From NCBI GenBank assembly GCA_013822735.1, contig PNKZ01000016.1, forward strand, positions 62,001 to 126,000: a DNA stretch of 64,000 nucleotides. The letters run 5' to 3'. This document shows, in pieces, positions 1 to 64,000 of the stretch. The translations under genes and the position numbers were made by a program. The notes below the pieces were generated by a model, which saw nothing but the letters and a program-made list of their open reading frames with translations, ran no database searches and was not told the DNA's origin. The stretch is from Pirellula sp. GTDB lineage: Bacteria > Planctomycetota > Planctomycetia > Pirellulales > PNKZ01. Position 1 is the first letter of the stretch. Every line of letters starts with the position of its first letter.

Positions 1-2
1 CG

Positions 3-1037
3 GTCGCCGCAGCATCGTTGACGCTGCGCCGCGTGGCCCACGACGAGGAGCCGCGGTTGCTGGTCGATCCCGGCGCGGAAGAGGCGGAGGTGGCGGCGCT
101 GGCGGGAGCGAGTATCGTATTGGTCCGCAGCGCGCGCATGCCGGGCGACTTGGAATCGGCCGACTATCGTCGCGCGCTGGCCACCGACTTGCGCCGCACC
201 TTGGCCAGCGTACAGCATCAGCTGGGCGGGCGGCGCGTGGCGGCGATCGAACTCTGCGGCGGCGTCGCGGGCCGGCAAGCGATGGCCGAACAATTGGCGG
301 CCGATCTCGGCGTGACGGTCGACGTCGTGGATGCTTGGAGTCCGCTGCCGGCCGCGCTCGAACTCGATCCGTCGGTGAGTCCGGAGGAAGGACGCTATGC
401 AGCGCTCTTGGGGGCGCTGGCCGATGAAGCCGAGGGGGCCGCGCCGAAGCTCGACTTTCTGAATCCGCACCGTGCGCCGGAGCCGCCGAACCGTCGGCGG
501 CAGGTGATCGTCGGCGCGTTTTGCGCGACGCTGGCGCTCGCTCTCGTCTGGGGTTTCTTGCAATGGAAGTTCGGCCGCATCGACGATGAAATCAAACTCA
601 CGCGCGATACCGCCAATGCGATGGCTCCGGCGGTGAAGGCGGCGCAAGAGTTGGAACGTAAAGCGAAGGACATCGAAGCGTGGCGGCGCGGCAACGTCGC
701 CTGGCTCGACGAACTGGAGCGGCTTTCGCGTCAGGCGCCTTCGAACAAAGTGACGCTGCTCACCTCGCTGCGACTCTCCGCGCTGCCGCAAGGCGGGGAG
801 TTGCAACTCAAGGGCGTGGCGACCGAGCCGAGCGTCGTCGATGAATTGGAGCACGGACTGCGCGACGGGCATCACCTCGTCGAAGGAAAGGGTCGCCGGC
901 ACGATGCGCTGAACCCGAAGTATCCTTGGGGTTTTTCGTCGAACGTACTGGTGAAGCCGGACGCACCGCCGGCAGCAGCACAGCCGAAGCCTTCTTCCTC
1001 CGCCGCGCCTTCCGCAACGGCCGGAGGCGCCCGATGA
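3..1037 (+). CDS. PilN/GspL-like secretion assembly protein (5' end outside window)
   Basis: The frame is open back to the left edge, so the gene starts upstream and the first visible start-like codon (TTG at 18) is internal. The visible part reads as an actin-like PilM/GspL cytoplasmic tail (about residues 1-145 from that codon), a short LDFLNP linker, one transmembrane segment (about 163-182), a helical stretch likely to be coiled coil (190-240) and a small PilN/GspL-like periplasmic domain with an Ala/Pro-rich end. This arrangement is known for the inner-membrane platform of type II secretion and type IV pilus machines. Its stop overlaps the next start (ATGA at 1034-1037), so translation is probably coupled. 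The family call rests on architecture and neighbours rather than a strong motif. Confidence 0.6.
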   Translation, partial: VAAASLTLRRVAHDEEPRLLVDPGAEEAEVAALAGASIVLVRSARMPGDLESADYRRALATDLRRTLASVQHQLGGRRVAAIELCGGVAGRQAMAEQLAADLGVTVDVVDAWSPLPAALELDPSVSPEEGRYAALLGALADEAEGAAPKLDFLNPHRAPEPPNRRRQVIVGAFCATLALALVWGFLQWKFGRIDDEIKLTRDTANAMAPAVKAAQELERKAKDIEAWRRGNVAWLDELERLSRQAPSNKVTLLTSLRLSALPQGGELQLKGVATEPSVVDELEHGLRDGHHLVEGKGRRHDALNPKYPWGFSSNVLVKPDAPPAAAQPKPSSSAAPSATAGGAR

Positions 1038-1969
1038 ACGTACGCGAGAAACGGCTCGCCGCGGCCGTGGGGGGCTTGAGCGTCCTGGCGATCGTGGTGC
1101 TGGGAGTGCAGGGATATTCGAGCGCCGTGGGAACGCGCGAGGCGCAACTTACGGCGGCGCGCGACGATCTGATGAAGAAGCAACTTGTCGTCGCCCAAGC
1201 GGCCATGGCGAATTTGAAACTGAGCGAATGGGAAGACCAATCGCTGCCGCGCGATCGCGAGCTGGCACGTTCGCTCTACCAGAACTGGCTCGTTGCGGAA
1301 CTCAACCGCGTGCGCCTGAAGCAGGTGACGGTGGAGCCGGGCCGCGGTACGCAGATGCGCGACGTTTTCACCAAGCAGCCGTTTACATTGAAGGCGCGCG
1401 GAACGCTGGAGCAACTGAGCCGTTGGTTGGCGGCGTTTTACAAGGCCGACCATCTGCATCAGATTCGCGACCTGATGTTGCAGCCGACGCAGGACGGCGG
1501 CGAACTACAAATTACGGCGAGCATTGAGGCGCTGGTGCTGCACGACGCCGCCCGCCGCGATAAGCTCAACGATCGCGTGAATCCGGCCTGGAACGAGGAC
1601 GCGAGCAACGCGGCCGTGGCGGCGATCACGGCCCGCAACTTGTTTGCTCCGTACGTTCCGCCCCCTCCTCCACCGCCGCCGGTCGTGAAGAGCACGCCGG
1701 CTCCCCCTCCGCCGCCGGCGTTCGATCCGTCGAAGTTTACGTTTCTCACTTCGATCATCTCGGTCGACGCCCGTCCGCAGGCCTGGCTCAATGTGCGTCC
1801 GACGAATCAGCTGCTGAAGTTGAACGAGGGAGATAGCATCTCCGTCGGCCGTTTCGAGGGGAAGCTCGTGCGCATCGGTGCTCAGGAAATCGAGATCGAG
1901 AGCGCCGGCAAACGGCGCATCGTCGCGCTCGGCAAGTCGCTCGAGCAAGGGATCGATCTGCCGCTCTAA
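1034..1969 (+). CDS. GspM/PilO-PilP-like inner-membrane secretion protein
   Basis: The start at 1034 overlaps the previous stop by four bases and gives a 311-residue protein beginning MNVREKRLAAAVGG. One N-terminal transmembrane helix (about residues 8-28) is followed by a helical PilO/GspM-like periplasmic region. A polyproline linker (about 212-235) then leads to a C-terminal domain resembling the GspC/PilP homology region, which in those systems contacts the secretin N-domains. Upstream in-frame starts such as 926 would run into the preceding gene and are less likely. The protein probably links the inner-membrane platform to the secretin encoded next. Confidence 0.6.
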   Translation: MNVREKRLAAAVGGLSVLAIVVLGVQGYSSAVGTREAQLTAARDDLMKKQLVVAQAAMANLKLSEWEDQSLPRDRELARSLYQNWLVAELNRVRLKQVTVEPGRGTQMRDVFTKQPFTLKARGTLEQLSRWLAAFYKADHLHQIRDLMLQPTQDGGELQITASIEALVLHDAARRDKLNDRVNPAWNEDASNAAVAAITARNLFAPYVPPPPPPPPVVKSTPAPPPPPAFDPSKFTFLTSIISVDARPQAWLNVRPTNQLLKLNEGDSISVGRFEGKLVRIGAQEIEIESAGKRRIVALGKSLEQGIDLPL

Positions 1970-2088
1970 CGGCCGCGGCGTGGAATGCCGGCAACGGGCA
2001 CTGCCGGCGTTGCCCGCGCACGAAAACAGTTTTTATTGGAAATACCTCAAGCGGTCGGCGGGGTTTACCGATACCTGGGGGCGAAGAG

Positions 2089-5000
2089 GTGCTGCGCGCA
2101 AGCTCTGCACTTCACGATTGGCCGGCGGGGGGGCAATCCCGCTCAGTGACAATCGCCGTGAACTTTGCACAACTGAATCGTCGCGCGACTGCCGCCGTTC
2201 TCGGCGGTGTGCTGCTGTTCGCCGCCGCGCGAGCTACGGCTCAGTTGCCTGCCGGACCGCCGCCGCCTCAACAGGCGGTTGCCGGCTATCAAGCCTTCGT
2301 GCTGCGACATGTTCGCGCCGACGAGGCGAAGCCCCAAATCGAACGCTTTCTCTCCGGCGGCCAAGAACCGTTTGAGCTGATCGTCGACGGGGCCGGCAAT
2401 CGATTGCTCGTCGGCGGCTCGCCTGCCGTTCAGACGCTGGTCGCTCAACTGCTGGTGACGATGGACCGTCCGCCGGTCGCCGCCGCGCCGATTTCCGCAC
2501 CTGCCGCTGCGCCCGCTCAGCGTGTGGCCGCCTATGCCTCGCCCGGAATGTCCGCCGAGGCGCTCGCCGCTGAACTGACGCGCCGTTACGGAGCCGCCGG
2601 AGCTCGCATCGCCGCGGATGTTCGCACCGGGCAAGTCATTGTGGCGGCGCCGGAAGAGTTGCAACGTGCCGTCGAACAATTCGTCGCGACGCTGGCGCAA
2701 CCGGCGGCGCCGAGCGTTCCAAGCGTCGCCGCGCCCGCCGTCGTCGCGACGTCCGTCCCCGGCGCGAATCGCAGCGTCACGCTGCAACATATCGAATGGA
2801 CGGCTCTGCAAGAGCGATTGTCGTCGCTCTACGGCAGCCGGCTCTCGACGACCACGGAAGGTACCGGCCGCGTTTGGCTGCAATTGGCCCTGGCCGAAGC
2901 GTCTCCCTTGATGATGACCTACAATCCGGCGCGCCGGCAGATGGACTTCACCGGCGATACCGTGACTTCGGAAGCCGCGGCTCGCTTGATCGCGGCGCTC
3001 GATCGCAACGCCGCCGGCGACGCGCGACGTGTGGTGCCGTTTAAGTCGGCCGATCGCGAATCGATTCGCCAAGCCATGACGGTTTCGCATCGCTTGGCCG
3101 CCAAAGAAGCGCCGGCCGGCGAAGCCGTTCCGCAATCGCCGCAAGGTCCGGCATTGCCGAAGAGCATGCCGCTCATGGCGAAAGTGTTTCAACCCAATCC
3201 GAACGCTCCGCCGGCGCCGCAAGCCGCGGCCGCTCAGCAACCATTCGCGCAACAACCGGCCGTGCAGCAACCGCCAGGCGCTTTGGCGCCGCCGGTTCCC
3301 GCCGCCGCCGCGAACCAGCCGGTTCCTAACGCCGCCGGCCCCAACACGGCCGTGCTGCCGAACGCTGATCCGGCCGCGGTCGCCGCCGCCGTGCAAGCCG
3401 AAGCGGCGCAGAGCGGCTTGGTCGGCCCGGTGCAGATCGAATTCCTCGACGGTCTCGACGTGTTGGTCGTCAGCGGCAACGATCGCGACGTCGAACGCGT
3501 TCTTAAGATTATCGAAGACATCGAACGCCTCAGCGTCGATACGCAGCCGGTCATCGAAGTCGTGCCGCTCGTCCACGTGTCGAGCGAAGCGCTGGCCACG
3601 GTCGTCACGCAGATCTACGACGCCGTCTTGTCGCCGCGCCAAGGCAAAGTGAGCATCACGGCGCTCGTGAAGCCGAACGCGTTGTTACTCATCGGCCGCG
3701 GCGAGAGCGTGCAGGCCGTTCGCGAGCTGATCTCGAAGCTTGATCAACCGGTCGAGCCGTCGTCGCAGTTTGCCGTGTTCTCGCTGAAGCATGCCTCCGC
3801 GGCCTCGGTACAAAGCACGTTGACGAGCCTGTTCACCGAGCGGCCGGGCCTCGGCCCGAAAGTGCAAGTCACCTCGGATGCGCGCAGCAATACGCTCATC
3901 GTGCGGGCCGGGCCTCGCGATTTGCTCGAAGCCGGCGAATTGATCAAGCGTCTCGACGTCCCGAGCGGCGAAGCGGAAAACGAACTCCGAGTGTTTCACC
4001 TCGACAACGCCCTGGCCGAAGAATTGGCGCCGGTGTTGCAAGAAGCAGTCGCTTCCGAGATCGGCGGCGGCTCGCAGGCCGGAGGGGCGTTGCAAGCTCT
4101 CACGCAGGGCGGCGCCCAGCAGCAAGCTCCCGGATCTTCTTCATCCTCGGCCCGTTCGGCAGCGTTGAAGTTTACGACCATCGATTCCGAAGGACATCGC
4201 CAATATCGTTCGGGCATTCTCAACGACGTCCGGATCACGGCCGACGCCCGAGCCAATTCGCTCGTCGTCTCCGCTCCGGTCGAGGCCATGGATCTGATCG
4301 CCGCGCTGGTGCGTCAACTCGATGCAACCCCGGCGGCGCGTTCGCAGATCAAAGTGTTCACGATCGTCAACGCCGATGCGGCCGGCCTCGTCGAGATGCT
4401 CAACGCACTCTTCGGCCGGACTACGACGACCGCCGGCGGCGGCGGGTTCGGCGGCGGTCAGCAGAATAACCAGAATCAACAAACGCAAAACTTGCTTGTC
4501 CCGCTCCGGTTCTCGGTCGACCAGCGCACCAACAGCATCATCGCCTCGGGCAGCGTAGAAGACCTCACGATCGTCGAAGCGATCTTGCTACGGCTCGACG
4601 ACAGCGACGTGCGGCAACGGCAGAGCATCGTTTACCGACTAAAGAATGCGCCCGCGACCGACGTCGCGACGGCCATCAACAACTTTCTCCGTAGCGAACG
4701 GGAAGTTCAGCAAGTTCAGCCGGGCCTGCTCAGTCCTTTCGAGCAGATCGAACGCGAAGTCGTCGTCGTGCCGGAGCCGGTGAGCAATAGCCTCATCGTG
4801 AGCTCCACGCCGCGCTACTTCGAAGAGATCCGCAAGCTGGTGGAAGACATCGATCGTCGCCCTCCGATGGTGATGATTCAGGTGCTCATCGCCGAAGTGT
4901 CGCTGAACAACACCGACGAATTCGGCATCGAACTCGGCCTGCAAGATTCGATTCTGTTCGATCGCAGCTTGCTCGGCGATCTGGTGACGATTACGCAATC

Positions 5001-6324
5001 GACCCAGCAGCCGCAAGGCAACACCGTTGTGACGACGACCAATCAGAACGTCGTCGCCGCCACGAACACGCCGGGCTATGCGTTCAACAACGCCCCGCTG
5101 GGAAATAGCGGCGCCACGAACGCCTTGGCGAACTCGAGCCGCGTGGGATCCCAGGGCCTTTCGAACTTTGCGGTCGGCCGCACCAACGCCGATCTCGGAT
5201 TCGGCGGCCTCGTACTTTCGGCTTCGAGCGAAAGCGTCAACGTGCTGATTCGCGCCTTGCAGGAAAGCCGACGTCTCGACGTCTTAAGCCGTCCGCAAGT
5301 GATGACGCTCGACAATCAAGCGGCCTTCGTGCAGGTCGGCTCACGGGTGCCGCGCGTGCAGGGAGTCACCATCAACGAGACCGGCCAAGTGAACAACGTC
5401 GTCGACGTCAACGTCGGGTTGATTCTCGGCGTCACGCCGCGCATCTCGCCCGACGGATTGGTCGTCATGGAGATCGACGCGGAAAAGTCGGCGCTCGGTC
5501 CGGAGCAAGAAGGGGTGCCGATTTCGGTATCCTCCAACGGCCAGGTCGTCCGTCAGCCGCTCATCAACACGACGACCGCGCAGACCACGGTGAGCGCCAT
5601 GGACGGCCAAACCGTCGTGCTCGGCGGTCTCATCACCAAGGCCCGCAGCGTGATTCATCGTCGGGTGCCGGTGTTGTCGTCGATCCCGATCCTCGGCAAC
5701 TTGTTTCGGTACGACAACGAAACCAGCGAGCGCACGGAACTGCTGATCATCATGACGCCGCACATCGTGCGCGATGAAGAAGATGCGTCGCGGCTGCGGC
5801 ACGTGGAATCGGCGCGGATGTCGTGGTGCTTGGGTGACGTGAAGGCGCTCACCGGCAATGCAGGTCTGTTCGCCAAGGGGGACATCTGGGCCGAAGAAGA
5901 AACCATGGTCGTGTATCCGGACGTTTCGCCCAACGGCGAACCGACCCCGCTGTCGCCCGAGCAAATCCCGGTTCCTCCCACCGGTGCGGAACCGCCGCCC
6001 GGAGCGGCGCCGCCTCCCCCGGCTCCTCCCGTGCCCGAGCCTCCGAAGCCGCCGCCCGCCGCCTTGCCGAAGGCCGAAGTTCCGCAGGCCGGCGAGCTAC
6101 CGCAGGCCGGCTCTGTCGTGCCGGGTCCTGCAGAGAACTCCGCCGAGATCTCGACTTTGGAGTACCAACAGCAAGCGACGTATCCACCGCCGAGGTATCC
6201 GAACTATCCGCCGCCGAACATGACTCCGCTGCCGCCGCCAAACGGATATCAGCCCGAAGTTGTTCCCGTTCAATACGCCGCACCGCCCTTCGCTCCGCCT
6301 GTCGAACAGAGAGTTGCCCCATGA
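2089..6324 (+). CDS. Giant secretin (GspD/PilQ family) with many N-modules
   Basis: This is an outer-membrane secretin of up to 1411 residues, about twice the usual GspD length. Numbered from 2089, secretin-N-like modules begin near residues 65, 228, 314, 489, 562, 634, 754 and 847, each with a beta-strand followed by a helix (for example VFSLKHASAASVQSTL). The C-terminal secretin core runs from about 925 (VMIQVLIAEVSL) to 1229 and includes VPVLSSIPILGNLF and LLIIMTPHIV. A proline-rich tail of about 145 residues follows. The start is uncertain: GTG at 2089, 2146 or 2158 are all in frame, and the last two put a normal signal peptide (RRATAAVLGGVLLFAAARATA) close to the N-terminus. It lies after the platform genes and overlaps the lipoprotein gene by four bases. 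Confidence 0.9.
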   Translation: MLRASSALHDWPAGGQSRSVTIAVNFAQLNRRATAAVLGGVLLFAAARATAQLPAGPPPPQQAVAGYQAFVLRHVRADEAKPQIERFLSGGQEPFELIVDGAGNRLLVGGSPAVQTLVAQLLVTMDRPPVAAAPISAPAAAPAQRVAAYASPGMSAEALAAELTRRYGAAGARIAADVRTGQVIVAAPEELQRAVEQFVATLAQPAAPSVPSVAAPAVVATSVPGANRSVTLQHIEWTALQERLSSLYGSRLSTTTEGTGRVWLQLALAEASPLMMTYNPARRQMDFTGDTVTSEAAARLIAALDRNAAGDARRVVPFKSADRESIRQAMTVSHRLAAKEAPAGEAVPQSPQGPALPKSMPLMAKVFQPNPNAPPAPQAAAAQQPFAQQPAVQQPPGALAPPVPAAAANQPVPNAAGPNTAVLPNADPAAVAAAVQAEAAQSGLVGPVQIEFLDGLDVLVVSGNDRDVERVLKIIEDIERLSVDTQPVIEVVPLVHVSSEALATVVTQIYDAVLSPRQGKVSITALVKPNALLLIGRGESVQAVRELISKLDQPVEPSSQFAVFSLKHASAASVQSTLTSLFTERPGLGPKVQVTSDARSNTLIVRAGPRDLLEAGELIKRLDVPSGEAENELRVFHLDNALAEELAPVLQEAVASEIGGGSQAGGALQALTQGGAQQQAPGSSSSSARSAALKFTTIDSEGHRQYRSGILNDVRITADARANSLVVSAPVEAMDLIAALVRQLDATPAARSQIKVFTIVNADAAGLVEMLNALFGRTTTTAGGGGFGGGQQNNQNQQTQNLLVPLRFSVDQRTNSIIASGSVEDLTIVEAILLRLDDSDVRQRQSIVYRLKNAPATDVATAINNFLRSEREVQQVQPGLLSPFEQIEREVVVVPEPVSNSLIVSSTPRYFEEIRKLVEDIDRRPPMVMIQVLIAEVSLNNTDEFGIELGLQDSILFDRSLLGDLVTITQSTQQPQGNTVVTTTNQNVVAATNTPGYAFNNAPLGNSGATNALANSSRVGSQGLSNFAVGRTNADLGFGGLVLSASSESVNVLIRALQESRRLDVLSRPQVMTLDNQAAFVQVGSRVPRVQGVTINETGQVNNVVDVNVGLILGVTPRISPDGLVVMEIDAEKSALGPEQEGVPISVSSNGQVVRQPLINTTTAQTTVSAMDGQTVVLGGLITKARSVIHRRVPVLSSIPILGNLFRYDNETSERTELLIIMTPHIVRDEEDASRLRHVESARMSWCLGDVKALTGNAGLFAKGDIWAEEETMVVYPDVSPNGEPTPLSPEQIPVPPTGAEPPPGAAPPPPAPPVPEPPKPPPAALPKAEVPQAGELPQAGSVVPGPAENSAEISTLEYQQQATYPPPRYPNYPPPNMTPLPPPNGYQPEVVPVQYAAPPFAPPVEQRVAP

Positions 6325-7415
6325 CGAAGCTCGTTTTTCTTCGCAAGCCGCCGCGAAGCGCCGTCGTCGCTTGTCTGGCGATGACGCTCCTCACCGGCTG
6401 CTCGAAGTTCGATTTCGACATGAGCCGCAACATCCCTTGGGGCGCCGGAGGCGACGGCGTGATGCAGCCGCCGATGAAAGTCGTCGCCGTGTGGACCGAT
6501 ACGGTGCTTACGCAAGGGATGGCGCCGGCTACGCGCGGGTTCGGCGGGCGTGTGATGTTCTACGCCGTCGAAGGGGGGAAGCCGATCAAAGTGAGCGGCA
6601 CGCTCACGGTCTACGCCTTCGATGAAACCGGCCGCGATATCGAAAGCACGAAGCCCGATCGAAAGTTCATCTTCACGCCGGAGCAGTTCGAAAAGCACTA
6701 CAGCAAATCGGCGCTCGGGCATTCGTATAGCGTTTGGCTCCCTTGGGACGCCGCAGGCGGATCGCTTCGAGAGATCAGTTTGATGGTCCGGTTCCAACCG
6801 ACGAACGGCTCGACGGTGGTGAGCGATCCGTCGAAGCAACACTTGCCCGGGCCGCGCGAGGAAGAATTGATTCCTACCGCCAATCGCGCGCCTGCCGCAG
6901 CCGGAGCCCCCGTGCAGGCGGCCGCTCCATCGCAACCCGCATCAGGCGTGCAACAAGTGGCCTACGAACAGCCGCTCGGCGCGGTACCGGGAGTTGACGG
7001 AACGGCTGCGACCATGAACGGGGCGCCGGCCGGGGGAACAGCATCGTCGCTAGCCGTTCCCCGCCGCATGACCACAACGACGATCGCAATTCCCAACGGG
7101 CCGCAATCGCGGCGCAGCACGACCTGGGGACAACCGTCTGCCGAGCAGCAAGCAACGCCTGCCGCGTACGGCTCGACGCCTACTTCCGGGGCACACTCGG
7201 CGTTTCCGGGGGGAGCACGGCGTCCGGAGGGGTCGCCTTCACCGGCGGCGCAACAACAGCCGGCGCCACAAACGTCGGAACAATCGTCAACTCATTACGG
7301 ACCACAGAGACTCCGGCCTCTAGGCTCGCCAATTGCTCGGCTAGAGCGCGATCATGTGCCGTGGCAACAACCCCGGTTAGAATCGCCGTCCGCCCCTCCA
7401 TTCGCACCGCAATAG
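6321..7415 (+). CDS. Lipoprotein downstream of the secretin
   Basis: The ATG overlaps the secretin stop (ATGA), so the gene is coupled to it. The protein has a lipoprotein signal with LLTGC and the lipid-bearing Cys at residue 27. Residues 28-180 look folded; the remainder is low-complexity Ala/Pro/Gln/Ser. The position suggests an accessory or pilotin-like role for the secretin, but the sequence has no recognised pilotin domain, so this is inference. The last ~78 codons run antisense through the 3' end of the BON-domain gene. In that stretch only about half of third codon positions are G or C by hand count, much lower than in neighbouring genes, so the tail may be a late extension past a lost stop. 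Confidence 0.75.
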   Translation: MTKLVFLRKPPRSAVVACLAMTLLTGCSKFDFDMSRNIPWGAGGDGVMQPPMKVVAVWTDTVLTQGMAPATRGFGGRVMFYAVEGGKPIKVSGTLTVYAFDETGRDIESTKPDRKFIFTPEQFEKHYSKSALGHSYSVWLPWDAAGGSLREISLMVRFQPTNGSTVVSDPSKQHLPGPREEELIPTANRAPAAAGAPVQAAAPSQPASGVQQVAYEQPLGAVPGVDGTAATMNGAPAGGTASSLAVPRRMTTTTIAIPNGPQSRRSTTWGQPSAEQQATPAAYGSTPTSGAHSAFPGGARRPEGSPSPAAQQQPAPQTSEQSSTHYGPQRLRPLGSPIARLERDHVPWQQPRLESPSAPPFAPQ

Positions 7416-7995
7416 AGCCGATGCGCGACATACGCGGACTTAGGGTATAGCGCGACTGCAACACGGCGTCGACCGTCTCGGCTTTCGGCGCTAGGTATTC
7501 GAAAGCGACCGACTGTTGGATGCGCGGCATTTTTACGCGCGAGTTGCTCATGCCGGTCGGACGATTGGCGTTCGACGAGTTATTGTTGCGCCCCAGGCCC
7601 GATTGCAGCGCCGAATAGGCGGAGAGCTGGCTCATGATGTTCGTGGTGTCGCGCGAGTCCGATCCGACGAATTGCCCCGGCTGCCGCGCACCCCGGACAA
7701 ACCTTTCGCCGCCGGAAATCTGACCGGCGGTGGTGTCGCCGCGCGTGGTTGCTCCGGCAACTCCGCCCCCTGCCCCGCCCATCGCTCCGGCCGCACCCAC
7801 GCCGCCGAAGCCGGGAGCCATTCCGCTTGCACCGGTGCCGCCGAAAGAACTGCCGCTGGGTGTGAAGCTGGAGCCCATCGAGCGGCCGCCGAACGCTCCG
7901 CTGGATGCCGACTGCGCGTGCGCAGAAGCGGCGCAAACGAGCGCAAGCGCTAAGCCCAGCAACGGGCCATGCATCGAGATGGGAATTCGCCTCAT
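7180..7995 (-). CDS. Exported BON-like domain protein
   Basis: The start MRRIPISMHG at 7995 was chosen because it begins a clear Sec signal peptide (LLGLALALVCAASAHAQ). A Gly/Ala/Ser-rich region follows. The C-terminal part contains a BON-like module: a repeated-turnover helix around AVLQSRYTLS, then the strand pattern SIAVRMEGRTAILTGVV and a helix ending SVVRNELTIVP. BON domains are small modules thought to bind membranes or phospholipid and occur in periplasmic and secretin-associated proteins. A Pro-rich tail ends the protein. It converges on, and overlaps by 236 bp, the lipoprotein gene on the plus strand; codon third positions favour this strand in the overlap. Confidence 0.7.
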   Translation of the reverse strand: MRRIPISMHGPLLGLALALVCAASAHAQSASSGAFGGRSMGSSFTPSGSSFGGTGASGMAPGFGGVGAAGAMGGAGGGVAGATTRGDTTAGQISGGERFVRGARQPGQFVGSDSRDTTNIMSQLSAYSALQSGLGRNNNSSNANRPTGMSNSRVKMPRIQQSVAFEYLAPKAETVDAVLQSRYTLSPRMSRIGSIAVRMEGRTAILTGVVATAHDRALAEQLASLEAGVSVVRNELTIVPTFVAPAVVAPPVKATPPDAVLPPETPSVPRK

Positions 7996-8121
7996 CGGCC
8001 GCTCCTTGAAACCCTGCCGCCGGAGCAAGGGTAACGTCGTCGAGTATTCAGTATACTACAACCATCGCAACCGGCAAAAACTGCCGGCATAAGCAACACG
8101 CCCCCGAGCGAGGCCCGTTTT

Positions 8122-9960
8122 ATGTATCGGACGATTTCTTCGCCGCTCCGGATTCTGCCTGGAATGCTGCTGATTCTAGCGAGCATTCCGGGGTCGGCTT
8201 GGTCGCAGACGGCGCCCGCAAAGACCGCGCGGCCCGAGTTGGCCCGCTTATTGCCGCCGGAAACGTTGGCATATGTCCGAGTCGCCAATGCGCCGGAAGT
8301 GCGGGCGGAGTTCTGGCAAACGTCGTCGGGACGCATGGCCCAAGATCCGCAATTCCGACCGCTCTGGGAGCAGATGTTCGCGGCCGTCGAAAAAGCATTT
8401 GAGCCGATGCGCGACAAGTTCGGCCTCACCGTGGCGGAGTTTCTGGAGCTGCCGCGCGGCGAGTTGGGCTTCGCCGTCGTGCCGGTCACCGGAGCGCCTC
8501 CTGCGGTGTTGCTCATGCTCGAAGCGCCCGACGATGACCGCAACGTTGCGACCTTTATCGAGCGGAGTCGCGCGGCGCTCACGGAAGATCAATGGATCGA
8601 AGAAACGGAAACCGTCGGCGATACGGTGCTGCACATGTTTCGGCGCGGCACCGGCAAGACCGATCGCTGGATTTACGTGCGCCGCGAAAACGTGCTCTTG
8701 ATCGGCAACAACGTCGATGCCTTCAAGCATTTGCTCGGCCTATGGAACGGCGGCGACGTGAACACGCTGGCCGACCAGCCGGCGTTCGTCAATCTGGAGC
8801 GATTGATCGGCAAGGCGGAAGGGAAGCCGGCCCACATTACGTGGTTCGTCGACCCGATCAACTTGGCGCGGGCCGCAACCGCCGGCAACGCGAGTGCGGC
8901 GATCGGCATGGCGATGCTGCCGGCTCTCGGGCTCGACGGTTTGACGGCGCTCGGCGGCAGCTTCACGTTCAACCGCGGCCCGTTTGAAGTCATCGGCCAA
9001 GCGTACTTGCTGCTCGACGTACCGCGCGCCGGGGTGCTGGAGTTGATCGCTCTACAACCGACGGAGACCGAGCCGGAGCCGTGGGCCTTTGAAGATGCGG
9101 CGTCGTACGGCACGCTCACCTGGGACGTCGAACGTACCTATCACAAGCTTCGCACAATCGTCGACAGCTTTGCGGGAGAGGGAATGTTTCGCAGGCAGAC
9201 GGTTGAGAATCTTTTAAAAAACACCGACGTCGACATCGAACTCGACGTCCTACCGCAACTCGACGGCCGCGTCAGCTTCTTAGTCTGGATCGAGGAGCCG
9301 GTGCGGTTCGAAAGTCGGTGTCAGTTGTTCGGTATTCATTTGAAGGACGGCAAGAAGTTCTCGCCGGTGCTCAAGAAACTCACGGATAAGCTCGGCAACA
9401 AACTTACGGTGAAGGGGTTCGCCGGTACGACCTATTACCAAGCGACGGAGCCGGAAGTGACCCATGCGGAACCGGAAGATGCAAAGACCGACGGCCGGCG
9501 GGTACAAGGGCGCGTCGCCGGTCCGCGTCCGGCGTTTTGCCTGCTCGACGATTGCTTGCTGATCGGCGACGGCGCGAGCGTGCTGGAGAAGGCGCTGGCG
9601 ACGGCCGCCGGGGATTCCGGTCGCCTGTCCTCCTCGCTCGACTATAAGTTGATTGCCGCCAAGGCCAAACGCTACGCCGGCGAGCAAGGCCCGGGCTTCT
9701 TCGGTTTCAATCGCCCGGACGAGGAATTGCGCTACGTTCACGGCTTGGCGCTAAACGACCGCGTGCGCGAACGACTGGCTACCGGCGGCGAGAAGAACAA
9801 GTTCTTGAAAGACATCAATCAAGCGCTGGCCGATCGTCCGCCGCCGCCGTTGGAAGTGCTTCAGCAATACTTCGCGCCCGGCGGAACGATTGTCGTCGAT
9901 GAGCCGACAGGAGTGCGCTATCTCTCGTTCGTGTTGCGACGCGACGGCGAAACAAAATAG
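8122..9960 (+). CDS. Large exported protein of unknown function
   Basis: This 612-residue protein has an N-terminal signal peptide (LRILPGMLLILASIPGSAWSQ). The mature part begins with a segment about cost-like scalar values (LLPPETLAYVRVANAPEV), a pattern seen in planctomycete exported proteins of unknown role. No catalytic motif or cysteine pair is evident, and the body looks like alternating alpha/beta domains. It is divergent from the BON-domain gene and convergent with the PIG-L gene, so it appears to be transcribed alone. I do not recognise the family; a role in the cell envelope is only a guess from export. Confidence 0.75.
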   Translation: MYRTISSPLRILPGMLLILASIPGSAWSQTAPAKTARPELARLLPPETLAYVRVANAPEVRAEFWQTSSGRMAQDPQFRPLWEQMFAAVEKAFEPMRDKFGLTVAEFLELPRGELGFAVVPVTGAPPAVLLMLEAPDDDRNVATFIERSRAALTEDQWIEETETVGDTVLHMFRRGTGKTDRWIYVRRENVLLIGNNVDAFKHLLGLWNGGDVNTLADQPAFVNLERLIGKAEGKPAHITWFVDPINLARAATAGNASAAIGMAMLPALGLDGLTALGGSFTFNRGPFEVIGQAYLLLDVPRAGVLELIALQPTETEPEPWAFEDAASYGTLTWDVERTYHKLRTIVDSFAGEGMFRRQTVENLLKNTDVDIELDVLPQLDGRVSFLVWIEEPVRFESRCQLFGIHLKDGKKFSPVLKKLTDKLGNKLTVKGFAGTTYYQATEPEVTHAEPEDAKTDGRRVQGRVAGPRPAFCLLDDCLLIGDGASVLEKALATAAGDSGRLSSSLDYKLIAAKAKRYAGEQGPGFFGFNRPDEELRYVHGLALNDRVRERLATGGEKNKFLKDINQALADRPPPPLEVLQQYFAPGGTIVVDEPTGVRYLSFVLRRDGETK

Positions 9961-10001
9961 CTCGCCGCTGGAGCAACGGCGTCGCGGCGTAAGATACGGA
10001 G

Positions 10002-10694
10002 CTAGAGGATGTCGCGCGGTTCGGCGTTCATGGCTTTCAGCGCTTCGCAATACTTCACGCCGCAGGTCTTGCCGCGGTAGAGCGCGATCGCTTCCTTGGT
10101 CGCTTGCGCGGGTTCGGGCTTTTGCGGGTCGTATGCTTCGCCGCGGACCAGGGCCATGAAGCGGCCGAGCCATTCCGAGGCCCGGGGCCATTCGGGCGAG
10201 ATGTCGACGAAGGTGTCGGGCTCGAAGCCGATCGTGTGGCGCGGGCCGTTGTCGTACAGGTAAATCCGCCGCGGCGGTCGATACTTCGGAGCGTCGACCA
10301 GCGCGGCGCAGTTGCGAAGCGCGATGCCGCTGAGTTGCGACGCCGTGACATGGTCGTCGTGATGATCGTGCCGCCAGAGCATGAGCGCGACATCAGGCTG
10401 AAGATCGGCGATCCCTTGCGCGACGGCCCGTTTCGTCTCGTCGTTCACGTCGAAGCGATGCGATTTGAAGTTTAGATATCGCATCTCGACGCCGAACAGA
10501 CGGCTGATTTCCGTGGTGCCGGTGAGCAGCTCCTGGTGACGATCGCCGATCGGCGGCCAATTCGAGTAGTCGCCGATGAGCGTGAGAATGACCACGCGAT
10601 AGTGCTTCGCGATCGCCTGCAGCATGATGCCGGGCACGCCGAAGACGCAGTCGTCGTAATGGGCGCCGATCGCAAGCAGCGTCTTAGTCGACAT
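10002..10694 (-). CDS. PIG-L family (LmbE-like) N-deacetylase
   Basis: The start [10 protein letters not shown] at 10694 lies two bases after the stop codon of the upstream zinc-ribbon gene, which implies translational coupling. The 230-residue protein carries the PIG-L zinc site: AHYDD near the N-terminus (family motif AHPDD) and HDHHDDH further on (family HxxDH). The family removes acetyl groups from N-acetylglucosamine-containing or similar substrates; here the substrate is unknown. The longer reading frame that begins at 10898 overlaps the upstream gene and adds only Arg-rich, out-of-character sequence, so it was rejected as the start. Confidence 0.88.
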
Positions 10695-10696
10695 GG

Positions 10697-12631
10697 TTAC
10701 GGGCTCTTGGGGGGCGTGGCAGTCGGCTTCGGAGCCGTCGAGGAAGCGCTCGGGCGCGCGGCGGGAGGGGCGGATGCGGCCGTCGTATCGACGAGAAACT
10801 GTTCGATGCGCCGATGACCGCTCTGGTGCTGCCGGACGAAAGCTCTGCCGGATGCGGCGTCGAAAATGAGTACGCCGCTGCCGCCGGTCTCCAGCCATCC
10901 GGCCGCTGCCGTTTGCGCCTTGAGACGCGCGATGAGCGGTTCGGGCCGCGCGCCGTCGACGAGCAGCGGTCGCAGATCATAGACTTCCAAGTATGCGCGG
11001 CTGCGCATGGCGTCTTGCGTCGTGATCTCGAACGTGGCTGCGTCGATGATGCGCCACGCCCAGCCTCGCGGTTCGCAGAGTGCCGTGAGCACTTGCGCCA
11101 GCGGGTGTTTGTCGGCGGCAATACCGACCGGCGTCGTGCCCGACGCGCCTTGTTCGGCCAAGGCGACGGCGTCGATCGTCAACGTCACGTCGGCCAGGGC
11201 CTCGAGTCGCGCGAGTACGACCGACAACGGCACGGCCGGACGAAAGTTCATGGAGATCGGGGTGCCGAGCTTCGTGCCCGCCAGGCCGAAGGCGGACGCC
11301 GACGTCGTCTGTGAACTCTGCGCGCTCTTGCCGCGCGCCAACCGTAAACGGTCGAGCAGCGCCGCGATTTCAAGTTGCACGCGCGGCGATTGCGTGACGG
11401 TCAGCGCGCTATCGGCGGCAAGCACATTGCCGACGCCCCCTGCACGCGTCCACGTTTCCGGCTCGACGAGTGACTGCACCATTTCCGCCAGCGCGGCGGT
11501 TTGCGCGGCGTCGCCGCCGATGAGATCGCCGACGGCGTACTCCGCCTGCACGGGCGTCGGCGTCGGGACGCTTCCTTGAATCGTGAGCACGTTGCCGCGC
11601 GCCGCCCACAAAAGCTTCTTCGGGGCCAGCAGTTGTTCGAGCAAGTCGCGCAGCGTCCCCTCCGTGGTCGCTGCGTCGACCTTCTCTTTCAAGCCGGCAT
11701 CGGCGGGCGTCAGCGTGTCCCAATTAACGTCGAGCGCAAGGCCGGCCAACTGGGCGACGATCTCCAACGCATCGCGCCGTGAAGTTTGCACGAAACGCAG
11801 ACCGGCGGCCGGCTGCTGCAGCTTGGCCGAACTATCGGCAAGCGCCGGAGGAGCGCCCGTGGCGCTCGGCGTCGGCTTGGTCGCCATCGGCGGATTCGGA
11901 ATGGGTGGCTTCGGATCGGAGGTTGCTGCGACGGCCGTCGACAGAGGCATGGTGGGCGTCGCCGCCGGTCGAGAAGTGCCCGAAGCGGCGACTGCCGTGC
12001 CGGCGGTGGCGCTCGGCGTGCCGGCCAACGCGAGGATCGACGGTCGGGACGACGTCGCGCTTGCAACGGCAATTGACGTTCCCGCGCCAGCAGGCTTCGT
12101 GACGGCCGTACTCTTCGCAAGGGCGGTAGTGCTCGGCGTCGACGATACGATCTTGCGCGACGTTGCCGAAGTGGTCGCGGTCGGCGCAGCTTCGGTCAGA
12201 GGTTCGGCGTCCTTGTCCGTTTCGCCCAGCGTCGACCAAAGCCCAGACGCCACGACCAGCGCGGCTGCGGCGCCGCCGATCAGCAGTATCCGCCGCCGCA
12301 TTCGTTGCTCGTGCGGCGATACGAGCGACGGCATGCCGATCTCGTCGGCGACCGGTTCGGCGATATATGTCGGCGGGGTCGTCGCGTTGCCGGCTTCCGC
12401 GGCGGGCTTCGGTGCTTCATTCTGGGCGGGAGTGGGACGCGTCGGACTATTCGTAGTTGCGGGCTCGTGCTTCGTCGGCGCCGTTTCTACCGGAGGTTTC
12501 CAACCTTCCGGCGCGATGATCTGCACCATGCCGCCGCACCGCGGGCAGGCCAGAATCTGCCCGATGGCCGAGACGTGCCGAACCTTGATCTTCGCTCGGC
12601 ACGTGATGCACGGGACGGTAAACAGTTCCAC
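10697..12631 (-). CDS. Zinc-ribbon membrane protein with secretin-like (STN) modules
   Basis: The 644-residue product starts with a four-cysteine zinc ribbon (C8, C11, C29, C32; PCITC and CPRCGG). One transmembrane helix follows (about 100-122, [17 protein letters not shown]), then a long Thr/Ala/Ser/Pro-rich stretch. Two modules then resemble the short secretin/TonB N-terminal (STN) fold: one at about 280-355 ([19 protein letters not shown] ... LTIQG) and one near 470-555 ([19 protein letters not shown] ... FEITTQ). The cytoplasmic zinc ribbon with a periplasmic STN part is an unusual combination. The gene lies 56 bp after the pseudokinase gene, which has the same type of C-terminal module, and directly before the PIG-L gene. 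Confidence 0.7.
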
Positions 12632-12687
12632 GACGCTCGAATTCTCCGCGGCGAACGAATCGAAGTTTGCGAACCGACGGGGAAACC

Positions 12688-15600
12688 CTACTTCTTTTTC
12701 GGGTCGGGCGCCTTCTCGAATTCCGGCAAAAGCTTTTCGTTTCTCGAAGCCGCACCGACGCGCGTCGCGATGAAGATTATTTCTTCTTCGCCGGGATTAC
12801 GCGGCTTCACGATGTATACGAGGCGTCCGTCCTTGTCGGCCTTGAGCAGAATCGTTTGGAGCAACTTGTCGACCGTTTGCTCCGGCTCCATTAGCCCCAT
12901 CGATTGGTTCTTAGTGATGCCTGCGGTCAGGAAGTCGGGCCCCACCATTTCGATCGGTATGCCGATCTCCGTGCTGACGATGTCGAGCACCTTGTTCAAA
13001 TCGTTACGATCGAACGACAGTGCCATCTTCTTTGTGCGCAACATGTCGAGTACGCCCTGTTTCGTAGGAGCCGCCGGCGCGGCAGGCCCGCCGGTCGCCG
13101 CAACCATTCCGGCGCCGGGCGTTTCGAGCAAGCATAGATGCGCACCCAGCACGAGGTTGTGCGCCGCCACGGCCGGCAAATAGCCGCGCAACACAAACTG
13201 TCGATCGCCGGTACCGACGCGCACGTGATTGTCGGCGAATTTCACCATGCCGGGAAACTTCGCGAGCATCCGGCGACTGTACGGCGAGAAGTTTAGGCTG
13301 AAGACGTAATCTTCCATGCGGCGCGGAATCTCTTTCACGCGCGCGAGCAGAGGATCGGCCAAGGCTTCGGCGTAAGCGGTCGCCGCCGGATTATGAATCC
13401 GCACTTCGTAGAAGAACGTGTCTCCTAGGTGTGCGCTCATGGCCACGGCCTTCGGCGGTTGCGCCGGCTCGGTTCCGCCCATTCCCGCCGCGGGCGGTTC
13501 CCCCTCTCCTTCGGCCGTCGGCATCGGCGGCAGGCCGACGCCCGTATAAAGCCAATTGATCGCAGGCAAGAGCTTCGTGCCGGAGCCGCTCACTAAGCTG
13601 CGCCCGCCCGATTCCAGAAAGTAAGGAGCGTAAAGCAAGTTGAAATGGCGATCGGCGTCGCTCGTCTGCATGACGAGATACTCGAGCTCCGGCCGAAGTT
13701 GCGGCGCGGAGCCTTGATACTTCAGTAGGTTCGGCATTTCTTCCTTTGGAACGACGACGAGAACCTTCCCTCCTTCAGTCTTGGGCAAGTAATAGGCCTC
13801 GGCTCCCTTCGCATAGAAGTCGACGTCGCCGCTTTTCTCAATCGCCGGGTTCCCCCACGCCTTCACAAGATCCGCCTCGGGTGCGGCATCCTTCATGCGC
13901 ACGACGTACGCATAGCGCACGGCGTCGGCGCTGGCGCCGTCGAGAATGCCGACGAGCAGTTGGTCGATCTTGTCGTTCGTCACGCCGGAGATGGTCGGCA
14001 GCGTCGTCTTGAGCCATTCGCCGATCGGGCCGAGCACCTTGGCATCGGCCAAATGTTCAAACTCCGGCTGCTTCACCAACTCGGCCGGACGCAGAGCGAT
14101 GATCATTTGCACGCCGGGCACCATGTGCGCCAGGTTCAGCGGTTTGCCTGCGGTCGGCGAATCGTACATCGGCTCTACGCCGATGGCGCCGATTTCATCG
14201 CGCTTCGGGTACAGCGTTTTTGCCGGCGCGGCCGCAACCGTGGCCGTCGGCTTGGCCGTGGCCGTTGCGACCGGCTTGGTCGCCGTCGCCGTGGCAATCG
14301 CTGTAGCCGGCTTTTCGGCCGTTTCCGGCGGGTTGATAAACTCCATGATCTTGCCGCGGAACACAACGCCCACGACGACCAGAATTCCCAGCACGACCAC
14401 CAGGCCGATTAGGTTGCGCATCGACTGTTCTTTGCGCTTCCTAATTCGTTCCGCCATGATGCTCGTTTGCGGTGCGGCTCCCAGGTTCGGCCCTGCCGGC
14501 GCGCGCATGCCGGCCGCGGGTGCTGCGGCTCCATACGGTGCGGCCGGTTGCATGCTCGGCCCCGCCGACATGGCCGGCTGCATGCCCGGGTGTTGTGCAT
14601 AGCCGCCGCCGGCCATCGGTCCTTGTTGTGCCATGTGCGCGGTTTGCGGCATGCCCAAGCCGGACGAACCGGGAGAGCCCATCGGGCCCTGATTCATCGG
14701 ACCTGGGCTCGTCGGGCCGGCGCCCGCTTGAAGCACGTTCATGAGCCAGCCGTCGTAGGCCATGGAAGCGCGCGTCGGCGCGGCAGGTTGCGACTGCGCT
14801 TCGATAATCGACATGAATGGCAGCAGCTTCTCGATGACGCTCGTCATCTGCTGGTAGCGCATGTCGGGCTTCTTCTGCATCATGTACGAAACAAGCTTCG
14901 CGAGTTCCGGCGGAACCTTCGGATTGAGCTTCTCGATCGGCGTGGGAGCGGCTTTGAGATGCCCTTCGAGCTTGGCTTTCAGACTGTCGCCCGGGAACGG
15001 CGGCTTGTTCGTGAGCATCTGATACAGGCTGCAGCCGAGCTGGTAGATATCGCTCCGCGCATCGGGAGCCCCGCCGGCGATGAGCTCAGGCGCAATGTAA
15101 TCGGCCTCGACCGGCGGCTTCTCGCCCGCGTTGGCCAGCAGCTTGCGCCAATCAAGCGGCGGGGCCAGCGGATCGCGCGACAGCGGGAACTGCAGCATCT
15201 TCACGGTGCCCGACGAATCGACCCAAATGTTTTGCGGGCGCACGTCGCCGTGCGCCATCTGCATGCCGTGCAACCGTGCCAAGCCCAGCGCCGCTTGGCG
15301 CGTGACGCGGCAGGCCTCGCCGGCTTTCATCGCGCCTTGCTGTTGCAAAATGCGTTCGATGCGTTTGCCGAGCAGGTCTTCCAGCACAAAGAACTTGAAG
15401 GCCCCGAGATCGACGAGGTGGTAACAGCGCAGCAGGTGCGGAAATCCGGCGCTGGAGCGCGAGACGATCATGGCGCGTTGCGCAAGATACGCGACCGTTT
15501 CCGGCGAGGCGGCTTGTTCGCCCGTGAGGAATTGCAAACAGACGCGATGCATGGTCGCAACGTGCACGGCGCGGAAGATTCCGGCCAGTCGTCCCGATTC

Positions 15601-15840
15601 GATCCGCTCGTAGATGCGATAGTCGCCGTAGACGAACGGCCCTGCCCGCCCGGCCAGGAGGATCGACGCTTGGTACTTGCTGATGACGTTCGCGGCGACC
15701 AGGTACTCGGCCAGCGTTTGCGCATCGCCCCCCTGTGGTTGCTGCTGAAGCCAGGCCGCATGGTGCATATGGCATTCTTCGAGCGTCAAAAGCTGGGCCT
15801 CGACGACCAAACGCCAAAACGATTCGACGGGGAAAGACAT
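12688..15840 (-). CDS. Membrane-anchored predicted pseudokinase with STN-like C-terminus
   Basis: The start MSFPVESFWR at 15840 gives 1050 residues with the small N-terminal domain typical of planctomycete Ser/Thr kinases. A kinase fold spans about 73-342. Several catalytic positions are changed: the ATP-binding Lys is Gln (VCLQFL, Q103), the Gly-rich loop is degenerate (ESGRLAGIF) and DFG reads QFP (217-219). HGDVRPQN (197-204) and APEL (250-253) remain. A Met/Gly/Pro-rich linker, a transmembrane helix (about 476-494) and a long extracytoplasmic part follow. Near the C-terminus, KMALSFDRNDLNKVLDIV ... GRLVYIVKP resembles an STN module. The protein is likely a signalling or scaffold protein rather than an active kinase. 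It heads the minus-strand set with the zinc-ribbon and PIG-L genes. Confidence 0.8.
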   Translation of the reverse strand: MSFPVESFWRLVVEAQLLTLEECHMHHAAWLQQQPQGGDAQTLAEYLVAANVISKYQASILLAGRAGPFVYGDYRIYERIESGRLAGIFRAVHVATMHRVCLQFLTGEQAASPETVAYLAQRAMIVSRSSAGFPHLLRCYHLVDLGAFKFFVLEDLLGKRIERILQQQGAMKAGEACRVTRQAALGLARLHGMQMAHGDVRPQNIWVDSSGTVKMLQFPLSRDPLAPPLDWRKLLANAGEKPPVEADYIAPELIAGGAPDARSDIYQLGCSLYQMLTNKPPFPGDSLKAKLEGHLKAAPTPIEKLNPKVPPELAKLVSYMMQKKPDMRYQQMTSVIEKLLPFMSIIEAQSQPAAPTRASMAYDGWLMNVLQAGAGPTSPGPMNQGPMGSPGSSGLGMPQTAHMAQQGPMAGGGYAQHPGMQPAMSAGPSMQPAAPYGAAAPAAGMRAPAGPNLGAAPQTSIMAERIRKRKEQSMRNLIGLVVVLGILVVVGVVFRGKIMEFINPPETAEKPATAIATATATKPVATATAKPTATVAAAPAKTLYPKRDEIGAIGVEPMYDSPTAGKPLNLAHMVPGVQMIIALRPAELVKQPEFEHLADAKVLGPIGEWLKTTLPTISGVTNDKIDQLLVGILDGASADAVRYAYVVRMKDAAPEADLVKAWGNPAIEKSGDVDFYAKGAEAYYLPKTEGGKVLVVVPKEEMPNLLKYQGSAPQLRPELEYLVMQTSDADRHFNLLYAPYFLESGGRSLVSGSGTKLLPAINWLYTGVGLPPMPTAEGEGEPPAAGMGGTEPAQPPKAVAMSAHLGDTFFYEVRIHNPAATAYAEALADPLLARVKEIPRRMEDYVFSLNFSPYSRRMLAKFPGMVKFADNHVRVGTGDRQFVLRGYLPAVAAHNLVLGAHLCLLETPGAGMVAATGGPAAPAAPTKQGVLDMLRTKKMALSFDRNDLNKVLDIVSTEIGIPIEMVGPDFLTAGITKNQSMGLMEPEQTVDKLLQTILLKADKDGRLVYIVKPRNPGEEEIIFIATRVGAASRNEKLLPEFEKAPDPKKK

Positions 15841-16255
15841 GAGTCCGTGCGGGGTTCTTGCGACCGCCCGCTTCCTAGGATTGCTCGTGCGATAACTAAT
15901 CTGCGGGGGAGGCGAGAGGCAAACAGGCCCCGCAGCATTCAAACCTTTATATTACCTTGCTTTGCGATTCGTGGCCGGCAGACGCTAAGGAAATTGAATG
16001 CCCTCGGCCGAATGAGGTGAAAACTCCTTGAGGTTCCGGTTTGCTCCAGACTCGGGGACCGGTCCGGAACATAGACGCCGCGGCTCTAAGTTGCGTTCCA
16101 GACTTTATTTCCGACGCTGCCTGGATCGGCCTCCAACTCGACGTCTCGGGTTGCAGTTCGTTGCCGAAGGCCCGTATTATTGCCCCGGGCCGTGTGCGTC
16201 GTCGCCCGGGCGGGGCGTTGTAGCGTTTCGCACCAAACGGCGCTCCAAGTCGTAA
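15841..16255. other. Divergent intergenic region, nothing recognised
   Basis: These 415 bases separate the divergent pseudokinase and glutamate dehydrogenase genes and must hold both promoters. The short open frames within it have no recognisable product, and I see no strong repeat or RNA structure. Confidence 0.5.
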
Positions 16256-17542
16256 ATGAGCATATCCGACCGAGAGTCTACACCCAGTTTGCCGGAGATC
16301 GCCGCCATGGACGCCCTGAAGTCGATGCAGTTGTACTTTAATCGCGCCGCCGACCGGCTCGATCTGCCCGAATCGATCCGCAAGATGTTGCTCACTTCCA
16401 AGCGCGAAGTGCAGGTGCAGGTACCGATCATTCGCGACAACGGCGAACTGGAGACTTTCGTCGGCTACCGCGTGCAGCACGACAACTCGCGCGGCCCAAT
16501 GAAGGGGGGCTTTCGCTACCACCCGGAAGTCGATCTCGACGAAGTCCGCGCGCTGGCGGCCCTGATGACTTGGAAAACGGCGGTGGTCAACCTGCCGTAC
16601 GGCGGAGCCAAGGGGGGCTTGGCGATCGATCCCAAGACCTTCAGCCCGCGCGAATTGGAAACGATCACGCGCAAATTCATCGACGGCATCCACGACATCT
16701 TCGGCCCCGACATCGACATTCCCGCGCCCGACATGGGGACCAACGATAAGGTCATGGCGTGGATCATGAATCAATACGGCAAGTACCACGGCTTCTCGCC
16801 GGCCTGCGTCACCGGCAAACCGGTCGACATGCACGGCCTGCCGGGACGCGAAGAAGCGACCGGCCGCGGCGTGGCGATCATCGCGCTCAAGGTGCTTAGC
16901 CGATTGAACCGCAAACCGCAGCAAACACGCATCGCGATCCAGGGCTTCGGCAACGTCGGTACGTTTGCGGCGAAGTTCTTGCATGAATCGGAATGCAAGA
17001 TCGTGGCCATCAGCGACGTGAGCGGCGGCTACTTCAAGTCTGACGGAATCGACATTCCCGCGGCGCTGCGCTACGCGATGGAGCATCGTGGTTCGCTCGA
17101 AGGTATCTCGGGATGCGAGAAGATTTCCAATGCGGAACTGCTCACGCTCGATTGCGACATGCTCATTCCGGCGGCGCTCGGCGGCGTGATTACGAAAGAG
17201 ATTGCCCCGAAGATCAAAGCGCCGTTTATTGTGGAAGCGGCCAATGCGCCGACCAACGTTGACGCCGACGACCTGCTCTTTGAGCGCGGCATTTTCGTCG
17301 TGCCGGACATTCTCGCGAACGCCGGGGGCGTGACGGCAAGCTACTTCGAATGGGTTCAGAACCGCCAACACTATTCGTGGGGCCTCAACCGCTGCCGCCA
17401 AGAGCTCGACCACATCATGGGGGACGCTTTCCAGCAGGTGTGGGACCTCGGCAAGGAGCACAAAGCGAGCCTTCGCACGGCCGCCTACATGCTCGGCATC
17501 GGTAGAGTGCGCAAAGCCGCGGCGCTGGCGGGCATCGCGTAG
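16256..17542 (+). CDS. gdhA: Glutamate dehydrogenase (Glu/Leu/Phe/Val dehydrogenase family)
   Basis: This cytoplasmic enzyme interconverts glutamate with 2-oxoglutarate and ammonia. The 428-residue length matches the hexameric family. Visible signatures are the substrate-binding stretch RGPMKGGFRYHP, the catalytic-lysine motif YGGAKGG, PAPDMGTND with the catalytic Asp, and the nucleotide-binding IQGFGNVGTFAA. The start ATG at 16256 is used; an internal ATG at 16307 (MDALKSM) is also possible. It stands alone, followed by a long palindromic intergenic region that may end transcription. The exact amino acid substrate within the family cannot be fixed from sequence alone. Confidence 0.93.
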   Translation: MSISDRESTPSLPEIAAMDALKSMQLYFNRAADRLDLPESIRKMLLTSKREVQVQVPIIRDNGELETFVGYRVQHDNSRGPMKGGFRYHPEVDLDEVRALAALMTWKTAVVNLPYGGAKGGLAIDPKTFSPRELETITRKFIDGIHDIFGPDIDIPAPDMGTNDKVMAWIMNQYGKYHGFSPACVTGKPVDMHGLPGREEATGRGVAIIALKVLSRLNRKPQQTRIAIQGFGNVGTFAAKFLHESECKIVAISDVSGGYFKSDGIDIPAALRYAMEHRGSLEGISGCEKISNAELLTLDCDMLIPAALGGVITKEIAPKIKAPFIVEAANAPTNVDADDLLFERGIFVVPDILANAGGVTASYFEWVQNRQHYSWGLNRCRQELDHIMGDAFQQVWDLGKEHKASLRTAAYMLGIGRVRKAAALAGIA

Positions 17543-17559
17543 CCGTCGCCGTCGTGCGG

Positions 17560-17761
17560 CGACTTACGTCGAAATGCGGAGTCGCGCTTTCCAGCAGTTA
17601 CGTCGACATCCGCATGAGTGCTGCGCAGATAACTCCCGCTATCTGCGCTCCCCTTGTGGGTTTTGGGGTTGTGCGCAGATAACTCGACTTATCTGCGCAA
17701 GGGGCATTTTGCCGCCGACGTAAGTGCCAAAACTTAATTCGCGACTCGTCGACGTAAGTCG
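17560..17761. repeat. Nested multi-arm palindrome
   Basis: An outer 13-bp inverted pair (CGACTTACGTCGA at 17560-17572 and its complement at 17749-17761) and an inner pair (TTACGTCG at 17598 and CGACGTAA near 17716) enclose two perfect hairpins. Hairpin one has GCGCAGATA at 17623-17631 and TATCTGCGC at 17640-17648. Hairpin two has TGCGCAGATAA at 17672-17682 and its complement at 17689-17699. The element fills the gap after glutamate dehydrogenase and could fold as a multi-arm structure. No gene is seen in 17543-17966. Confidence 0.85.
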
Positions 17762-17883
17762 GAATACGAGCAGCGAAAAGCAGCACACAAGCCAAATTGC
17801 CAAAGAGCAACTTGGCAAGATAGAGCCATCGGAGAGCGATCTCAAGGCAACTTTTGGCCGGCCTAGAAATTGCCGAGTCGTCT

Positions 17884-17966
17884 GAAGTTATGAATTATGA
17901 ATTTGAGTTATGACGGACGCTCAATTGCCGTGGTTCGGAACTCACAATTCATAACTCGTAACTTCC
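17884..17966. repeat. AT-rich 7-nt word repeat forming an inverted repeat
   Basis: The left arm (17884-17909) consists of degenerate heptads of the type GTTATGA/ATTATGA. The right arm (17940-17966) is the approximate reverse complement, with a few mismatches over about 26 bp. The AT-rich composition stands out from the surrounding GC-rich genes. It abuts the stop codon of the downstream minus-strand gene and could act in termination. Confidence 0.75.
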
Positions 17967-19013
17967 CTAAGTCTTCGACCAACTCCAATCGCTCCAATCA
18001 AACGGCAGCGAGACCGGAATCTTCAGACGGTCTTGGCGTTTGACGATCGACTTGTTGAGCTTCTCGACGATCTTCGGCTCGTGCTTGTCGAGTTGATCCG
18101 CCAGCGGGTTGGTGAGAATGTCGCCGAGTTCTTGCACCAACGGGCCGGCCGCCAGGCTGATGCGGCGCAGATCAAACTCCACCAGCTTCATGTCGACGGC
18201 CGTGACGCGCGGCATGAACTTGAGATACCGCGTGCCGTTTTCAACGGTGTACTCGTACTGCACTTCGCCGGCCAACCGCATTTCGACGCTCGCATCTGCG
18301 TCGGTGCTGAAGTTTACGAGCTTGATGCCGGAGCGCCAGCGTTCGACGCGGGCCGTTACTTTTAACGGAGCAAACACGACGACTTGAAACGTTACGCCGT
18401 TCCGTCCCGCGCCGCGCGCGTCGACGATTTGGAACCGGAGATTCCTCTGCGGATCGACCGGCACGACGACCAATTGCTTCCAGAGTCCGTGATTGACCGG
18501 CTTGGTGGTCGTTTCCACGCGGAGCCGCAAGCCGTCGAGCTTCGGCTTGAATTGCGAAAGGCGCTCGCGTTGCTCTCCCCAATCGTCGTTCTTTTCGATC
18601 CGTTCCGGGATCGATTCGACGAGGATGGCCCGTACCGTTTGGGAGAGCGCCGCCATGGTTGCGGGACTCATCGAGGCTTCCGGCGTCGCGGCGGTCGTGG
18701 GGGGGAGCGGAGTGGAAGGGAGCGCTACGGCGGTGTTCGTCGCAAGTTCGGTCGTCACCGTTGCCGGAGGCGGCGGAAGTTGGAGAACCGGGCGCGCCGG
18801 AGCAGCGCTAACGGGGGCCCCGTTCACAGGTGCGGCCAGTACCGGGCCGGCGCCGCCCGGAGCTGCGATGATCGTCGAGCCTTGCGGCGTCACGGGGAGC
18901 GCCATAATGTCGATCGGCACGGGCTGCTGGCCCGCGGCTTGGCCGCCGGCGACAAGTACGAGCATCGCGGCGAGTCGGGCGTTACGGCGGCAAAAGCAGA
19001 AAGTCGAGCGCAT
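17967..19013 (-). CDS. Exported protein of unknown function
   Basis: The start MRSTFCFCRR at 19013 begins a signal peptide (LAAMLVLVAGGQAAGQ), giving 348 residues; a longer frame to 19103 adds nothing signal-like. After a Pro/Ala/Thr-rich segment (about 25-115) the protein becomes a beta-rich domain with many charged residues (RVETTTKPVNHGLWKQLV and EVQYEYTVENGTRYLKF). A helical tail with PLVQELGDILTNPLADQL ends the protein. I do not recognise the family. It is probably periplasmic or envelope-bound. The gene is divergent from the exported protein at 19250. Confidence 0.7.
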   Translation of the reverse strand: MRSTFCFCRRNARLAAMLVLVAGGQAAGQQPVPIDIMALPVTPQGSTIIAAPGGAGPVLAAPVNGAPVSAAPARPVLQLPPPPATVTTELATNTAVALPSTPLPPTTAATPEASMSPATMAALSQTVRAILVESIPERIEKNDDWGEQRERLSQFKPKLDGLRLRVETTTKPVNHGLWKQLVVVPVDPQRNLRFQIVDARGAGRNGVTFQVVVFAPLKVTARVERWRSGIKLVNFSTDADASVEMRLAGEVQYEYTVENGTRYLKFMPRVTAVDMKLVEFDLRRISLAAGPLVQELGDILTNPLADQLDKHEPKIVEKLNKSIVKRQDRLKIPVSLPFDWSDWSWSKT

Positions 19014-19249
19014 GGATTCCGGGCTTTCGCCGAGTAGGTCGGTCGCGCAGATCGATTCACTCTCTCGGATATCGAGCGGCGGAGGCCGGTTGCCGGCGAC
19101 CACCGGAAAATTTGCGGAGCGTAACGATTATTACGCCGCGCGGCGCCACAAGTTCGTGCCTCGGCCACGCGCCGCATTTATACTACGCCGATCCCCCGGG
19201 ACGGTTCCGCCGGCATTGCCCTCGCCTTTTGCTCAGAGTTAGTCCTCGC

Positions 19250-20023
19250 ATGTTTTGCAACCAGCCATGTCGCATCGCTTTTATCCTGTTAAGTGTCGCG
19301 TCTTCGGTCATCGGCGCCGAGCTTCGCGAATGGCGCACGACGGAAGAGTTTGCGGCGCCGGAGGCGAAGCAAGCGGCGGCGGCGGATGAGAGGTTTGTGT
19401 ACGTCGTCACGAACGATCGAGTCGCGAAATACGATCGTATCACGAAGAAGTTGCTTGTCCGAAGTACCGGAGAAGCGAAGCATCTCAACAGCGCGTTCAT
19501 TGCCGACGGACGAATCTATCTGGCGCACTCGAACTTCCCGACGAAGCCGGAACGGAGCGAGATTTTCAGTCTCGATGTCGAGTCGATGAAACTGGAGACA
19601 TTTCACGATTTCGCCAACTTCGGCGGCAGCCTCACTTGGTGCGTGCGACGCGGCGACGAGTGGTGGTGCAACTTCGCGCTTTACGGCTCCGATAATCGCC
19701 GCACATTTCTCGTGCGCTTCGATCACACTTGGAAGGAAACCGGCCGCTGGACCTATCCGGCACAAGTGCTCGACCGCATCGGCGGCGCGAGCATCTCAGG
19801 CGGCATTTGGCACGAAGACTCGCTGCTCGTGAGCGATCACGACCACAAGCGGCTCTATCGAGTGCGGCTTCCCACCGCGAGCGAGGTGTTGGAGTTCGTC
19901 GCCGAAGAGCCCGCTCCACTTACCGGCCAGGGCTTCGCCGCCGATCTGAAGACCGGCGGCCTTGTCGGCATCGATCGCGCCAGGAAGCACGTGGTACTCA
20001 TGCAGCGAGCTCCGTCGCCTTAG
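19250..20023 (+). CDS. Exported beta-propeller-like protein
   Basis: The start MFCNQPCRIAF at 19250 places a signal peptide (IAFILLSVASSVIGAE) at the N-terminus; upstream in-frame codons back to 19112 are unlike coding sequence. The 257-residue product has repeated strand patterns such as DERFVYVVTNDRVAKYD, DGRIYLAHSNFP and EDSLLVSDHDHKRLYRVRLP that suggest blades of a propeller. No catalytic residues can be assigned. It converges on the outer-membrane protein gene with a four-base overlap of stop codons. Confidence 0.65.
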   Translation: MFCNQPCRIAFILLSVASSVIGAELREWRTTEEFAAPEAKQAAAADERFVYVVTNDRVAKYDRITKKLLVRSTGEAKHLNSAFIADGRIYLAHSNFPTKPERSEIFSLDVESMKLETFHDFANFGGSLTWCVRRGDEWWCNFALYGSDNRRTFLVRFDHTWKETGRWTYPAQVLDRIGGASISGGIWHEDSLLVSDHDHKRLYRVRLPTASEVLEFVAEEPAPLTGQGFAADLKTGGLVGIDRARKHVVLMQRAPSP

Positions 20024-21099
20024 AAGCGAATGCAGAGGTCGGTATAAAGCCGCGATTCCAGCAGGTCGCGACGATCGGTTACCGGCAGCTCCCAGCAGAT
20101 GCCCGCTTCGTTCATGCAGCCGAAGCGATACCGTAGGCCCATGGAGGACGTTACGACGTCGTTCCCGGCCACGTTGTTGGCGCCCAAGTTGAACAAGTCC
20201 ATGCCTTCGAAATTGACCGCGAGATTGTTGCCGGATTCGAGCCAGTGGAACCAGTTGACGCCGGTGAGGAAGTAGAGCCGATCCGTGAGCTTCACGTCCC
20301 ATTGATTCGACCAATAGGACATTGTGCTGCGAGCCGTCGTATCGGAAGGAAGGCGTAAGCCGCCGGCCATGTTCCAGTGTGCCAGGCCGTCGAAGAACTC
20401 TTGTCCGCCGGTGGCGAAGAGATGGAACTCGCCGTTGCCCGAGCCTTGAAAAACGCGGTGTGCACCGGTGTCGAGCTCGACCGTTCCGCCGAGGCTGACG
20501 ATGGTCTGCGAATCGGGATTGCGTATCAGATTGTATTTCAAGCCGGCGGCGATGTCGGCGAAGCCTTCGGAATCGGCCAAGCCGGGGTTGCCCGGGTTGA
20601 GCCAGATGTAGCCGTCTTTCGTGGCGATGATCGAGAGGCGTTGCGTTAGCGCCACGCGGATTTGTGCCGCGATGTACTGGGCGCTGCCGCCTTGAAACAC
20701 CGGGTTGTTCCCGGGGATCCATTGGTTCACGAAATGCAAGCGGAGTTCCGTCAGCGTGCGCGGGTCTTCGAAGAAGAGCACGTTGCTCGCCGGCGAAATG
20801 AAGTCGTGGAACGCTTGGTCGCTCCGCCCGAAGAGCCCCAGAAGCCGGCCGTTGTTGCGGACGAGTCCCGTGTCGATCAACTGTGCGCCGTCGGAAAGCG
20901 TGATCGGCTTGGAAGACTCTTTTGCCAGGTCGATGAGCTTGCCGGGCGCTTCGCCTGCATCGGACTTCGATTGGAAGGGGCTGTCGGTGAGCCCGGCGAA
21001 CGGCGACTTCAACGCGTCGTCGTTAGCGGCTGCAACGCTTGACCAAGTAGAGGCGGCGACCAATAAAGCTGCCAACCGACGAAGCCATGAGCAGAACAT
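20020..21099 (-). CDS. Outer-membrane beta-barrel protein
   Basis: Starting at MFCSWLRRLA (21099) the product has a signal peptide (LAALLVAASTWSSVAA) and 359 residues. Alternative starts lie at 21120 and 21165. The C-terminal two thirds alternate polar and hydrophobic/aromatic residues (for example LYFLTGVNWFHWLESG, SMGLRYRFG) and the protein ends in Phe (LCIRF), as barrel proteins recognised by the BAM machinery do. Asn/Asp-rich turns fit surface loops. Planctomycetes carry many such barrel proteins of unknown substrate. No specific transport role can be given. Confidence 0.65.
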   Translation of the reverse strand: MFCSWLRRLAALLVAASTWSSVAAANDDALKSPFAGLTDSPFQSKSDAGEAPGKLIDLAKESSKPITLSDGAQLIDTGLVRNNGRLLGLFGRSDQAFHDFISPASNVLFFEDPRTLTELRLHFVNQWIPGNNPVFQGGSAQYIAAQIRVALTQRLSIIATKDGYIWLNPGNPGLADSEGFADIAAGLKYNLIRNPDSQTIVSLGGTVELDTGAHRVFQGSGNGEFHLFATGGQEFFDGLAHWNMAGGLRLPSDTTARSTMSYWSNQWDVKLTDRLYFLTGVNWFHWLESGNNLAVNFEGMDLFNLGANNVAGNDVVTSSMGLRYRFGCMNEAGICWELPVTDRRDLLESRLYTDLCIRF

Positions 21100-21401
21100 A
21101 TGCACCCTTCCGCGATCCATCCGGAGTTCGCCAAGCGTTGCAGCGATCCGTCGCCGCGCCATCACATTTTGCTTTGCCGAAATCCGCTAGTTGGCTCATC
21201 GTCTGAAGCGCGAGATTCCTTCATACACTTCACCGTGCGGCTTTCCGATTGACGGGTTGGCACAAGTGCGCGCCGAGCGGCACAGCGTGAGCACGCCCCG
21301 ATCCGGACAATCGTTACGTTTTCATGCGCGGCAACGCACAGGTAAGGCCTACGATTAGCGAGGCGCTGCGTAAGACTTCTGCACCTAGAATGCGAGAATC
21401 T
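21100..21401. other. Intergenic region, nothing recognised
   Basis: About 300 bases lie between the outer-membrane protein start and the threonine aldolase stop. No convincing gene, strong hairpin or repeat is seen; it presumably contains the promoter for the outer-membrane protein gene. Confidence 0.45.
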
Positions 21402-22490
21402 TTAGCCGTACGCGCCGGCCGCCGCCGTGGTCGGACGGCTTGATTCCAAGCAGCGCAACGCCGCTTCTTGCATGATCGCTCCGGCCCGTTCGATCTGTTC
21501 CGCGTTGATGTCGAGATGCGTTACGGCCCGAATTTGTTGTTTGCCCAGCGCGCCCACGAGTAAGCCGTGCTGCTTGAGCACACCGGCAAATTCCGCGGCG
21601 GTGCCGAGCTTCGGATCGACGTAGAAATAGACGATGTTCGTCTCGATCCGCGGGGGATCTACGACGATGCCGTCGACGTCGCGAATCAAATCGGCGAAGC
21701 GACGGGCCAACCGATGGTCATCGGCCATGCGGTCGATGTGGTGTTCCAATGCGTGAAGCGCTCCGGCTGCGATGATGCCGGCCTGCCGCATCCCTCCGCC
21801 GAACACTTTGCGGACGCGGATCGCATGGTCGATATGCTTGCGAGTGCCGCAAATCGCCGAACCGACCGGCGCGCCGAGCCCCTTGCTGAAGCAAACGCTC
21901 ACCGTGTCGAACGGCTTCGACCACTCCGTGGCCGGAATGCCCGACGCCACGACGGCGTTGAACAGCCGGGCGCCGTCGAGGTGGGTCGCCATCCCTTGTT
22001 CGTGCGCCCAGTCGCAAAGCTCTTGAATGCGCGCGAGCGGCCAGACGCTGCCGCCGCCCCGGTTGCTGGTGTTCTCTAGGCAGAGAAGCCGCGAGCGCGC
22101 GTAGTGGCAATTATTAGGACGGACGAGATCTTGCACCTGCTCGAGCGTGAAGACGCCGTAGTCTCCTTTAATCGTCCGAGTCGCGCAGCCGCTGAGTTGC
22201 GCGACCCCGCCCTGTTCGTACGCGTAAATGTGCGACGATTCCTCCAGGATCACTTCGTCGCCCGGAATGCAATGGAGTCGCACGCCGATTTGGTTCGACA
22301 TCGTGCCCGACGGCACAAAGAGCGCCGCTTCCTTGCCGAGCATCGCGGCGATCCGCTCCTGCAACCGGTTCATCGTCGGATCTTCCGCCGAGACGTCGTC
22401 TCCCACTTCCGCCGACGCCATGGCCGCACGCATCGCGGGCGTGGGACGCGTGGCCGTATCGCTGCGCAGATCAATGGCAGGTTCCGACAT
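21402..22490 (-). CDS. ltaE: Low-specificity L-threonine aldolase
   Basis: This pyridoxal-phosphate enzyme splits L-threonine (and allo-threonine) into glycine and acetaldehyde. The 362-residue product starts with the family pattern [19 protein letters not shown]. It contains the glycine/cofactor region [11 protein letters not shown], the Asp-binding segment [11 protein letters not shown] and the Schiff-base lysine in [14 protein letters not shown]. The gene is divergent from the histidine genes and has no operon partner on its own strand. Confidence 0.93.
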
Positions 22491-22645
22491 GAATACCTCG
22501 GGCGGAAGGGAAGTTCGGCGGGGAGCAAGGCTTGCAGCGGCGAACCAAGCGGGCCGATACGGTCTCGGTCCCTTGGCGACGTCGTCAGTTTACCACAGCC
22601 ACGGCCCTGGTCGAAATCGGCCTGTTAGAGCAAAATAGTAGGTCT

Positions 22646-24036
<1,391 letters not shown>

Positions 24037-24040
<4 letters not shown>

Positions 24041-25092
24041 GCTACTTCCGTCCCCAGATCGAAGCAATGCAGGGCTACGTGCCCGGCGAGCAGCCGCGCG
24101 AAGGTTCGAAAGTCGTGAAGCTCAACACCAACGAGAACCCCTACCCCGCGAGCGCCGCCGTGGCGCGGGCGGTGCAGTCGGTGCTCGAGCGCGGCTTGCA
24201 GCGCTATCCCGACCCCCTCGGCACGGCGTTCCGCCTCCGCGCCGGCGAAGTGCTCGGCGTGCCGCCGGATTGGATTCTCTGCGGCAACGGCAGCGACGAA
24301 ATTCTCACGCTCGCCACGCGTGCGTTCGTCGGCGAAGGGGAACTGCTCCGGCTGCCGTATCCGTCGTACATCCTCTACAAGACGCTCGCCGAAATCCAAG
24401 GCGCGCGCAGCGAAGAGATCCGCTTCCGCGACGATTGGTCGCTAGGCGCAGAGTTCACCGCCGACGCCGCAGGCCTGAAGCTCGCGTTCTTGCCGAATCC
24501 CAATAGCCCGTCGGGCACGGTGATCGCGCCGGAGCAGGTCTTGGAACTCGCGCGTCGGCTCCCCTGCCCTCTCATCGTCGATGAAGCGTACGTCGACTTT
24601 GCGAACGACCACTGCATTCGTCTCGTGAAAGAGTGCGACAAGATTCTCGTCTCGCGCACGCTCAGCAAGTCGTATGCGCTCGCCGGCCTGCGGTTCGGCT
24701 TCGTCGTCGCGCAGCCGCACATCATCGCCGGGCTGCGGAAGATCAAAGACTCGTACAATTGCGATGCCCTCTCGTTGGCCGCGGCCACGGCTGCGATCGA
24801 CGACCAAGCGTGGCTGCGCGACAACGTCGCCAAGATTCGCACCTCGCGCACGCGGCTTACCGAGCGCGTCCGATCGCTCGGCTTCACGGCCGTCGATTCG
24901 CAGGCCAACTTCGTCTGGTGCACCCATCCGACGCAGCCGCTTAAGCCGCTCTACGAACATTTGAAGAAGTCCGGAATCCTCGTGCGCTACATGCCGTATA
25001 CCGGCTGGGGCGAAGGGCTCCGCATTTCCGTCGGCACCGACGACCAAATCGACGTCTGTCTCACGTTGCTGGCCGAAGCGATGAAGCGTTGA
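24037..25092 (+). CDS. hisC: Histidinol-phosphate aminotransferase
   Basis: This class I/II pyridoxal-phosphate aminotransferase makes histidinol phosphate from imidazole acetol phosphate. The 351-residue length is normal. It shows [10 protein letters not shown] at the N-terminus, [10 protein letters not shown] in the middle, DEAYVDF and the cofactor lysine in [15 protein letters not shown]. The ATG overlaps the hisD stop (ATGA), so the two genes are translationally coupled. Confidence 0.95.
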
Positions 25093-25113
25093 CGTCGATC
25101 AAGTGTGCGATGG

Positions 25114-25181
25114 GCGAGCGGCGGGGTTCATCCCCGCCGTCTGGAAACGCGCAGACGGCGGGCGTAAAGCCCGCCGCTCGC
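25114..25181. repeat. Nested palindrome between hisC and hisB
   Basis: An outer 12-bp pair (GCGAGCGGCGGG at 25114-25125 and its complement at 25170-25181) encloses a second pair (CCCGCCGTCT and AGACGGCGGG). The layout resembles the other nested palindromes of the window, with an inner arm inside an outer one. It lies within a run of co-directional genes, so it could cause attenuation between hisC and hisB. Confidence 0.8.
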
Positions 25182-25298
25182 TCCGACGGCCCGCGTAATC
25201 GGCATATCCGTTTCGCTTGCGAACCGAGCCGCGTGGTAGAATTGACGTCCGCGCCAAACCGTCGGTCCGGCCCCTCGAACGCAACTCGTGAACCTCGC

Positions 25299-25892
25299 AT
25301 GACTCGCCAAGCTCGCCTCCAACGCAAGACCGCCGAAACCGAAATCGAGCTCGAACTCGCGCTCGACGGCTCCGGCCGCGCCGACGTCGCCACCGGCGTC
25401 GGCTTCTTCGATCACATGCTCACGCTCTTGGCGAAGCATGCCGCCATTGATTTGAAGGTCGCGTGTAAGGGAGATCTGCAAGTCGACCAGCACCACACCG
25501 TGGAAGACGTCGGCATCTGCATCGGCCAAGCGATTCGTTCCTCCCTGGGCGACAAGGCGGGCATCCGTCGCTACGGACACTTCACGCTGCCGATGGAAGA
25601 AACGCTCGTCACCACGGCGATCGACTTCAGCGGCCGCTACTTCCTGGTGTTCAACGCGCCGATTCCCGCCCAGAAAATCGGCGAGTTCGACAGCGAACTC
25701 GTCGAAGACTTTTGGCAAGCGCTCGCCGCCAACGCGTTGTGCAATCTGCACATCGTGCTGCACCACGGCCGCAACAGCCACCACATCGCCGAAGGGATTT
25801 TTAAATCCGCGGCCCGAGCCTTGCGCATGGCCGTCGAGCCCGACGGCCGCATGACCGGCGTGCCGTCGACCAAGGGAACGTTGAATTCGTAA
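25299..25892 (+). CDS. hisB: Imidazoleglycerol-phosphate dehydratase
   Basis: It converts imidazole glycerol phosphate to imidazole acetol phosphate, the step before HisC. Start [10 protein letters not shown] at 25299 gives 197 residues, the usual length for the monofunctional enzyme. The manganese-binding motifs are present: [19 protein letters not shown] and [12 protein letters not shown]. It is separated from hisC by about 200 bp containing a palindrome but remains co-directional. Confidence 0.96.
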
Positions 25893-25905
25893 GGCGAGCG
25901 CTATT

Positions 25906-25966
25906 CTATTTAGCCCCCGGTCTGCGACCGGGGGCCGCCCGCCGTCGCCGACGGCGGGCAAAATAG
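25906..25966. repeat. Cloverleaf-like palindrome, copy 1
   Basis: Two adjacent hairpins (arms CCCCCGGTC/GACCGGGGG and GCCCGCCGTC/GACGGCGGGC, each with a three-base loop) are enclosed by outer bases that pair (CTATTT ... AAATAG). It lies between the convergent hisB and tatC genes, where it may serve as a terminator. Near-identical copies are at 45866 and 47784. Confidence 0.9.
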
Positions 25967-27139
25967 CTACTTCGGCAAATACTTCGCCAGCAAGATTCCG
26001 CCGAAGTAGAGGAACGTCAGCGGCACTGCCATGAAGAATATGCTGTAGGGGTCGGCCGGCGTCAGCACCGCCGACACGATAAAGATCACCAGCACGGCGA
26101 TCCGCCACTTCTCCAAGAAGTCGCGCACCGTCATCACGCCGATGCGCTCCATGAAGAGCATCACCAGCGGCAGCTGGAAGCTCACGCCGAAGCCTAGCGG
26201 CAAGAGCAGCACGAAGCCGAGCCATTCGCTGATCTTCGGATCGGGGTCGATCCCCAGCGATTGATTGAAGCTGAAGAGAAACGTGAGCACCGGCTCGAAG
26301 ACGAACAGATACGCCGTCGCCGCCCCCAGGAAAAACAGGCCCAAGCTAAACGGCAGAAACGTGTACACGTATTTCCGTTCGTGCTTATAAAGTCCGGCGC
26401 CGACGAACATCCAAATCTGGTAGAAGACCCAAGGGCTGGAAACGAGCGCTCCGACGACGAGCGCCGCTTTGAGCCAAACGGTGAACACTTCCGTCGTGCC
26501 GGTAGCTTGCAGCTTGAAGCGGCTGTCGCTGTCGATCGGGTGCCACAGCAGCAGCGGCGCAAGCGAGGCCCGCGTGTAACGCAAGTTGGCGGCGGCCGGT
26601 TGCGAGTCGGGCCTCGGTTCCACGGTCTTCGCATCACCGGGCGACGTATCTTGCGGCTTCGCTTCGGCCGACTTCGTGGCGTCGACAGGTCCGGCGCGCG
26701 TCGTTTCCGCGCCCGGCGCCGGTCCGCTCGGCTTCAAGGAGTTGAGCGTCGCTTCCAGCGTCGTCGGATGCACGAACTCCAATTCAAAAATCAGCTCTTT
26801 CTCGCCGAGCGTCTTGTCGGGAATCGCCACGGCCCGGATTTCTTCGATCGTATACGGAACGGTGTGCCCGGCCTGCTGCTGTTCCGCGGCCCAGGCCGTG
26901 TACTCTTTTTCGGCCGCCGATTGGTAATAGTCTTTCAGCGCGTTCGTCAGCGGATGTTCGATGATCTCCACGACGTAGTCGCCGATGAACAGCCCGCCGA
27001 TCGTGCAAAGCACCAAGCCGACGATCGCGCGCCAGAGACAAACGCGCAATTCTTCGAGGTGTTCCCCGAAGGTCATCGTGGTTTCGGTAAACAGATCTTG
27101 GTCGTTTTTCTTGATCGGCTTCGAGGGTACGGCGGACAT
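25967..27139 (-). CDS. tatC: Twin-arginine translocase subunit TatC with enlarged periplasmic loop
   Basis: TatC is the inner-membrane receptor for folded Tat substrates. Start MSAVPSKPIK at 27139 gives 390 residues against about 250 in the family. The conserved cytoplasmic start TFGEHLEELR (23-32) and first helix are present. EVFTVWLKAA, PWVFYQIWMFVGAGLYKHER and the later helices (SFQLPLVMLFMERIGV, SAVLTPADPYS) match TatC. Between the first helix and residue 216 there are about 140 extra residues, Pro/Ala/Glu-rich in the middle. No tatA or tatB is nearby. The enlarged loop faces the periplasm and could be a lineage trait. Confidence 0.9.
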   Translation of the reverse strand: MSAVPSKPIKKNDQDLFTETTMTFGEHLEELRVCLWRAIVGLVLCTIGGLFIGDYVVEIIEHPLTNALKDYYQSAAEKEYTAWAAEQQQAGHTVPYTIEEIRAVAIPDKTLGEKELIFELEFVHPTTLEATLNSLKPSGPAPGAETTRAGPVDATKSAEAKPQDTSPGDAKTVEPRPDSQPAAANLRYTRASLAPLLLWHPIDSDSRFKLQATGTTEVFTVWLKAALVVGALVSSPWVFYQIWMFVGAGLYKHERKYVYTFLPFSLGLFFLGAATAYLFVFEPVLTFLFSFNQSLGIDPDPKISEWLGFVLLLPLGFGVSFQLPLVMLFMERIGVMTVRDFLEKWRIAVLVIFIVSAVLTPADPYSIFFMAVPLTFLYFGGILLAKYLPK

Positions 27140-27431
27140 AGACCGGCTCGCTGCGCTGGATAGAAGGAAGCTGCGTAGATAGGGAACTGCCGAACAACTT
27201 TGGGCTGCGGGGACGAGCGTGCCCAAACGGCGACGACTCGGGGCGGCAAAAGAGTCTGCGGCGGCACGACGGCACACCGAGATCGGAATCCGGCTCCCTA
27301 AGCGGGACGCCTCGAGCGAAGCTCTCCGCCTGTGGCGGCCTGCTTCCCTAAATCCGACTCTTATTGATAATAGCAAGCCGAGTAGTCGCTCACAACCAAT
27401 CTCCCGTATTCCCCGGCACGCGACGCACCCC

Positions 27432-28412
27432 ATGCTTACCGCTCCGCTCCGTTTCCAGCCGCTCGTGAAACGCGCTATTTGGGGCGGCCGGCGGCTCGGC
27501 ACGGTGCTCGGCAAATCGCTCGGCCCAGAAACCGACTACGCGGAAAGTTGGGAAGTGGTCGATCATGGCGCCGACCAAAGCGTCGTCGCCGGCGGACCAT
27601 GGGCCGGCCGCACTCTCGGAGAACTCGTCGCCGCGGAAGGCCCCGCGCTCTTGGGCCGGCACGCGCCGCAACCGCGCTTTCCGCTGCTGTTCAAGTTTCT
27701 CGATTGCCGCGAAAAGCTCTCCGTGCAGGTGCACCCGGATGATGCCCGCGGCGCGCTGCTCGATCCGCCCGACCTCGGCAAGACCGAAGCCTGGGTCGTG
27801 CTCGCCGCCGAGCCGGGGAGCCTGATCTATGCAGGCCTGAAGCGCGGGTTCGATCGTGCGGCGCTCGAGCGCGAAGTGAACCGCGGCACCAGCGATCTCT
27901 GTCTGCACCGCTTCGCGCCGGCCGTCGGCGATTGCTTGTTTCTACCGGCCGGCTTGGTCCACGCGCCGGGCGCCGGTTTGCTCATCGCCGAGATTCAACA
28001 AGCCAGCAACACGACGTTTCGCCTCTTCGATTGGAATCGCGTCGGGCCCGACGGCAAGCCCCGGCAACTGCACATCGAGCAAGGACTCGCGGCCATCAAC
28101 TACGCAGCCGGTCCCGCCGCTCCGCAAACTGCCGAGGCGACCGCCGATCCGCGCGTCGAGCGGCTCGTGGCGTGCGACAAGTTCGTACTCGAACGGGTGA
28201 CGCTCGATCCAGGCGAGACTTGGAACCTTGCGAGTGACGATCGATTCCATATCGTCTCGGTGGTCGATGGGGACGCGGAGACGATCGGAGCTTCCGGCGT
28301 CGACAGCGAGAATTTACCGTTGGGCGCCACCTGCTTGGTGCCGGCGTGCTTGAAGTCGACGGCCTTCACCACGACGCAGGGGGCGACGCTCCTCTCGGCA
28401 TATCTTCCCTAG
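27432..28412 (+). CDS. manA: Mannose-6-phosphate isomerase (type I)
   Basis: It interconverts mannose 6-phosphate and fructose 6-phosphate and needs zinc. Start MLTAPLRFQP at 27432 gives 326 residues, like the short Gram-positive-type enzymes. Zinc-ligand motifs are SVQVHPDD and the later GLVHAPGAG, with the substrate loop NTTFRLFDWNRVG. The longer frame from 27219 is an unlikely extension. It is divergent from tatC and stands alone. Confidence 0.92.
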   Translation: MLTAPLRFQPLVKRAIWGGRRLGTVLGKSLGPETDYAESWEVVDHGADQSVVAGGPWAGRTLGELVAAEGPALLGRHAPQPRFPLLFKFLDCREKLSVQVHPDDARGALLDPPDLGKTEAWVVLAAEPGSLIYAGLKRGFDRAALEREVNRGTSDLCLHRFAPAVGDCLFLPAGLVHAPGAGLLIAEIQQASNTTFRLFDWNRVGPDGKPRQLHIEQGLAAINYAAGPAAPQTAEATADPRVERLVACDKFVLERVTLDPGETWNLASDDRFHIVSVVDGDAETIGASGVDSENLPLGATCLVPACLKSTAFTTTQGATLLSAYLP

Positions 28413-28664
28413 CCGCTACGCCGCGAACTCCTGTTTTCGGGCGAAACGTCATAACCGCTTGTCGGCGGGTTGCTTCAAGCGTGCGACCTGAGCGGCTCGA
28501 TACGTGTTTCAGCGGCACTGCCGGCACGCGGGGAAACATCCCTTGGGTCGGCCGCGCCGTTCGCCTATGATTCGCGACCCCTTCGCGGGGCCGCCCCGAA
28601 TTCGTCGCCTTGATCTTTCTGATCTGAGGAAGCGAATCGAGGCCACGGAACGGCCGGAGCAATT

Positions 28665-28928
28665 ATGGTTCGCACGCTTCTCATCGTGATCGTCTGCAGC
28701 GCCCTGGCGACGGCCGTCGGCTGTCGCGGTACGCAAACGCCGCAGATCTTCGGCCCCGGCTCGGCCAGCTACCAGCAATCGCAGGCGCAACGTTTCGATC
28801 CGTATCCGGAAACGAACGTCGGCCCGAATGTCGCCGGCGGCCGCCCCGACGGCTACGCGCTCCCGCCGGCCGAACCGTATCGCGGCCGCGCCAATCAGTG
28901 GTCGACGGCGCCGGCGTACGGCAGCTAA
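28665..28928 (+). CDS. Small lipoprotein
   Basis: An 87-residue product begins with a short signal (MVRTLLIVIVCSALATAVGC) whose Cys at residue 20 is a plausible lipid-attachment site, although the -3 residue is Ala rather than the usual Leu. The mature part is Gln/Pro/Tyr-rich without a fold I recognise. A GGAG ribosome-binding site at 28656-28659 supports the start. Short lipoproteins of this kind are common in planctomycetes. Confidence 0.7.
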   Translation: MVRTLLIVIVCSALATAVGCRGTQTPQIFGPGSASYQQSQAQRFDPYPETNVGPNVAGGRPDGYALPPAEPYRGRANQWSTAPAYGS

Positions 28929-28934
28929 CGCGGA

Positions 28935-28993
28935 AATGCTGAATGGCTGAATGCGGCTGCGTATCCATGCTCAGCATTCGTTCATTCAGCATT
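28935..28993. repeat. 7-nt word repeat (GCTGAAT type) as inverted repeat
   Basis: The left arm holds GCTGAAT-type heptads (28935-28954) and the right arm is roughly their reverse complement (28972-28993). It lies between the small lipoprotein gene and the convergent TIM-barrel gene, so a terminator role is possible. Confidence 0.75.
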
Positions 28994-28998
28994 GGTCT

Positions 28999-29865
28999 CT
29001 AGCGTTTCACTTCCGCCAGCGTCGCTCGTAAAAACTCTAGTGAACGTGCCGCGGCCGTCGGTCCTTCGTGGCTATGGCGGCTGAGTTCGACATGCACGCC
29101 GCCGGAGTAGCCGATGCGCAAGAGCGCTTTCAGCACCGGGCCGAAGGCGATCTCTCCTTCGCCGAACATCAGGTGTTCGTGCACGCCGGCTCGCATGTCT
29201 TCGATGTGTACGTTCACGAGGTCCGCTCCCCACGCTTCGACGACGCTTGCGATCGGCGTCTCGCCGAGGCAATGGAGATGGCCGATGTCGAGCGTGAGCT
29301 TCAAGCGCGGATGCGGCAGCGCCGCGCGCAGCGCGCGGTAGTCGTCCATCGTCGCGATGAACATGCCGGGCTCCGGCTCGAAACCGATGGTCACCTGCTT
29401 CTGCTCGGCGTAATCGAGCACTTCCCGCATGCCGCCCACAAGCCGTTTGAGGGCCGTCGCCCGGTCGGCGCCGTCGCGCAGGATGCCCGACCAGAGCGAG
29501 ACGCAATCGCTGCCGAGGTCCGCGGCCGCGTCAATGCAATGTTTGTAAAACTCCACGCGCTTGTCGCGCCCGTCGGGCTCGCTGGTGACGAGCGTCGGCT
29601 CGTGCTTCTGCCGTGAATCGAGCAGGAAGCGGGCGCCGGTTTCCACGACCGAACGCATCCCGCGCTCGTCGAGCAAGCGTCGCATTTGCTTGATGCGCGA
29701 CGCCACGTGCCCGCCGTACGGATTCAGCAGGCCGTGATCGATGGTGAGCGCCACGCTCCGGTAACCGAGATCGGCCAAGAGCTCGACCGCTTGATAAGCG
29801 TCGTGATGCGCGAGGCCGTTGGTGTTGTAACCGAAGAGCATGTGGGCAGAATCGTCAGTGGGCAA
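28999..29865 (-). CDS. Sugar phosphate isomerase/epimerase-like TIM-barrel protein
   Basis: The 288-residue protein has the xylose-isomerase-like TIM-barrel pattern with metal-binding positions in GFEPEPGMF, LTLDIGHLHC and VNVHIEDM. An early stretch YGGHVASRIKQMRRLLDE fits the barrel's first helices. The reaction cannot be given from sequence. It is the last of three minus-strand genes, with a UbiA-type prenyltransferase and a second TIM-barrel protein, which together resemble part of the ebo cluster known from cyanobacteria, algae and other bacteria. Confidence 0.8.
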   Translation of the reverse strand: MPTDDSAHMLFGYNTNGLAHHDAYQAVELLADLGYRSVALTIDHGLLNPYGGHVASRIKQMRRLLDERGMRSVVETGARFLLDSRQKHEPTLVTSEPDGRDKRVEFYKHCIDAAADLGSDCVSLWSGILRDGADRATALKRLVGGMREVLDYAEQKQVTIGFEPEPGMFIATMDDYRALRAALPHPRLKLTLDIGHLHCLGETPIASVVEAWGADLVNVHIEDMRAGVHEHLMFGEGEIAFGPVLKALLRIGYSGGVHVELSRHSHEGPTAAARSLEFLRATLAEVKR

Positions 29866-29876
29866 GTTTTCAAGCT

Positions 29877-30040
29877 CTAGTCCCGACGCGCAAGCGAGGG
29901 GACTTATCTAATGCTGAATGCAGAGTGCTGAATGCTGAACGGTCAAATTCCGATTGCTGTTCATTTCCACCATCTCCTCTGTATCTCCCTATCCCCTTTG
30001 CAGGATTTCTCCGGTCCCCTCGCTTGCGCGTCGGGGCTAG
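29877..30040. repeat. 27-bp inverted repeat flanking 7-nt word repeats
   Basis: Arms at 29877-29903 and 30014-30040 are reverse complements with one mismatch. The spacer contains GCTGAAT-type heptads at 29910-29940. The whole element sits between two minus-strand genes (TIM-barrel start and prenyltransferase stop). Confidence 0.88.
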
Positions 30041-30051
30041 TGTGCGCATGG

Positions 30052-30996
30052 TTACGTTGAATATACGTACGAACCCAGCACTTGCATCGGCAATAGTAGG
30101 GCGACGATCGCGATCGCGTAGGGCATCGGCGTGTGGACGGCCGTGATAATCGCGGCGTCGAAGATGATGATTGCGAAGATCGCCTGCTTTACGGCGAACT
30201 GCACGAGCGCCGGCGTCGGGTTCACCACGGCCGGCAGTGCGCGGCGGATCGTGAAGAAACCGAACAACGTCCACATCGCCGGCCAGAGCCAGCCGCCGGT
30301 GAGATTCGCCAGCGGCATCATCGACGGCGGGAGGCGGTCGTCGGCGAGTTGCGGGAAATAGCCGAGCAGCGCCACGCCGGCGAGCATCACGAGCGTGCTG
30401 CAGAACAAATAGAAGCGATTGCTCTCCGCCACCGCTTCGGTGCGAGCGAACCAGGTGAGCCCGACGACGTAGACCCCGATGCCGGCCGCGACGCACGAAT
30501 GCATCGGGTGCCACATAAGGAAGCCGATCGTGCCGAGGCTCAGGCCGAGCATGACGTTGAGAAACCGGCAGGCCCCCATCGCCAACGGCGCGACGGGAGT
30601 GCGCTTGAGCGGGCCGTCGTAAAGTACGACCATCACCGCCAGCACCACGCCGACGACGGCGGGCGCCGGATTGTGCCGCAACGCGGTAACCGCCGCGGCC
30701 AGCGCCACGCCGGCGATGAGCAACGTCCAGCCCAGCGTGCGGGCCGCTTCCAGCGAAATGCGCCCGGAAGGAATCGGCCGCTGCGGTCGCTCTTCCGTGT
30801 CTTGCGCGACATCGAACACGTCGTTCAACACCATGCCTGCCGTATAGAGCAAGGCCGACGACCCGACGAGCATCGCCGCGGCCGGCCAATCGACGAGGTT
30901 GTCATGCGTGAGCAGATAGCCGGCCGCCACGTTCGACACGGCCGTGAAGACGTTCGGAGCGCGGCAGAGTTGGAGGATGGTCTTAAGGTCGGGCAT
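30052..30996 (-). CDS. UbiA-family prenyltransferase (EboC-like)
   Basis: A membrane enzyme of 314 residues from the start MPDLKTILQL at 30996, with about eight or nine predicted helices. The first Asp-rich motif is NDVFDVAQD (family NDxxDxxxD), and the second region is YDGPLKR. UbiA enzymes transfer a prenyl group to an acceptor in the membrane. The small size, absence of quinone-gene neighbours and flanking by two sugar-isomerase-like genes favour the EboC subgroup; the acceptor is unknown. The extended frame to 31107 is repeat DNA and was rejected. Confidence 0.82.
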   Translation of the reverse strand: MPDLKTILQLCRAPNVFTAVSNVAAGYLLTHDNLVDWPAAAMLVGSSALLYTAGMVLNDVFDVAQDTEERPQRPIPSGRISLEAARTLGWTLLIAGVALAAAVTALRHNPAPAVVGVVLAVMVVLYDGPLKRTPVAPLAMGACRFLNVMLGLSLGTIGFLMWHPMHSCVAAGIGVYVVGLTWFARTEAVAESNRFYLFCSTLVMLAGVALLGYFPQLADDRLPPSMMPLANLTGGWLWPAMWTLFGFFTIRRALPAVVNPTPALVQFAVKQAIFAIIIFDAAIITAVHTPMPYAIAIVALLLPMQVLGSYVYST

Positions 30997-31015
30997 GTGA
31001 TGAATCGAACGGGTG

Positions 31016-31122
31016 ATTGCAAATTGCAAATCGAGAATTGCAAATTGCAAATGGGACGCAAGCGGGAAGCCGAACGCTGTCTTCAATTTGCAATTTGCGA
31101 TTTGCAATGATCAATTTGCAAT
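31016..31122. repeat. 7-nt word repeat (ATTGCAA type) with inverted half
   Basis: A 16-bp unit made of ATTGCAA heptads occurs twice in direct orientation (31016-31031 and 31037-31052). Reverse-complement words (ATTTGCAAT type) follow at 31085-31122. The AT-rich element sits between the prenyltransferase start and the upstream TIM-barrel stop. Confidence 0.85.
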
Positions 31123-31154
31123 CTCTCTTCGCGCTCGTTGCAACCTGCGAAACT

Positions 31155-32018
31155 CTACTTTTCAAACACGATCCCCAAACGCTTGGCCACGCCCTGCAAG
31201 TATTCAAACGCTTCGCGGGCCGCGGCGTCCGGGTCGTCAATATACGGATAGAGTTCGACGGTGATGAAGCCGTCGTAGCCCGTCGCATGAATGGCGGCCA
31301 GCGTCTTTTCGAAATCGATCGCGCCGCGGCCCGGCACCATGTGGGCATGCACGCGGCTAGGGGCGATGTCTTCGAAGTGGTAGTGCTTCGTGTGCGGCGC
31401 CATGCGGGCGACCCAATCTTGCGGGTCTTCGCCGACGCAGTAAGCGTGGCCGATATCGAAATTGAGTCCGACGTAAGGCGATTGGATCCGCTCGACGAAT
31501 TTCAGGTACTGGTCGAACTTCTCGATCATCAGGCCCGGCTCCGGCTCGATGAGCAGGCCGACCTCGAACTTCTCGGCGACTTCGACGCACGGCATTAGTT
31601 CGTCGTAGAACGTTTGCGCGGCAGAGTCCCACGATTGCCCCGGCTCGAGCGGCCCGCCCGGCTCGGTTTGCAGGTTCTTCGCGCCGATTTCGGCGGCTAG
31701 CTGCAAGGCCCGCTTCGTGTGCTCGCGGCGAATGGCCCGATAGTTGGCGTCCGGCTCAATCCACGACGGGTGCCAATACGGTTGCCGCGGGTCGTTCACG
31801 GCGTTCATCATGAAGCCGTTGACGTTGGAGACGCGGAGGTTGTGCTTGATCAGCGAATCGCGGATCGATTGCCGCCGCTCCGGCAGCAAATTGACGGGCC
31901 AAGCGTGCGGTACGTCGGCCAAGACTTCCAGGCCTGAGTAGCCGATGCGGGCGATCCGATCGATCGTTTCTTCGATCGAAAACTTCATGTAGGCGTTGGA
32001 ACTGAAGGCGAGTTTCAT
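31155..32018 (-). CDS. Second sugar phosphate isomerase/epimerase-like TIM-barrel protein (EboE-like)
   Basis: The start MKLAFSSNAYMKF at 32018 gives 287 residues. Metal-site stretches are LIEPEPGLMIEKF, NFDIGHAYCVGED and KHYHFEDIA, and a final strand VELYPYIDDPD completes the barrel. The pattern FSIEETIDRIARIGYSGLEVL is typical of the xylose-isomerase-like family. It is the first gene of the trio with the UbiA-type protein, and an EboE-like role is inferred from this context. The frame extending to 32159 has no support. Confidence 0.8.
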   Translation of the reverse strand: MKLAFSSNAYMKFSIEETIDRIARIGYSGLEVLADVPHAWPVNLLPERRQSIRDSLIKHNLRVSNVNGFMMNAVNDPRQPYWHPSWIEPDANYRAIRREHTKRALQLAAEIGAKNLQTEPGGPLEPGQSWDSAAQTFYDELMPCVEVAEKFEVGLLIEPEPGLMIEKFDQYLKFVERIQSPYVGLNFDIGHAYCVGEDPQDWVARMAPHTKHYHFEDIAPSRVHAHMVPGRGAIDFEKTLAAIHATGYDGFITVELYPYIDDPDAAAREAFEYLQGVAKRLGIVFEK

Positions 32019-32136
32019 CGGCGGTTGGTTCCGGGCGTGGGCGGCTGCGGAGTGGTGTGTCGCGGGAGGCAAACTGCCAATATAATCCAAGCCGACTGCC
32101 GCCGAAACCACGACCCCTCCTCGAGATCGGCCACCT

Positions 32137-32790
32137 TTGACAACCGCATCGCCGCGCATTCCGCTCGCCGTGAAGATCGTCTATACGGCGTTTGTCGCCG
32201 TGCTCGTGCCCGTCTATTGGCGTGATTACGGGCCGACGAACTTCTTGTACTTCTGCGACGTGTCGCTGTTGCTGACGCTGGTCGCCGTGTGGAAGGAGGA
32301 CGCGCTTTTGGCTTCCATTGCGGCGGTAGGCATCTTATTGCCGCAGACGTTATGGATGGTCGACTTCTTGGCCGAAGCGGTCGGCCTGCATCTCACCGGC
32401 ATGACCGGCTACATGTTCAGCGAGCAGTTTCCGCTCTTCACGCGGTTTCTCTCGTTCTTCCACTTCTGGTTGCCGCTGCTTTTGCTGTGGCTCGTGTGGC
32501 GCTTGGGCTACGATCGCCGCGCTTGGCTCTGGTGTGCAGCGGGGAGTTGCGTGCTGATGCTCGTGTGCTTCTTCTTCATGCCGCCGCCGCCGGCTCCGGC
32601 AGATAACCCGAACCTGCCGGTGAACATCAACTACGTGCACGGCTTCGGCGACAAGGAGCCGCAGAAGATGATGCCGCCGTTGGCATATTTGGCGCTGATG
32701 ATGCTCGCGCTGCCGCTGCTGCTGCAGGCCCCGGCGCATTGGCTGCTCGCGCGTTGGTTCCCGCCTGCGAAACTGGAAGTGGTCGCTTAG
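32137..32790 (+). CDS. Integral membrane protein of unknown function
   Basis: A 217-residue protein with about six hydrophobic segments. It begins IPLAVKIVYTAFVAVLVPVYW and includes FLYFCDVSLLLTLVAVW and a long PLFTRFLSFFHFWLPLLLLW stretch. A loop with PADNPNLPVNINYVHGFGD separates the last helices. The start is TTG at 32137 (or GTG at 32170) because no ATG lies near the first helix. I recognise a type seen in planctomycetes but not a function. It is divergent from the TIM-barrel gene and overlaps the next gene's stop by four bases. Confidence 0.7.
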   Translation: MTTASPRIPLAVKIVYTAFVAVLVPVYWRDYGPTNFLYFCDVSLLLTLVAVWKEDALLASIAAVGILLPQTLWMVDFLAEAVGLHLTGMTGYMFSEQFPLFTRFLSFFHFWLPLLLLWLVWRLGYDRRAWLWCAAGSCVLMLVCFFFMPPPPAPADNPNLPVNINYVHGFGDKEPQKMMPPLAYLALMMLALPLLLQAPAHWLLARWFPPAKLEVVA

Positions 32791-33374
32791 CCGCGCTCTT
32801 TGAACACGATATCGATCGCCAAGCCCGCGGCCAGCAACAAGGCCGCGAGCGCCGATTGCGTCGGAATGTCGGCGGCGAGTTGAATGTGGTAACTGTCGGC
32901 CGAGGTAAACATTTCTTTCATCAGGCCGCCCCACTTCTTGGTGACGGTGCCGAGCTCGCGCCCGTCGCCGGCGAGAAATTGGAAGGTGAAGCCTTTCCAG
33001 TTTCCTTTCACTTCGGCGGATTGATTGCCCGCGGCGTCGTAGACATAGAAGCCGCCGCCGAGCGTGAAGAGCTTACTCTTAAACGAACCGATCACTTGGC
33101 CGGTGCCGTCTTTCACATCGATGGTCGGCCGGAAAAGTGAAAAGCCGCGATGGATCGATAGTACCGCAGGACCGTCGTCGGTCTCGCGAATTTCGACCGT
33201 GGTCGGCAGCAACTGCTTGTTCACCACGAGCCGCAACAACATCTTGACCACGCCGACGTTCTCGACGGCGCAACCGAGCTTCGTGCCGGTTTCACCGTCG
33301 AAAATATCGTACTTGTCCGTAAGCTTGAAGACGCCGACATGCTCCTTCACGGCATAACTACGACGGTCGAACAT
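32787..33374 (-). CDS. LURP-one/Tubby-like (scramblase-related) protein
   Basis: The 195-residue protein begins MFDRRSYAVKEHVGVFKLTDKY and shows repeated strand patterns (FDGETGTKLGCAVEN, VLSIHRGFSLFRPTIDVKD, YDAAGNQSAEVKGNWKG). These match the LURP-one/phospholipid scramblase-like barrel. A C-terminal hydrophobic segment (ALAALLLAAGLAIDIV) may anchor it. Its role in bacteria is poorly known. It follows the ABC exporter genes on the same strand with a 35-bp gap and may belong to that operon. Confidence 0.72.
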   Translation of the reverse strand: MFDRRSYAVKEHVGVFKLTDKYDIFDGETGTKLGCAVENVGVVKMLLRLVVNKQLLPTTVEIRETDDGPAVLSIHRGFSLFRPTIDVKDGTGQVIGSFKSKLFTLGGGFYVYDAAGNQSAEVKGNWKGFTFQFLAGDGRELGTVTKKWGGLMKEMFTSADSYHIQLAADIPTQSALAALLLAAGLAIDIVFKERG

Positions 33375-33409
33375 GGCTTTTCTCTCGACGACGGGGACTT
33401 GCGGGGTTG

Positions 33410-34231
33410 TCAGCTGCTCGCGCTGCGGTAGGCGGCGAGAGCTTTATAGAACAATTTTCGCGAGGCGACGAGCGCTACCAGCGATGCGACGAAGGCGTAA
33501 CCGGCGAGGCGCCAGTCTTGCGACTCGAACGGCCAGGCCAGCAGCCGAGCCGGAACGTTGGCGACCAGCAAAATCGGCACGGCGAACGTGAACGCCAGCC
33601 GGAGCGGCGTACCGAAAGGGCCTTCGTAAATCTCCATCGGGTAGCGCGAGAAGTTTGTGATGTAGAACCAGAAGTCGTAGAGACTTTCGTTCCGCCCGAG
33701 CCAGACGCTTACCGAACCGAGCGCGATCATCAAGCTGTAAAGCAGCGCCACGCCGCACAGAATGAAGACGACGTAAAGTACGCCTTGCAGGGGCGTCGGG
33801 CGAAACTCCAAGTGTCCGAGCGACACGGCCAGCAAGATCGCGGCAAACACCACGTTGGCGAGCGACGACCATTCAAACTTGCGCAACGACAGCAGGAATT
33901 GCGTGTCGATCGGTTTCAGCAGGGCGAAGTCGAGGTTGCCCGTGCGAATCAAGTCGCTCAGTTCTTCCATGTTGGTCATGAAGAAGAACTGCACGAGCGA
34001 ATTGACGAAGAGCGTGGTCGCCAAGAATACGAAAAACGGCCAACGTCCCCAGCCCGTGCCTGAGCCGAGCTGATCGGTATGCTCGAAGATCACGAGATAC
34101 AGCCCGAGCTGCATAAAGACCCATGAGAGCGAGGAAACGCAGTCGAGCAAGAAATTGCCGCGAAACGTCATCTCACGCACGAGGCTATTGCGTGCGAACT
34201 CGCGAAAGACGGCGAAGTAGTTGGGATGCAT
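33410..34231 (-). CDS. ABC-2 type exporter permease
   Basis: A 273-residue membrane protein with six predicted helices. It shows the family features of the ABC2_membrane_6 type: the N-terminal YFAVFREFARNSLVREMTFRGNFLLD and the middle stretch LSDLIRTGNLDFALLKPIDTQFLLS. It is the second permease of a heterodimeric exporter whose first permease and ATPase lie immediately upstream on the same strand. The substrate is unknown. Confidence 0.88.
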   Translation of the reverse strand: MHPNYFAVFREFARNSLVREMTFRGNFLLDCVSSLSWVFMQLGLYLVIFEHTDQLGSGTGWGRWPFFVFLATTLFVNSLVQFFFMTNMEELSDLIRTGNLDFALLKPIDTQFLLSLRKFEWSSLANVVFAAILLAVSLGHLEFRPTPLQGVLYVVFILCGVALLYSLMIALGSVSVWLGRNESLYDFWFYITNFSRYPMEIYEGPFGTPLRLAFTFAVPILLVANVPARLLAWPFESQDWRLAGYAFVASLVALVASRKLFYKALAAYRSASS

Positions 34232-34235
34232 GCGG

Positions 34236-34255
34236 AGTTGCTAGTAGCTAGTTTG
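34236..34255. repeat. Short copy of the GCTACTAGCAACT word repeat
   Basis: Degenerate 7-nt words (GTTGCTAGTAGCTAGTTTG) occur between the two permease genes. They read as the reverse complement of the words at 41958-41991. A small hairpin (CGCGGTG/CACCGCG, 34269-34287) follows. Confidence 0.6.
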
Positions 34256-34288
34256 AAGGTCATTTAGCCGCGGTGCTTGTCACCGCGT

Positions 34289-35128
34289 TCATCCGCCGAA
34301 GGCGCTATAACGTCGCACGCCGTAATACATCGCCGTGCGGGCCGCGATGACGAACGCCAAGGTCCAGGCCGCTTGACCGATCAAGCCTTCGACTAGTGCC
34401 GGGCCTTGCACTTTGCCCAGAAACACCGCGGCTGGGAAATACGCCAAGTACTGCAGCGGTTGATAGAGCACGATTGTGCGCCACGGCTCGCTGAGGATCG
34501 TCAGCGGAAACATGTGCCCGGAGAAGAAGAAGTTGAACAGCATGTAGACGAACAAGAGCGACGACACTTCCAAGAACCAGAAGCCGATCATGCCGAGCGT
34601 GGCTTCCAAGAAAAAGCCGAGCAAAAACGACATTAGGAGCGAGAGCACGAACGCGGCCAGCGTCGGAGCGTCGGGCCAGCCTTCGAAATAGCCCCGGCAA
34701 AGGTAGAACACCAAGGCAAACGGCGCCGTCGCCACGGCGTAGTACACCAGCTTATGCGCCATGCGCGAGAGGAAGAGAAACGTCAGCAGGTCGATCGGCT
34801 GCACGAGATACTTCTTGATCTCGCCCGAACGAACTTGTGCGGCGATCGAACTCGCGAGCCCCGGCATGCTGGAGAAGGCTCGAGCTACGTACGTGAGCAA
34901 ATAGTACGCAATGAACTCATCGCGCGAGTAGCCGCCGATGGTGCTCGGCCCCCCTGCCCCGACGAACACGGCCGTCCACAGGAACGTCTGTGTGATAATC
35001 GGTAGAAAGCGCATGAGCGTGCCGAGCGCGAAGTCGCCTCGATAGACGAGCCGCTCCTCGATGCAAATGCGCAAGATCGTCCACCAGACGGCGCAGCGCG
35101 ATGCCAGGTCTGCAACGACCGCCGTCAT
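34289..35128 (-). CDS. ABC-2 type exporter permease
   Basis: The start [12 protein letters not shown] at 35128 overlaps the ATPase stop (TCATGA on the plus strand), giving 279 residues. An extended frame to 35455 would overlap the ATPase gene and is Arg-rich noise. Helices and the family stretch [36 protein letters not shown] match the same ABC2_membrane_6 type as its neighbour. The two permeases probably form a heterodimer. Confidence 0.88.
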
Positions 35129-36123
35129 GACTTGTTCGTCGCGAGCGACGCCTCGGCCGATTGGAACATGTCGGCGATCACTTCTTCCAGCGGCGGGTCT
35201 TCCACGGAGACGTCGCTCACCACGTGGTCGCGCAGCACCGTGGCCAGCATTTCGGCGACCTTCGGACGGTCGACGCGCAGCTTGATCTTCGGTGTATGCG
35301 ATTCGACGACCGTGCCGAAGTGCGACAGGTCGGGCGCTTCGTCGTCGGCGAAGGCGAGCGTCACGACCTTGTGGCCGCTGAAGCGGTCGACGATGCCGGC
35401 GAGCGAGCCGTCGTACATGATCTGGCCTTGCGCGATGATCACCGCGCGGCGGCATAGCGCCGCCACGTCTTTCATGTAGTGGCTCGTCAGCAGAATCGTG
35501 ATCTGCCGCACCTCTTGATAGTGCCGTAAGAATTGTTGGATGTTGTGCTGGGCGACCACGTCGAGACCGATCGTCGGTTCGTCGAGAAACAGCACCTCGG
35601 GCGAGTGCAGCAGCGCCGCAATGAGCTCCATCTTCATCCGCTCACCGAGCGAAAGCTCCCGCACCGGCCGGCCGAGCAGCGCGCGCACCTGGAGCAACTC
35701 GGTTAGTTCGTCGCGCGTGCGATCGAAGTCCTTCGCATCGATCCGATAGATCTGCTGATGCAGGCGAAACGATTCTTGCGCCGGCAGATCCCACCAGAGC
35801 TGGTTCTTCTGACCCATCACCAGCGCGAAGCGGCGACGATACGCATGCTCGCGCTTCCAAGGGACGTAGCCCATCACGCGGGCCGTGCCGCCCGAAGGAT
35901 GGATCACGCCGGAGAGGAGCTTCAGCGTGGTGGTCTTGCCGGCTCCGTTGGGGCCGAGAAAGGCGACGAACTCCCCCTGCTCAACTTTGAGGTCGATCCC
36001 TTTGACCGCTTCCACCTCTTTATAGGTGCGGTGAAACAGCCCCTTCACGGATGCCAGCAGTCCCTCGTTCTTCTGATAAACGCGGTACGACTTCTTCAGA
36101 CCTTCGATTTCAACGACGGACAT
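35125..36123 (-). CDS. ABC exporter ATP-binding protein
   Basis: The 332-residue ATPase has Walker [11 protein letters not shown], the Q-loop region [13 protein letters not shown], the signature LSLGERMK, Walker [13 protein letters not shown] and the switch His in [11 protein letters not shown]-terminal extension of about 80 residues follows the nucleotide-binding domain. It is first in a three-gene exporter operon with two permeases. The class resembles NatA/DrrA-like exporters; the cargo is unknown. Confidence 0.93.
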
Positions 36124-36125
36124 CA

Positions 36126-36162
36126 GGGGGTTCTTGGTTCAGGGTTCGGAGTTCGTGGTTGC
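36126..36162. repeat. 7/8-nt word repeat (GGTTC type)
   Basis: GGTTC or GTTCG recurs every seven to eight bases just upstream of the ABC ATPase start. The reverse complement of this word series resembles the repeat at 38725-38752. Confidence 0.65.
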
Positions 36163-36364
36163 CAAAACCGCCGCGTCGTTCGCGAAGCCGTAGCGCATAC
36201 GACGGTCAGGGCTCGGCATTATACCGGCATCGGCTTCGGCGGACATTCGACATCCCCCGCTCTTGCCGGCGTTGTGACGTTTGCCCCATTTCGCTAGAAT
36301 TTCCGGCAGTTCGCTCACGCGAGCTGCTAAGGACGGACATCTCCAGTTTCTCACACGCAACCAC

Positions 36365-36369
36365 GGAGG
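36365..36369 (+). promoter_or_regulatory. Strong ribosome-binding site ahead of an ATC codon (ispF)
   Basis: GGAGG lies six bases before the in-frame ATC at 36376. This is the only strong ribosome-binding sequence in the open stretch before the IspF catalytic motif, and it marks the probable, non-standard start. Confidence 0.55.
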
Positions 36370-36375
36370 AAGCGT

Positions 36376-36867
36376 ATCACGCTCGCCGTACGAATCGGGA
36401 TCGGACACGATACCCACCGCCTGGGGCCCGGCTTGCCGCTGCGGCTCGGCGGCGTCGATATTCCCCACGACCACGGATTGGTCGGGCACAGCGACGCCGA
36501 TGTTCTTCTGCATGCCGTGACCGACGCCTTGTTGGGCGCCGCGGCCTTGGGAGACATCGGCGAAATGTTCCCGGACAATGCCCCGGAGAATCGCGGTCGC
36601 GATTCGGCCGACATGCTCCGGCTGGCGATGCAGCGCGTCGTCGCGGCGGGGTGGCGGGTGGTGAACGTCGACTGCATCGTGTTCGCCCAACTGCCGAAAC
36701 TCTCGCCGCACAAAGAAGCGATCCGCCGGAGCATCGGCGCATTGCTCGAAGTGCCGCCGGAGTGCGTCGGAGTGAAGGCGAAGACCGGCGAACATGTCGG
36801 GCCCGTCGGCCGACAAGAAGCGATGATGGCAGAGTGCGTGGCGCTGCTCGAACGAATCACAAGTTAG
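36376..36867 (+). CDS. ispF: 2-C-methyl-D-erythritol 2,4-cyclodiphosphate synthase with no standard start codon
   Basis: This enzyme of the non-mevalonate isoprenoid pathway forms the cyclic diphosphate. The frame contains the zinc-ligand region GIGHDTHRL, then LRLGGVDIPHDHGLVGHSDADVLLHA and VGVKAKTGEHVG. In-frame sequence is open from 36331. There is no ATG, GTG or TTG before the catalytic Asp and His at 36409-36417, and the first standard start (TTG at 36433) would delete them. Starting at ATC 36376 gives 163 residues, the usual length. A sequencing error that hides a start cannot be excluded. It precedes cysS on the same strand. Confidence 0.85.
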   Translation: MTLAVRIGIGHDTHRLGPGLPLRLGGVDIPHDHGLVGHSDADVLLHAVTDALLGAAALGDIGEMFPDNAPENRGRDSADMLRLAMQRVVAAGWRVVNVDCIVFAQLPKLSPHKEAIRRSIGALLEVPPECVGVKAKTGEHVGPVGRQEAMMAECVALLERITS

Positions 36868-36881
36868 ACGCGACTGACTGC

Positions 36882-36984
36882 TAAAGCCCAGCGACCGCCG
36901 CCGCTGGGGGAGCCGGCAATAACGCCGCTCTTCAAATAGCTAAACACAAGACATTTCCCCCAGGGACGCCGTCCCTGGGCTTTA
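36882..36984. repeat. Nested palindrome between ispF and cysS
   Basis: An outer pair (TAAAGCCCAG at 36882-36891 and CTGGGCTTTA at 36975-36984) overlaps a strong inner hairpin (CCCAGGGAC at 36959-36967 and GTCCCTGGG at 36971-36979). It is similar in style to the other nested palindromes of the window. Confidence 0.78.
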
Positions 36985-37030
36985 CCTTCGCCGAACGTTT
37001 CACACATCTTGCCTTGCTAAGAGTTTTCCC

Positions 37031-38701
37031 GTGAACACGACCGCACCCGCCGCTAATCGCCCCGCCGCCGCAACGTCCGCGCCGAAGTACCCGTTGCGGG
37101 TTTACAACACGCTCTCGAAGAACAAAGAGCCGTTCACAACGCTGAAGCCGGGCAAGGTCGGCATCTATCTCTGCGGACCGACGGTCTACAAGCCGAGCCA
37201 TATCGGCCACATGGTCGGGCCGATTATTTTCGATTCGATCAAGCGCTACCTCGAGTACGTCGGCTACGACGTCACTTGGGTCGTGAACATCACCGACGTC
37301 GACGACAAGCTGATCAACGAAGCCAACAAGCGCGGCCTGACCATGGCCGCCGTGGCCGAAGAAATGACTGCCGACTACCACCGCAACCTCTCGGCAATGG
37401 GGATCGACACGATCGACCACTTCCCGAAGGCGACGGAACACATGACCGAGATCATCGACTTCACGCAGAAGTTGATCGACCGCGGCTTTGCCTACGCTTC
37501 CGACGGCGACGTCTTCTTCGACGTCGGCCGCGATCGCGAATACGGCAAGCTCAGCGGCCGTTCGCTCGAAGCGATGCAAGGCGAAGGAGGAGGCGCGGCC
37601 GATCGGAAGAAATCGTCGGCCGACTTCGCCCTGTGGAAAGGCGCCAAGCCGGGCGAGCCGTCGTGGCCGAGTCCTTGGGGCGCCGGTCGACCGGGCTGGC
37701 ATATCGAATGCTCGGCGATGGCCGGCAAGTTGCTCGGCGAAACGTTCGACATTCACGGCGGCGGGCTCGATCTCGTGTTCCCGCACCATGAGAACGAAGT
37801 CGCCCAAAGCGAATGCTGCCACGGCAAACCGCTGGCGACTTATTGGATGCACAACGGCCTGATGCAAGCCTCGGGCGAGGCCGATAAAGTCGGCGGCGGC
37901 GGACGTGCGCGATTGGCCGAGGGCGCAGCACCGGCAGCAACTGCCGCCCCTGCTGCGACCGCAACCACGCCGGCTGCCGGAGATCAAGCCGCGCAAGAAG
38001 CCGGCAAGATCGGCAAGAGCAAGGGAGCGCAGGCCTTCAGCGAGTTGCTCAAGAAATACGCCGGCGAAACGATTCGCTTCTTCTTGCTCGCCACGCACTA
38101 CCGTCGGCCGATCGACTTCAGCGAAGAGCGGATCCAAGAAGTCGAAAAGGGGCTCGATACGTTCTACCGCTTCTTCGACCGCTATAAGCGTGTGACCGGG
38201 GACGATTTCTATACGTTGCCGGCCGCCGCACGCCGAGAGCAAGGAGACTTCACCCCGAGCGCCGACGCGACGGAGCAAGCGATCCACGAGCATCGTCGCA
38301 AGTTCCACGAAGCGATGGATGACGACTTCAACACCGGCGGCGGCATCGGCGACTTGTTTGAATTGGTGCGCCTGCTCAATCGCTTCGTCGACTCGGAAAA
38401 GCTCGAAAGCACCGGCAAGAGCGACGCCGCGAAGGTGGCCGTGCTCAAGCGGGGCGCGAGCGTGATGCGCGAACTGGCGAACACCGTCGGCCTGTTCCGT
38501 GCTCCGGTGCAGAAGCCGGGGACCTCGGGCGCAGGCGACGAACTGGTCGGCAAGCTCATGCAACTCTTCATCGAAGTGCGGGCCGACGCCCGGAAGAACA
38601 AGAACTTCGCGACGGCCGACGGCATTCGCAAAGGGCTAGCCGCGATCGGCGTGGTGCTGGAAGATCGGCCGGACGGAACGAGCTGGACCGTACAGAAGTA
38701 G
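37031..38701 (+). CDS. cysS: Cysteinyl-tRNA synthetase with an insertion at the KMSKS loop
   Basis: It charges tRNA-Cys. The 556-residue protein has the zinc Cys and motif YLCGPTVY (C48), the HIGH signature at 57-60, GWHIECSAM and the zinc segment HHENEVAQSE. After WMHNG (272-276) about 40 residues rich in Ala, Pro and Gly (about 285-325) are inserted. The usual KMSKSLGN is then replaced by KIGKSKGAQ at 326-334. Downstream IRFFLLATHYRRPIDFS is normal. The change lies in the loop that stabilises the activated amino acid, so it may affect activity or be a lineage feature. Probably co-transcribed with ispF and ruvCAB. Confidence 0.93.
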   Translation: MNTTAPAANRPAAATSAPKYPLRVYNTLSKNKEPFTTLKPGKVGIYLCGPTVYKPSHIGHMVGPIIFDSIKRYLEYVGYDVTWVVNITDVDDKLINEANKRGLTMAAVAEEMTADYHRNLSAMGIDTIDHFPKATEHMTEIIDFTQKLIDRGFAYASDGDVFFDVGRDREYGKLSGRSLEAMQGEGGGAADRKKSSADFALWKGAKPGEPSWPSPWGAGRPGWHIECSAMAGKLLGETFDIHGGGLDLVFPHHENEVAQSECCHGKPLATYWMHNGLMQASGEADKVGGGGRARLAEGAAPAATAAPAATATTPAAGDQAAQEAGKIGKSKGAQAFSELLKKYAGETIRFFLLATHYRRPIDFSEERIQEVEKGLDTFYRFFDRYKRVTGDDFYTLPAAARREQGDFTPSADATEQAIHEHRRKFHEAMDDDFNTGGGIGDLFELVRLLNRFVDSEKLESTGKSDAAKVAVLKRGASVMRELANTVGLFRAPVQKPGTSGAGDELVGKLMQLFIEVRADARKNKNFATADGIRKGLAAIGVVLEDRPDGTSWTVQK

Positions 38702-38757
38702 TGGTCAGTGACGAGTGGCGAACGAAACCCTGAACCCCGAACCTTGAACCTAGTTCG
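38701..38757. repeat. 7/8-nt word repeat (GTGGTCA and GAACC types)
   Basis: GTGGTCA-like heptads are followed by CTGAACC/CCGAACC-type words (38725-38752) in the short gap between cysS and ruvC. Confidence 0.65.
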
Positions 38758-38759
38758 CC

Positions 38760-39284
38760 ATGCCTACCGTTCTCGGCATTGATCCCGGGCTCAACATCAC
38801 CGGCTACGGCGTGCTCGAAGTGGCCGCCGGCGGTCCGGTGGTGCGCGAAGCCGGCGTGGTGCGCGGGAAGACGAAAGATTCGCTCACCGCGCGGTTGCAC
38901 GAAATCCACGACGGTGTTTGCGAGGTGATCGCGGCGCTGAAGCCGACCGTCGTGGCGATCGAACAACTCTATTCGCATTACGAACGGCCGCGCACGGCGA
39001 TCCTTATGGGCCATGCCCGGGGCGTCATTTGTTTGGCGGCCGTGAAGGCAGGGCTCGAAGTGGTGAACTACAGCGCCACGCAGGTGAAGAAGATTCTCAC
39101 GGGCAACGGCCACGCCTCGAAAGAACAAGTGCAGCACGCCGTGAAGTTTGAATTGAAGTTGGCGACATTGCCCGAACCGGCCGACGTGAGCGACGCGCTG
39201 GCGATTGCGCTGTGCCACTACTACTTGAATCGCGAATGGGCGGCACTGGCGCGACGTCCGGCGGCTCGACGCGATCCGGCATAG
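38760..39284 (+). CDS. ruvC: Holliday junction resolvase RuvC
   Basis: RuvC cuts Holliday junctions during recombination. The 174-residue protein has the catalytic Asp in VLGIDPGLNITGYGV, Glu in VVAIEQLYSHYERPRTAILMG and the final Asp in ADVSDALAIALCH. It is followed by ruvA and ruvB on the same strand, so the complete RuvABC set is encoded together. Confidence 0.96.
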   Translation: MPTVLGIDPGLNITGYGVLEVAAGGPVVREAGVVRGKTKDSLTARLHEIHDGVCEVIAALKPTVVAIEQLYSHYERPRTAILMGHARGVICLAAVKAGLEVVNYSATQVKKILTGNGHASKEQVQHAVKFELKLATLPEPADVSDALAIALCHYYLNREWAALARRPAARRDPA

Positions 39285-39297
39285 CTTTTTCCAGATT

Positions 39298-39403
39298 GCG
39301 CGCCAAGACGCCAAGACGCAAAGAAGGAAGGATCGGAAATTTCGGTCGCCATGTGTTTGTCGTTGTCTGTATCGTCCTCTTTGCGTCTTAGCGTCTTGGC
39401 GCG
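39298..39403. repeat. 8-nt word repeat as 26-bp inverted repeat between ruvC and ruvA
   Basis: The left arm (39298-39324) is built from GCCAAGAC-type octads. The right arm (39378-39403) is its reverse complement with one mismatch over about 26 bp. About 53 bp separate the arms. The hairpin lies inside the ruv gene run. Confidence 0.85.
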
Positions 39404-39433
39404 AACTCCTCCGAATTTGAACGGACTCTCCTC

Positions 39434-40057
39434 TTGATCACCAAAATTACCGGCAAGCTCGTGGCGGTGGCGCAGGACGAATTGACGCTGGCCGTCGAGG
39501 CGTACGAGCACGAAGTGTTGATCTCCGAATACACCCGCCGCTCGCTGCAAAACCGGCTTGGCGACGTCATCAGCTTGCACACGATCGAGTATCTGGAAGG
39601 AAACCCGATGCAGGGCCGGCTCACGCCCCGCATCATCGGTTTCCTGAACGTTATCGAGCGGGAGTTCTTCGACTTGTTCTGCTCGGTCGACGGCGTCGGC
39701 GTGAAGAAGGCATTACGGGCAATGGTACGCCCCGTCGGGGAGGTGGCTTCCGCCATTGAAGATCAAGACGCCAAGGTGCTTTCCTCGCTCCCCGGCATCG
39801 GTCCGGCGATGGCCGAGCGCGTGATCGCTAAGCTCCGCCGGAAAGTGCCGAAGTTTGCCTTGCTCGTGGCTCGCGACGTTCCGCCGGAATCGGCGGGCAA
39901 GCATGACGTGATCAGCGAAACGTACGAAGTGCTCCGCGGCCTCGGCCATTCGGAAGCGGAAGCGCGCAAACTTGTCGACGCCGTGCTCGGCTCGAAGAAG
40001 AAGTTCACCGACGTGCAGGAACTGCTGCAGATCATTTACGACAAGAAGAACGCGTAG
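39434..40057 (+). CDS. ruvA: Holliday junction branch migration protein RuvA
   Basis: RuvA binds Holliday junctions and loads RuvB. The 207-residue product has the N-terminal barrel (MITKITGKLVAV), two helix-hairpin-helix motifs (SVDGVGVKKALRAM and LPGIGPAMAERVIAKL) and a short C-terminal domain that contacts RuvB. The start codon is TTG at 39434. Confidence 0.94.
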   Translation: MITKITGKLVAVAQDELTLAVEAYEHEVLISEYTRRSLQNRLGDVISLHTIEYLEGNPMQGRLTPRIIGFLNVIEREFFDLFCSVDGVGVKKALRAMVRPVGEVASAIEDQDAKVLSSLPGIGPAMAERVIAKLRRKVPKFALLVARDVPPESAGKHDVISETYEVLRGLGHSEAEARKLVDAVLGSKKKFTDVQELLQIIYDKKNA

Positions 40058-40169
40058 CTGCGGTTCGGCCTGGACGTTTGAACACGATCGTCTTAAATTG
40101 AGCGTACCACCGTCGTTATCTGACTCCGGTCGCTTACGCTCCCGGCTCGCTCTTTCTGTAGATTGCTTC

Positions 40170-41243
40170 ATGGCACGTGAACCTATCGTTACCGGACCGT
40201 CGGCCGCGGACTTGCGCAACGTCTCCGAACTGAGCGCGCTGGCGGCGTTAGAAGTGGTCGGCGATGAAGTCGATCGTGCCCTCCGTCCGCAGCGCATTCG
40301 CGATATGGTCGGCCAAGGAGAGGTGGTCGCCCGGCTCGAAATTGCCCTCGACGCTTCCCGCAAGCGGAGCGAAATCCTCGGGCACATGCTCTTCGACGGT
40401 CCTCCCGGCCTCGGCAAGACGACGCTCGCCATGGCCATTCCGCGCGAAATGGGCGTAGGTTTTCAGATCGCCAGCGGCGCGGCGTTGCAGGCGCCCAAGG
40501 ACTTGATTCCGTATCTGACGAACGCCGAGGAAAACTCGGTGCTGTTCATCGACGAAATCCATCGGCTGCCGAAGATCGTGGAAGAATTCCTCTATCCGGC
40601 GATGGAAGACTTTCGGATCGACATTACGCTCGGCGACGGCATGAATGCCCGCACGATTAATATGTCGCTCCGGCCGTTTACGTTGATCGGCGCGACGACC
40701 CGAGCAGGACTCATTTCCGCTCCGCTCCGCGATCGGTTTGTGATGCGCGAGCATTTGGAGTTTTACACGCTGGAAGAGTTGGCGGAGATCATCCGCCGCA
40801 ACGCGCGGAAACTCAACACGGAAATCGCCGACGAAGCTTGCCATGAGATCGCAACGCGCAGCCGCGGGACGCCTCGCTTGGCGAACAACCGGCTCCGCTG
40901 GGTGCGCGACTATGCGACGAGCAAAGCCGACGGACGGGTGACGCTGCCCGTCGCCGACGCCGCGCTGAAGATGCAAGCCATCGACAAGCTCGGGCTCGAC
41001 GGCCAGGACCGCAAGTATTTGGAAACGATTGCCAGGACTTTTCATGGCGGGCCGGTCGGTGTGGAAGCGATTGCCCACACGATGAATCTGCCGCCTGACA
41101 CGTTGGTCGACGAAGTCGAACCGTTTTTGCTTCGCGCCGGCTTAGTGATTCGCACGCCGCGTGGACGAAAAGTAACCAGTGCAGGTTACATCCACCTGGG
41201 GCTGGAAGAACCGGAAGAGCCGGCACAGGGCAATCTTTTCTAG
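40170..41243 (+). CDS. ruvB: Holliday junction branch migration ATPase RuvB
   Basis: RuvB is the AAA+ motor of branch migration. Start MAREPIVTGP at 40170 gives 357 residues. Motifs are Walker A DGPPGLGKTTLA, Walker B VLFIDEIHRL, sensor 1 LIGATTRAGL and the C-terminal winged helix with TPRGRKVTSAGYIHL. The frame extended back to 39972 overlaps ruvA and is rejected. Confidence 0.96.
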   Translation: MAREPIVTGPSAADLRNVSELSALAALEVVGDEVDRALRPQRIRDMVGQGEVVARLEIALDASRKRSEILGHMLFDGPPGLGKTTLAMAIPREMGVGFQIASGAALQAPKDLIPYLTNAEENSVLFIDEIHRLPKIVEEFLYPAMEDFRIDITLGDGMNARTINMSLRPFTLIGATTRAGLISAPLRDRFVMREHLEFYTLEELAEIIRRNARKLNTEIADEACHEIATRSRGTPRLANNRLRWVRDYATSKADGRVTLPVADAALKMQAIDKLGLDGQDRKYLETIARTFHGGPVGVEAIAHTMNLPPDTLVDEVEPFLLRAGLVIRTPRGRKVTSAGYIHLGLEEPEEPAQGNLF

Positions 41244-41414
41244 GCGAAACGGCTTGTGTAACGTGAGCGATCGAGCATTTGCTTCGCTCACATTCTGCGC
41301 GCGTTGGCGCGCGACGTTCCCTCGCTATGATGAATTCTGCGAAGCGGGTTTGCTTCGCCGGGCGCTATCCGGCGTTTAGGCCGTTCGCGGAATTCCGCAA
41401 CAAGGAACCTTCCG

Positions 41415-41810
41415 ATGGTCGTCATTTCTCCCGGCTGGATCATGGATGTGGAGCGCGGGCCTGATTGGTTGATCGTGGCGGTGCGATCCGAGCACGATAA
41501 TGAGTGGGACACGCCGCCGCTGGCCGAAACGGTTTGGCAACTCGTCGAGCAGAATTTCACGTATCGCTTGGTGCTCGATTTGAGCGAGGTGCCGATGTTG
41601 CATACGGCGATCGTCGGGCAACTGGTGTACTTGCAAAAGCGGCTCGGCATGCACGACGGCTGCCTGCGCATCTGCGGCCTCTCCGATCGCAATCATGATA
41701 TCTTGCGCACCTGCCGGCTCGACGGCTTCATGCCGCACTATCGCGATCGGAACGAAGCGGTACTCGGCAACTCCAGCGACGTCGGCGGCCGGCTGAACAA
41801 GCCGCGCTAG
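41415..41810 (+). CDS. STAS-domain protein lacking the usual phospho-serine
   Basis: The 131-residue protein has an anti-sigma-factor-antagonist-like STAS fold (WLIVAVRSEHDN, RLVLDLSEVPMLHTAIVGQLVYLQKRL, CLRICGLS). In this family the loop before the second helix normally holds a Ser or Thr that is phosphorylated (DSSG). Here the loop reads LHTAI, with Thr as the nearest hydroxyl residue, so regulation by phosphorylation may differ or be lost. It stands alone downstream of ruvB. No anti-sigma factor gene is nearby. Confidence 0.75.
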   Translation: MVVISPGWIMDVERGPDWLIVAVRSEHDNEWDTPPLAETVWQLVEQNFTYRLVLDLSEVPMLHTAIVGQLVYLQKRLGMHDGCLRICGLSDRNHDILRTCRLDGFMPHYRDRNEAVLGNSSDVGGRLNKPR

Positions 41811-41815
41811 GTGTC

Positions 41816-41903
41816 GGGTGGCCGGGGCAAAACAAAGTGATGCCCCGGGGTTTAGCCGGCTCGTATGAACTGGGGCATCGCTGACGCTCTGCCCCAGCCA
41901 CCC
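41816..41903. repeat. Nested palindrome downstream of the STAS gene
   Basis: A 14-bp outer pair (41816-41829 and 41890-41903, one mismatch) encloses an inner pair (GATGCCCC at 41839-41846 and GGGGCATC at 41872-41879). It lies directly before the terminator hairpin. Confidence 0.8.
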
Positions 41904-41917
41904 ACGCGCAACAAAAA

Positions 41918-41947
41918 AAGGCCCGAGGACCAATGTCCTCGGGCCTT
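41918..41947. terminator. Bidirectional Rho-independent terminator
   Basis: A perfect 13-bp stem (AAGGCCCGAGGAC and its complement) with loop CAAT is preceded by an A-run and followed by TTCTGTTTTT. It lies between the convergent STAS and desaturase genes and can act in both directions. Confidence 0.9.
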
Positions 41948-41957
41948 CTGTTTTTCT

Positions 41958-41991
41958 GCAACTAGCAACTAGCTACCGATTACTAGCTACT
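41958..41991. repeat. 7-nt word repeat (GCAACTA/GCTACTG type)
   Basis: Five successive heptads (GCAACTA GCAACTA GCTACCG ATTACTA and GCTACTG) lie between the terminator and the desaturase stop. A copy in the other orientation is at 34236-34255. Confidence 0.85.
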
Positions 41992-41996
41992 GCCTT

Positions 41997-43010
41997 CTAC
42001 GAGTGATGCACTTCGGCGTGGAGCTTGCGGCCCGGCACGTCGTGCACCACGTTCCAAATGAGCCCGAGCTTTTCGAGCACGAGGATTTGGATGTAGGTGA
42101 TGTCGAATTCCCACCAGCGGTGACCGTGCTTGGCCATGCGTTGGTACGCGTGGTGGTTGTTGTGCCAGCCTTCGCCGAAGGCGAGGACGCCGACCCACCA
42201 GAGGTTCTTGCTGTCGTCGGTCGTCTTGTAGTTCGTATAGCCCCACATGTGCGTGGCCGAGTTGACGAACCAGGTGATATGCAACACATAGACCAAGCGG
42301 AGGAACATGCCCCACGTGAGCAGCGAGGCGGCCATGTACCAGCCCCCCATGGCGTAGCCGACGCCGAAGAAGATCGCGCCGAGTACGAAATGCATCGGCA
42401 GGAACATTTTGTGCAAGAAGCGAATGCCCGGATCCTTCAAGAGGTCCGGCGTGTAGCGTTGATAGAGTTCGTCGTGATACTTGCGGCCGTATTGCGGCAT
42501 CATCCACTTGATGTGCGCCCAGAGTCCGCCGTGGCGCGGCGAGTGCGGGTCTTCGTCTTGATCGCTATAGGCGTGGTGCTTGCGGTGCGTGGCGACCCAT
42601 TGCAGGGCCGTGCCTTCGCCCGACATCTCTCCCATGAACGCGAAGAACCAACGCATGGCCTTCGACGTGGTAAAGCTGCCGTGCGTGAGCAGGCGGTGGT
42701 AACCCATGCAAACGCCGATGCTTCCCGTGACGAATTGCATCACGACAAACAGCGCGAGCCCCGTCCAGGAGAAGAAGAACGGCGCGGCCAGGGCGCCGAT
42801 ATGCAGCGCGCCGAACCAAATCACCACGGGCCAATCCAGGCCGTCGCGAAACGGGTCTTCGCCGGCGGCGGCGGAAGTGATGCGCTCTTTGCGGCCGCGA
42901 ACCGGACGGATATCCAACAACGTCGCTTCGCCGGCGGGCGGCACGCTCGGGGCGTGCTCGTGCGGCAAAGGACTTTTCAATTGCGAAGGGGAACGGGTGT
43001 CGATTGACAT
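41997..43010 (-). CDS. Acyl-CoA/fatty-acid delta-9 desaturase
   Basis: The 337-residue membrane desaturase introduces a double bond into fatty acyl chains. The three histidine boxes are present: HRLLTH, HRKHH and HNNHH (in GEGWHNNHHAYQ). Hydrophobic segments around WPVVIWFGALHIGALAAPFFF and LGAIFFGVGYAMGG fit the family. The N-terminal ~50 residues are variable. It is divergent from the gamma-glutamyltransferase-like gene. Confidence 0.92.
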   Translation of the reverse strand: MSIDTRSPSQLKSPLPHEHAPSVPPAGEATLLDIRPVRGRKERITSAAAGEDPFRDGLDWPVVIWFGALHIGALAAPFFFSWTGLALFVVMQFVTGSIGVCMGYHRLLTHGSFTTSKAMRWFFAFMGEMSGEGTALQWVATHRKHHAYSDQDEDPHSPRHGGLWAHIKWMMPQYGRKYHDELYQRYTPDLLKDPGIRFLHKMFLPMHFVLGAIFFGVGYAMGGWYMAASLLTWGMFLRLVYVLHITWFVNSATHMWGYTNYKTTDDSKNLWWVGVLAFGEGWHNNHHAYQRMAKHGHRWWEFDITYIQILVLEKLGLIWNVVHDVPGRKLHAEVHHS

Positions 43011-43452
43011 CGAATAAACTCCTAAACTCCTCGTGAAGCTTGCGAGCCGCGGGGCTTTCGTGCCCCTTTTGTAATGCGGGCTTGCGATTGCAGACTCCGG
43101 TCCGCGTTTTCTACACGTTGGTTGCCGCAGAAGACTGCGGCGTCACGTGTCGCGGGCGTCGAGGCCTATCAATCACATCGACGGATTCTAGGAAAACGGC
43201 CCTCGCAGAGTGTCACGGGGTCGTCGGACGATTGTAAAAGCTGCGTAAAATCGTTCGGCAATTGCCCCGAAGGCTTGGAAACACGCCTAGTTCGCACAGT
43301 TTTGCCGCTATTCCTCGGGGTGGCGGCGGGCTTGCCAAGCCTCGATCTGCGGAGAGCCGGACCCGTTCGCAAGCCGCCGGCCGTCGACCTATACTGCCGA
43401 GCGATCGAGTCCGATTCGCAACTCCTTCTCACGCCCACGGCGGAGACTTTTC
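43011..43452. other. Divergent intergenic region, nothing recognised
   Basis: These 442 bases lie between the divergent desaturase and gamma-glutamyltransferase-like genes. Small open frames have no recognisable product. A GGAG site at 43442-43445 serves the downstream gene. Confidence 0.5.
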
Positions 43453-45189
43453 ATGTGCCGTCGCCGAAGCTGGTCGTTGCCGATTTGCGTTGCGTGTTGC
43501 GGGGCGCTACTTGCCGTTGGCGCGTCGGCCGCCGATCGGCCCGCGGCGCTCTCGATCGAAGGACGCTCCACGGTCGTCGCACGCAACGGCATGATCGCCA
43601 CGAGCCAGCCGCTCGCCACGCAAGCCGGGCTCCATGTGCTGCGCCGCGGCGGCAACGCCGTCGATGCGGCCCTGGCGGCCAACGCCGTGCAAGGAGTCGT
43701 CGAGCCGATGAGCTGCGGCATCGGCGGCGACCTGTTCGTCATCTATTGGGACGCCAAAACCAAGAAACTCTACGGTCTCAATGCCTCGGGTCGGAGTCCC
43801 TACACGTTGACGATCGACAAGGTTCACGCCGCCGGCCATGCGCAGATCCCCGACGCCGGCCCGCTCTCGTGGTCGGTGCCGGGCTGCGTCGATGGTTGGG
43901 AAATGCTGCGCGCCAGGTTCGGCACATGGAACCTCGCCGACATTCTCACTCCGGCCATCGAGTATGCCGACGGCGGATTTCCGGTTAGTCCGGTGATCGC
44001 TGCAAGTTGGCAATCGGCCGCCCCGGCGCTCGACGCCACTCCGGAAAGCCGCGAGACGTTTCTGATCGGCGATGCAAAGGAGAGTAAACGTCGCGCGCCG
44101 CGCGTCGGCGAGATGTTTCGCAACCCGCGCTTGGCCGAGACCTATCGTCGCCTCGCGGCCGGCGGCGCCGACGAATTCTACAAGGGCTCGATCGCGCGCG
44201 AGTTGGCGGCATACTCAAAGTCGGCCGGAGGCTACCTTTCCGAGCGCGATCTGTACGAACACAAGAGCGATTGGATCGAGCCGGTCTCCACCAACTATCG
44301 CGGCTACGACGTCTGGGAACTGCCGCCCAATGGGCAAGGCATTGCCGCACTGCAAATGCTCAATCTGCTCGAGCCGTACGATCTCGCAAAGCTCGGCCGC
44401 GGCAGCCCCGAATATCTGCACTTGTTTCTCGAAGCGAAGAAGCTGGCCTACGCCGATCGGGCCCGCTACTACGCCGATCCCGCGATGGCCGACGTGCCGA
44501 CGGCGCGTCTGATCTCGAAAGAGTACGCCGCCGAGCGCGGCAAGCTGATTGACACGAAGCGAGCGCTTACCGATGTTCCGCACGGCGACGAAAAGCTCGT
44601 CCACGGCGACACGATCTATCTCACCGTCGTCGACAAAGATCGCAACTGCTGCTCGCTTATTCAAAGCAATTACTACGGCTTCGGCTCGCAACGGACGGCC
44701 GGCGAGCTCGGCTTCGCGCTGCAAAATCGCGGGGCGCTCTTCTCGCTAGATTCGAAGCATCCCAACGCACTCGTCCCGCACAAGCGACCGTTTCACACGA
44801 TCATTCCGGCAATGGTCACCAAGGAGGGCGAGCCCGTTTTTTGCTTCGGCGTGATGGGGGGCGACATGCAGCCGCAAGGGCATGTGCAGGTCCTGATCAA
44901 CATCATCGACTTCGGTCTGAATCCCCAAGCGGCCGGTGACGCCGCACGCGTGCGCCATGTCGGCAGTGCCACGCCGACCGGCGAACCGCAATCGCCCGGT
45001 GGCGGCAACGTCGACGTGGAGAGCGGCATCAGCGACGAAGCGGTCGCCGAACTGCGCCGTCTTGGGCACCAAGTCACTCGAACGCGGGGCGGCTTCGGCG
45101 GTTACCAGGGCATTTGGATCGACCGCCAAAACAACACGCTCCACGGCGCGAGCGAATGCCGCACCGATGGAGCTGCGGCGGGATGGTAA
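43453..45189 (+). CDS. Exported gamma-glutamyltransferase-like N-terminal-nucleophile hydrolase
   Basis: The 578-residue protein has a signal peptide (LPICVACCGALLAVGASA) and the gamma-glutamyltransferase pattern: MIATSQPLATQAGLHVLRRGGNAVDAALAA, VEPMSCGIGGDLFVIYWD, WELPPNGQGIAALQMLN. The nucleophile Thr is expected in HGDTIYLTVVDKD, and IQSNYYGFGS and the GVMGGDMQPQGHVQV region follow. This resembles the YwrD-type members rather than classical GGT, so glutathione as substrate is not certain. The product would be processed into two chains in the periplasm. Confidence 0.88.
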   Translation: MCRRRSWSLPICVACCGALLAVGASAADRPAALSIEGRSTVVARNGMIATSQPLATQAGLHVLRRGGNAVDAALAANAVQGVVEPMSCGIGGDLFVIYWDAKTKKLYGLNASGRSPYTLTIDKVHAAGHAQIPDAGPLSWSVPGCVDGWEMLRARFGTWNLADILTPAIEYADGGFPVSPVIAASWQSAAPALDATPESRETFLIGDAKESKRRAPRVGEMFRNPRLAETYRRLAAGGADEFYKGSIARELAAYSKSAGGYLSERDLYEHKSDWIEPVSTNYRGYDVWELPPNGQGIAALQMLNLLEPYDLAKLGRGSPEYLHLFLEAKKLAYADRARYYADPAMADVPTARLISKEYAAERGKLIDTKRALTDVPHGDEKLVHGDTIYLTVVDKDRNCCSLIQSNYYGFGSQRTAGELGFALQNRGALFSLDSKHPNALVPHKRPFHTIIPAMVTKEGEPVFCFGVMGGDMQPQGHVQVLINIIDFGLNPQAAGDAARVRHVGSATPTGEPQSPGGGNVDVESGISDEAVAELRRLGHQVTRTRGGFGGYQGIWIDRQNNTLHGASECRTDGAAAGW

Positions 45190-45192
45190 AGA

Positions 45193-45252
45193 GAGACCGA
45201 AGACGCGAGACTGGAGACCGGAGACTGGCGACGAAAGACCTAAGATCGAAGT
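45193..45252. repeat. 7-nt word repeat (GAGACTG type)
   Basis: GAC recurs every seven bases through about eight units (GAGACCG/GAGACTG words) directly after the gamma-glutamyltransferase-like gene. Confidence 0.82.
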
Positions 45253-45315
45253 CTTGCTGAGTTGCGCTGTCGTTGTTCTTCCTTCCCCGCTCCGCCCTCC
45301 CCCTTCTCGTCTAAC

Positions 45316-45855
45316 ATGCGTCTCGGAATCTTCGCCGACATTCACGACCACCTCGATCACGCTCGCGCGGCCGTTGCGGAGTTTAATCGTCGCGAGTGCG
45401 AGCTGGTCGTGTTTGCCGGCGACTTCGTGTCGACGTTCGTCATTCCGGTGCTGCGCGAGTTGCAGTGCCCGCTCTTGGGCTGCTTCGGCGATAACGAAGG
45501 GAACAAGCTCGGGCTCACCGGCGGCCTGCGGATCGTCGGCACCGTCGGCGACCCGCCGCTCGGGTTCCGCGCCGCCGACGGCACGAAGATTCTCGTTACG
45601 CACCAATTCGAACTGCTGCACAACGACTACGACGGCGCCGACCTGGTGATCTACGGCCATACGCACAAGCCGGCCATCGATCGCGACACGGCGGGCCGGC
45701 TCTTCGTAAACCCCGGCGAAACCAGCGGCTGGACATACCGGAAGCCGTCGATCGCCGTCGTCGAGACGCAGCCGCTCGCCGCCGAAATCATCCTGCTGCC
45801 GGCGATGACGCCGCTGGAGCCGCGCAAGATCAACCGTTCGACGAAGAGTCGCTAA
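45316..45855 (+). CDS. YfcE/MJ0936-type phosphodiesterase
   Basis: The start MRLGIFADIHDH at 45316 gives 179 residues. Metal-binding motifs of the calcineurin-like family are DIHDH, GDF, GDNEGN, TH and YGHTHKP. The family hydrolyses phosphodiesters; the natural substrate is unknown. It is co-directional with the preceding gene but separated by the heptad repeat. Confidence 0.88.
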   Translation: MRLGIFADIHDHLDHARAAVAEFNRRECELVVFAGDFVSTFVIPVLRELQCPLLGCFGDNEGNKLGLTGGLRIVGTVGDPPLGFRAADGTKILVTHQFELLHNDYDGADLVIYGHTHKPAIDRDTAGRLFVNPGETSGWTYRKPSIAVVETQPLAAEIILLPAMTPLEPRKINRSTKSR

Positions 45856-45865
45856 AGCCGTTCCC

Positions 45866-45923
45866 CATTTAGCCCCCGGTCGGCGACCGGGGGCGCCCGC
45901 CGTCGCCGACGGCGGGCTAACTA
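45866..45923. repeat. Cloverleaf-like palindrome, copy 2
   Basis: The same two-hairpin structure as copies 1 and 3 (arms CCCCCGGTC/GACCGGGGG and GCCCGCCGTC/GACGGCGGGC). It lies between the convergent phosphoesterase and porin genes and includes the porin stop codon at its right end. Confidence 0.9.
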
Positions 45924-47048
45924 AAACGCGAAGCTCGTCGACAAGTACGGGCCGTGCGCCGTGAAATTGTTTTGCAGGTGCTCGGCCGTGGCGAAGAACA
46001 CGCCCACGCCGCCGATGACCGGCGGCGTCGCCACTTGCGTCAACGTGTAGGAATTGATCGCGTCCATGTAGATCATGGCTTGGTAGCCGGCTTCGATCTT
46101 GAAGATGCCCGGTCCCAGGCGGAACGAATAGGCGGTGCCCAAGCGAGAGTCGAGCCCCGGCACGATCGTCGTCGCGTTCGGCGACGTGAACGATTGCGGG
46201 TTGCCCGCCGGTAGCAGCGTCGAGATGGTGTTGAAGTCCATTCGGGTCTGCTGCGTGCCGATGAGCGCCACGGCCGCCATCTCGCCGACGAATTGGAGAT
46301 GAGGACGGTTGTACTGGGCGTTCACGCCGAATCGGGGCCCTGCTCCGGCGAACTCCGAGTTCGTTGCGTCGGAATGGGCGTCGGCGCTGCCGGAGTCGGC
46401 AAACGCCGTGCTCAGGTTCTGACGAATCGAGGCGGCTTGCACGCCGCCGAATACGCGTACCTGAAACGGTCGTCCGGCGCGAAACAGATGGCCCGCCTCG
46501 AAGTTCACTGCGTCGTAACGGAAGTTGACGCTGCCGCTTCCCAAGTTGTAGTTGCTGCCGCCCGGGCCGATAAGATACGAAGGACCCGCGAAGTTGGTGA
46601 CGGCGTTGCCCGCGAACGACGCGCTCGACGTGCTATCCAGATGCGTCCACGAAGTGCGGAGATCGTTGCCGGTTTCCGGCACCAAATAGCTCACACCGAG
46701 GTCGAAGGCCGGCGCGAAGTTCGGCCGAATCGCTTGGTTTTCCCAGTGCGGTGAAGCAGCCGGAAACGGATAGACGAGCGTGCCGTATTCCAAGCTTCCG
46801 GAGCCGGGCTGCAAATACAGCAGCGACGCACTCGTCTTAAGTCGCGGGAACGAATCGTATGAGCCGTTGGCGACGAGAGTAAACGGATCTTCTTGCTCAC
46901 CGTCTTGCCGCGAAACGAGCCGACTGTAGGGAGCGGTCAGACTCAGCTCTTCCGGTACTGTTGCACCGACGTCCTGCGCTCCGGCGATCGACGTCGACGC
47001 AAATAGGGCCGCGAGCGCAGCCAAGAAATAACGCAAGGCAGTCTTCAT
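45921..47048 (-). CDS. Lpg1974-family pore-forming outer-membrane protein
   Basis: The start MKTALRYFLAA at 47048 gives a 375-residue protein with a signal peptide (AALAALFASTSIAGAQ). Patterns typical of the planctomycete Lpg1974-like barrel are SASLLYLQPGSGSLEYGTLV, FAPAFDLGVSYLVPETGNDLRTSW and the later VNFRYDAVNFEAGHLFRAG. The protein ends in Phe (STSFAF), as outer-membrane barrels do. The family is named after a Legionella pore-forming protein; the cargo is unknown. Confidence 0.82.
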   Translation of the reverse strand: MKTALRYFLAALAALFASTSIAGAQDVGATVPEELSLTAPYSRLVSRQDGEQEDPFTLVANGSYDSFPRLKTSASLLYLQPGSGSLEYGTLVYPFPAASPHWENQAIRPNFAPAFDLGVSYLVPETGNDLRTSWTHLDSTSSASFAGNAVTNFAGPSYLIGPGGSNYNLGSGSVNFRYDAVNFEAGHLFRAGRPFQVRVFGGVQAASIRQNLSTAFADSGSADAHSDATNSEFAGAGPRFGVNAQYNRPHLQFVGEMAAVALIGTQQTRMDFNTISTLLPAGNPQSFTSPNATTIVPGLDSRLGTAYSFRLGPGIFKIEAGYQAMIYMDAINSYTLTQVATPPVIGGVGVFFATAEHLQNNFTAHGPYLSTSFAF

Positions 47049-47363
47049 CGAATCGCCTCTTCCGTGAGGACCTGTCGGCATTCTGCGACGCACTCCGGCG
47101 CAATCGCTTGTGCGGGGTACATCGACTGCTTCGCGCCGAACTACGCGCACCGATTTCACCGGCAAGACGTTCGCTAGGACCCTCAGCTCTTACCCACAAC
47201 TCCTACGTGAGCCGCCTCTTTCGGGGCCGTCGCTCGAACAGAAACCGCGGAAAGAGGGCGTAACGTCGTCGACATCTCGACGCCGGTCGAAGATGGTCGT
47301 CGATGCGCGAACACGCGATTCGTGCGCGCTTTGTCGGAAACCCGCACGTGATAGCAGGCGTCG
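47049..47363. other. Intergenic region, nothing recognised
   Basis: About 315 bases separate the porin start from the DUF1801 gene stop. It presumably holds the porin promoter. No repeat or RNA was seen. Confidence 0.45.
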
Positions 47364-47747
47364 TCAGCCGATCTTCGTCGGGTCGCCGAGTGTCTGGTTC
47401 AGCGCGACCGCCACTTTGACTAAACGGCGTGCGATCGTCGGGCTGATCGCGTCGTCCTCGCCAAGCACAAGCGTGGCCATCTCGTACTTTCCACCCGGTT
47501 TCAGACGCGGTTCGATCTCGCGCAGACGCTTACCTCGCCAAAAACCGAAGAGCACGCGTTCTTCTTCGGCACGAATGAGCAGCACGGGCCCGTTCGAAAA
47601 GTAGACGAGATGTCCCCACTTGATCACTTCTTCGAGTTTCGCGCTGCGGCAAACCGCGGCTCGAAGCTTGGTAACGCACTCGAGCCGCCACCCCTTAAGA
47701 GCCGCGACATACGCATCAGGGTTGGCGGCGGCAACGGTTTTCTTCAT
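47364..47747 (-). CDS. DUF1801 (YdhG-like) protein
   Basis: The 127-residue protein shows the DUF1801 pattern: an early helical part (YVAALKGWRLECVTKLRAAV), the strand KLEEVIKWGHLVYFSNGPVLLIRAEEERVLFGFWRG and a tail with YEMATLVLGEDDAISPTIARRLVKVA. The fold is small alpha/beta. The function is unknown. Confidence 0.8.
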   Translation of the reverse strand: MKKTVAAANPDAYVAALKGWRLECVTKLRAAVCRSAKLEEVIKWGHLVYFSNGPVLLIRAEEERVLFGFWRGKRLREIEPRLKPGGKYEMATLVLGEDDAISPTIARRLVKVAVALNQTLGDPTKIG

Positions 47748-47783
47748 GCGCGGTGCGCCGGCTTTGGCAACAATGGCTTAACC

Positions 47784-47843
47784 ATATTTAGCCCCCGGTC
47801 GGCGACCGGGGGCGCCCGCCGTCGCCGACGGCGGGCTAAATAG
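47784..47843. repeat. Cloverleaf-like palindrome, copy 3
   Basis: Almost identical to copies 1 and 2, with an 11-bp outer pair (TATTTAGCCC-like and GGGCTAAATA-like ends) around the two three-base-loop hairpins. It lies between two minus-strand genes, so it is not restricted to convergent gaps. Confidence 0.9.
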
Positions 47844-47852
47844 CGCCGACCA

Positions 47853-48224
47853 TTACTCCGACAGCTTAATATCGTCCGCATCGGCCGGCGCGATCTGCGG
47901 GCGTTCGTTGCGCAGCGCAACTTTCCCTTTTACGATCACGGTCTTCCCTTCGAAGTGTTCGACCGGGTCGGCGATGCCCGCATCTTTCATTTGCGTGAGG
48001 ATTTTGCCGCCGAGGAAGATCGTGAAGTTCTTCGGATCGCGAAAGTCGCTTTCCGAATTCAAAAAGCCGACCGCGCCGCGCACGGCCGCCTTCTTCACTT
48101 CCATTTTCACCGACACTTCTTCGCCGACTCTTTTGACCGCTTCTTCCGTCGTGATCGGCTCTTCCGCAACGGCGCCGGAGGTGCAGAGCAACAACGCGAC
48201 GATCGTGAATACCAAGAATCGCAT
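47853..48224 (-). CDS. Small exported OB-fold-like protein
   Basis: The start MRFLVFTIVALL at 48224 gives a 123-residue protein with a signal peptide (VALLLCTSGAVAEE). The mature strands (GEEVSVKMEVKKAAVRG, FTIFLGGKI, EGKTVIVKGKVALRNERP) fit a small OB-fold like those in exported nucleic-acid-binding-type domains of unknown role. The frame back to 48293 lacks a signal. No partner is known. Confidence 0.65.
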   Translation of the reverse strand: MRFLVFTIVALLLCTSGAVAEEPITTEEAVKRVGEEVSVKMEVKKAAVRGAVGFLNSESDFRDPKNFTIFLGGKILTQMKDAGIADPVEHFEGKTVIVKGKVALRNERPQIAPADADDIKLSE

Positions 48225-48315
48225 GGCAAACCTCCGGCGGCATTTAGTTCTGTGGCAACGTACTGATCTTACAACGGTCGATCCTGACGGCAAGCAACGC
48301 GACCGCGCCAGCAGT

Positions 48316-48870
48316 TTACGCGCGTTTTACCTCGCCGGCTTTCGCCAGATCCCAGATCGCCTCAACCGTGCGCCAGTTGCGCACCGTCATCGGCACGCCG
48401 GCGGCCCGCTCCATGCCGGCCGCGAACTTCGACGTTCCGAATCCGTCGGGCGCGTGCAAGTAAACCACGCCTTTGCCGATGACGAACGCTTCCCGTCCGC
48501 CGGTCTTCGCGAGCAAGGTCTTTAGTCCTTGGGCGTCCGCCTCGCCTTCGCATACGCCCACCGACACCTTCTTCGGATCTGCGGCGGCATGCTTCGAGTA
48601 GGGATTGTTGTCGATGATCTTGCTCCACCGATCGGCCGGCACGATGACGACCTTCGCATCGAAGCCGAACTCCTCGGCGAACTCGGCCGAGAGCTTCGGC
48701 AACAGCGTGGCGGCCGACTTTGCGGAGGAGAAGACGATGTTGCCGCTTTGAATGTAACTGCGCACGGCAAGATGCCCGAGCTTCTCATGCAACGCGCGCA
48801 GCGACTCCATCTTCACGGAGTTGTTGCCGCCGACGTTGATGCCGCGATACAGTGCGATGAAGGTCTTCAT
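48316..48870 (-). CDS. DUF1697 protein
   Basis: The 184-residue cytoplasmic protein begins with the DUF1697 pattern FIALYRGINVGGNNSVKMESLRALHEKLG and continues with VRSYIQSGNIVFSS, then a conserved C-terminal half with WRTVEAIWDLA. The function is unknown. It is transcribed alone on the minus strand. Confidence 0.88.
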   Translation of the reverse strand: MKTFIALYRGINVGGNNSVKMESLRALHEKLGHLAVRSYIQSGNIVFSSAKSAATLLPKLSAEFAEEFGFDAKVVIVPADRWSKIIDNNPYSKHAAADPKKVSVGVCEGEADAQGLKTLLAKTGGREAFVIGKGVVYLHAPDGFGTSKFAAGMERAAGVPMTVRNWRTVEAIWDLAKAGEVKRA

Positions 48871-48921
48871 GAGGGTGCGTTAGGGCTTCGCGTTGCTTGC
48901 ATCAAGTCTCGGTTGCAATTC

Positions 48922-49539
48922 TTATCGATCGACGGCTACTTGACGATGCATCTCTCCAAAGTAGCTGCGCGTCTCGGGCCGACCGAGGGCCCTATAGGCG
49001 GCGGCGAGGACGGCAGCGAACGTGAGGGTGACCGCGGACATGTAAAGCCTGCCTTGCCAAGGAACCGGAACTCCTTCCGTTTCCAAGTGCGCGAATGGAA
49101 TCAGTACGAGAAATCCCAAGAACCACACGACGCCGAGCGCGGCCGCTCCACGCGAGGTGCGCCAGGCCCAAGGCCGGGCTGTGAGCAAGCCGTAGAACAG
49201 CGCCAAGGCCGGCGGTAGGAGAAACGTACTCCAGTAGAAGAGCTTGCCGTTGCGCTCGATCAGCCGGTCACTCAGTTCCAAAGCAAAGAAGGCTAGAAAC
49301 AGGACGTTCGCCGCAATCGCCATGCGCACGCCGCTCGGCAGGCCGGAGCCCGATCGGTGACGTCCGCCCCACACGACGGTTGCGATTCCACCCAGGATCA
49401 ACATGCCGCCGACGGAGACGATCGCGACGCCGAGTGATGATTCCGCGGTGCCGGCCGCCGACGCCAAAAGCACCGGTGGAATCAATGCAGCCCCCATCAG
49501 TATGGCGAGCCAACCGACGGCGATAAGGTACCGCGCCAT
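48922..49539 (-). CDS. Integral membrane protein of unknown function
   Basis: A 205-residue protein from MARYLIAVGWLAILM (49539; a start at 49551 is four codons earlier). About six hydrophobic segments are visible, including LGVAIVSVGGMLILGGIATVVW and AALGVVWFLGFLVLIPFAHL. I do not recognise the family. It follows the esterase gene on the same strand with a 29-bp gap. Confidence 0.6.
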   Translation of the reverse strand: MARYLIAVGWLAILMGAALIPPVLLASAAGTAESSLGVAIVSVGGMLILGGIATVVWGGRHRSGSGLPSGVRMAIAANVLFLAFFALELSDRLIERNGKLFYWSTFLLPPALALFYGLLTARPWAWRTSRGAAALGVVWFLGFLVLIPFAHLETEGVPVPWQGRLYMSAVTLTFAAVLAAAYRALGRPETRSYFGEMHRQVAVDR

Positions 49540-49568
49540 GGGCGCCTCCACGCAGGCGTTTCACCTTG

Positions 49569-50582
49569 TTAGTTCGACGCTGGTTTCGCCGGTGCCGTGA
49601 GCGCCTCGATCAGATAATCGTCGATCGTTGCGTGCTTGACGTCCGGGGCTTCGGGATAAACGAGTTCGCACGCCACGCCCACGCTACGGCATTTCTCTTG
49701 TAGCTTCACGCCGTAGTTGGCCGTGTGCGTCGGGTCTCTTTGCGCTTCGCCGAGGCCCGGCTTGCCGGAGTAAATGAGATAAACCGCGGGGTCGTCGGCC
49801 GTGACGAGGCCGATCGGCGAATATTCTTTGATCCACGGCAAGAGTTCTTCGCGATGCTTGGCGAACTCCGCGAAGCGCGTGTCGCGCGTCTTCGTATCGT
49901 TCGGGTCCATAAAGCCGAAGGCATGGCCGCCGTAGCGGCTATTGGGAGTCCACTCCAGCAACTCTTGCGGGTCGAGCGAGGTTTGAGCCCCGACGACCGC
50001 GGCGGTCAGGAGTCGCGTTGATTCGCGCGCGATCGGATCGCTGCTGTGCGGGTCCGCCATGTCGTCGTGAAAGGCGAGCCAGAGCGATGAGCACGCGCCG
50101 GCCGAACCGCCGCTGGCAGCGATGCGCTGCTTGTCGATGTTCCATTCCTTCGCTTTGCTGCGGACGAACTGTAAGGCCCGAGCCGCGTCTTCCAGCGGCG
50201 CCTTCACCGGCGGCTTAATGCCTGCGAGCTGCGCCTGCCAGGAGTAGCGATAGTTGATCGAGACGACGGAGATGCCCGCCGCGAGGTACTGCTTGACGCT
50301 CGCGCCGGTCCGTCCGACTTTATCGCCCGCGACCCAACCGCCGCCGTGAATAAAGAATAGGAGCGGCGTCGGCTTATCCGACTTAGCTTGATAGAAATCG
50401 AGCACCTGCCGCTCATGCTCACCGTAGCGCACATCGGCCTGCGTCGGCGGGATGATCGGCGCGGCGACCGGAGTGTTCGGCGCGGATGCCGGCACAGTCG
50501 CAGGTTTCGGCGGTTCGGCGGCAGAAAGAATAGCGTAGGAAGTGAAGGCGAGTGAGGTGAAGCAAACGAGCAGCTGTTTCAT
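49569..50582 (-). CDS. Exported alpha/beta-hydrolase (esterase/lipase family)
   Basis: The start MKQLLVCFTSLAF at 50582 gives 337 residues with a signal peptide. The oxyanion-hole motif HGGGW and the nucleophile elbow GGSAGA match the hormone-sensitive-lipase-like esterases, and the terminal part includes PDVKHATIDDYL with the catalytic His. Planctomycetes encode many such esterases linked to carbohydrate breakdown. The substrate is unknown. Confidence 0.87.
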   Translation of the reverse strand: MKQLLVCFTSLAFTSYAILSAAEPPKPATVPASAPNTPVAAPIIPPTQADVRYGEHERQVLDFYQAKSDKPTPLLFFIHGGGWVAGDKVGRTGASVKQYLAAGISVVSINYRYSWQAQLAGIKPPVKAPLEDAARALQFVRSKAKEWNIDKQRIAASGGSAGACSSLWLAFHDDMADPHSSDPIARESTRLLTAAVVGAQTSLDPQELLEWTPNSRYGGHAFGFMDPNDTKTRDTRFAEFAKHREELLPWIKEYSPIGLVTADDPAVYLIYSGKPGLGEAQRDPTHTANYGVKLQEKCRSVGVACELVYPEAPDVKHATIDDYLIEALTAPAKPASN

Positions 50583-50666
50583 GACGTGACCCGAGGCGGA
50601 TGCGATGTGGAGCAAACGCCGATAGTTTACGCAGCCGCACCGCAGGTCGACAATCGTTTCCCGCAG

Positions 50667-52697
50667 CTACTTCACTCGCGGGTTCTTCAAGTAGTAGAAA
50701 CGCCCGTCTTCCGCCCCGCCGAGGAAGTCGGGGATGCCGTTGCCGTCGAAATCGACCGTGGCCGGGCTGACGTCGTGCCCTTCGATGTTCTTCTCCGCCA
50801 GCGCGCCGACATGCTGGAAGTACCACACCGGCTTGCCGTCGGCGTCGGTCCCCTGCCCCGGCTTCTGATCTTTCGGTCCGGCAACTTGCTTCAAGAAGTC
50901 GGCGTTGGAAGAGTTCAGCAGTAGATCGACTCGGCCGTCGCCGTCCCAATCGGTCGCGCAGAGTTTGCGTCGTCCGCTTTTGCCCGCGACGCCGGCGTTC
51001 AGGCGGAGCGGCTCTCCCTTCTCGTTGCAAAAGGCCCGCCGCGGCGCGAGCAGCACGAGCTTGCTTCCTTGTTTGGCCCGTTCATAGAGCGCGAAGTATC
51101 CTTCGACGTCGAGCATCGCGAGGTCAACGAGACCGTCGCCGGTGAAGTCGTGCAGCACGGGCGTGGTGCGCCATTGCGTGACGAGCGACTTCCCCTGCGG
51201 CTGCCACCACGTCCAAGCCGGCTTCGGCGGAGCGCTCGGCCACTCGACTTCGATCGGCTGCGGCGCGGCAAGCTTCGGCGAAGTGCGAGTCCCTTCATTC
51301 CGCAGCCATTCGACTTTGCCCCAGATCGAGTTGAAGACGATGTCTTGCAGACCGTCGCCGTCCCAATCGGCGACGTTGAGCGTCGTGTAACCCCACTTGG
51401 CTTCGGCAGGTCCTTGAATGCTGCCGTTCGGGCCGGCCATCACGCGAAACGTTTTGCCGCCCGCCTTGAGCCGCACCGGCGCGGCCCACTTCGGGTTTTC
51501 CGCTTTCGGTCCGCTCAGGTTTTCGAAGAACTCGATATAGCCGGCCGTGTTGCCGCTGACGACGTCGGTATCGCCGTCGCCGTCCCAATCGCAGCCGACC
51601 GGCGTAGCGAGCGCGCCGCACTTGAGCGTATCGGCCTCTTGTTGAAAGTACCGCGGCGCATGAAAGCGCGGCGCATGGCCGTCGCCGAGCTTGCCCGTAT
51701 TTTCCACGAGCGCGACGCGACCGTCTTCATCGCCGACCACGAGATCGAAGTCGCCGTCTTTGTCCCAATCGAATGCTACGGGGACGATCATTTCCAAGTC
51801 CATCGCGAGCCGCCGGCCGTCGTCCGTTTGCACTTCCGTCCCCTTCGCATACTCGGGCTTCGTCCGCGAGCCGACATTTTCAAAGTACGTGAAGCCGTCG
51901 AGAAACTCGCCGCACAAGAGGTCGAGGTCGCCGTCGCCGTCGAAGTCGGCAAAGTTCGGCGTCGGGCAACCGAACGTATCGACCGGTTTGCCGCCGGCTT
52001 TCACTTTCACCGGCTCCGCATACTTTGGCGCGTCGTTCGATCCGGTATTGCGCAGCAGCATGACGAAGCCGTGCAGCGGACCGTCGGTCCATTTCCCTTC
52101 GGAGTTCCATGAGTCGTCCCAGCCGTAATAGCTCCAGTCTTCGATGCCGACGACCAGATCGAGCGCGCCGTCGCCGTCGTAATCGGCATACCGCCACTCG
52201 TTATGCCGCATCTTCGGTCCCTTCGTCGCCGGACCTTTCGGTTTGTAGAACTTCGACGACACGCCGAGCGCTTTCTTCTCTTCGAGGCCCGTCTTAAGAA
52301 AGTTCGGATACTCGGCGCCCGGCGTGAGGACGCGCATGCCGGCGTCCGTATAGCTGGGCAAAACGTAGTGCGTCGTCTTGCTGACGAACCTGCCGGGCTT
52401 GAACACCGGGAATTTGTTCTTCGCCGTGTCGCCGGTCGCATTCTCGAAAATCCAAATGCCGTTCGACGGCTTATCCGGGCAGGAAACCACGAGATCGAAA
52501 TCGCCGTCGCCGTCGGCATCGCAAGGGATCGGCCAAGCCCAAAGCCCGACGCCGAGATCGACCGCCAGCCCCGCATGGTTGTACGGCAACCGGTCCAGCG
52601 CACTTGCCGATAGTGCAATCAATGAGGTTGCGACCAACGCGATGCCTGCGAGGGGTGCGAAACGCAGCGACTTCAATACGCGGAGCAAGTGACTCAT
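50667..52697 (-). CDS. Exported VCBS/FG-GAP repeat protein
   Basis: The 676-residue protein begins with a signal (LAGIALVATSLIALSASA). About nine calcium-binding repeats follow the pattern DxDGDxDLV (DADGDGDFDLV, DYDGDGALDLV, DFDGDGDLDLL, DWDKDGDFDLV, DWDGDGDTDVV, DWDGDGLQDIV, DFTGDGLVDLA, DWDGDGRVDLL, DFDGNGIPDFL), indicating an integrin-like beta-propeller. It is probably secreted or surface-bound. The binding partner is unknown. Confidence 0.9.
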   Translation of the reverse strand: MSHLLRVLKSLRFAPLAGIALVATSLIALSASALDRLPYNHAGLAVDLGVGLWAWPIPCDADGDGDFDLVVSCPDKPSNGIWIFENATGDTAKNKFPVFKPGRFVSKTTHYVLPSYTDAGMRVLTPGAEYPNFLKTGLEEKKALGVSSKFYKPKGPATKGPKMRHNEWRYADYDGDGALDLVVGIEDWSYYGWDDSWNSEGKWTDGPLHGFVMLLRNTGSNDAPKYAEPVKVKAGGKPVDTFGCPTPNFADFDGDGDLDLLCGEFLDGFTYFENVGSRTKPEYAKGTEVQTDDGRRLAMDLEMIVPVAFDWDKDGDFDLVVGDEDGRVALVENTGKLGDGHAPRFHAPRYFQQEADTLKCGALATPVGCDWDGDGDTDVVSGNTAGYIEFFENLSGPKAENPKWAAPVRLKAGGKTFRVMAGPNGSIQGPAEAKWGYTTLNVADWDGDGLQDIVFNSIWGKVEWLRNEGTRTSPKLAAPQPIEVEWPSAPPKPAWTWWQPQGKSLVTQWRTTPVLHDFTGDGLVDLAMLDVEGYFALYERAKQGSKLVLLAPRRAFCNEKGEPLRLNAGVAGKSGRRKLCATDWDGDGRVDLLLNSSNADFLKQVAGPKDQKPGQGTDADGKPVWYFQHVGALAEKNIEGHDVSPATVDFDGNGIPDFLGGAEDGRFYYLKNPRVK

Positions 52698-53014
52698 GGC
52701 AGGCCTATGCGAAAAGGTTGGGCGACGAAAGTCGGCGGGCTACGGACCGGAGGGCGTTCTTCAACAATACAAGCAACGCATGCCCCTGTCGTACGGATTT
52801 GTCCGCGCTACGCGATTGCACAACGCCGCGCAATGCCGGCGACGAAGGCGCACCGCGACGCCGTTTCGCTGGCCGTTGGCGGCGCACCGGAAACGCCGTG
52901 AATCGCATGTTCGCCGTCGTCGGAGAGGCGTTGAACTCAATTGCCCGATCTGCCATACTCTAGGACTTCGCATCGGCTCCCCGGCCCCCGCGGCCGCCGA
53001 CCGACGCGAAACAT
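52698..53014. other. Intergenic region upstream of the tRNA, nothing recognised
   Basis: About 317 bases lie between the VCBS-repeat gene start and tRNA-Pro. It should hold the promoters of both. The open frames across it look like shadow sequence. Confidence 0.45.
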
Positions 53015-53089
53015 CGGGGCGTGGCGCAGACTGGCTAGCGCGCTTGCATGGGGTGCAAGAGGTCGCAGGTTCAAATCCTGTCGCCCCGA
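53015..53089 (+). tRNA. trnP: tRNA-Pro (anticodon GGG)
   Basis: Seventy-five bases fold as a cloverleaf: acceptor CGGGGCG with CGCCCCG, D-arm GCGC/GCGC, anticodon stem CTTGC/GCAAG with loop ATGGGGT, and T-arm GCAGG/CCTGT around TTCAAAT. The discriminator is A and no CCA is encoded. The anticodon GGG and G37 fit proline. Its 3' end is copied at 56654-56670, which suggests use as an integration site. Confidence 0.95.
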
Positions 53090-53092
53090 CTT
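53076..53092. repeat. attL-like copy (tRNA-Pro 3' end, 17 bp)
   Basis: TCCTGTCGCCCCGACTT covers the tRNA-Pro 3' end and continues three bases past it. The same 17 bp occur at 56654-56670 in the same orientation, as expected for an element integrated at the tRNA. Confidence 0.65.
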
Positions 53093-53103
53093 GTTCGCAA
53101 CAT

Positions 53104-53147
53104 CAAATCCCGCCAGTGGTTGCATTAGCGACTGTTGGCGGGATTTG
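53104..53147. repeat. 12-bp hairpin downstream of tRNA-Pro
   Basis: CAAATCCCGCCA (53104-53115) and its complement (53136-53147) form a perfect stem around a 20-base loop, followed by a short T-rich stretch. It may terminate the tRNA transcript or be an element-end structure. No gene is recognised in 53090-53472. Confidence 0.7.
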
Positions 53148-53472
53148 AACTTTTCTGCCGTAAATTCTTTTGCAGGCAATCGGCTTCGGTGTGTCGCTCC
53201 GATCCAGGAAAAGTTGCTAACGCCGTGGCCCGAACGACCTCGTACTCGGCCAGGCGGGCGATGCCGTCGTCGCGCAGTACCAACTGATCGCCATGAGGGC
53301 CGATTCACTTCGAGTGCCAACGACAACGTAAGCCGGCAATCCGCCTTCATTTCGCAGCCACGAACTCCGCGCCCATACCAGCCCTCCTATCGAACGGCAT
53401 CGTCTTGGCGGCCAGAGCGAGACGACAATTCACTAAAGAGTGAACCACACTTCCCCGAGCCACGACCCACCG

Positions 53473-53949
53473 ATGACTCATGAGTACCTCCTGTGGCTGG
53501 CGACCGCCGCGTACGCGCTTCATATGCTTGAGGAGTACGAGTACAACTGGCGGGACTGGGCCCGGCGGGTGCTCAAGCTCCCGGTCGAGTGGAACACCTT
53601 CTTCATTGCCAATGCCATCGTGATCGTGCTGGGCGTGTGCTCCGCGGGCGTCGGGTGGCGGGAGCCGTGGTTTTCGCTCGCGTTTCCGGCACTCATGCTC
53701 GTCAACGCCACCTTCTTTCACGTCTTGCCGTTTCTGTGGACGCGAATCAACTCGCCGGGCCTTTTCACGGCTGTTTTGCTCTTCTACCCGATCGCCGGCT
53801 GGGTGTATTACGGAGCGTGGGTGGACGGTGTCCTCAATACCAACGACGCGATCCTTTCGGCCGTGATCGGCACCGCGACCATGGCCTACCCGATCGTGCT
53901 CCTGAGGACAAAGAACCTCCAGTTCTTCCGCCAAGACTCGGCAGAGTAG
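53473..53949 (+). CDS. HXXEE-motif membrane protein
   Basis: The start MTHEYLLWLA at 53473 (GTG at 53440 is an alternative) gives 158 residues with about four or five hydrophobic segments. The early helix carries ALHMLEEY, matching the HXXEE pattern of this poorly known family. Later stretches FIANAIVIVLGVCSAG and GLFTAVLLFYPIAGWVYYGAW fit membrane helices. It is the first gene inside the tRNA-Pro-bounded segment. Confidence 0.75.
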   Translation: MTHEYLLWLATAAYALHMLEEYEYNWRDWARRVLKLPVEWNTFFIANAIVIVLGVCSAGVGWREPWFSLAFPALMLVNATFFHVLPFLWTRINSPGLFTAVLLFYPIAGWVYYGAWVDGVLNTNDAILSAVIGTATMAYPIVLLRTKNLQFFRQDSAE

Positions 53950-53968
53950 CCTTCAACAGCACGGCGGT

Positions 53969-54445
53969 TCATTGATCGTCGGAAAGCTTCAAGGGTGGTC
54001 CGAGGAATTCGACCTTCCAGTGACGACCAAAGTTATTGAGCGCCTGCTGATCTGGAATGCCGTTTTTCATCACACCGGCCAAGTCGGTAAAGAAGCGAGC
54101 GGCATCGAGACCAGGCAGGATCATGACGAGCTGGCGGGCCGGTCGATTCGTAACATTGACAAATCCGTGCTCGGCGCCTCCTGGAACGCTAACAAGATCG
54201 CCAACGTCCGCATGGAAGCGATTGCCATCGACCTCGTAGAGGTAACGGCCTTCAAGGACCCGAAACACCTCCACTTCGTTATGTCGATGACGCGGCGGAC
54301 CGAATCCCGGCGCGTTGATCGTTTCGATTACGGTCATCGTGCCGTCGCTGGATTCCGGCGGCAGGCGCACAAACAGTTCCAGGCCGATCGCAGGGATAGA
54401 AATCGGCGCTTCAGCGCCGCGCGAACACCAGAATGAGAATGCCAT
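53969..54445 (-). CDS. Cupin-domain protein
   Basis: The 158-residue protein has the cupin motif 1-like stretch PRHRHNEVEVFRVLEG and motif 2-like VPGGAEHGFVNV, in a small beta-barrel that often binds a metal. AAGGAG five bases before ATG supports the start. Its role and ligand are unknown. It lies within the putative island next to the decarboxylase-like gene and may be co-transcribed with it. Confidence 0.85.
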   Translation of the reverse strand: MAFSFWCSRGAEAPISIPAIGLELFVRLPPESSDGTMTVIETINAPGFGPPRHRHNEVEVFRVLEGRYLYEVDGNRFHADVGDLVSVPGGAEHGFVNVTNRPARQLVMILPGLDAARFFTDLAGVMKNGIPDQQALNNFGRHWKVEFLGPPLKLSDDQ

Positions 54446-54494
54446 CCTGTCTCCTTTACGGATTGCGCATTAAGGCGGGGCACGTCGGCACGGG

Positions 54495-56102
54495 TCAGGG
54501 CTCACGATCGATGATGAGGAAGCTCGGCCCCCGATGCGCGAGTGCGCGATCGAGGACTTTACCGATCGTCTCAAGGGTTTCGATTTTCTCGGTGCGGGCG
54601 CCAAAGCCCTCCGCGATGGACTGCAAGTTCAGGTTCGGATTGTTGAAATCCATTCCGACGAAGCGCGTGGCTGCCATCGTCGTCCCCATGGCGCCACACC
54701 ACAAGTCTTTCAGCAGTCGATATTCATGGTTCACAAAGCAGACGAAAATCGCGGGGATGGCGTGCTTGGCTGCCGTCCAAATCGCATGAATCGAAAACAA
54801 ACTGCCGCCGTCGCCCACGAAGCAGACGGCGGGGTTTCCGGTCGCCAGCCCGATACCTACGCCCAGCGGCATGGCCCAGCCCAGTCCTCCACCACGCGGC
54901 GAGAAGTGAACGTTGCGAAAACCTAGGCGAACCGCCATGTCCTGTACAATCGCGTCTTCCGAAGATCCCTCGGTAATGACGTGGGTTGCCTGATCGAGAT
55001 GCCGTAACACACCCAGGATCAGAGCGTCGCTCGGATGCCTGCCGGAGGTCGAGTACTTCGCTTCCAGAGCCGACAGATCGGCGGTGCGATCGCCCGAAAG
55101 CGTGGTTGGAGCACCAATCGCAGTTGCCAGCGCCTCCAACGTTGCTTGGATTTCGCCGAGCACGGCGATGTCACAGGGATAATCGAACCCAAGCTGATTA
55201 GCTGCCGGGGCGATTTGAATCACTTGCAGTTCGCTCGGAATCGCGGCGCATCCATCGTAGGTGAAGGTATCGATCCTTTCGCCGATCAACAGCAGCGTGT
55301 GATAGCGGCGCAGCGTTTCATTGATTTTCTTCGTCGTCGGCGGAAGCTGACCACGGAAGTTCGGGTGCAACGGATTGACGGTGCCCTGAACATGGAATGG
55401 TGCCGCGTATATGTCGGCGTCGAGTGCCGTTGCCACGCGGCTTACGGCGTCGACCCCATGCGCAGCGCCAACGGCATAATCGCAAACGATGGCGAGCTTT
55501 CCCGCGGGAACCGCCTTCAGGGCGCGCGACACATCCCCGATTGAGCGAGGCACCGCGTCTTCAATGAGTCGTGTCTTCTTGAATGCCGTGCTTTCGGTTC
55601 GCTCCAGCAGGAAATCCATGGGAATCGACAGGAAGACCGGCCCTGAGGGCTGAAGTCTCGCCTGCAAGTAACAGCGCTGCAGCGCTATGGCGAGATCGTC
55701 CGCACGCGTCACTTCATATGCGTACTTGGTCGCGGTTTCGGCAAGCCGTGTATTTGGTGCTCCGAGGACCGGATTGTGAATGAGAAACCGCGAATCCTGC
55801 TGGCCATTGATGACGAGCAGTGGCACCCCGGACATCAGAGCGTTGCGCATGTTGAACATGCCGTTGGCCAGGCCGGGATAGGTATGCAGGCTGACGATCG
55901 ACGGCTTGCCCGTGATCATCGCATAGCCGGCTGCAATGCCGACGGCGCTGGATTCGTGCAGCGATAGAACGTAGGTCGCTCCGGACTCCGCGACGGCTGC
56001 CAGAAACGTCGTCTCCGTGGTCCCCGGATTTCCGAACACGAAGGGAATTTCGTAGGTCGCGAGGAAATCCTGAATTAGTTCGCCGCCCGTCCGTCCCGCC
56101 AT
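54495..56102 (-). CDS. Thiamine-diphosphate enzyme, benzoylformate-decarboxylase-like
   Basis: The start MAGRTGGELIQD at 56102 has GAGGAG six bases upstream, which favours it over 56138. The 535-residue protein has FGNPGTTETTF, the cofactor-activating Glu in LHESSAVGIAAGYAM, a middle domain from about 190-330 and the cofactor-binding FVGDGGSLFSIHAIW with the second Asn/Asp region. This matches the benzoylformate/acetolactate family. Substrate specificity cannot be read from sequence. It is the main intact enzyme gene of the putative island. Confidence 0.88.
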   Translation of the reverse strand: MAGRTGGELIQDFLATYEIPFVFGNPGTTETTFLAAVAESGATYVLSLHESSAVGIAAGYAMITGKPSIVSLHTYPGLANGMFNMRNALMSGVPLLVINGQQDSRFLIHNPVLGAPNTRLAETATKYAYEVTRADDLAIALQRCYLQARLQPSGPVFLSIPMDFLLERTESTAFKKTRLIEDAVPRSIGDVSRALKAVPAGKLAIVCDYAVGAAHGVDAVSRVATALDADIYAAPFHVQGTVNPLHPNFRGQLPPTTKKINETLRRYHTLLLIGERIDTFTYDGCAAIPSELQVIQIAPAANQLGFDYPCDIAVLGEIQATLEALATAIGAPTTLSGDRTADLSALEAKYSTSGRHPSDALILGVLRHLDQATHVITEGSSEDAIVQDMAVRLGFRNVHFSPRGGGLGWAMPLGVGIGLATGNPAVCFVGDGGSLFSIHAIWTAAKHAIPAIFVCFVNHEYRLLKDLWCGAMGTTMAATRFVGMDFNNPNLNLQSIAEGFGARTEKIETLETIGKVLDRALAHRGPSFLIIDREP

Positions 56103-56165
56103 CGCAGTCTCCTCGCGAACATCGCGACGTGAACCCAAGCAGATTACGCTTCCGATACTCCCGGC

Positions 56166-56560
56166 TTACTCAAACGCAGGGATAAATCGCCGCTGCTGAA
56201 AATCATCCATGAGCCGAACGACCATCGCATTCGTATCCACCACCTCATGAAATCCCAACCGCCCGGCCTTGGTCGTGTCCGACGTCACGTCGTACTTGAT
56301 GTTGAAGATGGCCTCCGCGAATGGCCATGATGCGCCATCTTGGAACGAATATTCCACGAGATTGTACTTCTGGACGATGCTTCGCCAAAGCGGTTCTTTG
56401 TCCGACATGAATAGGGTGAGCGGCATGCGCAGCGGCGGCGCGAAGGGGAGGTGGAAGATTCGGCCGGACGCGGCCAGAGATGTTCCCAGCGGTGGAAATC
56501 GCCGTTGGTGATGTTAAAGGCTTCGCCGTCGCAGTGCCGTTTTCCGCCCAGAGCAAACAA
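56166..56560 (-). pseudogene. Frameshifted remnant of a PRISE-like short-chain dehydrogenase
   Basis: One frame reads DGEAFNITNGDFHRWEHLWPR and then breaks near 56455. Another frame continues with MPLTLFMSDKEPLWRSIVQKYN and VTSDTTKAGRLGFHEVVDT. Together they match the C-terminal third of progesterone-reductase-like (PRISE) short-chain dehydrogenases. The N-terminal two thirds including the nucleotide-binding motif are missing. It lies at the right end of the putative island, next to the second 17-bp copy. Confidence 0.8.
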
Positions 56561-56653
56561 CGGGCGGAGGCGATGTCGACTACAACGCGACGATCCGGTT
56601 ACGAGCCAACCCTTCCCAAGTCGCGAAGCCTGCCAGAAAAAGGTCCAATGGCG

Positions 56654-56670
56654 TCCTGTCGCCCCGACTT
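56654..56670. repeat. attR-like copy of the tRNA-Pro 3' end
   Basis: The same 17 bp as at 53076-53092, in the same orientation, about 3.6 kb downstream and outside any tRNA structure. It bounds the segment carrying the HXXEE, cupin and decarboxylase genes and the pseudogene. Confidence 0.7.
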
Positions 56671-56789
56671 TCTCTAAGTCCTGCCGAATCCGTCCGTTAG
56701 GTTGCCTCTCGATTGTCGAGTGTGCGGCGCCTAATTCGTGAGCTTACCGGGTAGTCGACCCGGTTGGCCTCGAAAGGAGGTTTCGTACC

Positions 56790-56920
56790 ATGGGTTCGGA
56801 CTGCTCGTATCGTCGGCACAAGTCGACCGGACATGCCCGCGTTACGTTTACGACCAAATCATCAAGGCGAAATGCCGAGTGACTGCGGCCCCGGCAAGCT
56901 TGCTGAATGGAAGCCGGCAC
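56790..56920 (+). pseudogene. Possible N-terminal remnant of a tyrosine integrase
   Basis: After AGGAGG the frame from ATG 56790 reads MGSDCSYRRHKSTGHARVTF and stops after 30 codons. A second frame slightly downstream contains GPGKLAEWKPA. These resemble the start of planctomycete integrases (an HKxSGxAxVT-like segment followed by LIAEW). A hairpin (ACCGGGT/ACCCGGT, 56746-56764) lies just before it. The match is by eye and weak. Confidence 0.35.
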
Positions 56921-57131
56921 TAATCGTAGACGTACACTATCCGCACGAGCGTACCGCGAGTATTAGAAGGCCGCTTAGTAAAACCGAAATGACGATCGAT
57001 CCCAGGCAGCCTGCACGATTGGAAAAGAATAGGAACATGCGACTCCTGCAGTTGGATGAGCCGTGTCTGTTGTCCGGGTCGAAGCGGGCAAGAGGCTGAG
57101 TTGCTTTCGAACGAAATGGAACACGAATCGT

Positions 57132-59390
57132 CTACTTGGACTTCGGCGGTAGATTGGAAATCCATCGTCGCAAGATCTCATACGCGTGCGGATCGACATA
57201 GTGCGTTGCTAGCGGCGGCATCTGATAAGGCCCGCGAAGGCCCACACGTGCCAGTAATTCCGAATTCAGCGGATCGCCGGGTGCGACGATTCGCGCGTGA
57301 TCGAGACGTCTTCGTTTTTGGCCGATCGGCTGGTCGATAGCGTTCATTTTTTCCAGGGGCGTCTCGAAACGGAAGTCTCGCTTCATTGGCGCGATTCCAT
57401 CGGGCAAGTGGCACATCGAGCAATTCACGTCGAGCCAAGCGCGGGCCAGCGTCGCCACGTCGCCATGGGGCTCCTTGTTGGGACCGCGTGAAGAATCCTC
57501 ACCGTCCCGATTGAAGTTGCCGTAGCCCCAATCTGGAAAGCGGTCGAGTTCATCCGGCGCCGATCTGATCGGTTTCTTAAAAATGCCGAGGTTGTTGAAA
57601 AGCGTGAGTTGGTTCTCCGACTCTCCGTCATACTTTTCAACACGGTTCAGTTGGGCGGTTTCCAGACCGAGCACAAACCCATGTTGCTTGGTGTGGCACG
57701 TCAAGCAATCGGTTCGGGAAGGAAAGTAATACGTTTGGCTTAACGGTCCGGACAGAGTCTTGATCTCCAGCGACTTGACGACTGAATCGTCGATTAGCCG
57801 GGCTTCCTTTTCATCGTCGTCGTACACATACGTGTAGCCGTTCCAGCCTTCGTTACTCAGCACAAGGAGTCGCGTTTCCAGTCGACGCGCATCTTTCATC
57901 GTGGTGCGATCTTGATGCATCCAAAACGTCTTCACCAGCACGGTGCCGACGGGAAAAGTCCAAGCCTCGTTTTCCTTAAATTCCACCTCGCCTGCTTTGG
58001 GAAGCGCCAAGTAGCGATCTTTCTCGGCATAGTCCGACCAGAACGGAATATTCAGTTCGTACGGAATGAGTCCCGGCGCGGGCTCGTTCTTCTCGACTGA
58101 CGTGAAGAGTCCCGTATCCGTCAACGTCTTCGGAAAGTCACGGCGGATCGCTGTCGCGTCAATCTCGCGCTTTTGGAGTCGGTAGATTCCGCCATCGAAG
58201 GCGCAGAGGTACATCTCGTCGTGTTGATCGCGGCCGAAGGCGGCAATTTGTAGTTCCGTCCGCGCAACTTGTCGTCGTTCTGCTACGCGACGCGAAGCGT
58301 CGAGCTTCAACGTCCATACGTTGCCGCTGAGATAATCTGCACAAAAATAAAGCCCGTCGTAATCCGGAAGCCGCGGGTTTCGGTAAACGAAGCCTCCTGT
58401 AACGGACTGTCCTTCGCCGTGGAAGTATTCCGCGAGCGGATCGATGAGGTGGTTGTCTTTTGCCGGCGAACTCGGCTGAAAATCATGCAACCCCTCCCGT
58501 ATATTCCAACCGTAGTTTCCTCCGCGTTCGATCAGGTTCACTTCTTCAAACCGGTCTTGCCCCACTTCGCCGACCCAAAGATCGCCGGTCTTGCGATCGA
58601 ATCCGAGTCGCCAAATGTTGCGATGTCCGTACGACCAGATCTCGCCGCATACGTCCTTTTGATCGACAAACGGGTTGTCTTTGGGAACGGAATAGGGAAG
58701 TCCGCCGTGCTGATGATCAACGTCGATTCGGAGGATCTTTCCTAGTAGCGAGCCGAGATTTTGCGCATTCTCGTGCGGGTCGTCACGAAGCCCGCCGTCT
58801 CCCATGCCGATATAGAGAAAGCCGTCGGGGCCGAACTGAATACTGCCGCCGTTGTGATTCTCATAAGGCTGTTTGATGACGAGCAGTCGACGCTCCGAAT
58901 TACGATCGGCCTTGTTCGGATCGTTTGATACCTGAAACTCGGCGATGACGGACGATCGCGGCTTCGTCGAATAGTAGACATAGAACTTTCCGTTCGTCTT
59001 GAACTTCGGGTGGAATGCCAACCCCAATAGACCTTCCTCATTTCCTTCACGCAGCGTCACGTCGCGAAGATCAAGAAATATCTCTGCTTGCTGCGCCGCG
59101 GGGTCGTTCTTAAAAACACGAATCGTACCCTGTTGTTCGACGACGAAGATCCGGTCGGATCCGTCGGGGGCGAAAGTGAGTTCGACGGGACGCTTGAATT
59201 CCAACTTTTCGAAAACGCGCTGCGCCTTCAGCGGCAGCGGATTGGGTGAGCCTTGCAACCGCGCGGTATCAACCGGCACAAAAGTCTTCGGCAGACCGCG
59301 CGAACCCGGTTCAAGGGCGGCCAACTCGCTCGTTAAGAGGCCAACCGTCAGAAACAACGCCGCCCGCGGAATGTTTGCGTAGTACAGCAT
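57132..59390 (-). CDS. Exported PQQ-type sugar dehydrogenase fused to a cytochrome-c-like region
   Basis: Start MLYYANIPRAAL at 59390 gives 752 residues with a signal peptide (ALFLTVGLLTSELAA). The N-terminal half is a glucose/sorbosone dehydrogenase-like propeller (VELTFAPDGSDRIFVVEQQG, LLGLAFHPKFKTNGKFYVYY, WSYGHRNIWRLGFD). The C-terminal half contains two haem-attachment motifs, CLTCH at about 560 and CSMCH at about 655. The fusion would pass electrons from sugar oxidation to a haem chain in the periplasm. The longer frame to 59546 lacks a signal peptide at its start. Confidence 0.85.
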   Translation of the reverse strand: MLYYANIPRAALFLTVGLLTSELAALEPGSRGLPKTFVPVDTARLQGSPNPLPLKAQRVFEKLEFKRPVELTFAPDGSDRIFVVEQQGTIRVFKNDPAAQQAEIFLDLRDVTLREGNEEGLLGLAFHPKFKTNGKFYVYYSTKPRSSVIAEFQVSNDPNKADRNSERRLLVIKQPYENHNGGSIQFGPDGFLYIGMGDGGLRDDPHENAQNLGSLLGKILRIDVDHQHGGLPYSVPKDNPFVDQKDVCGEIWSYGHRNIWRLGFDRKTGDLWVGEVGQDRFEEVNLIERGGNYGWNIREGLHDFQPSSPAKDNHLIDPLAEYFHGEGQSVTGGFVYRNPRLPDYDGLYFCADYLSGNVWTLKLDASRRVAERRQVARTELQIAAFGRDQHDEMYLCAFDGGIYRLQKREIDATAIRRDFPKTLTDTGLFTSVEKNEPAPGLIPYELNIPFWSDYAEKDRYLALPKAGEVEFKENEAWTFPVGTVLVKTFWMHQDRTTMKDARRLETRLLVLSNEGWNGYTYVYDDDEKEARLIDDSVVKSLEIKTLSGPLSQTYYFPSRTDCLTCHTKQHGFVLGLETAQLNRVEKYDGESENQLTLFNNLGIFKKPIRSAPDELDRFPDWGYGNFNRDGEDSSRGPNKEPHGDVATLARAWLDVNCSMCHLPDGIAPMKRDFRFETPLEKMNAIDQPIGQKRRRLDHARIVAPGDPLNSELLARVGLRGPYQMPPLATHYVDPHAYEILRRWISNLPPKSK

Positions 59391-59460
59391 GGATGGCTTT
59401 GAACGCTCTCGAGGAATGTCGGAATCACAAATGAAACGGTCGGAGCAATGAGCAAACCAC

Positions 59461-59817
59461 ATGCCTGGACGTCTGGACCTGCGCGGGACCGGGCGCGTCA
59501 TTTGCGTGCGTTTCCTTCTTTTCGACGCTTTACCGCGAGCCCTCAAGACCGCAAGCTTTTACGATGGTTTATCGTTTTGGATCACCAAGCTCGGCGCCTG
59601 TTGGCTCGTTTGCTTCCTCTGGATGTACCGGCTCGGCAAAACGCAGAACAGCCTGTTAGACGCATTACAACAACAGGGCCGGCGGATCGAGGCATTGTCC
59701 CGAGAGGAACATCAACTCATTCAAGAAGTGCATCCGCAGGTCGCGGAGATCAAACAGGAAGTGACCCAGATGGCGCACCCCGATGAGCGACCGCACGTCG
59801 ATCGTGCCGGCGGCTAG
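59461..59817 (+). CDS. Small protein with one membrane helix and a coiled coil
   Basis: The 118-residue frame has a hydrophobic segment ([23 protein letters not shown]) followed by a Glu/Gln/Arg-rich stretch likely to be coiled coil ([26 protein letters not shown]). The start is uncertain. It precedes the UvrA paralogue on the same strand by 23 bp and may be co-transcribed. I do not recognise a family. Confidence 0.5.
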
Positions 59818-59840
59818 AGCAACTCCGCGATCCGTTCCAA

Positions 59841-62375
59841 ATGAGCAACTCCAACGACGACAATTCCATGCCGCATGACGAAGGTTTCATTACGGTTCGA
59901 GGCGCTCGAGAGCACAATCTCAAGAACATCGACGTCCGAATTCCGCGCAACGCACTGGTCGTCTTCACGGGCATATCGGGTTCGGGGAAATCATCGCTGG
60001 CATTTAGCACGCTGTACGCGGAGGCTCAACGGCGATACCTGGAGTCGGTCGCTCCCTACGCACGACGGCTGTTTCACCAGTTGGGAGTGCCTCAAGTCGA
60101 CGACATTGAAGGACTGCCTCCCGCCGTGGCGCTGCAGCAGCAGCGCGGCTCACCGACGACACGCTCGAGCGTCGGCAGCGTGACGACGCTTTCTAATCTA
60201 CTGCGGATGCTTTACTCGCGCGCAGGGACATATCCCGCAAAGCAACCGCATCTCGATGCGGAGGCGTTCTCCCCCAACACGCCGGCCGGAGCGTGCCCGC
60301 AATGCCAAGGCCTGGGGCAGATGTACGATGTCACCGAGCGCTCGATGGTGCCGGATGACACGAAGAGTATTCGAGAACGGGCCATCGCGGCTTGGCCTCC
60401 GGCCTGGCACGGTCAGAATTTGCGCGACATCGTCACGACGCTCGGGCACGACATCGACCGGCCGTGGCGCGAGCTTCCGAAGAAAACACGCGACTGGCTT
60501 CTATTTACCGACGAACAACCGGTCGTCCCGGTTTATGCGGGATGGGACCTCGCGGAAGTGCGCGCGGCGCTGAAGCGGAAAGAATCGCCCAGCTATATGG
60601 GCACCTTTACCGGTGCTCGAAAGTATGTACTAGAGACGTTTGCGAAGACGGAAAGCGCCTCGATGAAGAAGCGGGTAGCCCAATTCATGGTGGGCGCCGA
60701 TTGCACGCTTTGCGGCGGAAAGAGGTTGCGGCGCGAGTCGCTTTCGGTCACGTTCGCAGGGCTCGATATCACCGAGACGTCGCGACTTTCGCTGCGTCGC
60801 CTTGCCGAGAACTTGAGGCCGTATGCAAATGGTTCCGCCGGGGGCTGGAAACAGCTTTCTCGTGAACATCCTGAAACGGCGATCGTCACGCAGCGGATCG
60901 CCGCCGACTTAGTCGGCCGGCTGGAAGTGCTGCTTGATCTCGGACTGGGATACTTGGCGCTAGAACGGAGTACGCCGACTCTTTCGCCGGGCGAGCTCCA
61001 GCGGTTGCGCCTAGCTACGCAAGTTCGGTCGAATCTATTCGGCGTGGTCTACGTGCTTGACGAGCCGTCGGCAGGCCTGCACCCGGCTGACACCGAAGCG
61101 CTGCTCGTGGCACTCGAGCGACTCAAGAACGCAGGCAACTCCATCTTTGTGGTCGAGCATGAAATCGACGTCATTCGTCGCGCGGACTGGATTGTCGACG
61201 TCGGGCCCGGCGCCGGAGAACATGGCGGTCGGATTCTTTACAGCGGTCCGCCCGCAGGCTTGGCTAAGGTTCAGGATTCTCAAACGCGCCGTTATCTTTT
61301 TGAGCAACTATCCGCAAGGCAACGGCCGGCGAGAACGCCGCGCGGATGGCTGCACCTGAACGGAATTAGAAGAAACAATCTCCAGTGTCTCGACGTAGCA
61401 TTTCCGTTGGGCGTCATGACGACGGTTACCGGAATTTCGGGATCCGGCAAATCAAGCCTCGTCAGCCAAGTGCTCGTCGATTTGGTCGCCTTGGAATTGG
61501 GCCATGAGCTTCCTGCCGACGACGATGACGCGGGCGAGGTCGAACAGAGCGAGTCCGCAGCTTCAAGTGGACGAATTACCGCGGGTATGGAGTCGATCAA
61601 GCGGCTCGTGCGAGTCGATCAAAGACCAATTGGTCGCACGCCGCGTTCAAACCTCGCGACCTACACGGGACTGTTCGATCACGTGCGGCGCCTCTTCGCG
61701 GCTACGAAAACCGCGCGGTCACGGAAGTATGACGCCGGGCGATTCTCTTTCAACGTCGCCGCCGGTCGATGCGAGACCTGTTCCGGCGAAGGATTCGTCT
61801 TCGTTGAATTGTTGTTCTTACCGAGCGTGTACGCGCCATGTCCGACCTGCCATGGTGCGCGCTACAACGCCAAGACTCTGGAGGTGAGGTATCGCGACCG
61901 GAATATTGCCGAAGTGTTGAGCATGACGGTCGACCATGCCTGGGAGTTCTTCGCGGAAGAACCGCCGTTGCGTCATGCATTGACGGTGCTGCGCGACGTG
62001 GGCCTCGGGTATTTGCGCCTCGGTCAGCCGGCTACGGAACTCTCCGGTGGAGAGGCGCAGAGAATTAAGCTTGCCACGGAACTACAGCGACAGCAGCGAG
62101 GCCACAACCTTTACGTGCTCGACGAACCGACGACCGGCTTGCATCCTTCCGACGTCGAACGGTTGTTCGCACAGCTCGACGCCTTGGTCGATGCGGGCAA
62201 TACGGTGATCGTCGTCGAACACGATTTGCACGTTGTCGCCGGCAGCGATTGGGTGATCGATCTGGGGCCCGGTGCCGGGGAAGAAGGAGGACGCATCATT
62301 TTTGCGGGCCCGCCCATCAAACTATCAAAAGTAAAAGAAAGCCAAACGGGCAAGTACTTGAAGCGTTCTATGTAA
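59841..62375 (+). CDS. UvrA-like ABC excinuclease paralogue (UvrA2 type)
   Basis: The 844-residue protein has two ABC modules: Walker [21 protein letters not shown] near 43 and [16 protein letters not shown] near 531, with Walker [12 protein letters not shown] and [11 protein letters not shown]. The first signature reads LSPGELQR instead of LSGGE. Zinc fingers are visible as CPQC ... CTLC and CETC ... CPTC. The length, below the ~940 of UvrA1, fits the UvrA2 class, which lacks the UvrB-binding domain and is linked to drug or damage tolerance rather than core repair. It overlaps the DUF72 gene stop by eight bases. Confidence 0.9.
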
Positions 62376-63210
62376 GTTCGCTACGAGTGTAGCTCTGTAA
62401 TTCGAGCGCATTCGCTATGGCGGCATGCTCCGCCGTATTGTCGAAAATGCACCACACTGAACTTCCTTGCTCGCAAAACGCAAGCAGCCGCTCATACCAT
62501 GCCTTTAGTTGCGGAGTATCGTATTTCGAGTAGTACATTCGCGGCGATCCGTGCAGGCGGACGTAAATCAGGGATCGGTCGCCGTCGGGCGTCGCGCCGC
62601 GTGGGTCGGCGAGCGGATCGGCGACGACTCTTCCAACCTTAAGTGCTTTCAGCAGTTCGCCGGCTTCCTCGCCAAACCAACTCTTGTGACGCGGTTCGCA
62701 GACGACGGGCGTATCCACATGCCGACGCAAATTCATGAAGAACGACTCGGCAACGCGTGCCTCGAACCTTAAGCTCGGCGGCAATTGGACGAGCAAACAT
62801 CCTAGCCGCGAAGAGAGCCCGGAAACTTCTGCCAAGAAGCTCGTCAGGATGTCTGAGTCCGGCGCGAGCCGGCTTTCGTGCGTGATCGTTCGGGGAAGTT
62901 TCACCGCAAAACGGAAGCTTTCGGGAACGGTTGCCGCCCAGCGGGCATAGGTCTTTGTTTGATGCGGTCGGTAGAAAGAAGTGTTGATTTCGACGGCATT
63001 CAGACTTTGCGCGTAGCGATGCAGGTGGCTGTCGCCGACGGGAAATAGCTCCGTCGCATCACGCGGGATGCTCCAACCGGCCGTGCCGATTCTGACGCGA
63101 CAAGCGTCAGCGAACGGCCGGTCTTCAGCCATCTCGGTTGCAACTTCGAATTCGGTCGTCCCGCGAACTGTTCGTAAAGCGTCTTTTGCTTCACGAATGG
63201 AGCGTCCCAT
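62368..63210 (-). CDS. DUF72 (YecE-like) protein
   Basis: The 280-residue protein has the DUF72 barrel pattern: RIGTAGWSIPRD, NAVEINTSFYRPH, FRFAVKLPRTITHE, CLLVQLPPSLRFE and a late IYVRLHGSPRMYYSKYD. The start ATG at 63210 has a GGAG about ten bases before it; ATG 63132 is an alternative. The function is unknown. It converges on the UvrA-like gene. Confidence 0.88.
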   Translation of the reverse strand: MGRSIREAKDALRTVRGTTEFEVATEMAEDRPFADACRVRIGTAGWSIPRDATELFPVGDSHLHRYAQSLNAVEINTSFYRPHQTKTYARWAATVPESFRFAVKLPRTITHESRLAPDSDILTSFLAEVSGLSSRLGCLLVQLPPSLRFEARVAESFFMNLRRHVDTPVVCEPRHKSWFGEEAGELLKALKVGRVVADPLADPRGATPDGDRSLIYVRLHGSPRMYYSKYDTPQLKAWYERLLAFCEQGSSVWCIFDNTAEHAAIANALELQSYTRSELT

Positions 63211-63509
63211 TACTTCGGTTCTCCGAGCAGCAGCTCGCCATTAAGGTTGACGGCGACCTGCGACCGTGTGGCCTCAACAGGCAAGCTGCATGCCGGCCGT
63301 GAAGCAACTCGCAAATCAACGCCGCTGGGCGTCTCGACGCCCGCTAGGCACGTGAGTTGCATGACCCTCCTGCCACCGGACATATACGCTTTGAATGTCG
63401 CGTCAAAGGCTCACTTCAGTTGTGCGCTCGGTTGTTTGTCGGCCAGTCGGCTCGGGAAACAATCCGTGCGCCGTGTTCATAAAAGTGACCACGTACGGGA
63501 GTTTCAATC

Positions 63510-63701
63510 ATGGCCAAGAAAAAGACCCGCAAATACGGACCCAAGGCGGCGGAATCGGTGAAGAGCGCCATGCACCGGAAGAAAAAAGGAACGCTCAAAA
63601 GCGGTTCCGGAGAAAAGGTTACGAGCCGGAAGCAGGCGATTGCGATCGGTTTGAGTGAAGCCCGCAAGAAGGGCGCTAAGGTACCTCGCAAGAAAAAGTA
63701 G
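63510..63701 (+). CDS. Small basic DUF6496-like protein
   Basis: The 63-residue protein is Lys/Arg/Ser/Gly-rich with a central GTLKSGSGEKVTSRKQAIAI and a tail GLSEARKKGAKVPRKKK. This matches the DUF6496 pattern seen in many bacteria and suggests a nucleic-acid-associated small protein, though no function is proven. It lies in the gap between DUF72 and the alcohol dehydrogenase. Confidence 0.8.
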   Translation: MAKKKTRKYGPKAAESVKSAMHRKKKGTLKSGSGEKVTSRKQAIAIGLSEARKKGAKVPRKKK

Positions 63702-63773
63702 TGTTGAAAAGTTGCGGGCCGACACTTGATATCCGGTCCAATGAATTCAGCTATTCGATGAAGGAGCGCGACG

Positions 63774-64000
63774 ATGAAAGCAATCTGTTGGCACGGAACC
63801 CATGATGTACGGTGCGACACCGTACCGGACCCCAAAATTCAAGATCCGAGCGACTGTATCGTTCGTGTGACGAGCACTGCGATCTGCGGCTCCGATCTTC
63901 ATTTGTACGGCGGGCTTATGCCGACCATGGAAAAGGGTGACGTGCTGGGGCACGAATTCATGGGCGAGGTCGTCGAGGTCGGAAAGAACGTTCGCAAGTT
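63774..64000 (+). CDS. Zinc-dependent alcohol dehydrogenase (3' end outside window)
   Basis: The frame from ATG 63774 (GGAG at 63762) begins [20 protein letters not shown] and continues to the window edge. [13 protein letters not shown] holds the catalytic zinc Cys and [12 protein letters not shown] the zinc-ligand His-Glu pair. This resembles the glutathione-independent formaldehyde/alcohol dehydrogenase group of the medium-chain family. Only about 75 residues are visible. Confidence 0.88.

Follow-up and report, generated by a model that had tools for sequence, protein, structure and literature searches.

Evidence for a small recombinase-less island at the 3' end of a tRNA-Pro(GGG) gene of Pirellula sp. 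and for related islands across the order

The 3.6-kb interval that follows the tRNA-Pro(GGG) gene in the window, the stretch of 64,000 nucleotides from Pirellula sp. analysed here, is very probably a small island that lacks a recombinase and was integrated site-specifically at the 3' end of that gene. Judged by sequence, both its ends correspond to conserved island ends, and it appears to belong to a group of small islands spread across the order that reuse the tRNA-Pro site without a recombinase of their own. Its right border is marked by the displaced 3' end of the tRNA; immediately beyond lies a second island, whose integrase is decayed. There is good support for insertion by site-specific recombination. 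The initial annotation had already read the interval as an island integrated in a tRNA gene, a reading that is strengthened by the exact border repeat, the conserved island ends and the presence of an alternative occupant at the same site in a genome of the same genus (G001).

The tRNA-Pro(GGG) gene (53015-53090, plus strand; ARAGORN, Rfam) is the target site (attB/attL) and is intact. The 85 bp that include the gene and 9 bp upstream of it are 100% identical in G001. Its last 15 bases plus TT form the core TCCTGTCGCCCCGACTT (copy 1, 53076-53092, plus strand), which pattern search identifies as an exact repeat. The second exact copy (56654-56670, plus strand) lies 3578 bp further on in the same orientation, as first annotated, and is at once attR of the interval island and attL of the next one. 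The interval is in this way bounded, as expected of tRNA islands, by an intact tRNA and a copy of its 3' end in the same orientation. Searches of the Pirellula genome (6.88 Mb) by pattern, family and DNA found only two exact copies of the 17-mer, the two borders, and three matches with one mismatch, so that the repeat is not a common sequence of this genome. Within the window, the two border copies are the only matches when up to 3 mismatches are allowed. One of the one-mismatch matches (C2:751761) is the 3' end of tRNA-Pro(TGG), and the other two (C1:34919, C2:221250) each come after sequence that resembles the right end of the island. An exact 17-mer is expected by arithmetic to occur by chance within 3.6 kb with a probability of ~4e-7. 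Rfam detected in the window the tRNA and a chance-level DUF3577 match and no other family. A chance repeat, or an ordinary local duplication of the tRNA end around native genes, would agree with the similar composition of interval and flanks; it is extremely improbable, however, given that the copy lies within an island end that is conserved, that both arms recur beside cores in other genomes and that the cargo has no orthologue in the genus. The conservation of the ends already refutes it.

Different occupants follow this tRNA in relatives, and tRNA-Pro(GGG) is therefore an integration site in the group. In G001 the same left neighbour (86% amino acid identity) and the same tRNA (100%) are directly followed by a tyrosine recombinase gene (type A; PF00589), which runs into the tRNA, and by other, unrelated genes. 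Type-B arms with a serine recombinase (PF00239, PF07508) come after two tRNA-Pro(GGG) genes of G003 and one of G005, and a type-C arm with another serine-recombinase type (PF07508 below cut-off) follows that of G002. None of the interval genes is present at the tRNA-Pro(GGG) sites of these four genomes; a gene order that keeps the interval in all relatives, which would speak against an island, is absent. The empty site predicted for close relatives was not encountered among those examined: G001, with its shared left flank and tRNA, holds another island with an integrase, and G002:C6 was rejected as an empty site because a serine recombinase follows the tRNA.

The left arm of the island (type D, 53093-53165, plus strand) carries a conserved 21-bp hairpin (53103-53148), defined by homologous arms and a covariance model. 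The first alignment contains type-D arms from 8 other loci, almost always situated immediately 3' of a core, and positions 53088-53155 of the window match G003:C295:103743-103810. In the hairpin-arm alignment (n=9 arms) 92% of the cells are paired, versus 88.7% when shuffled and 28-49% when slid, and five pairs show compensatory changes on both sides. The covariance model R1, which describes the hairpin alone and leaves the core out, has matches in 22 of the 397 genomes of the order searched. A core of tRNA-Pro type, exact to degenerate, precedes the hairpin at the same spacing in ~10 of the 15 loci inspected outside the first alignment, in two cases as part of a complete tRNA-Pro(TGG) gene; cores with up to 3 mismatches are found in 1.7% of random 110-bp stretches. 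The hairpin loci of G101, G049, G255, G026 and G048:C251 have no core before the hairpin. The hairpin arm stands directly after a tRNA-Pro 3'-end core in ~20 genomes of the order. The conserved G-U pairs on the tRNA strand lead to its assignment as an RNA hairpin, which probably ends the tRNA transcript as a terminator. A native terminator of tRNA-Pro, lying outside the island, would explain both the need for these G-U pairs and the presence of the hairpin after complete tRNA genes in G000, G124, G220 and G192. This is improbable, since the hairpin is also found after non-tRNA cores in tandem junctions (G002:C80, G034, G018, G140, G264) and since in G001, G002 and G003 tRNA-Pro genes that are orthologous or identical are followed by other arms. 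Translation of the left arm gives KSSNPANSR*CNHWRDLMLRTSRGDRI, which matches L135 and L128, but this coding interpretation was not adopted: a long conserved frame is lacking, and the conservation is accounted for by the RNA hairpin.

The right end of the island (56580-56669, minus strand) contains the frame SRGDRTPLDLFLAGFATWEGLARNRIVAL*, a diverged copy of a conserved recombinase carboxyl-terminal tail. When the junction of G002:C80 was searched over the 397 genomes, right-end matches were obtained in 46 of them. The order-wide right end is RAAAAAGTTCAATAGCCGT, positioned immediately ahead of the core, and the DNA of the window departs from this consensus by 5 mismatches in 34. Read on the opposite strand, the right end codes for SRGD[RK]T[AP]IELF..G...W with its commonest stop at codon 34 (12 of 33 tails); that of the window encodes, in antisense, the 34-codon tail type (SRGDRTAIELF...) that other islands join to a recombinase. 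Per-site pairwise differences of 0.13/0.03/0.27 at codon positions 1/2/3 of the TAIELF tail indicate that it is selected as protein. The tail continues the type-B recombinase in frame at the tandem junction L134 (..RKPFDVLAEGLSVPS-SRGDKTAIELFIAGVGGW..) and the type-C recombinase in G001:C389, where the frame has 719 codons; type C is not uniform, the gene of G002:C6 stopping before the core. Where the type-B gene lies next to a tRNA gene or a tRNA-like core, it ends in SRGD[RK]I* (L015, L172, L189, L195). Its short form at the tRNA and its full tail in junctions imply that attP lies within the 3' end of the gene and that integration removes the tail.

Beyond the right core lies a second island (type E), whose left arm (56671-56861, plus strand; 88% to G003:C295:106150-106325) includes the amino-terminal remnant of a tyrosine recombinase. 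When the comparison includes the core, at which the similarity starts, positions 56655-56845 are 88% identical to G003:C295:106134-106325. The remnant MGSDCSYRRHKSTGHARVTFTTKS spans 19-24 codons (56790-56861), after which the frame is lost. The type-E arm is homologous to L143 (G027:C7:146069), in which an intact Phage_integrase tyrosine recombinase of 425 residues begins ~150 bp after the core; the copy of G003 is likewise broken. The presence of this arm and of the integrase remnant makes the right core a tandem junction whose right side is not simply native chromosome. The right copy cannot be taken as the end of foreign DNA. A larger transfer unit is conceivable, though rather unlikely, in which DNA from the tRNA to an unseen right end of the second island moved together, the interval being part of a composite and its integrase the remnant at 56790. 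Tandem islands are indeed common at these sites (G018:C4, G005:C4, G140:C1), and the right flank, with its GSDH (GC3 0.40) and UvrA-like genes, has a lower GC content and no syntenic partner nearby. Against such a unit, no further right end was found downstream up to the contig end 22.4 kb on, conserved synteny with G003 resumes near C16:129150, and the second arm also occurs in G003, there behind another hairpin-arm island.

Islands in tRNA genes usually, but not obligatorily, have an integrase of their own, and islands without a recombinase are usually dismissed as relics. Searches of the interval for ORFs and Pfam domains revealed no integrase, and tblastn with the tyrosine recombinase of G001 and the serine recombinase of G003 gave only antisense tRNA and chance matches in the interval, which were rejected as recombinase remnants. 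The absence of a complete integrase inside, stated in the initial annotation, is confirmed, the short type-E remnant lying just outside. In the class to which the interval is assigned, ORFs were listed in ~1.5 kb (about 1.2-1.6 kb) after 18 hairpin arms and the main ORFs of 14 of them were scanned with Pfam. No recombinase was found near any of the 18 arms in these stretches, which do not reach the end of every island. The cargo that follows the arms includes a sigma factor, a sulfatase, an MmeI target-recognition domain, AHSA1, LamG, TetR, DUF2314, a glycosyltransferase and PEP-CTERM, or has no domain. With 0 of 18 arms having a recombinase within ~1.5 kb, it seems that lack of an integrase characterises the class and is not only a result of decay. 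The best evidence that recombinase-less units move is provided, at the sequence level, by a unit of 2.1-2.2 kb common to G003 (f1), G035 (f14) and G140 (f15), which belong to three families. Its copies have 81-86% DNA identity and code for an ECF sigma factor and an SDR in all three genomes and for DUF1330 in G003 and G140. The shared sequence begins at the boundary of the core and, in copies that have a right core, ends ahead of it. The sigma factor of this unit is also found after the hairpin arm of G261. G003 features, in addition, a 2.4-kb unit that shares with the window the left arm and the sequence past the right core; the right end of this unit has diverged and its left core is degenerate.

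The interval is of a known kind, that of CIME-like tandem islands. CIMEs are cis-mobilizable elements defined as decay products of ICEs or IMEs, and they share with it the lack of integrase and transfer genes, att sites at a tRNA 3' end and a decayed tandem neighbour (PMC5704250). The interval has kept attL and attR, has no integration or transfer genes and is adjoined by the decayed type-E integrase at 56790. It differs from CIMEs in two respects: many genomes share the recombinase-less left arm in conserved form, and one unit of this sort is found in more than one family. Such intervals are usually explained as CIMEs by decay (PMC5704250), which would make the present one the rest of an autonomous island that lost its own integrase by deletion. 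The truncated reductase (see below) and the diverged recombinase tail at the right end agree with this origin, yet the recombinase-less left arm defines a conserved class: none of the 18 hairpin arms inspected has a recombinase within ~1.5 kb, and one unit without a recombinase has spread among families together with its ends. An origin by decay is somewhat unlikely.

The island could have been excised, carried and inserted by the recombinase of another island that uses the same core; recombinases at neighbouring cores are of tyrosine and serine types. Such movement by a helper in trans is, on balance, somewhat favoured. The alternative is that the island was carried along with its neighbour by accretion and cis-mobilization. 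Most likely, a recombinase-less circle would have inserted at the tRNA core when this already held the type-E island, the incoming 3' end restoring the tRNA and the incoming hairpin restoring the transcription terminator. The tRNA stays whole because the island supplies its own copy of the 3' end. What we infer here is which helper acted, in what order the steps occurred and how mobile the island still is. The island is probably stationary now, its right end having diverged and its reductase being broken.

The islands also resemble those described at ssrA of Dehalococcoides, which are arranged in tandem and bounded by a 20-bp copy of the RNA-gene 3' end, show a conserved motif just before each repeat and carry a left-edge recombinase in some cases, 15 of them being devoid of an integration module (PMC3146451). 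The tandem layout, 3'-end repeats, pre-repeat motif and module-less members are common to both, whereas the Dehalococcoides target is tmRNA and here several unrelated recombinase types use one tRNA-Pro core; the parts of that paper considered here describe neither a hairpin arm nor a recombinase-tail right end. In phage Mx8 of Myxococcus attP lies inside int and integration changes the carboxyl terminus (PMC6070905, PMC4383910). The location of attP in the 3' part of the recombinase gene is shared by relatives of the present island (type B, partly type C), but Mx8 codes for a tyrosine integrase, these relatives for serine recombinases, and the island of the window has only a separated tail. 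Tycheposons, as outlined in PMC10872708, are likewise cargo islands bounded by tRNA; they have a tyrosine recombinase and measure 4-200 kb, unlike the present 3.6-kb unit without such an enzyme. Integron cassettes are similar in arrangement only, as small tandem cargo units each with a hairpin-forming site and a recombinase elsewhere, while the core is here a tRNA 3' end. According to Islander (2014), tyrosine integrases were the only ones known to use tRNA genes (PMC4383910); serine recombinases appear to do so here. A limited search of the open-access literature retrieved no description of islands that lack a recombinase, combine a conserved hairpin arm with a detached recombinase tail and form a class spread across an order.

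It is tentatively proposed that tRNA-Pro 3' ends of this order act as an open docking site, at which recombinase-less units with a hairpin arm and a detached tail would be stacked in tandem and mobilised in trans by several unrelated tyrosine and serine recombinases that share the core. If so, a tRNA gene would here serve as a site of gene capture comparable to an integron. In serine-recombinase islands integration itself would, in addition, trim the tail, and this trimming may set the direction of the recombinase. The island ends are conserved enough to be searched for, a recombinase-less unit is present in three families and candidate helpers are found at the same core, so that the movement of integrase-less islands becomes open to direct testing.

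The cargo of the interval comprises an HXXEE-motif protein (53473-53949, plus strand; PF13787, E 1.7e-12), a cupin (53969-54445, minus strand; PF07883, E 1.1e-15), a TPP-dependent, benzoylformate-decarboxylase-like enzyme (54495-56102, minus strand; PF02776/PF00205/PF02775) and the remnant of a PRISE-type reductase (56166-56556, minus strand; phmmer to iridoid synthase 3.8e-5). Pfam matches, together with benzoylformate decarboxylase as the nearest solved relative of the TPP enzyme, uphold the first three assignments made initially. The fourth gene, then called a broken dehydrogenase, is indeed broken, with about the last third left and ORFs in two frames, and is a reductase of the PRISE type (iridoid synthase/progesterone 5-beta-reductase). 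The description of the island as decayed applies to this reductase and to the recombinase tail, which are remnants, and not to the HXXEE, cupin and TPP genes, whose reading frames are intact. The TPP enzyme has 85% amino acid and 81% DNA identity to that of Methylocella silvestris and mostly 74-84% identity to other, chiefly alphaproteobacterial, records. In 39 genomes drawn from the genus, family and order of the host, the best matches over the full length have ~30-33% amino acid identity. The TPP gene is on these grounds foreign, and the cargo as a whole (TPP decarboxylase, cupin, HXXEE, reductase) would derive from proteobacteria-like donors. The comparison of codon use with the neighbours does not single the interval out: its GC3 is 0.62-0.85, versus 0.70-0.84 in the left flank and values down to 0.40 in the right flank. 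GC and GC3 do not differ clearly from the flanks, and their overlap led composition to be dropped as a sign of foreignness. An HXXEE homologue is found beside a TPP enzyme of the same family in L078, and a cupin homologue, 68% identical, is located near a TPP gene in L070. Note that genes for NHLP-type RiPP precursors (TIGR03793, below cut-off) are present near the TPP enzyme in both L070 and L078.

The tRNA-Pro 3' ends, or tRNA-like cores, of several genomes of the order are adjoined by serine recombinases (L042 on G003:C69, L172 on G001:C546, L195 on G002:C27, L189 on G005:C4 and L045 on G002:C6). Tyrosine integrases were the sole integrase type known at tRNA genes in a 2014 survey (PMC4383910). 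At tandem junctions (L134, G005:C4:179735; L118, G001:C389; L160; L136) the recombinase frame reads through the att core into the conserved tail SRGDRTAIELF, whereas beside the tRNA the recombinase carboxyl terminus is SRGDRI*. It is possible that integration itself sets the direction of recombination through this change of tail. More right-end-like remnants of the island family are found in the window's own genome, at G000:C26:28959, C1:34919 and C2:221250 (loci L203, L206 and L207).

The genes to the right of the window island code for a glucose/sorbosone dehydrogenase-like protein (57132-59546), with a GC3 of 0.40 versus ~0.75 in the left-hand genes, and for a UvrA-like ABC protein (59841-62375). 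The former has a ~60% orthologue in G003, in a different context. The UvrA-like protein has no close orthologue among six relatives (best identity 40-51%); its gene is likely accessory.

Members of the TPP-enzyme family, represented in the island cargo, have NHLP-type RiPP precursor genes nearby at L070 and L078, and also at L067, L069 and L076. HXXEE or cupin genes sometimes accompany such neighbourhoods, and at L075 and L078 a tRNA gene lies 0.1-0.3 kb from the TPP-enzyme cluster.

A ~2.1-kb mobile unit carrying an ECF sigma factor and an SDR is common to three families of the order (L116, G003:C295; L179, G035:C467; L176, G140:C1). Two of its copies feature DUF1330, and its sigma factor is also found in G261 (L219, G261:C1).
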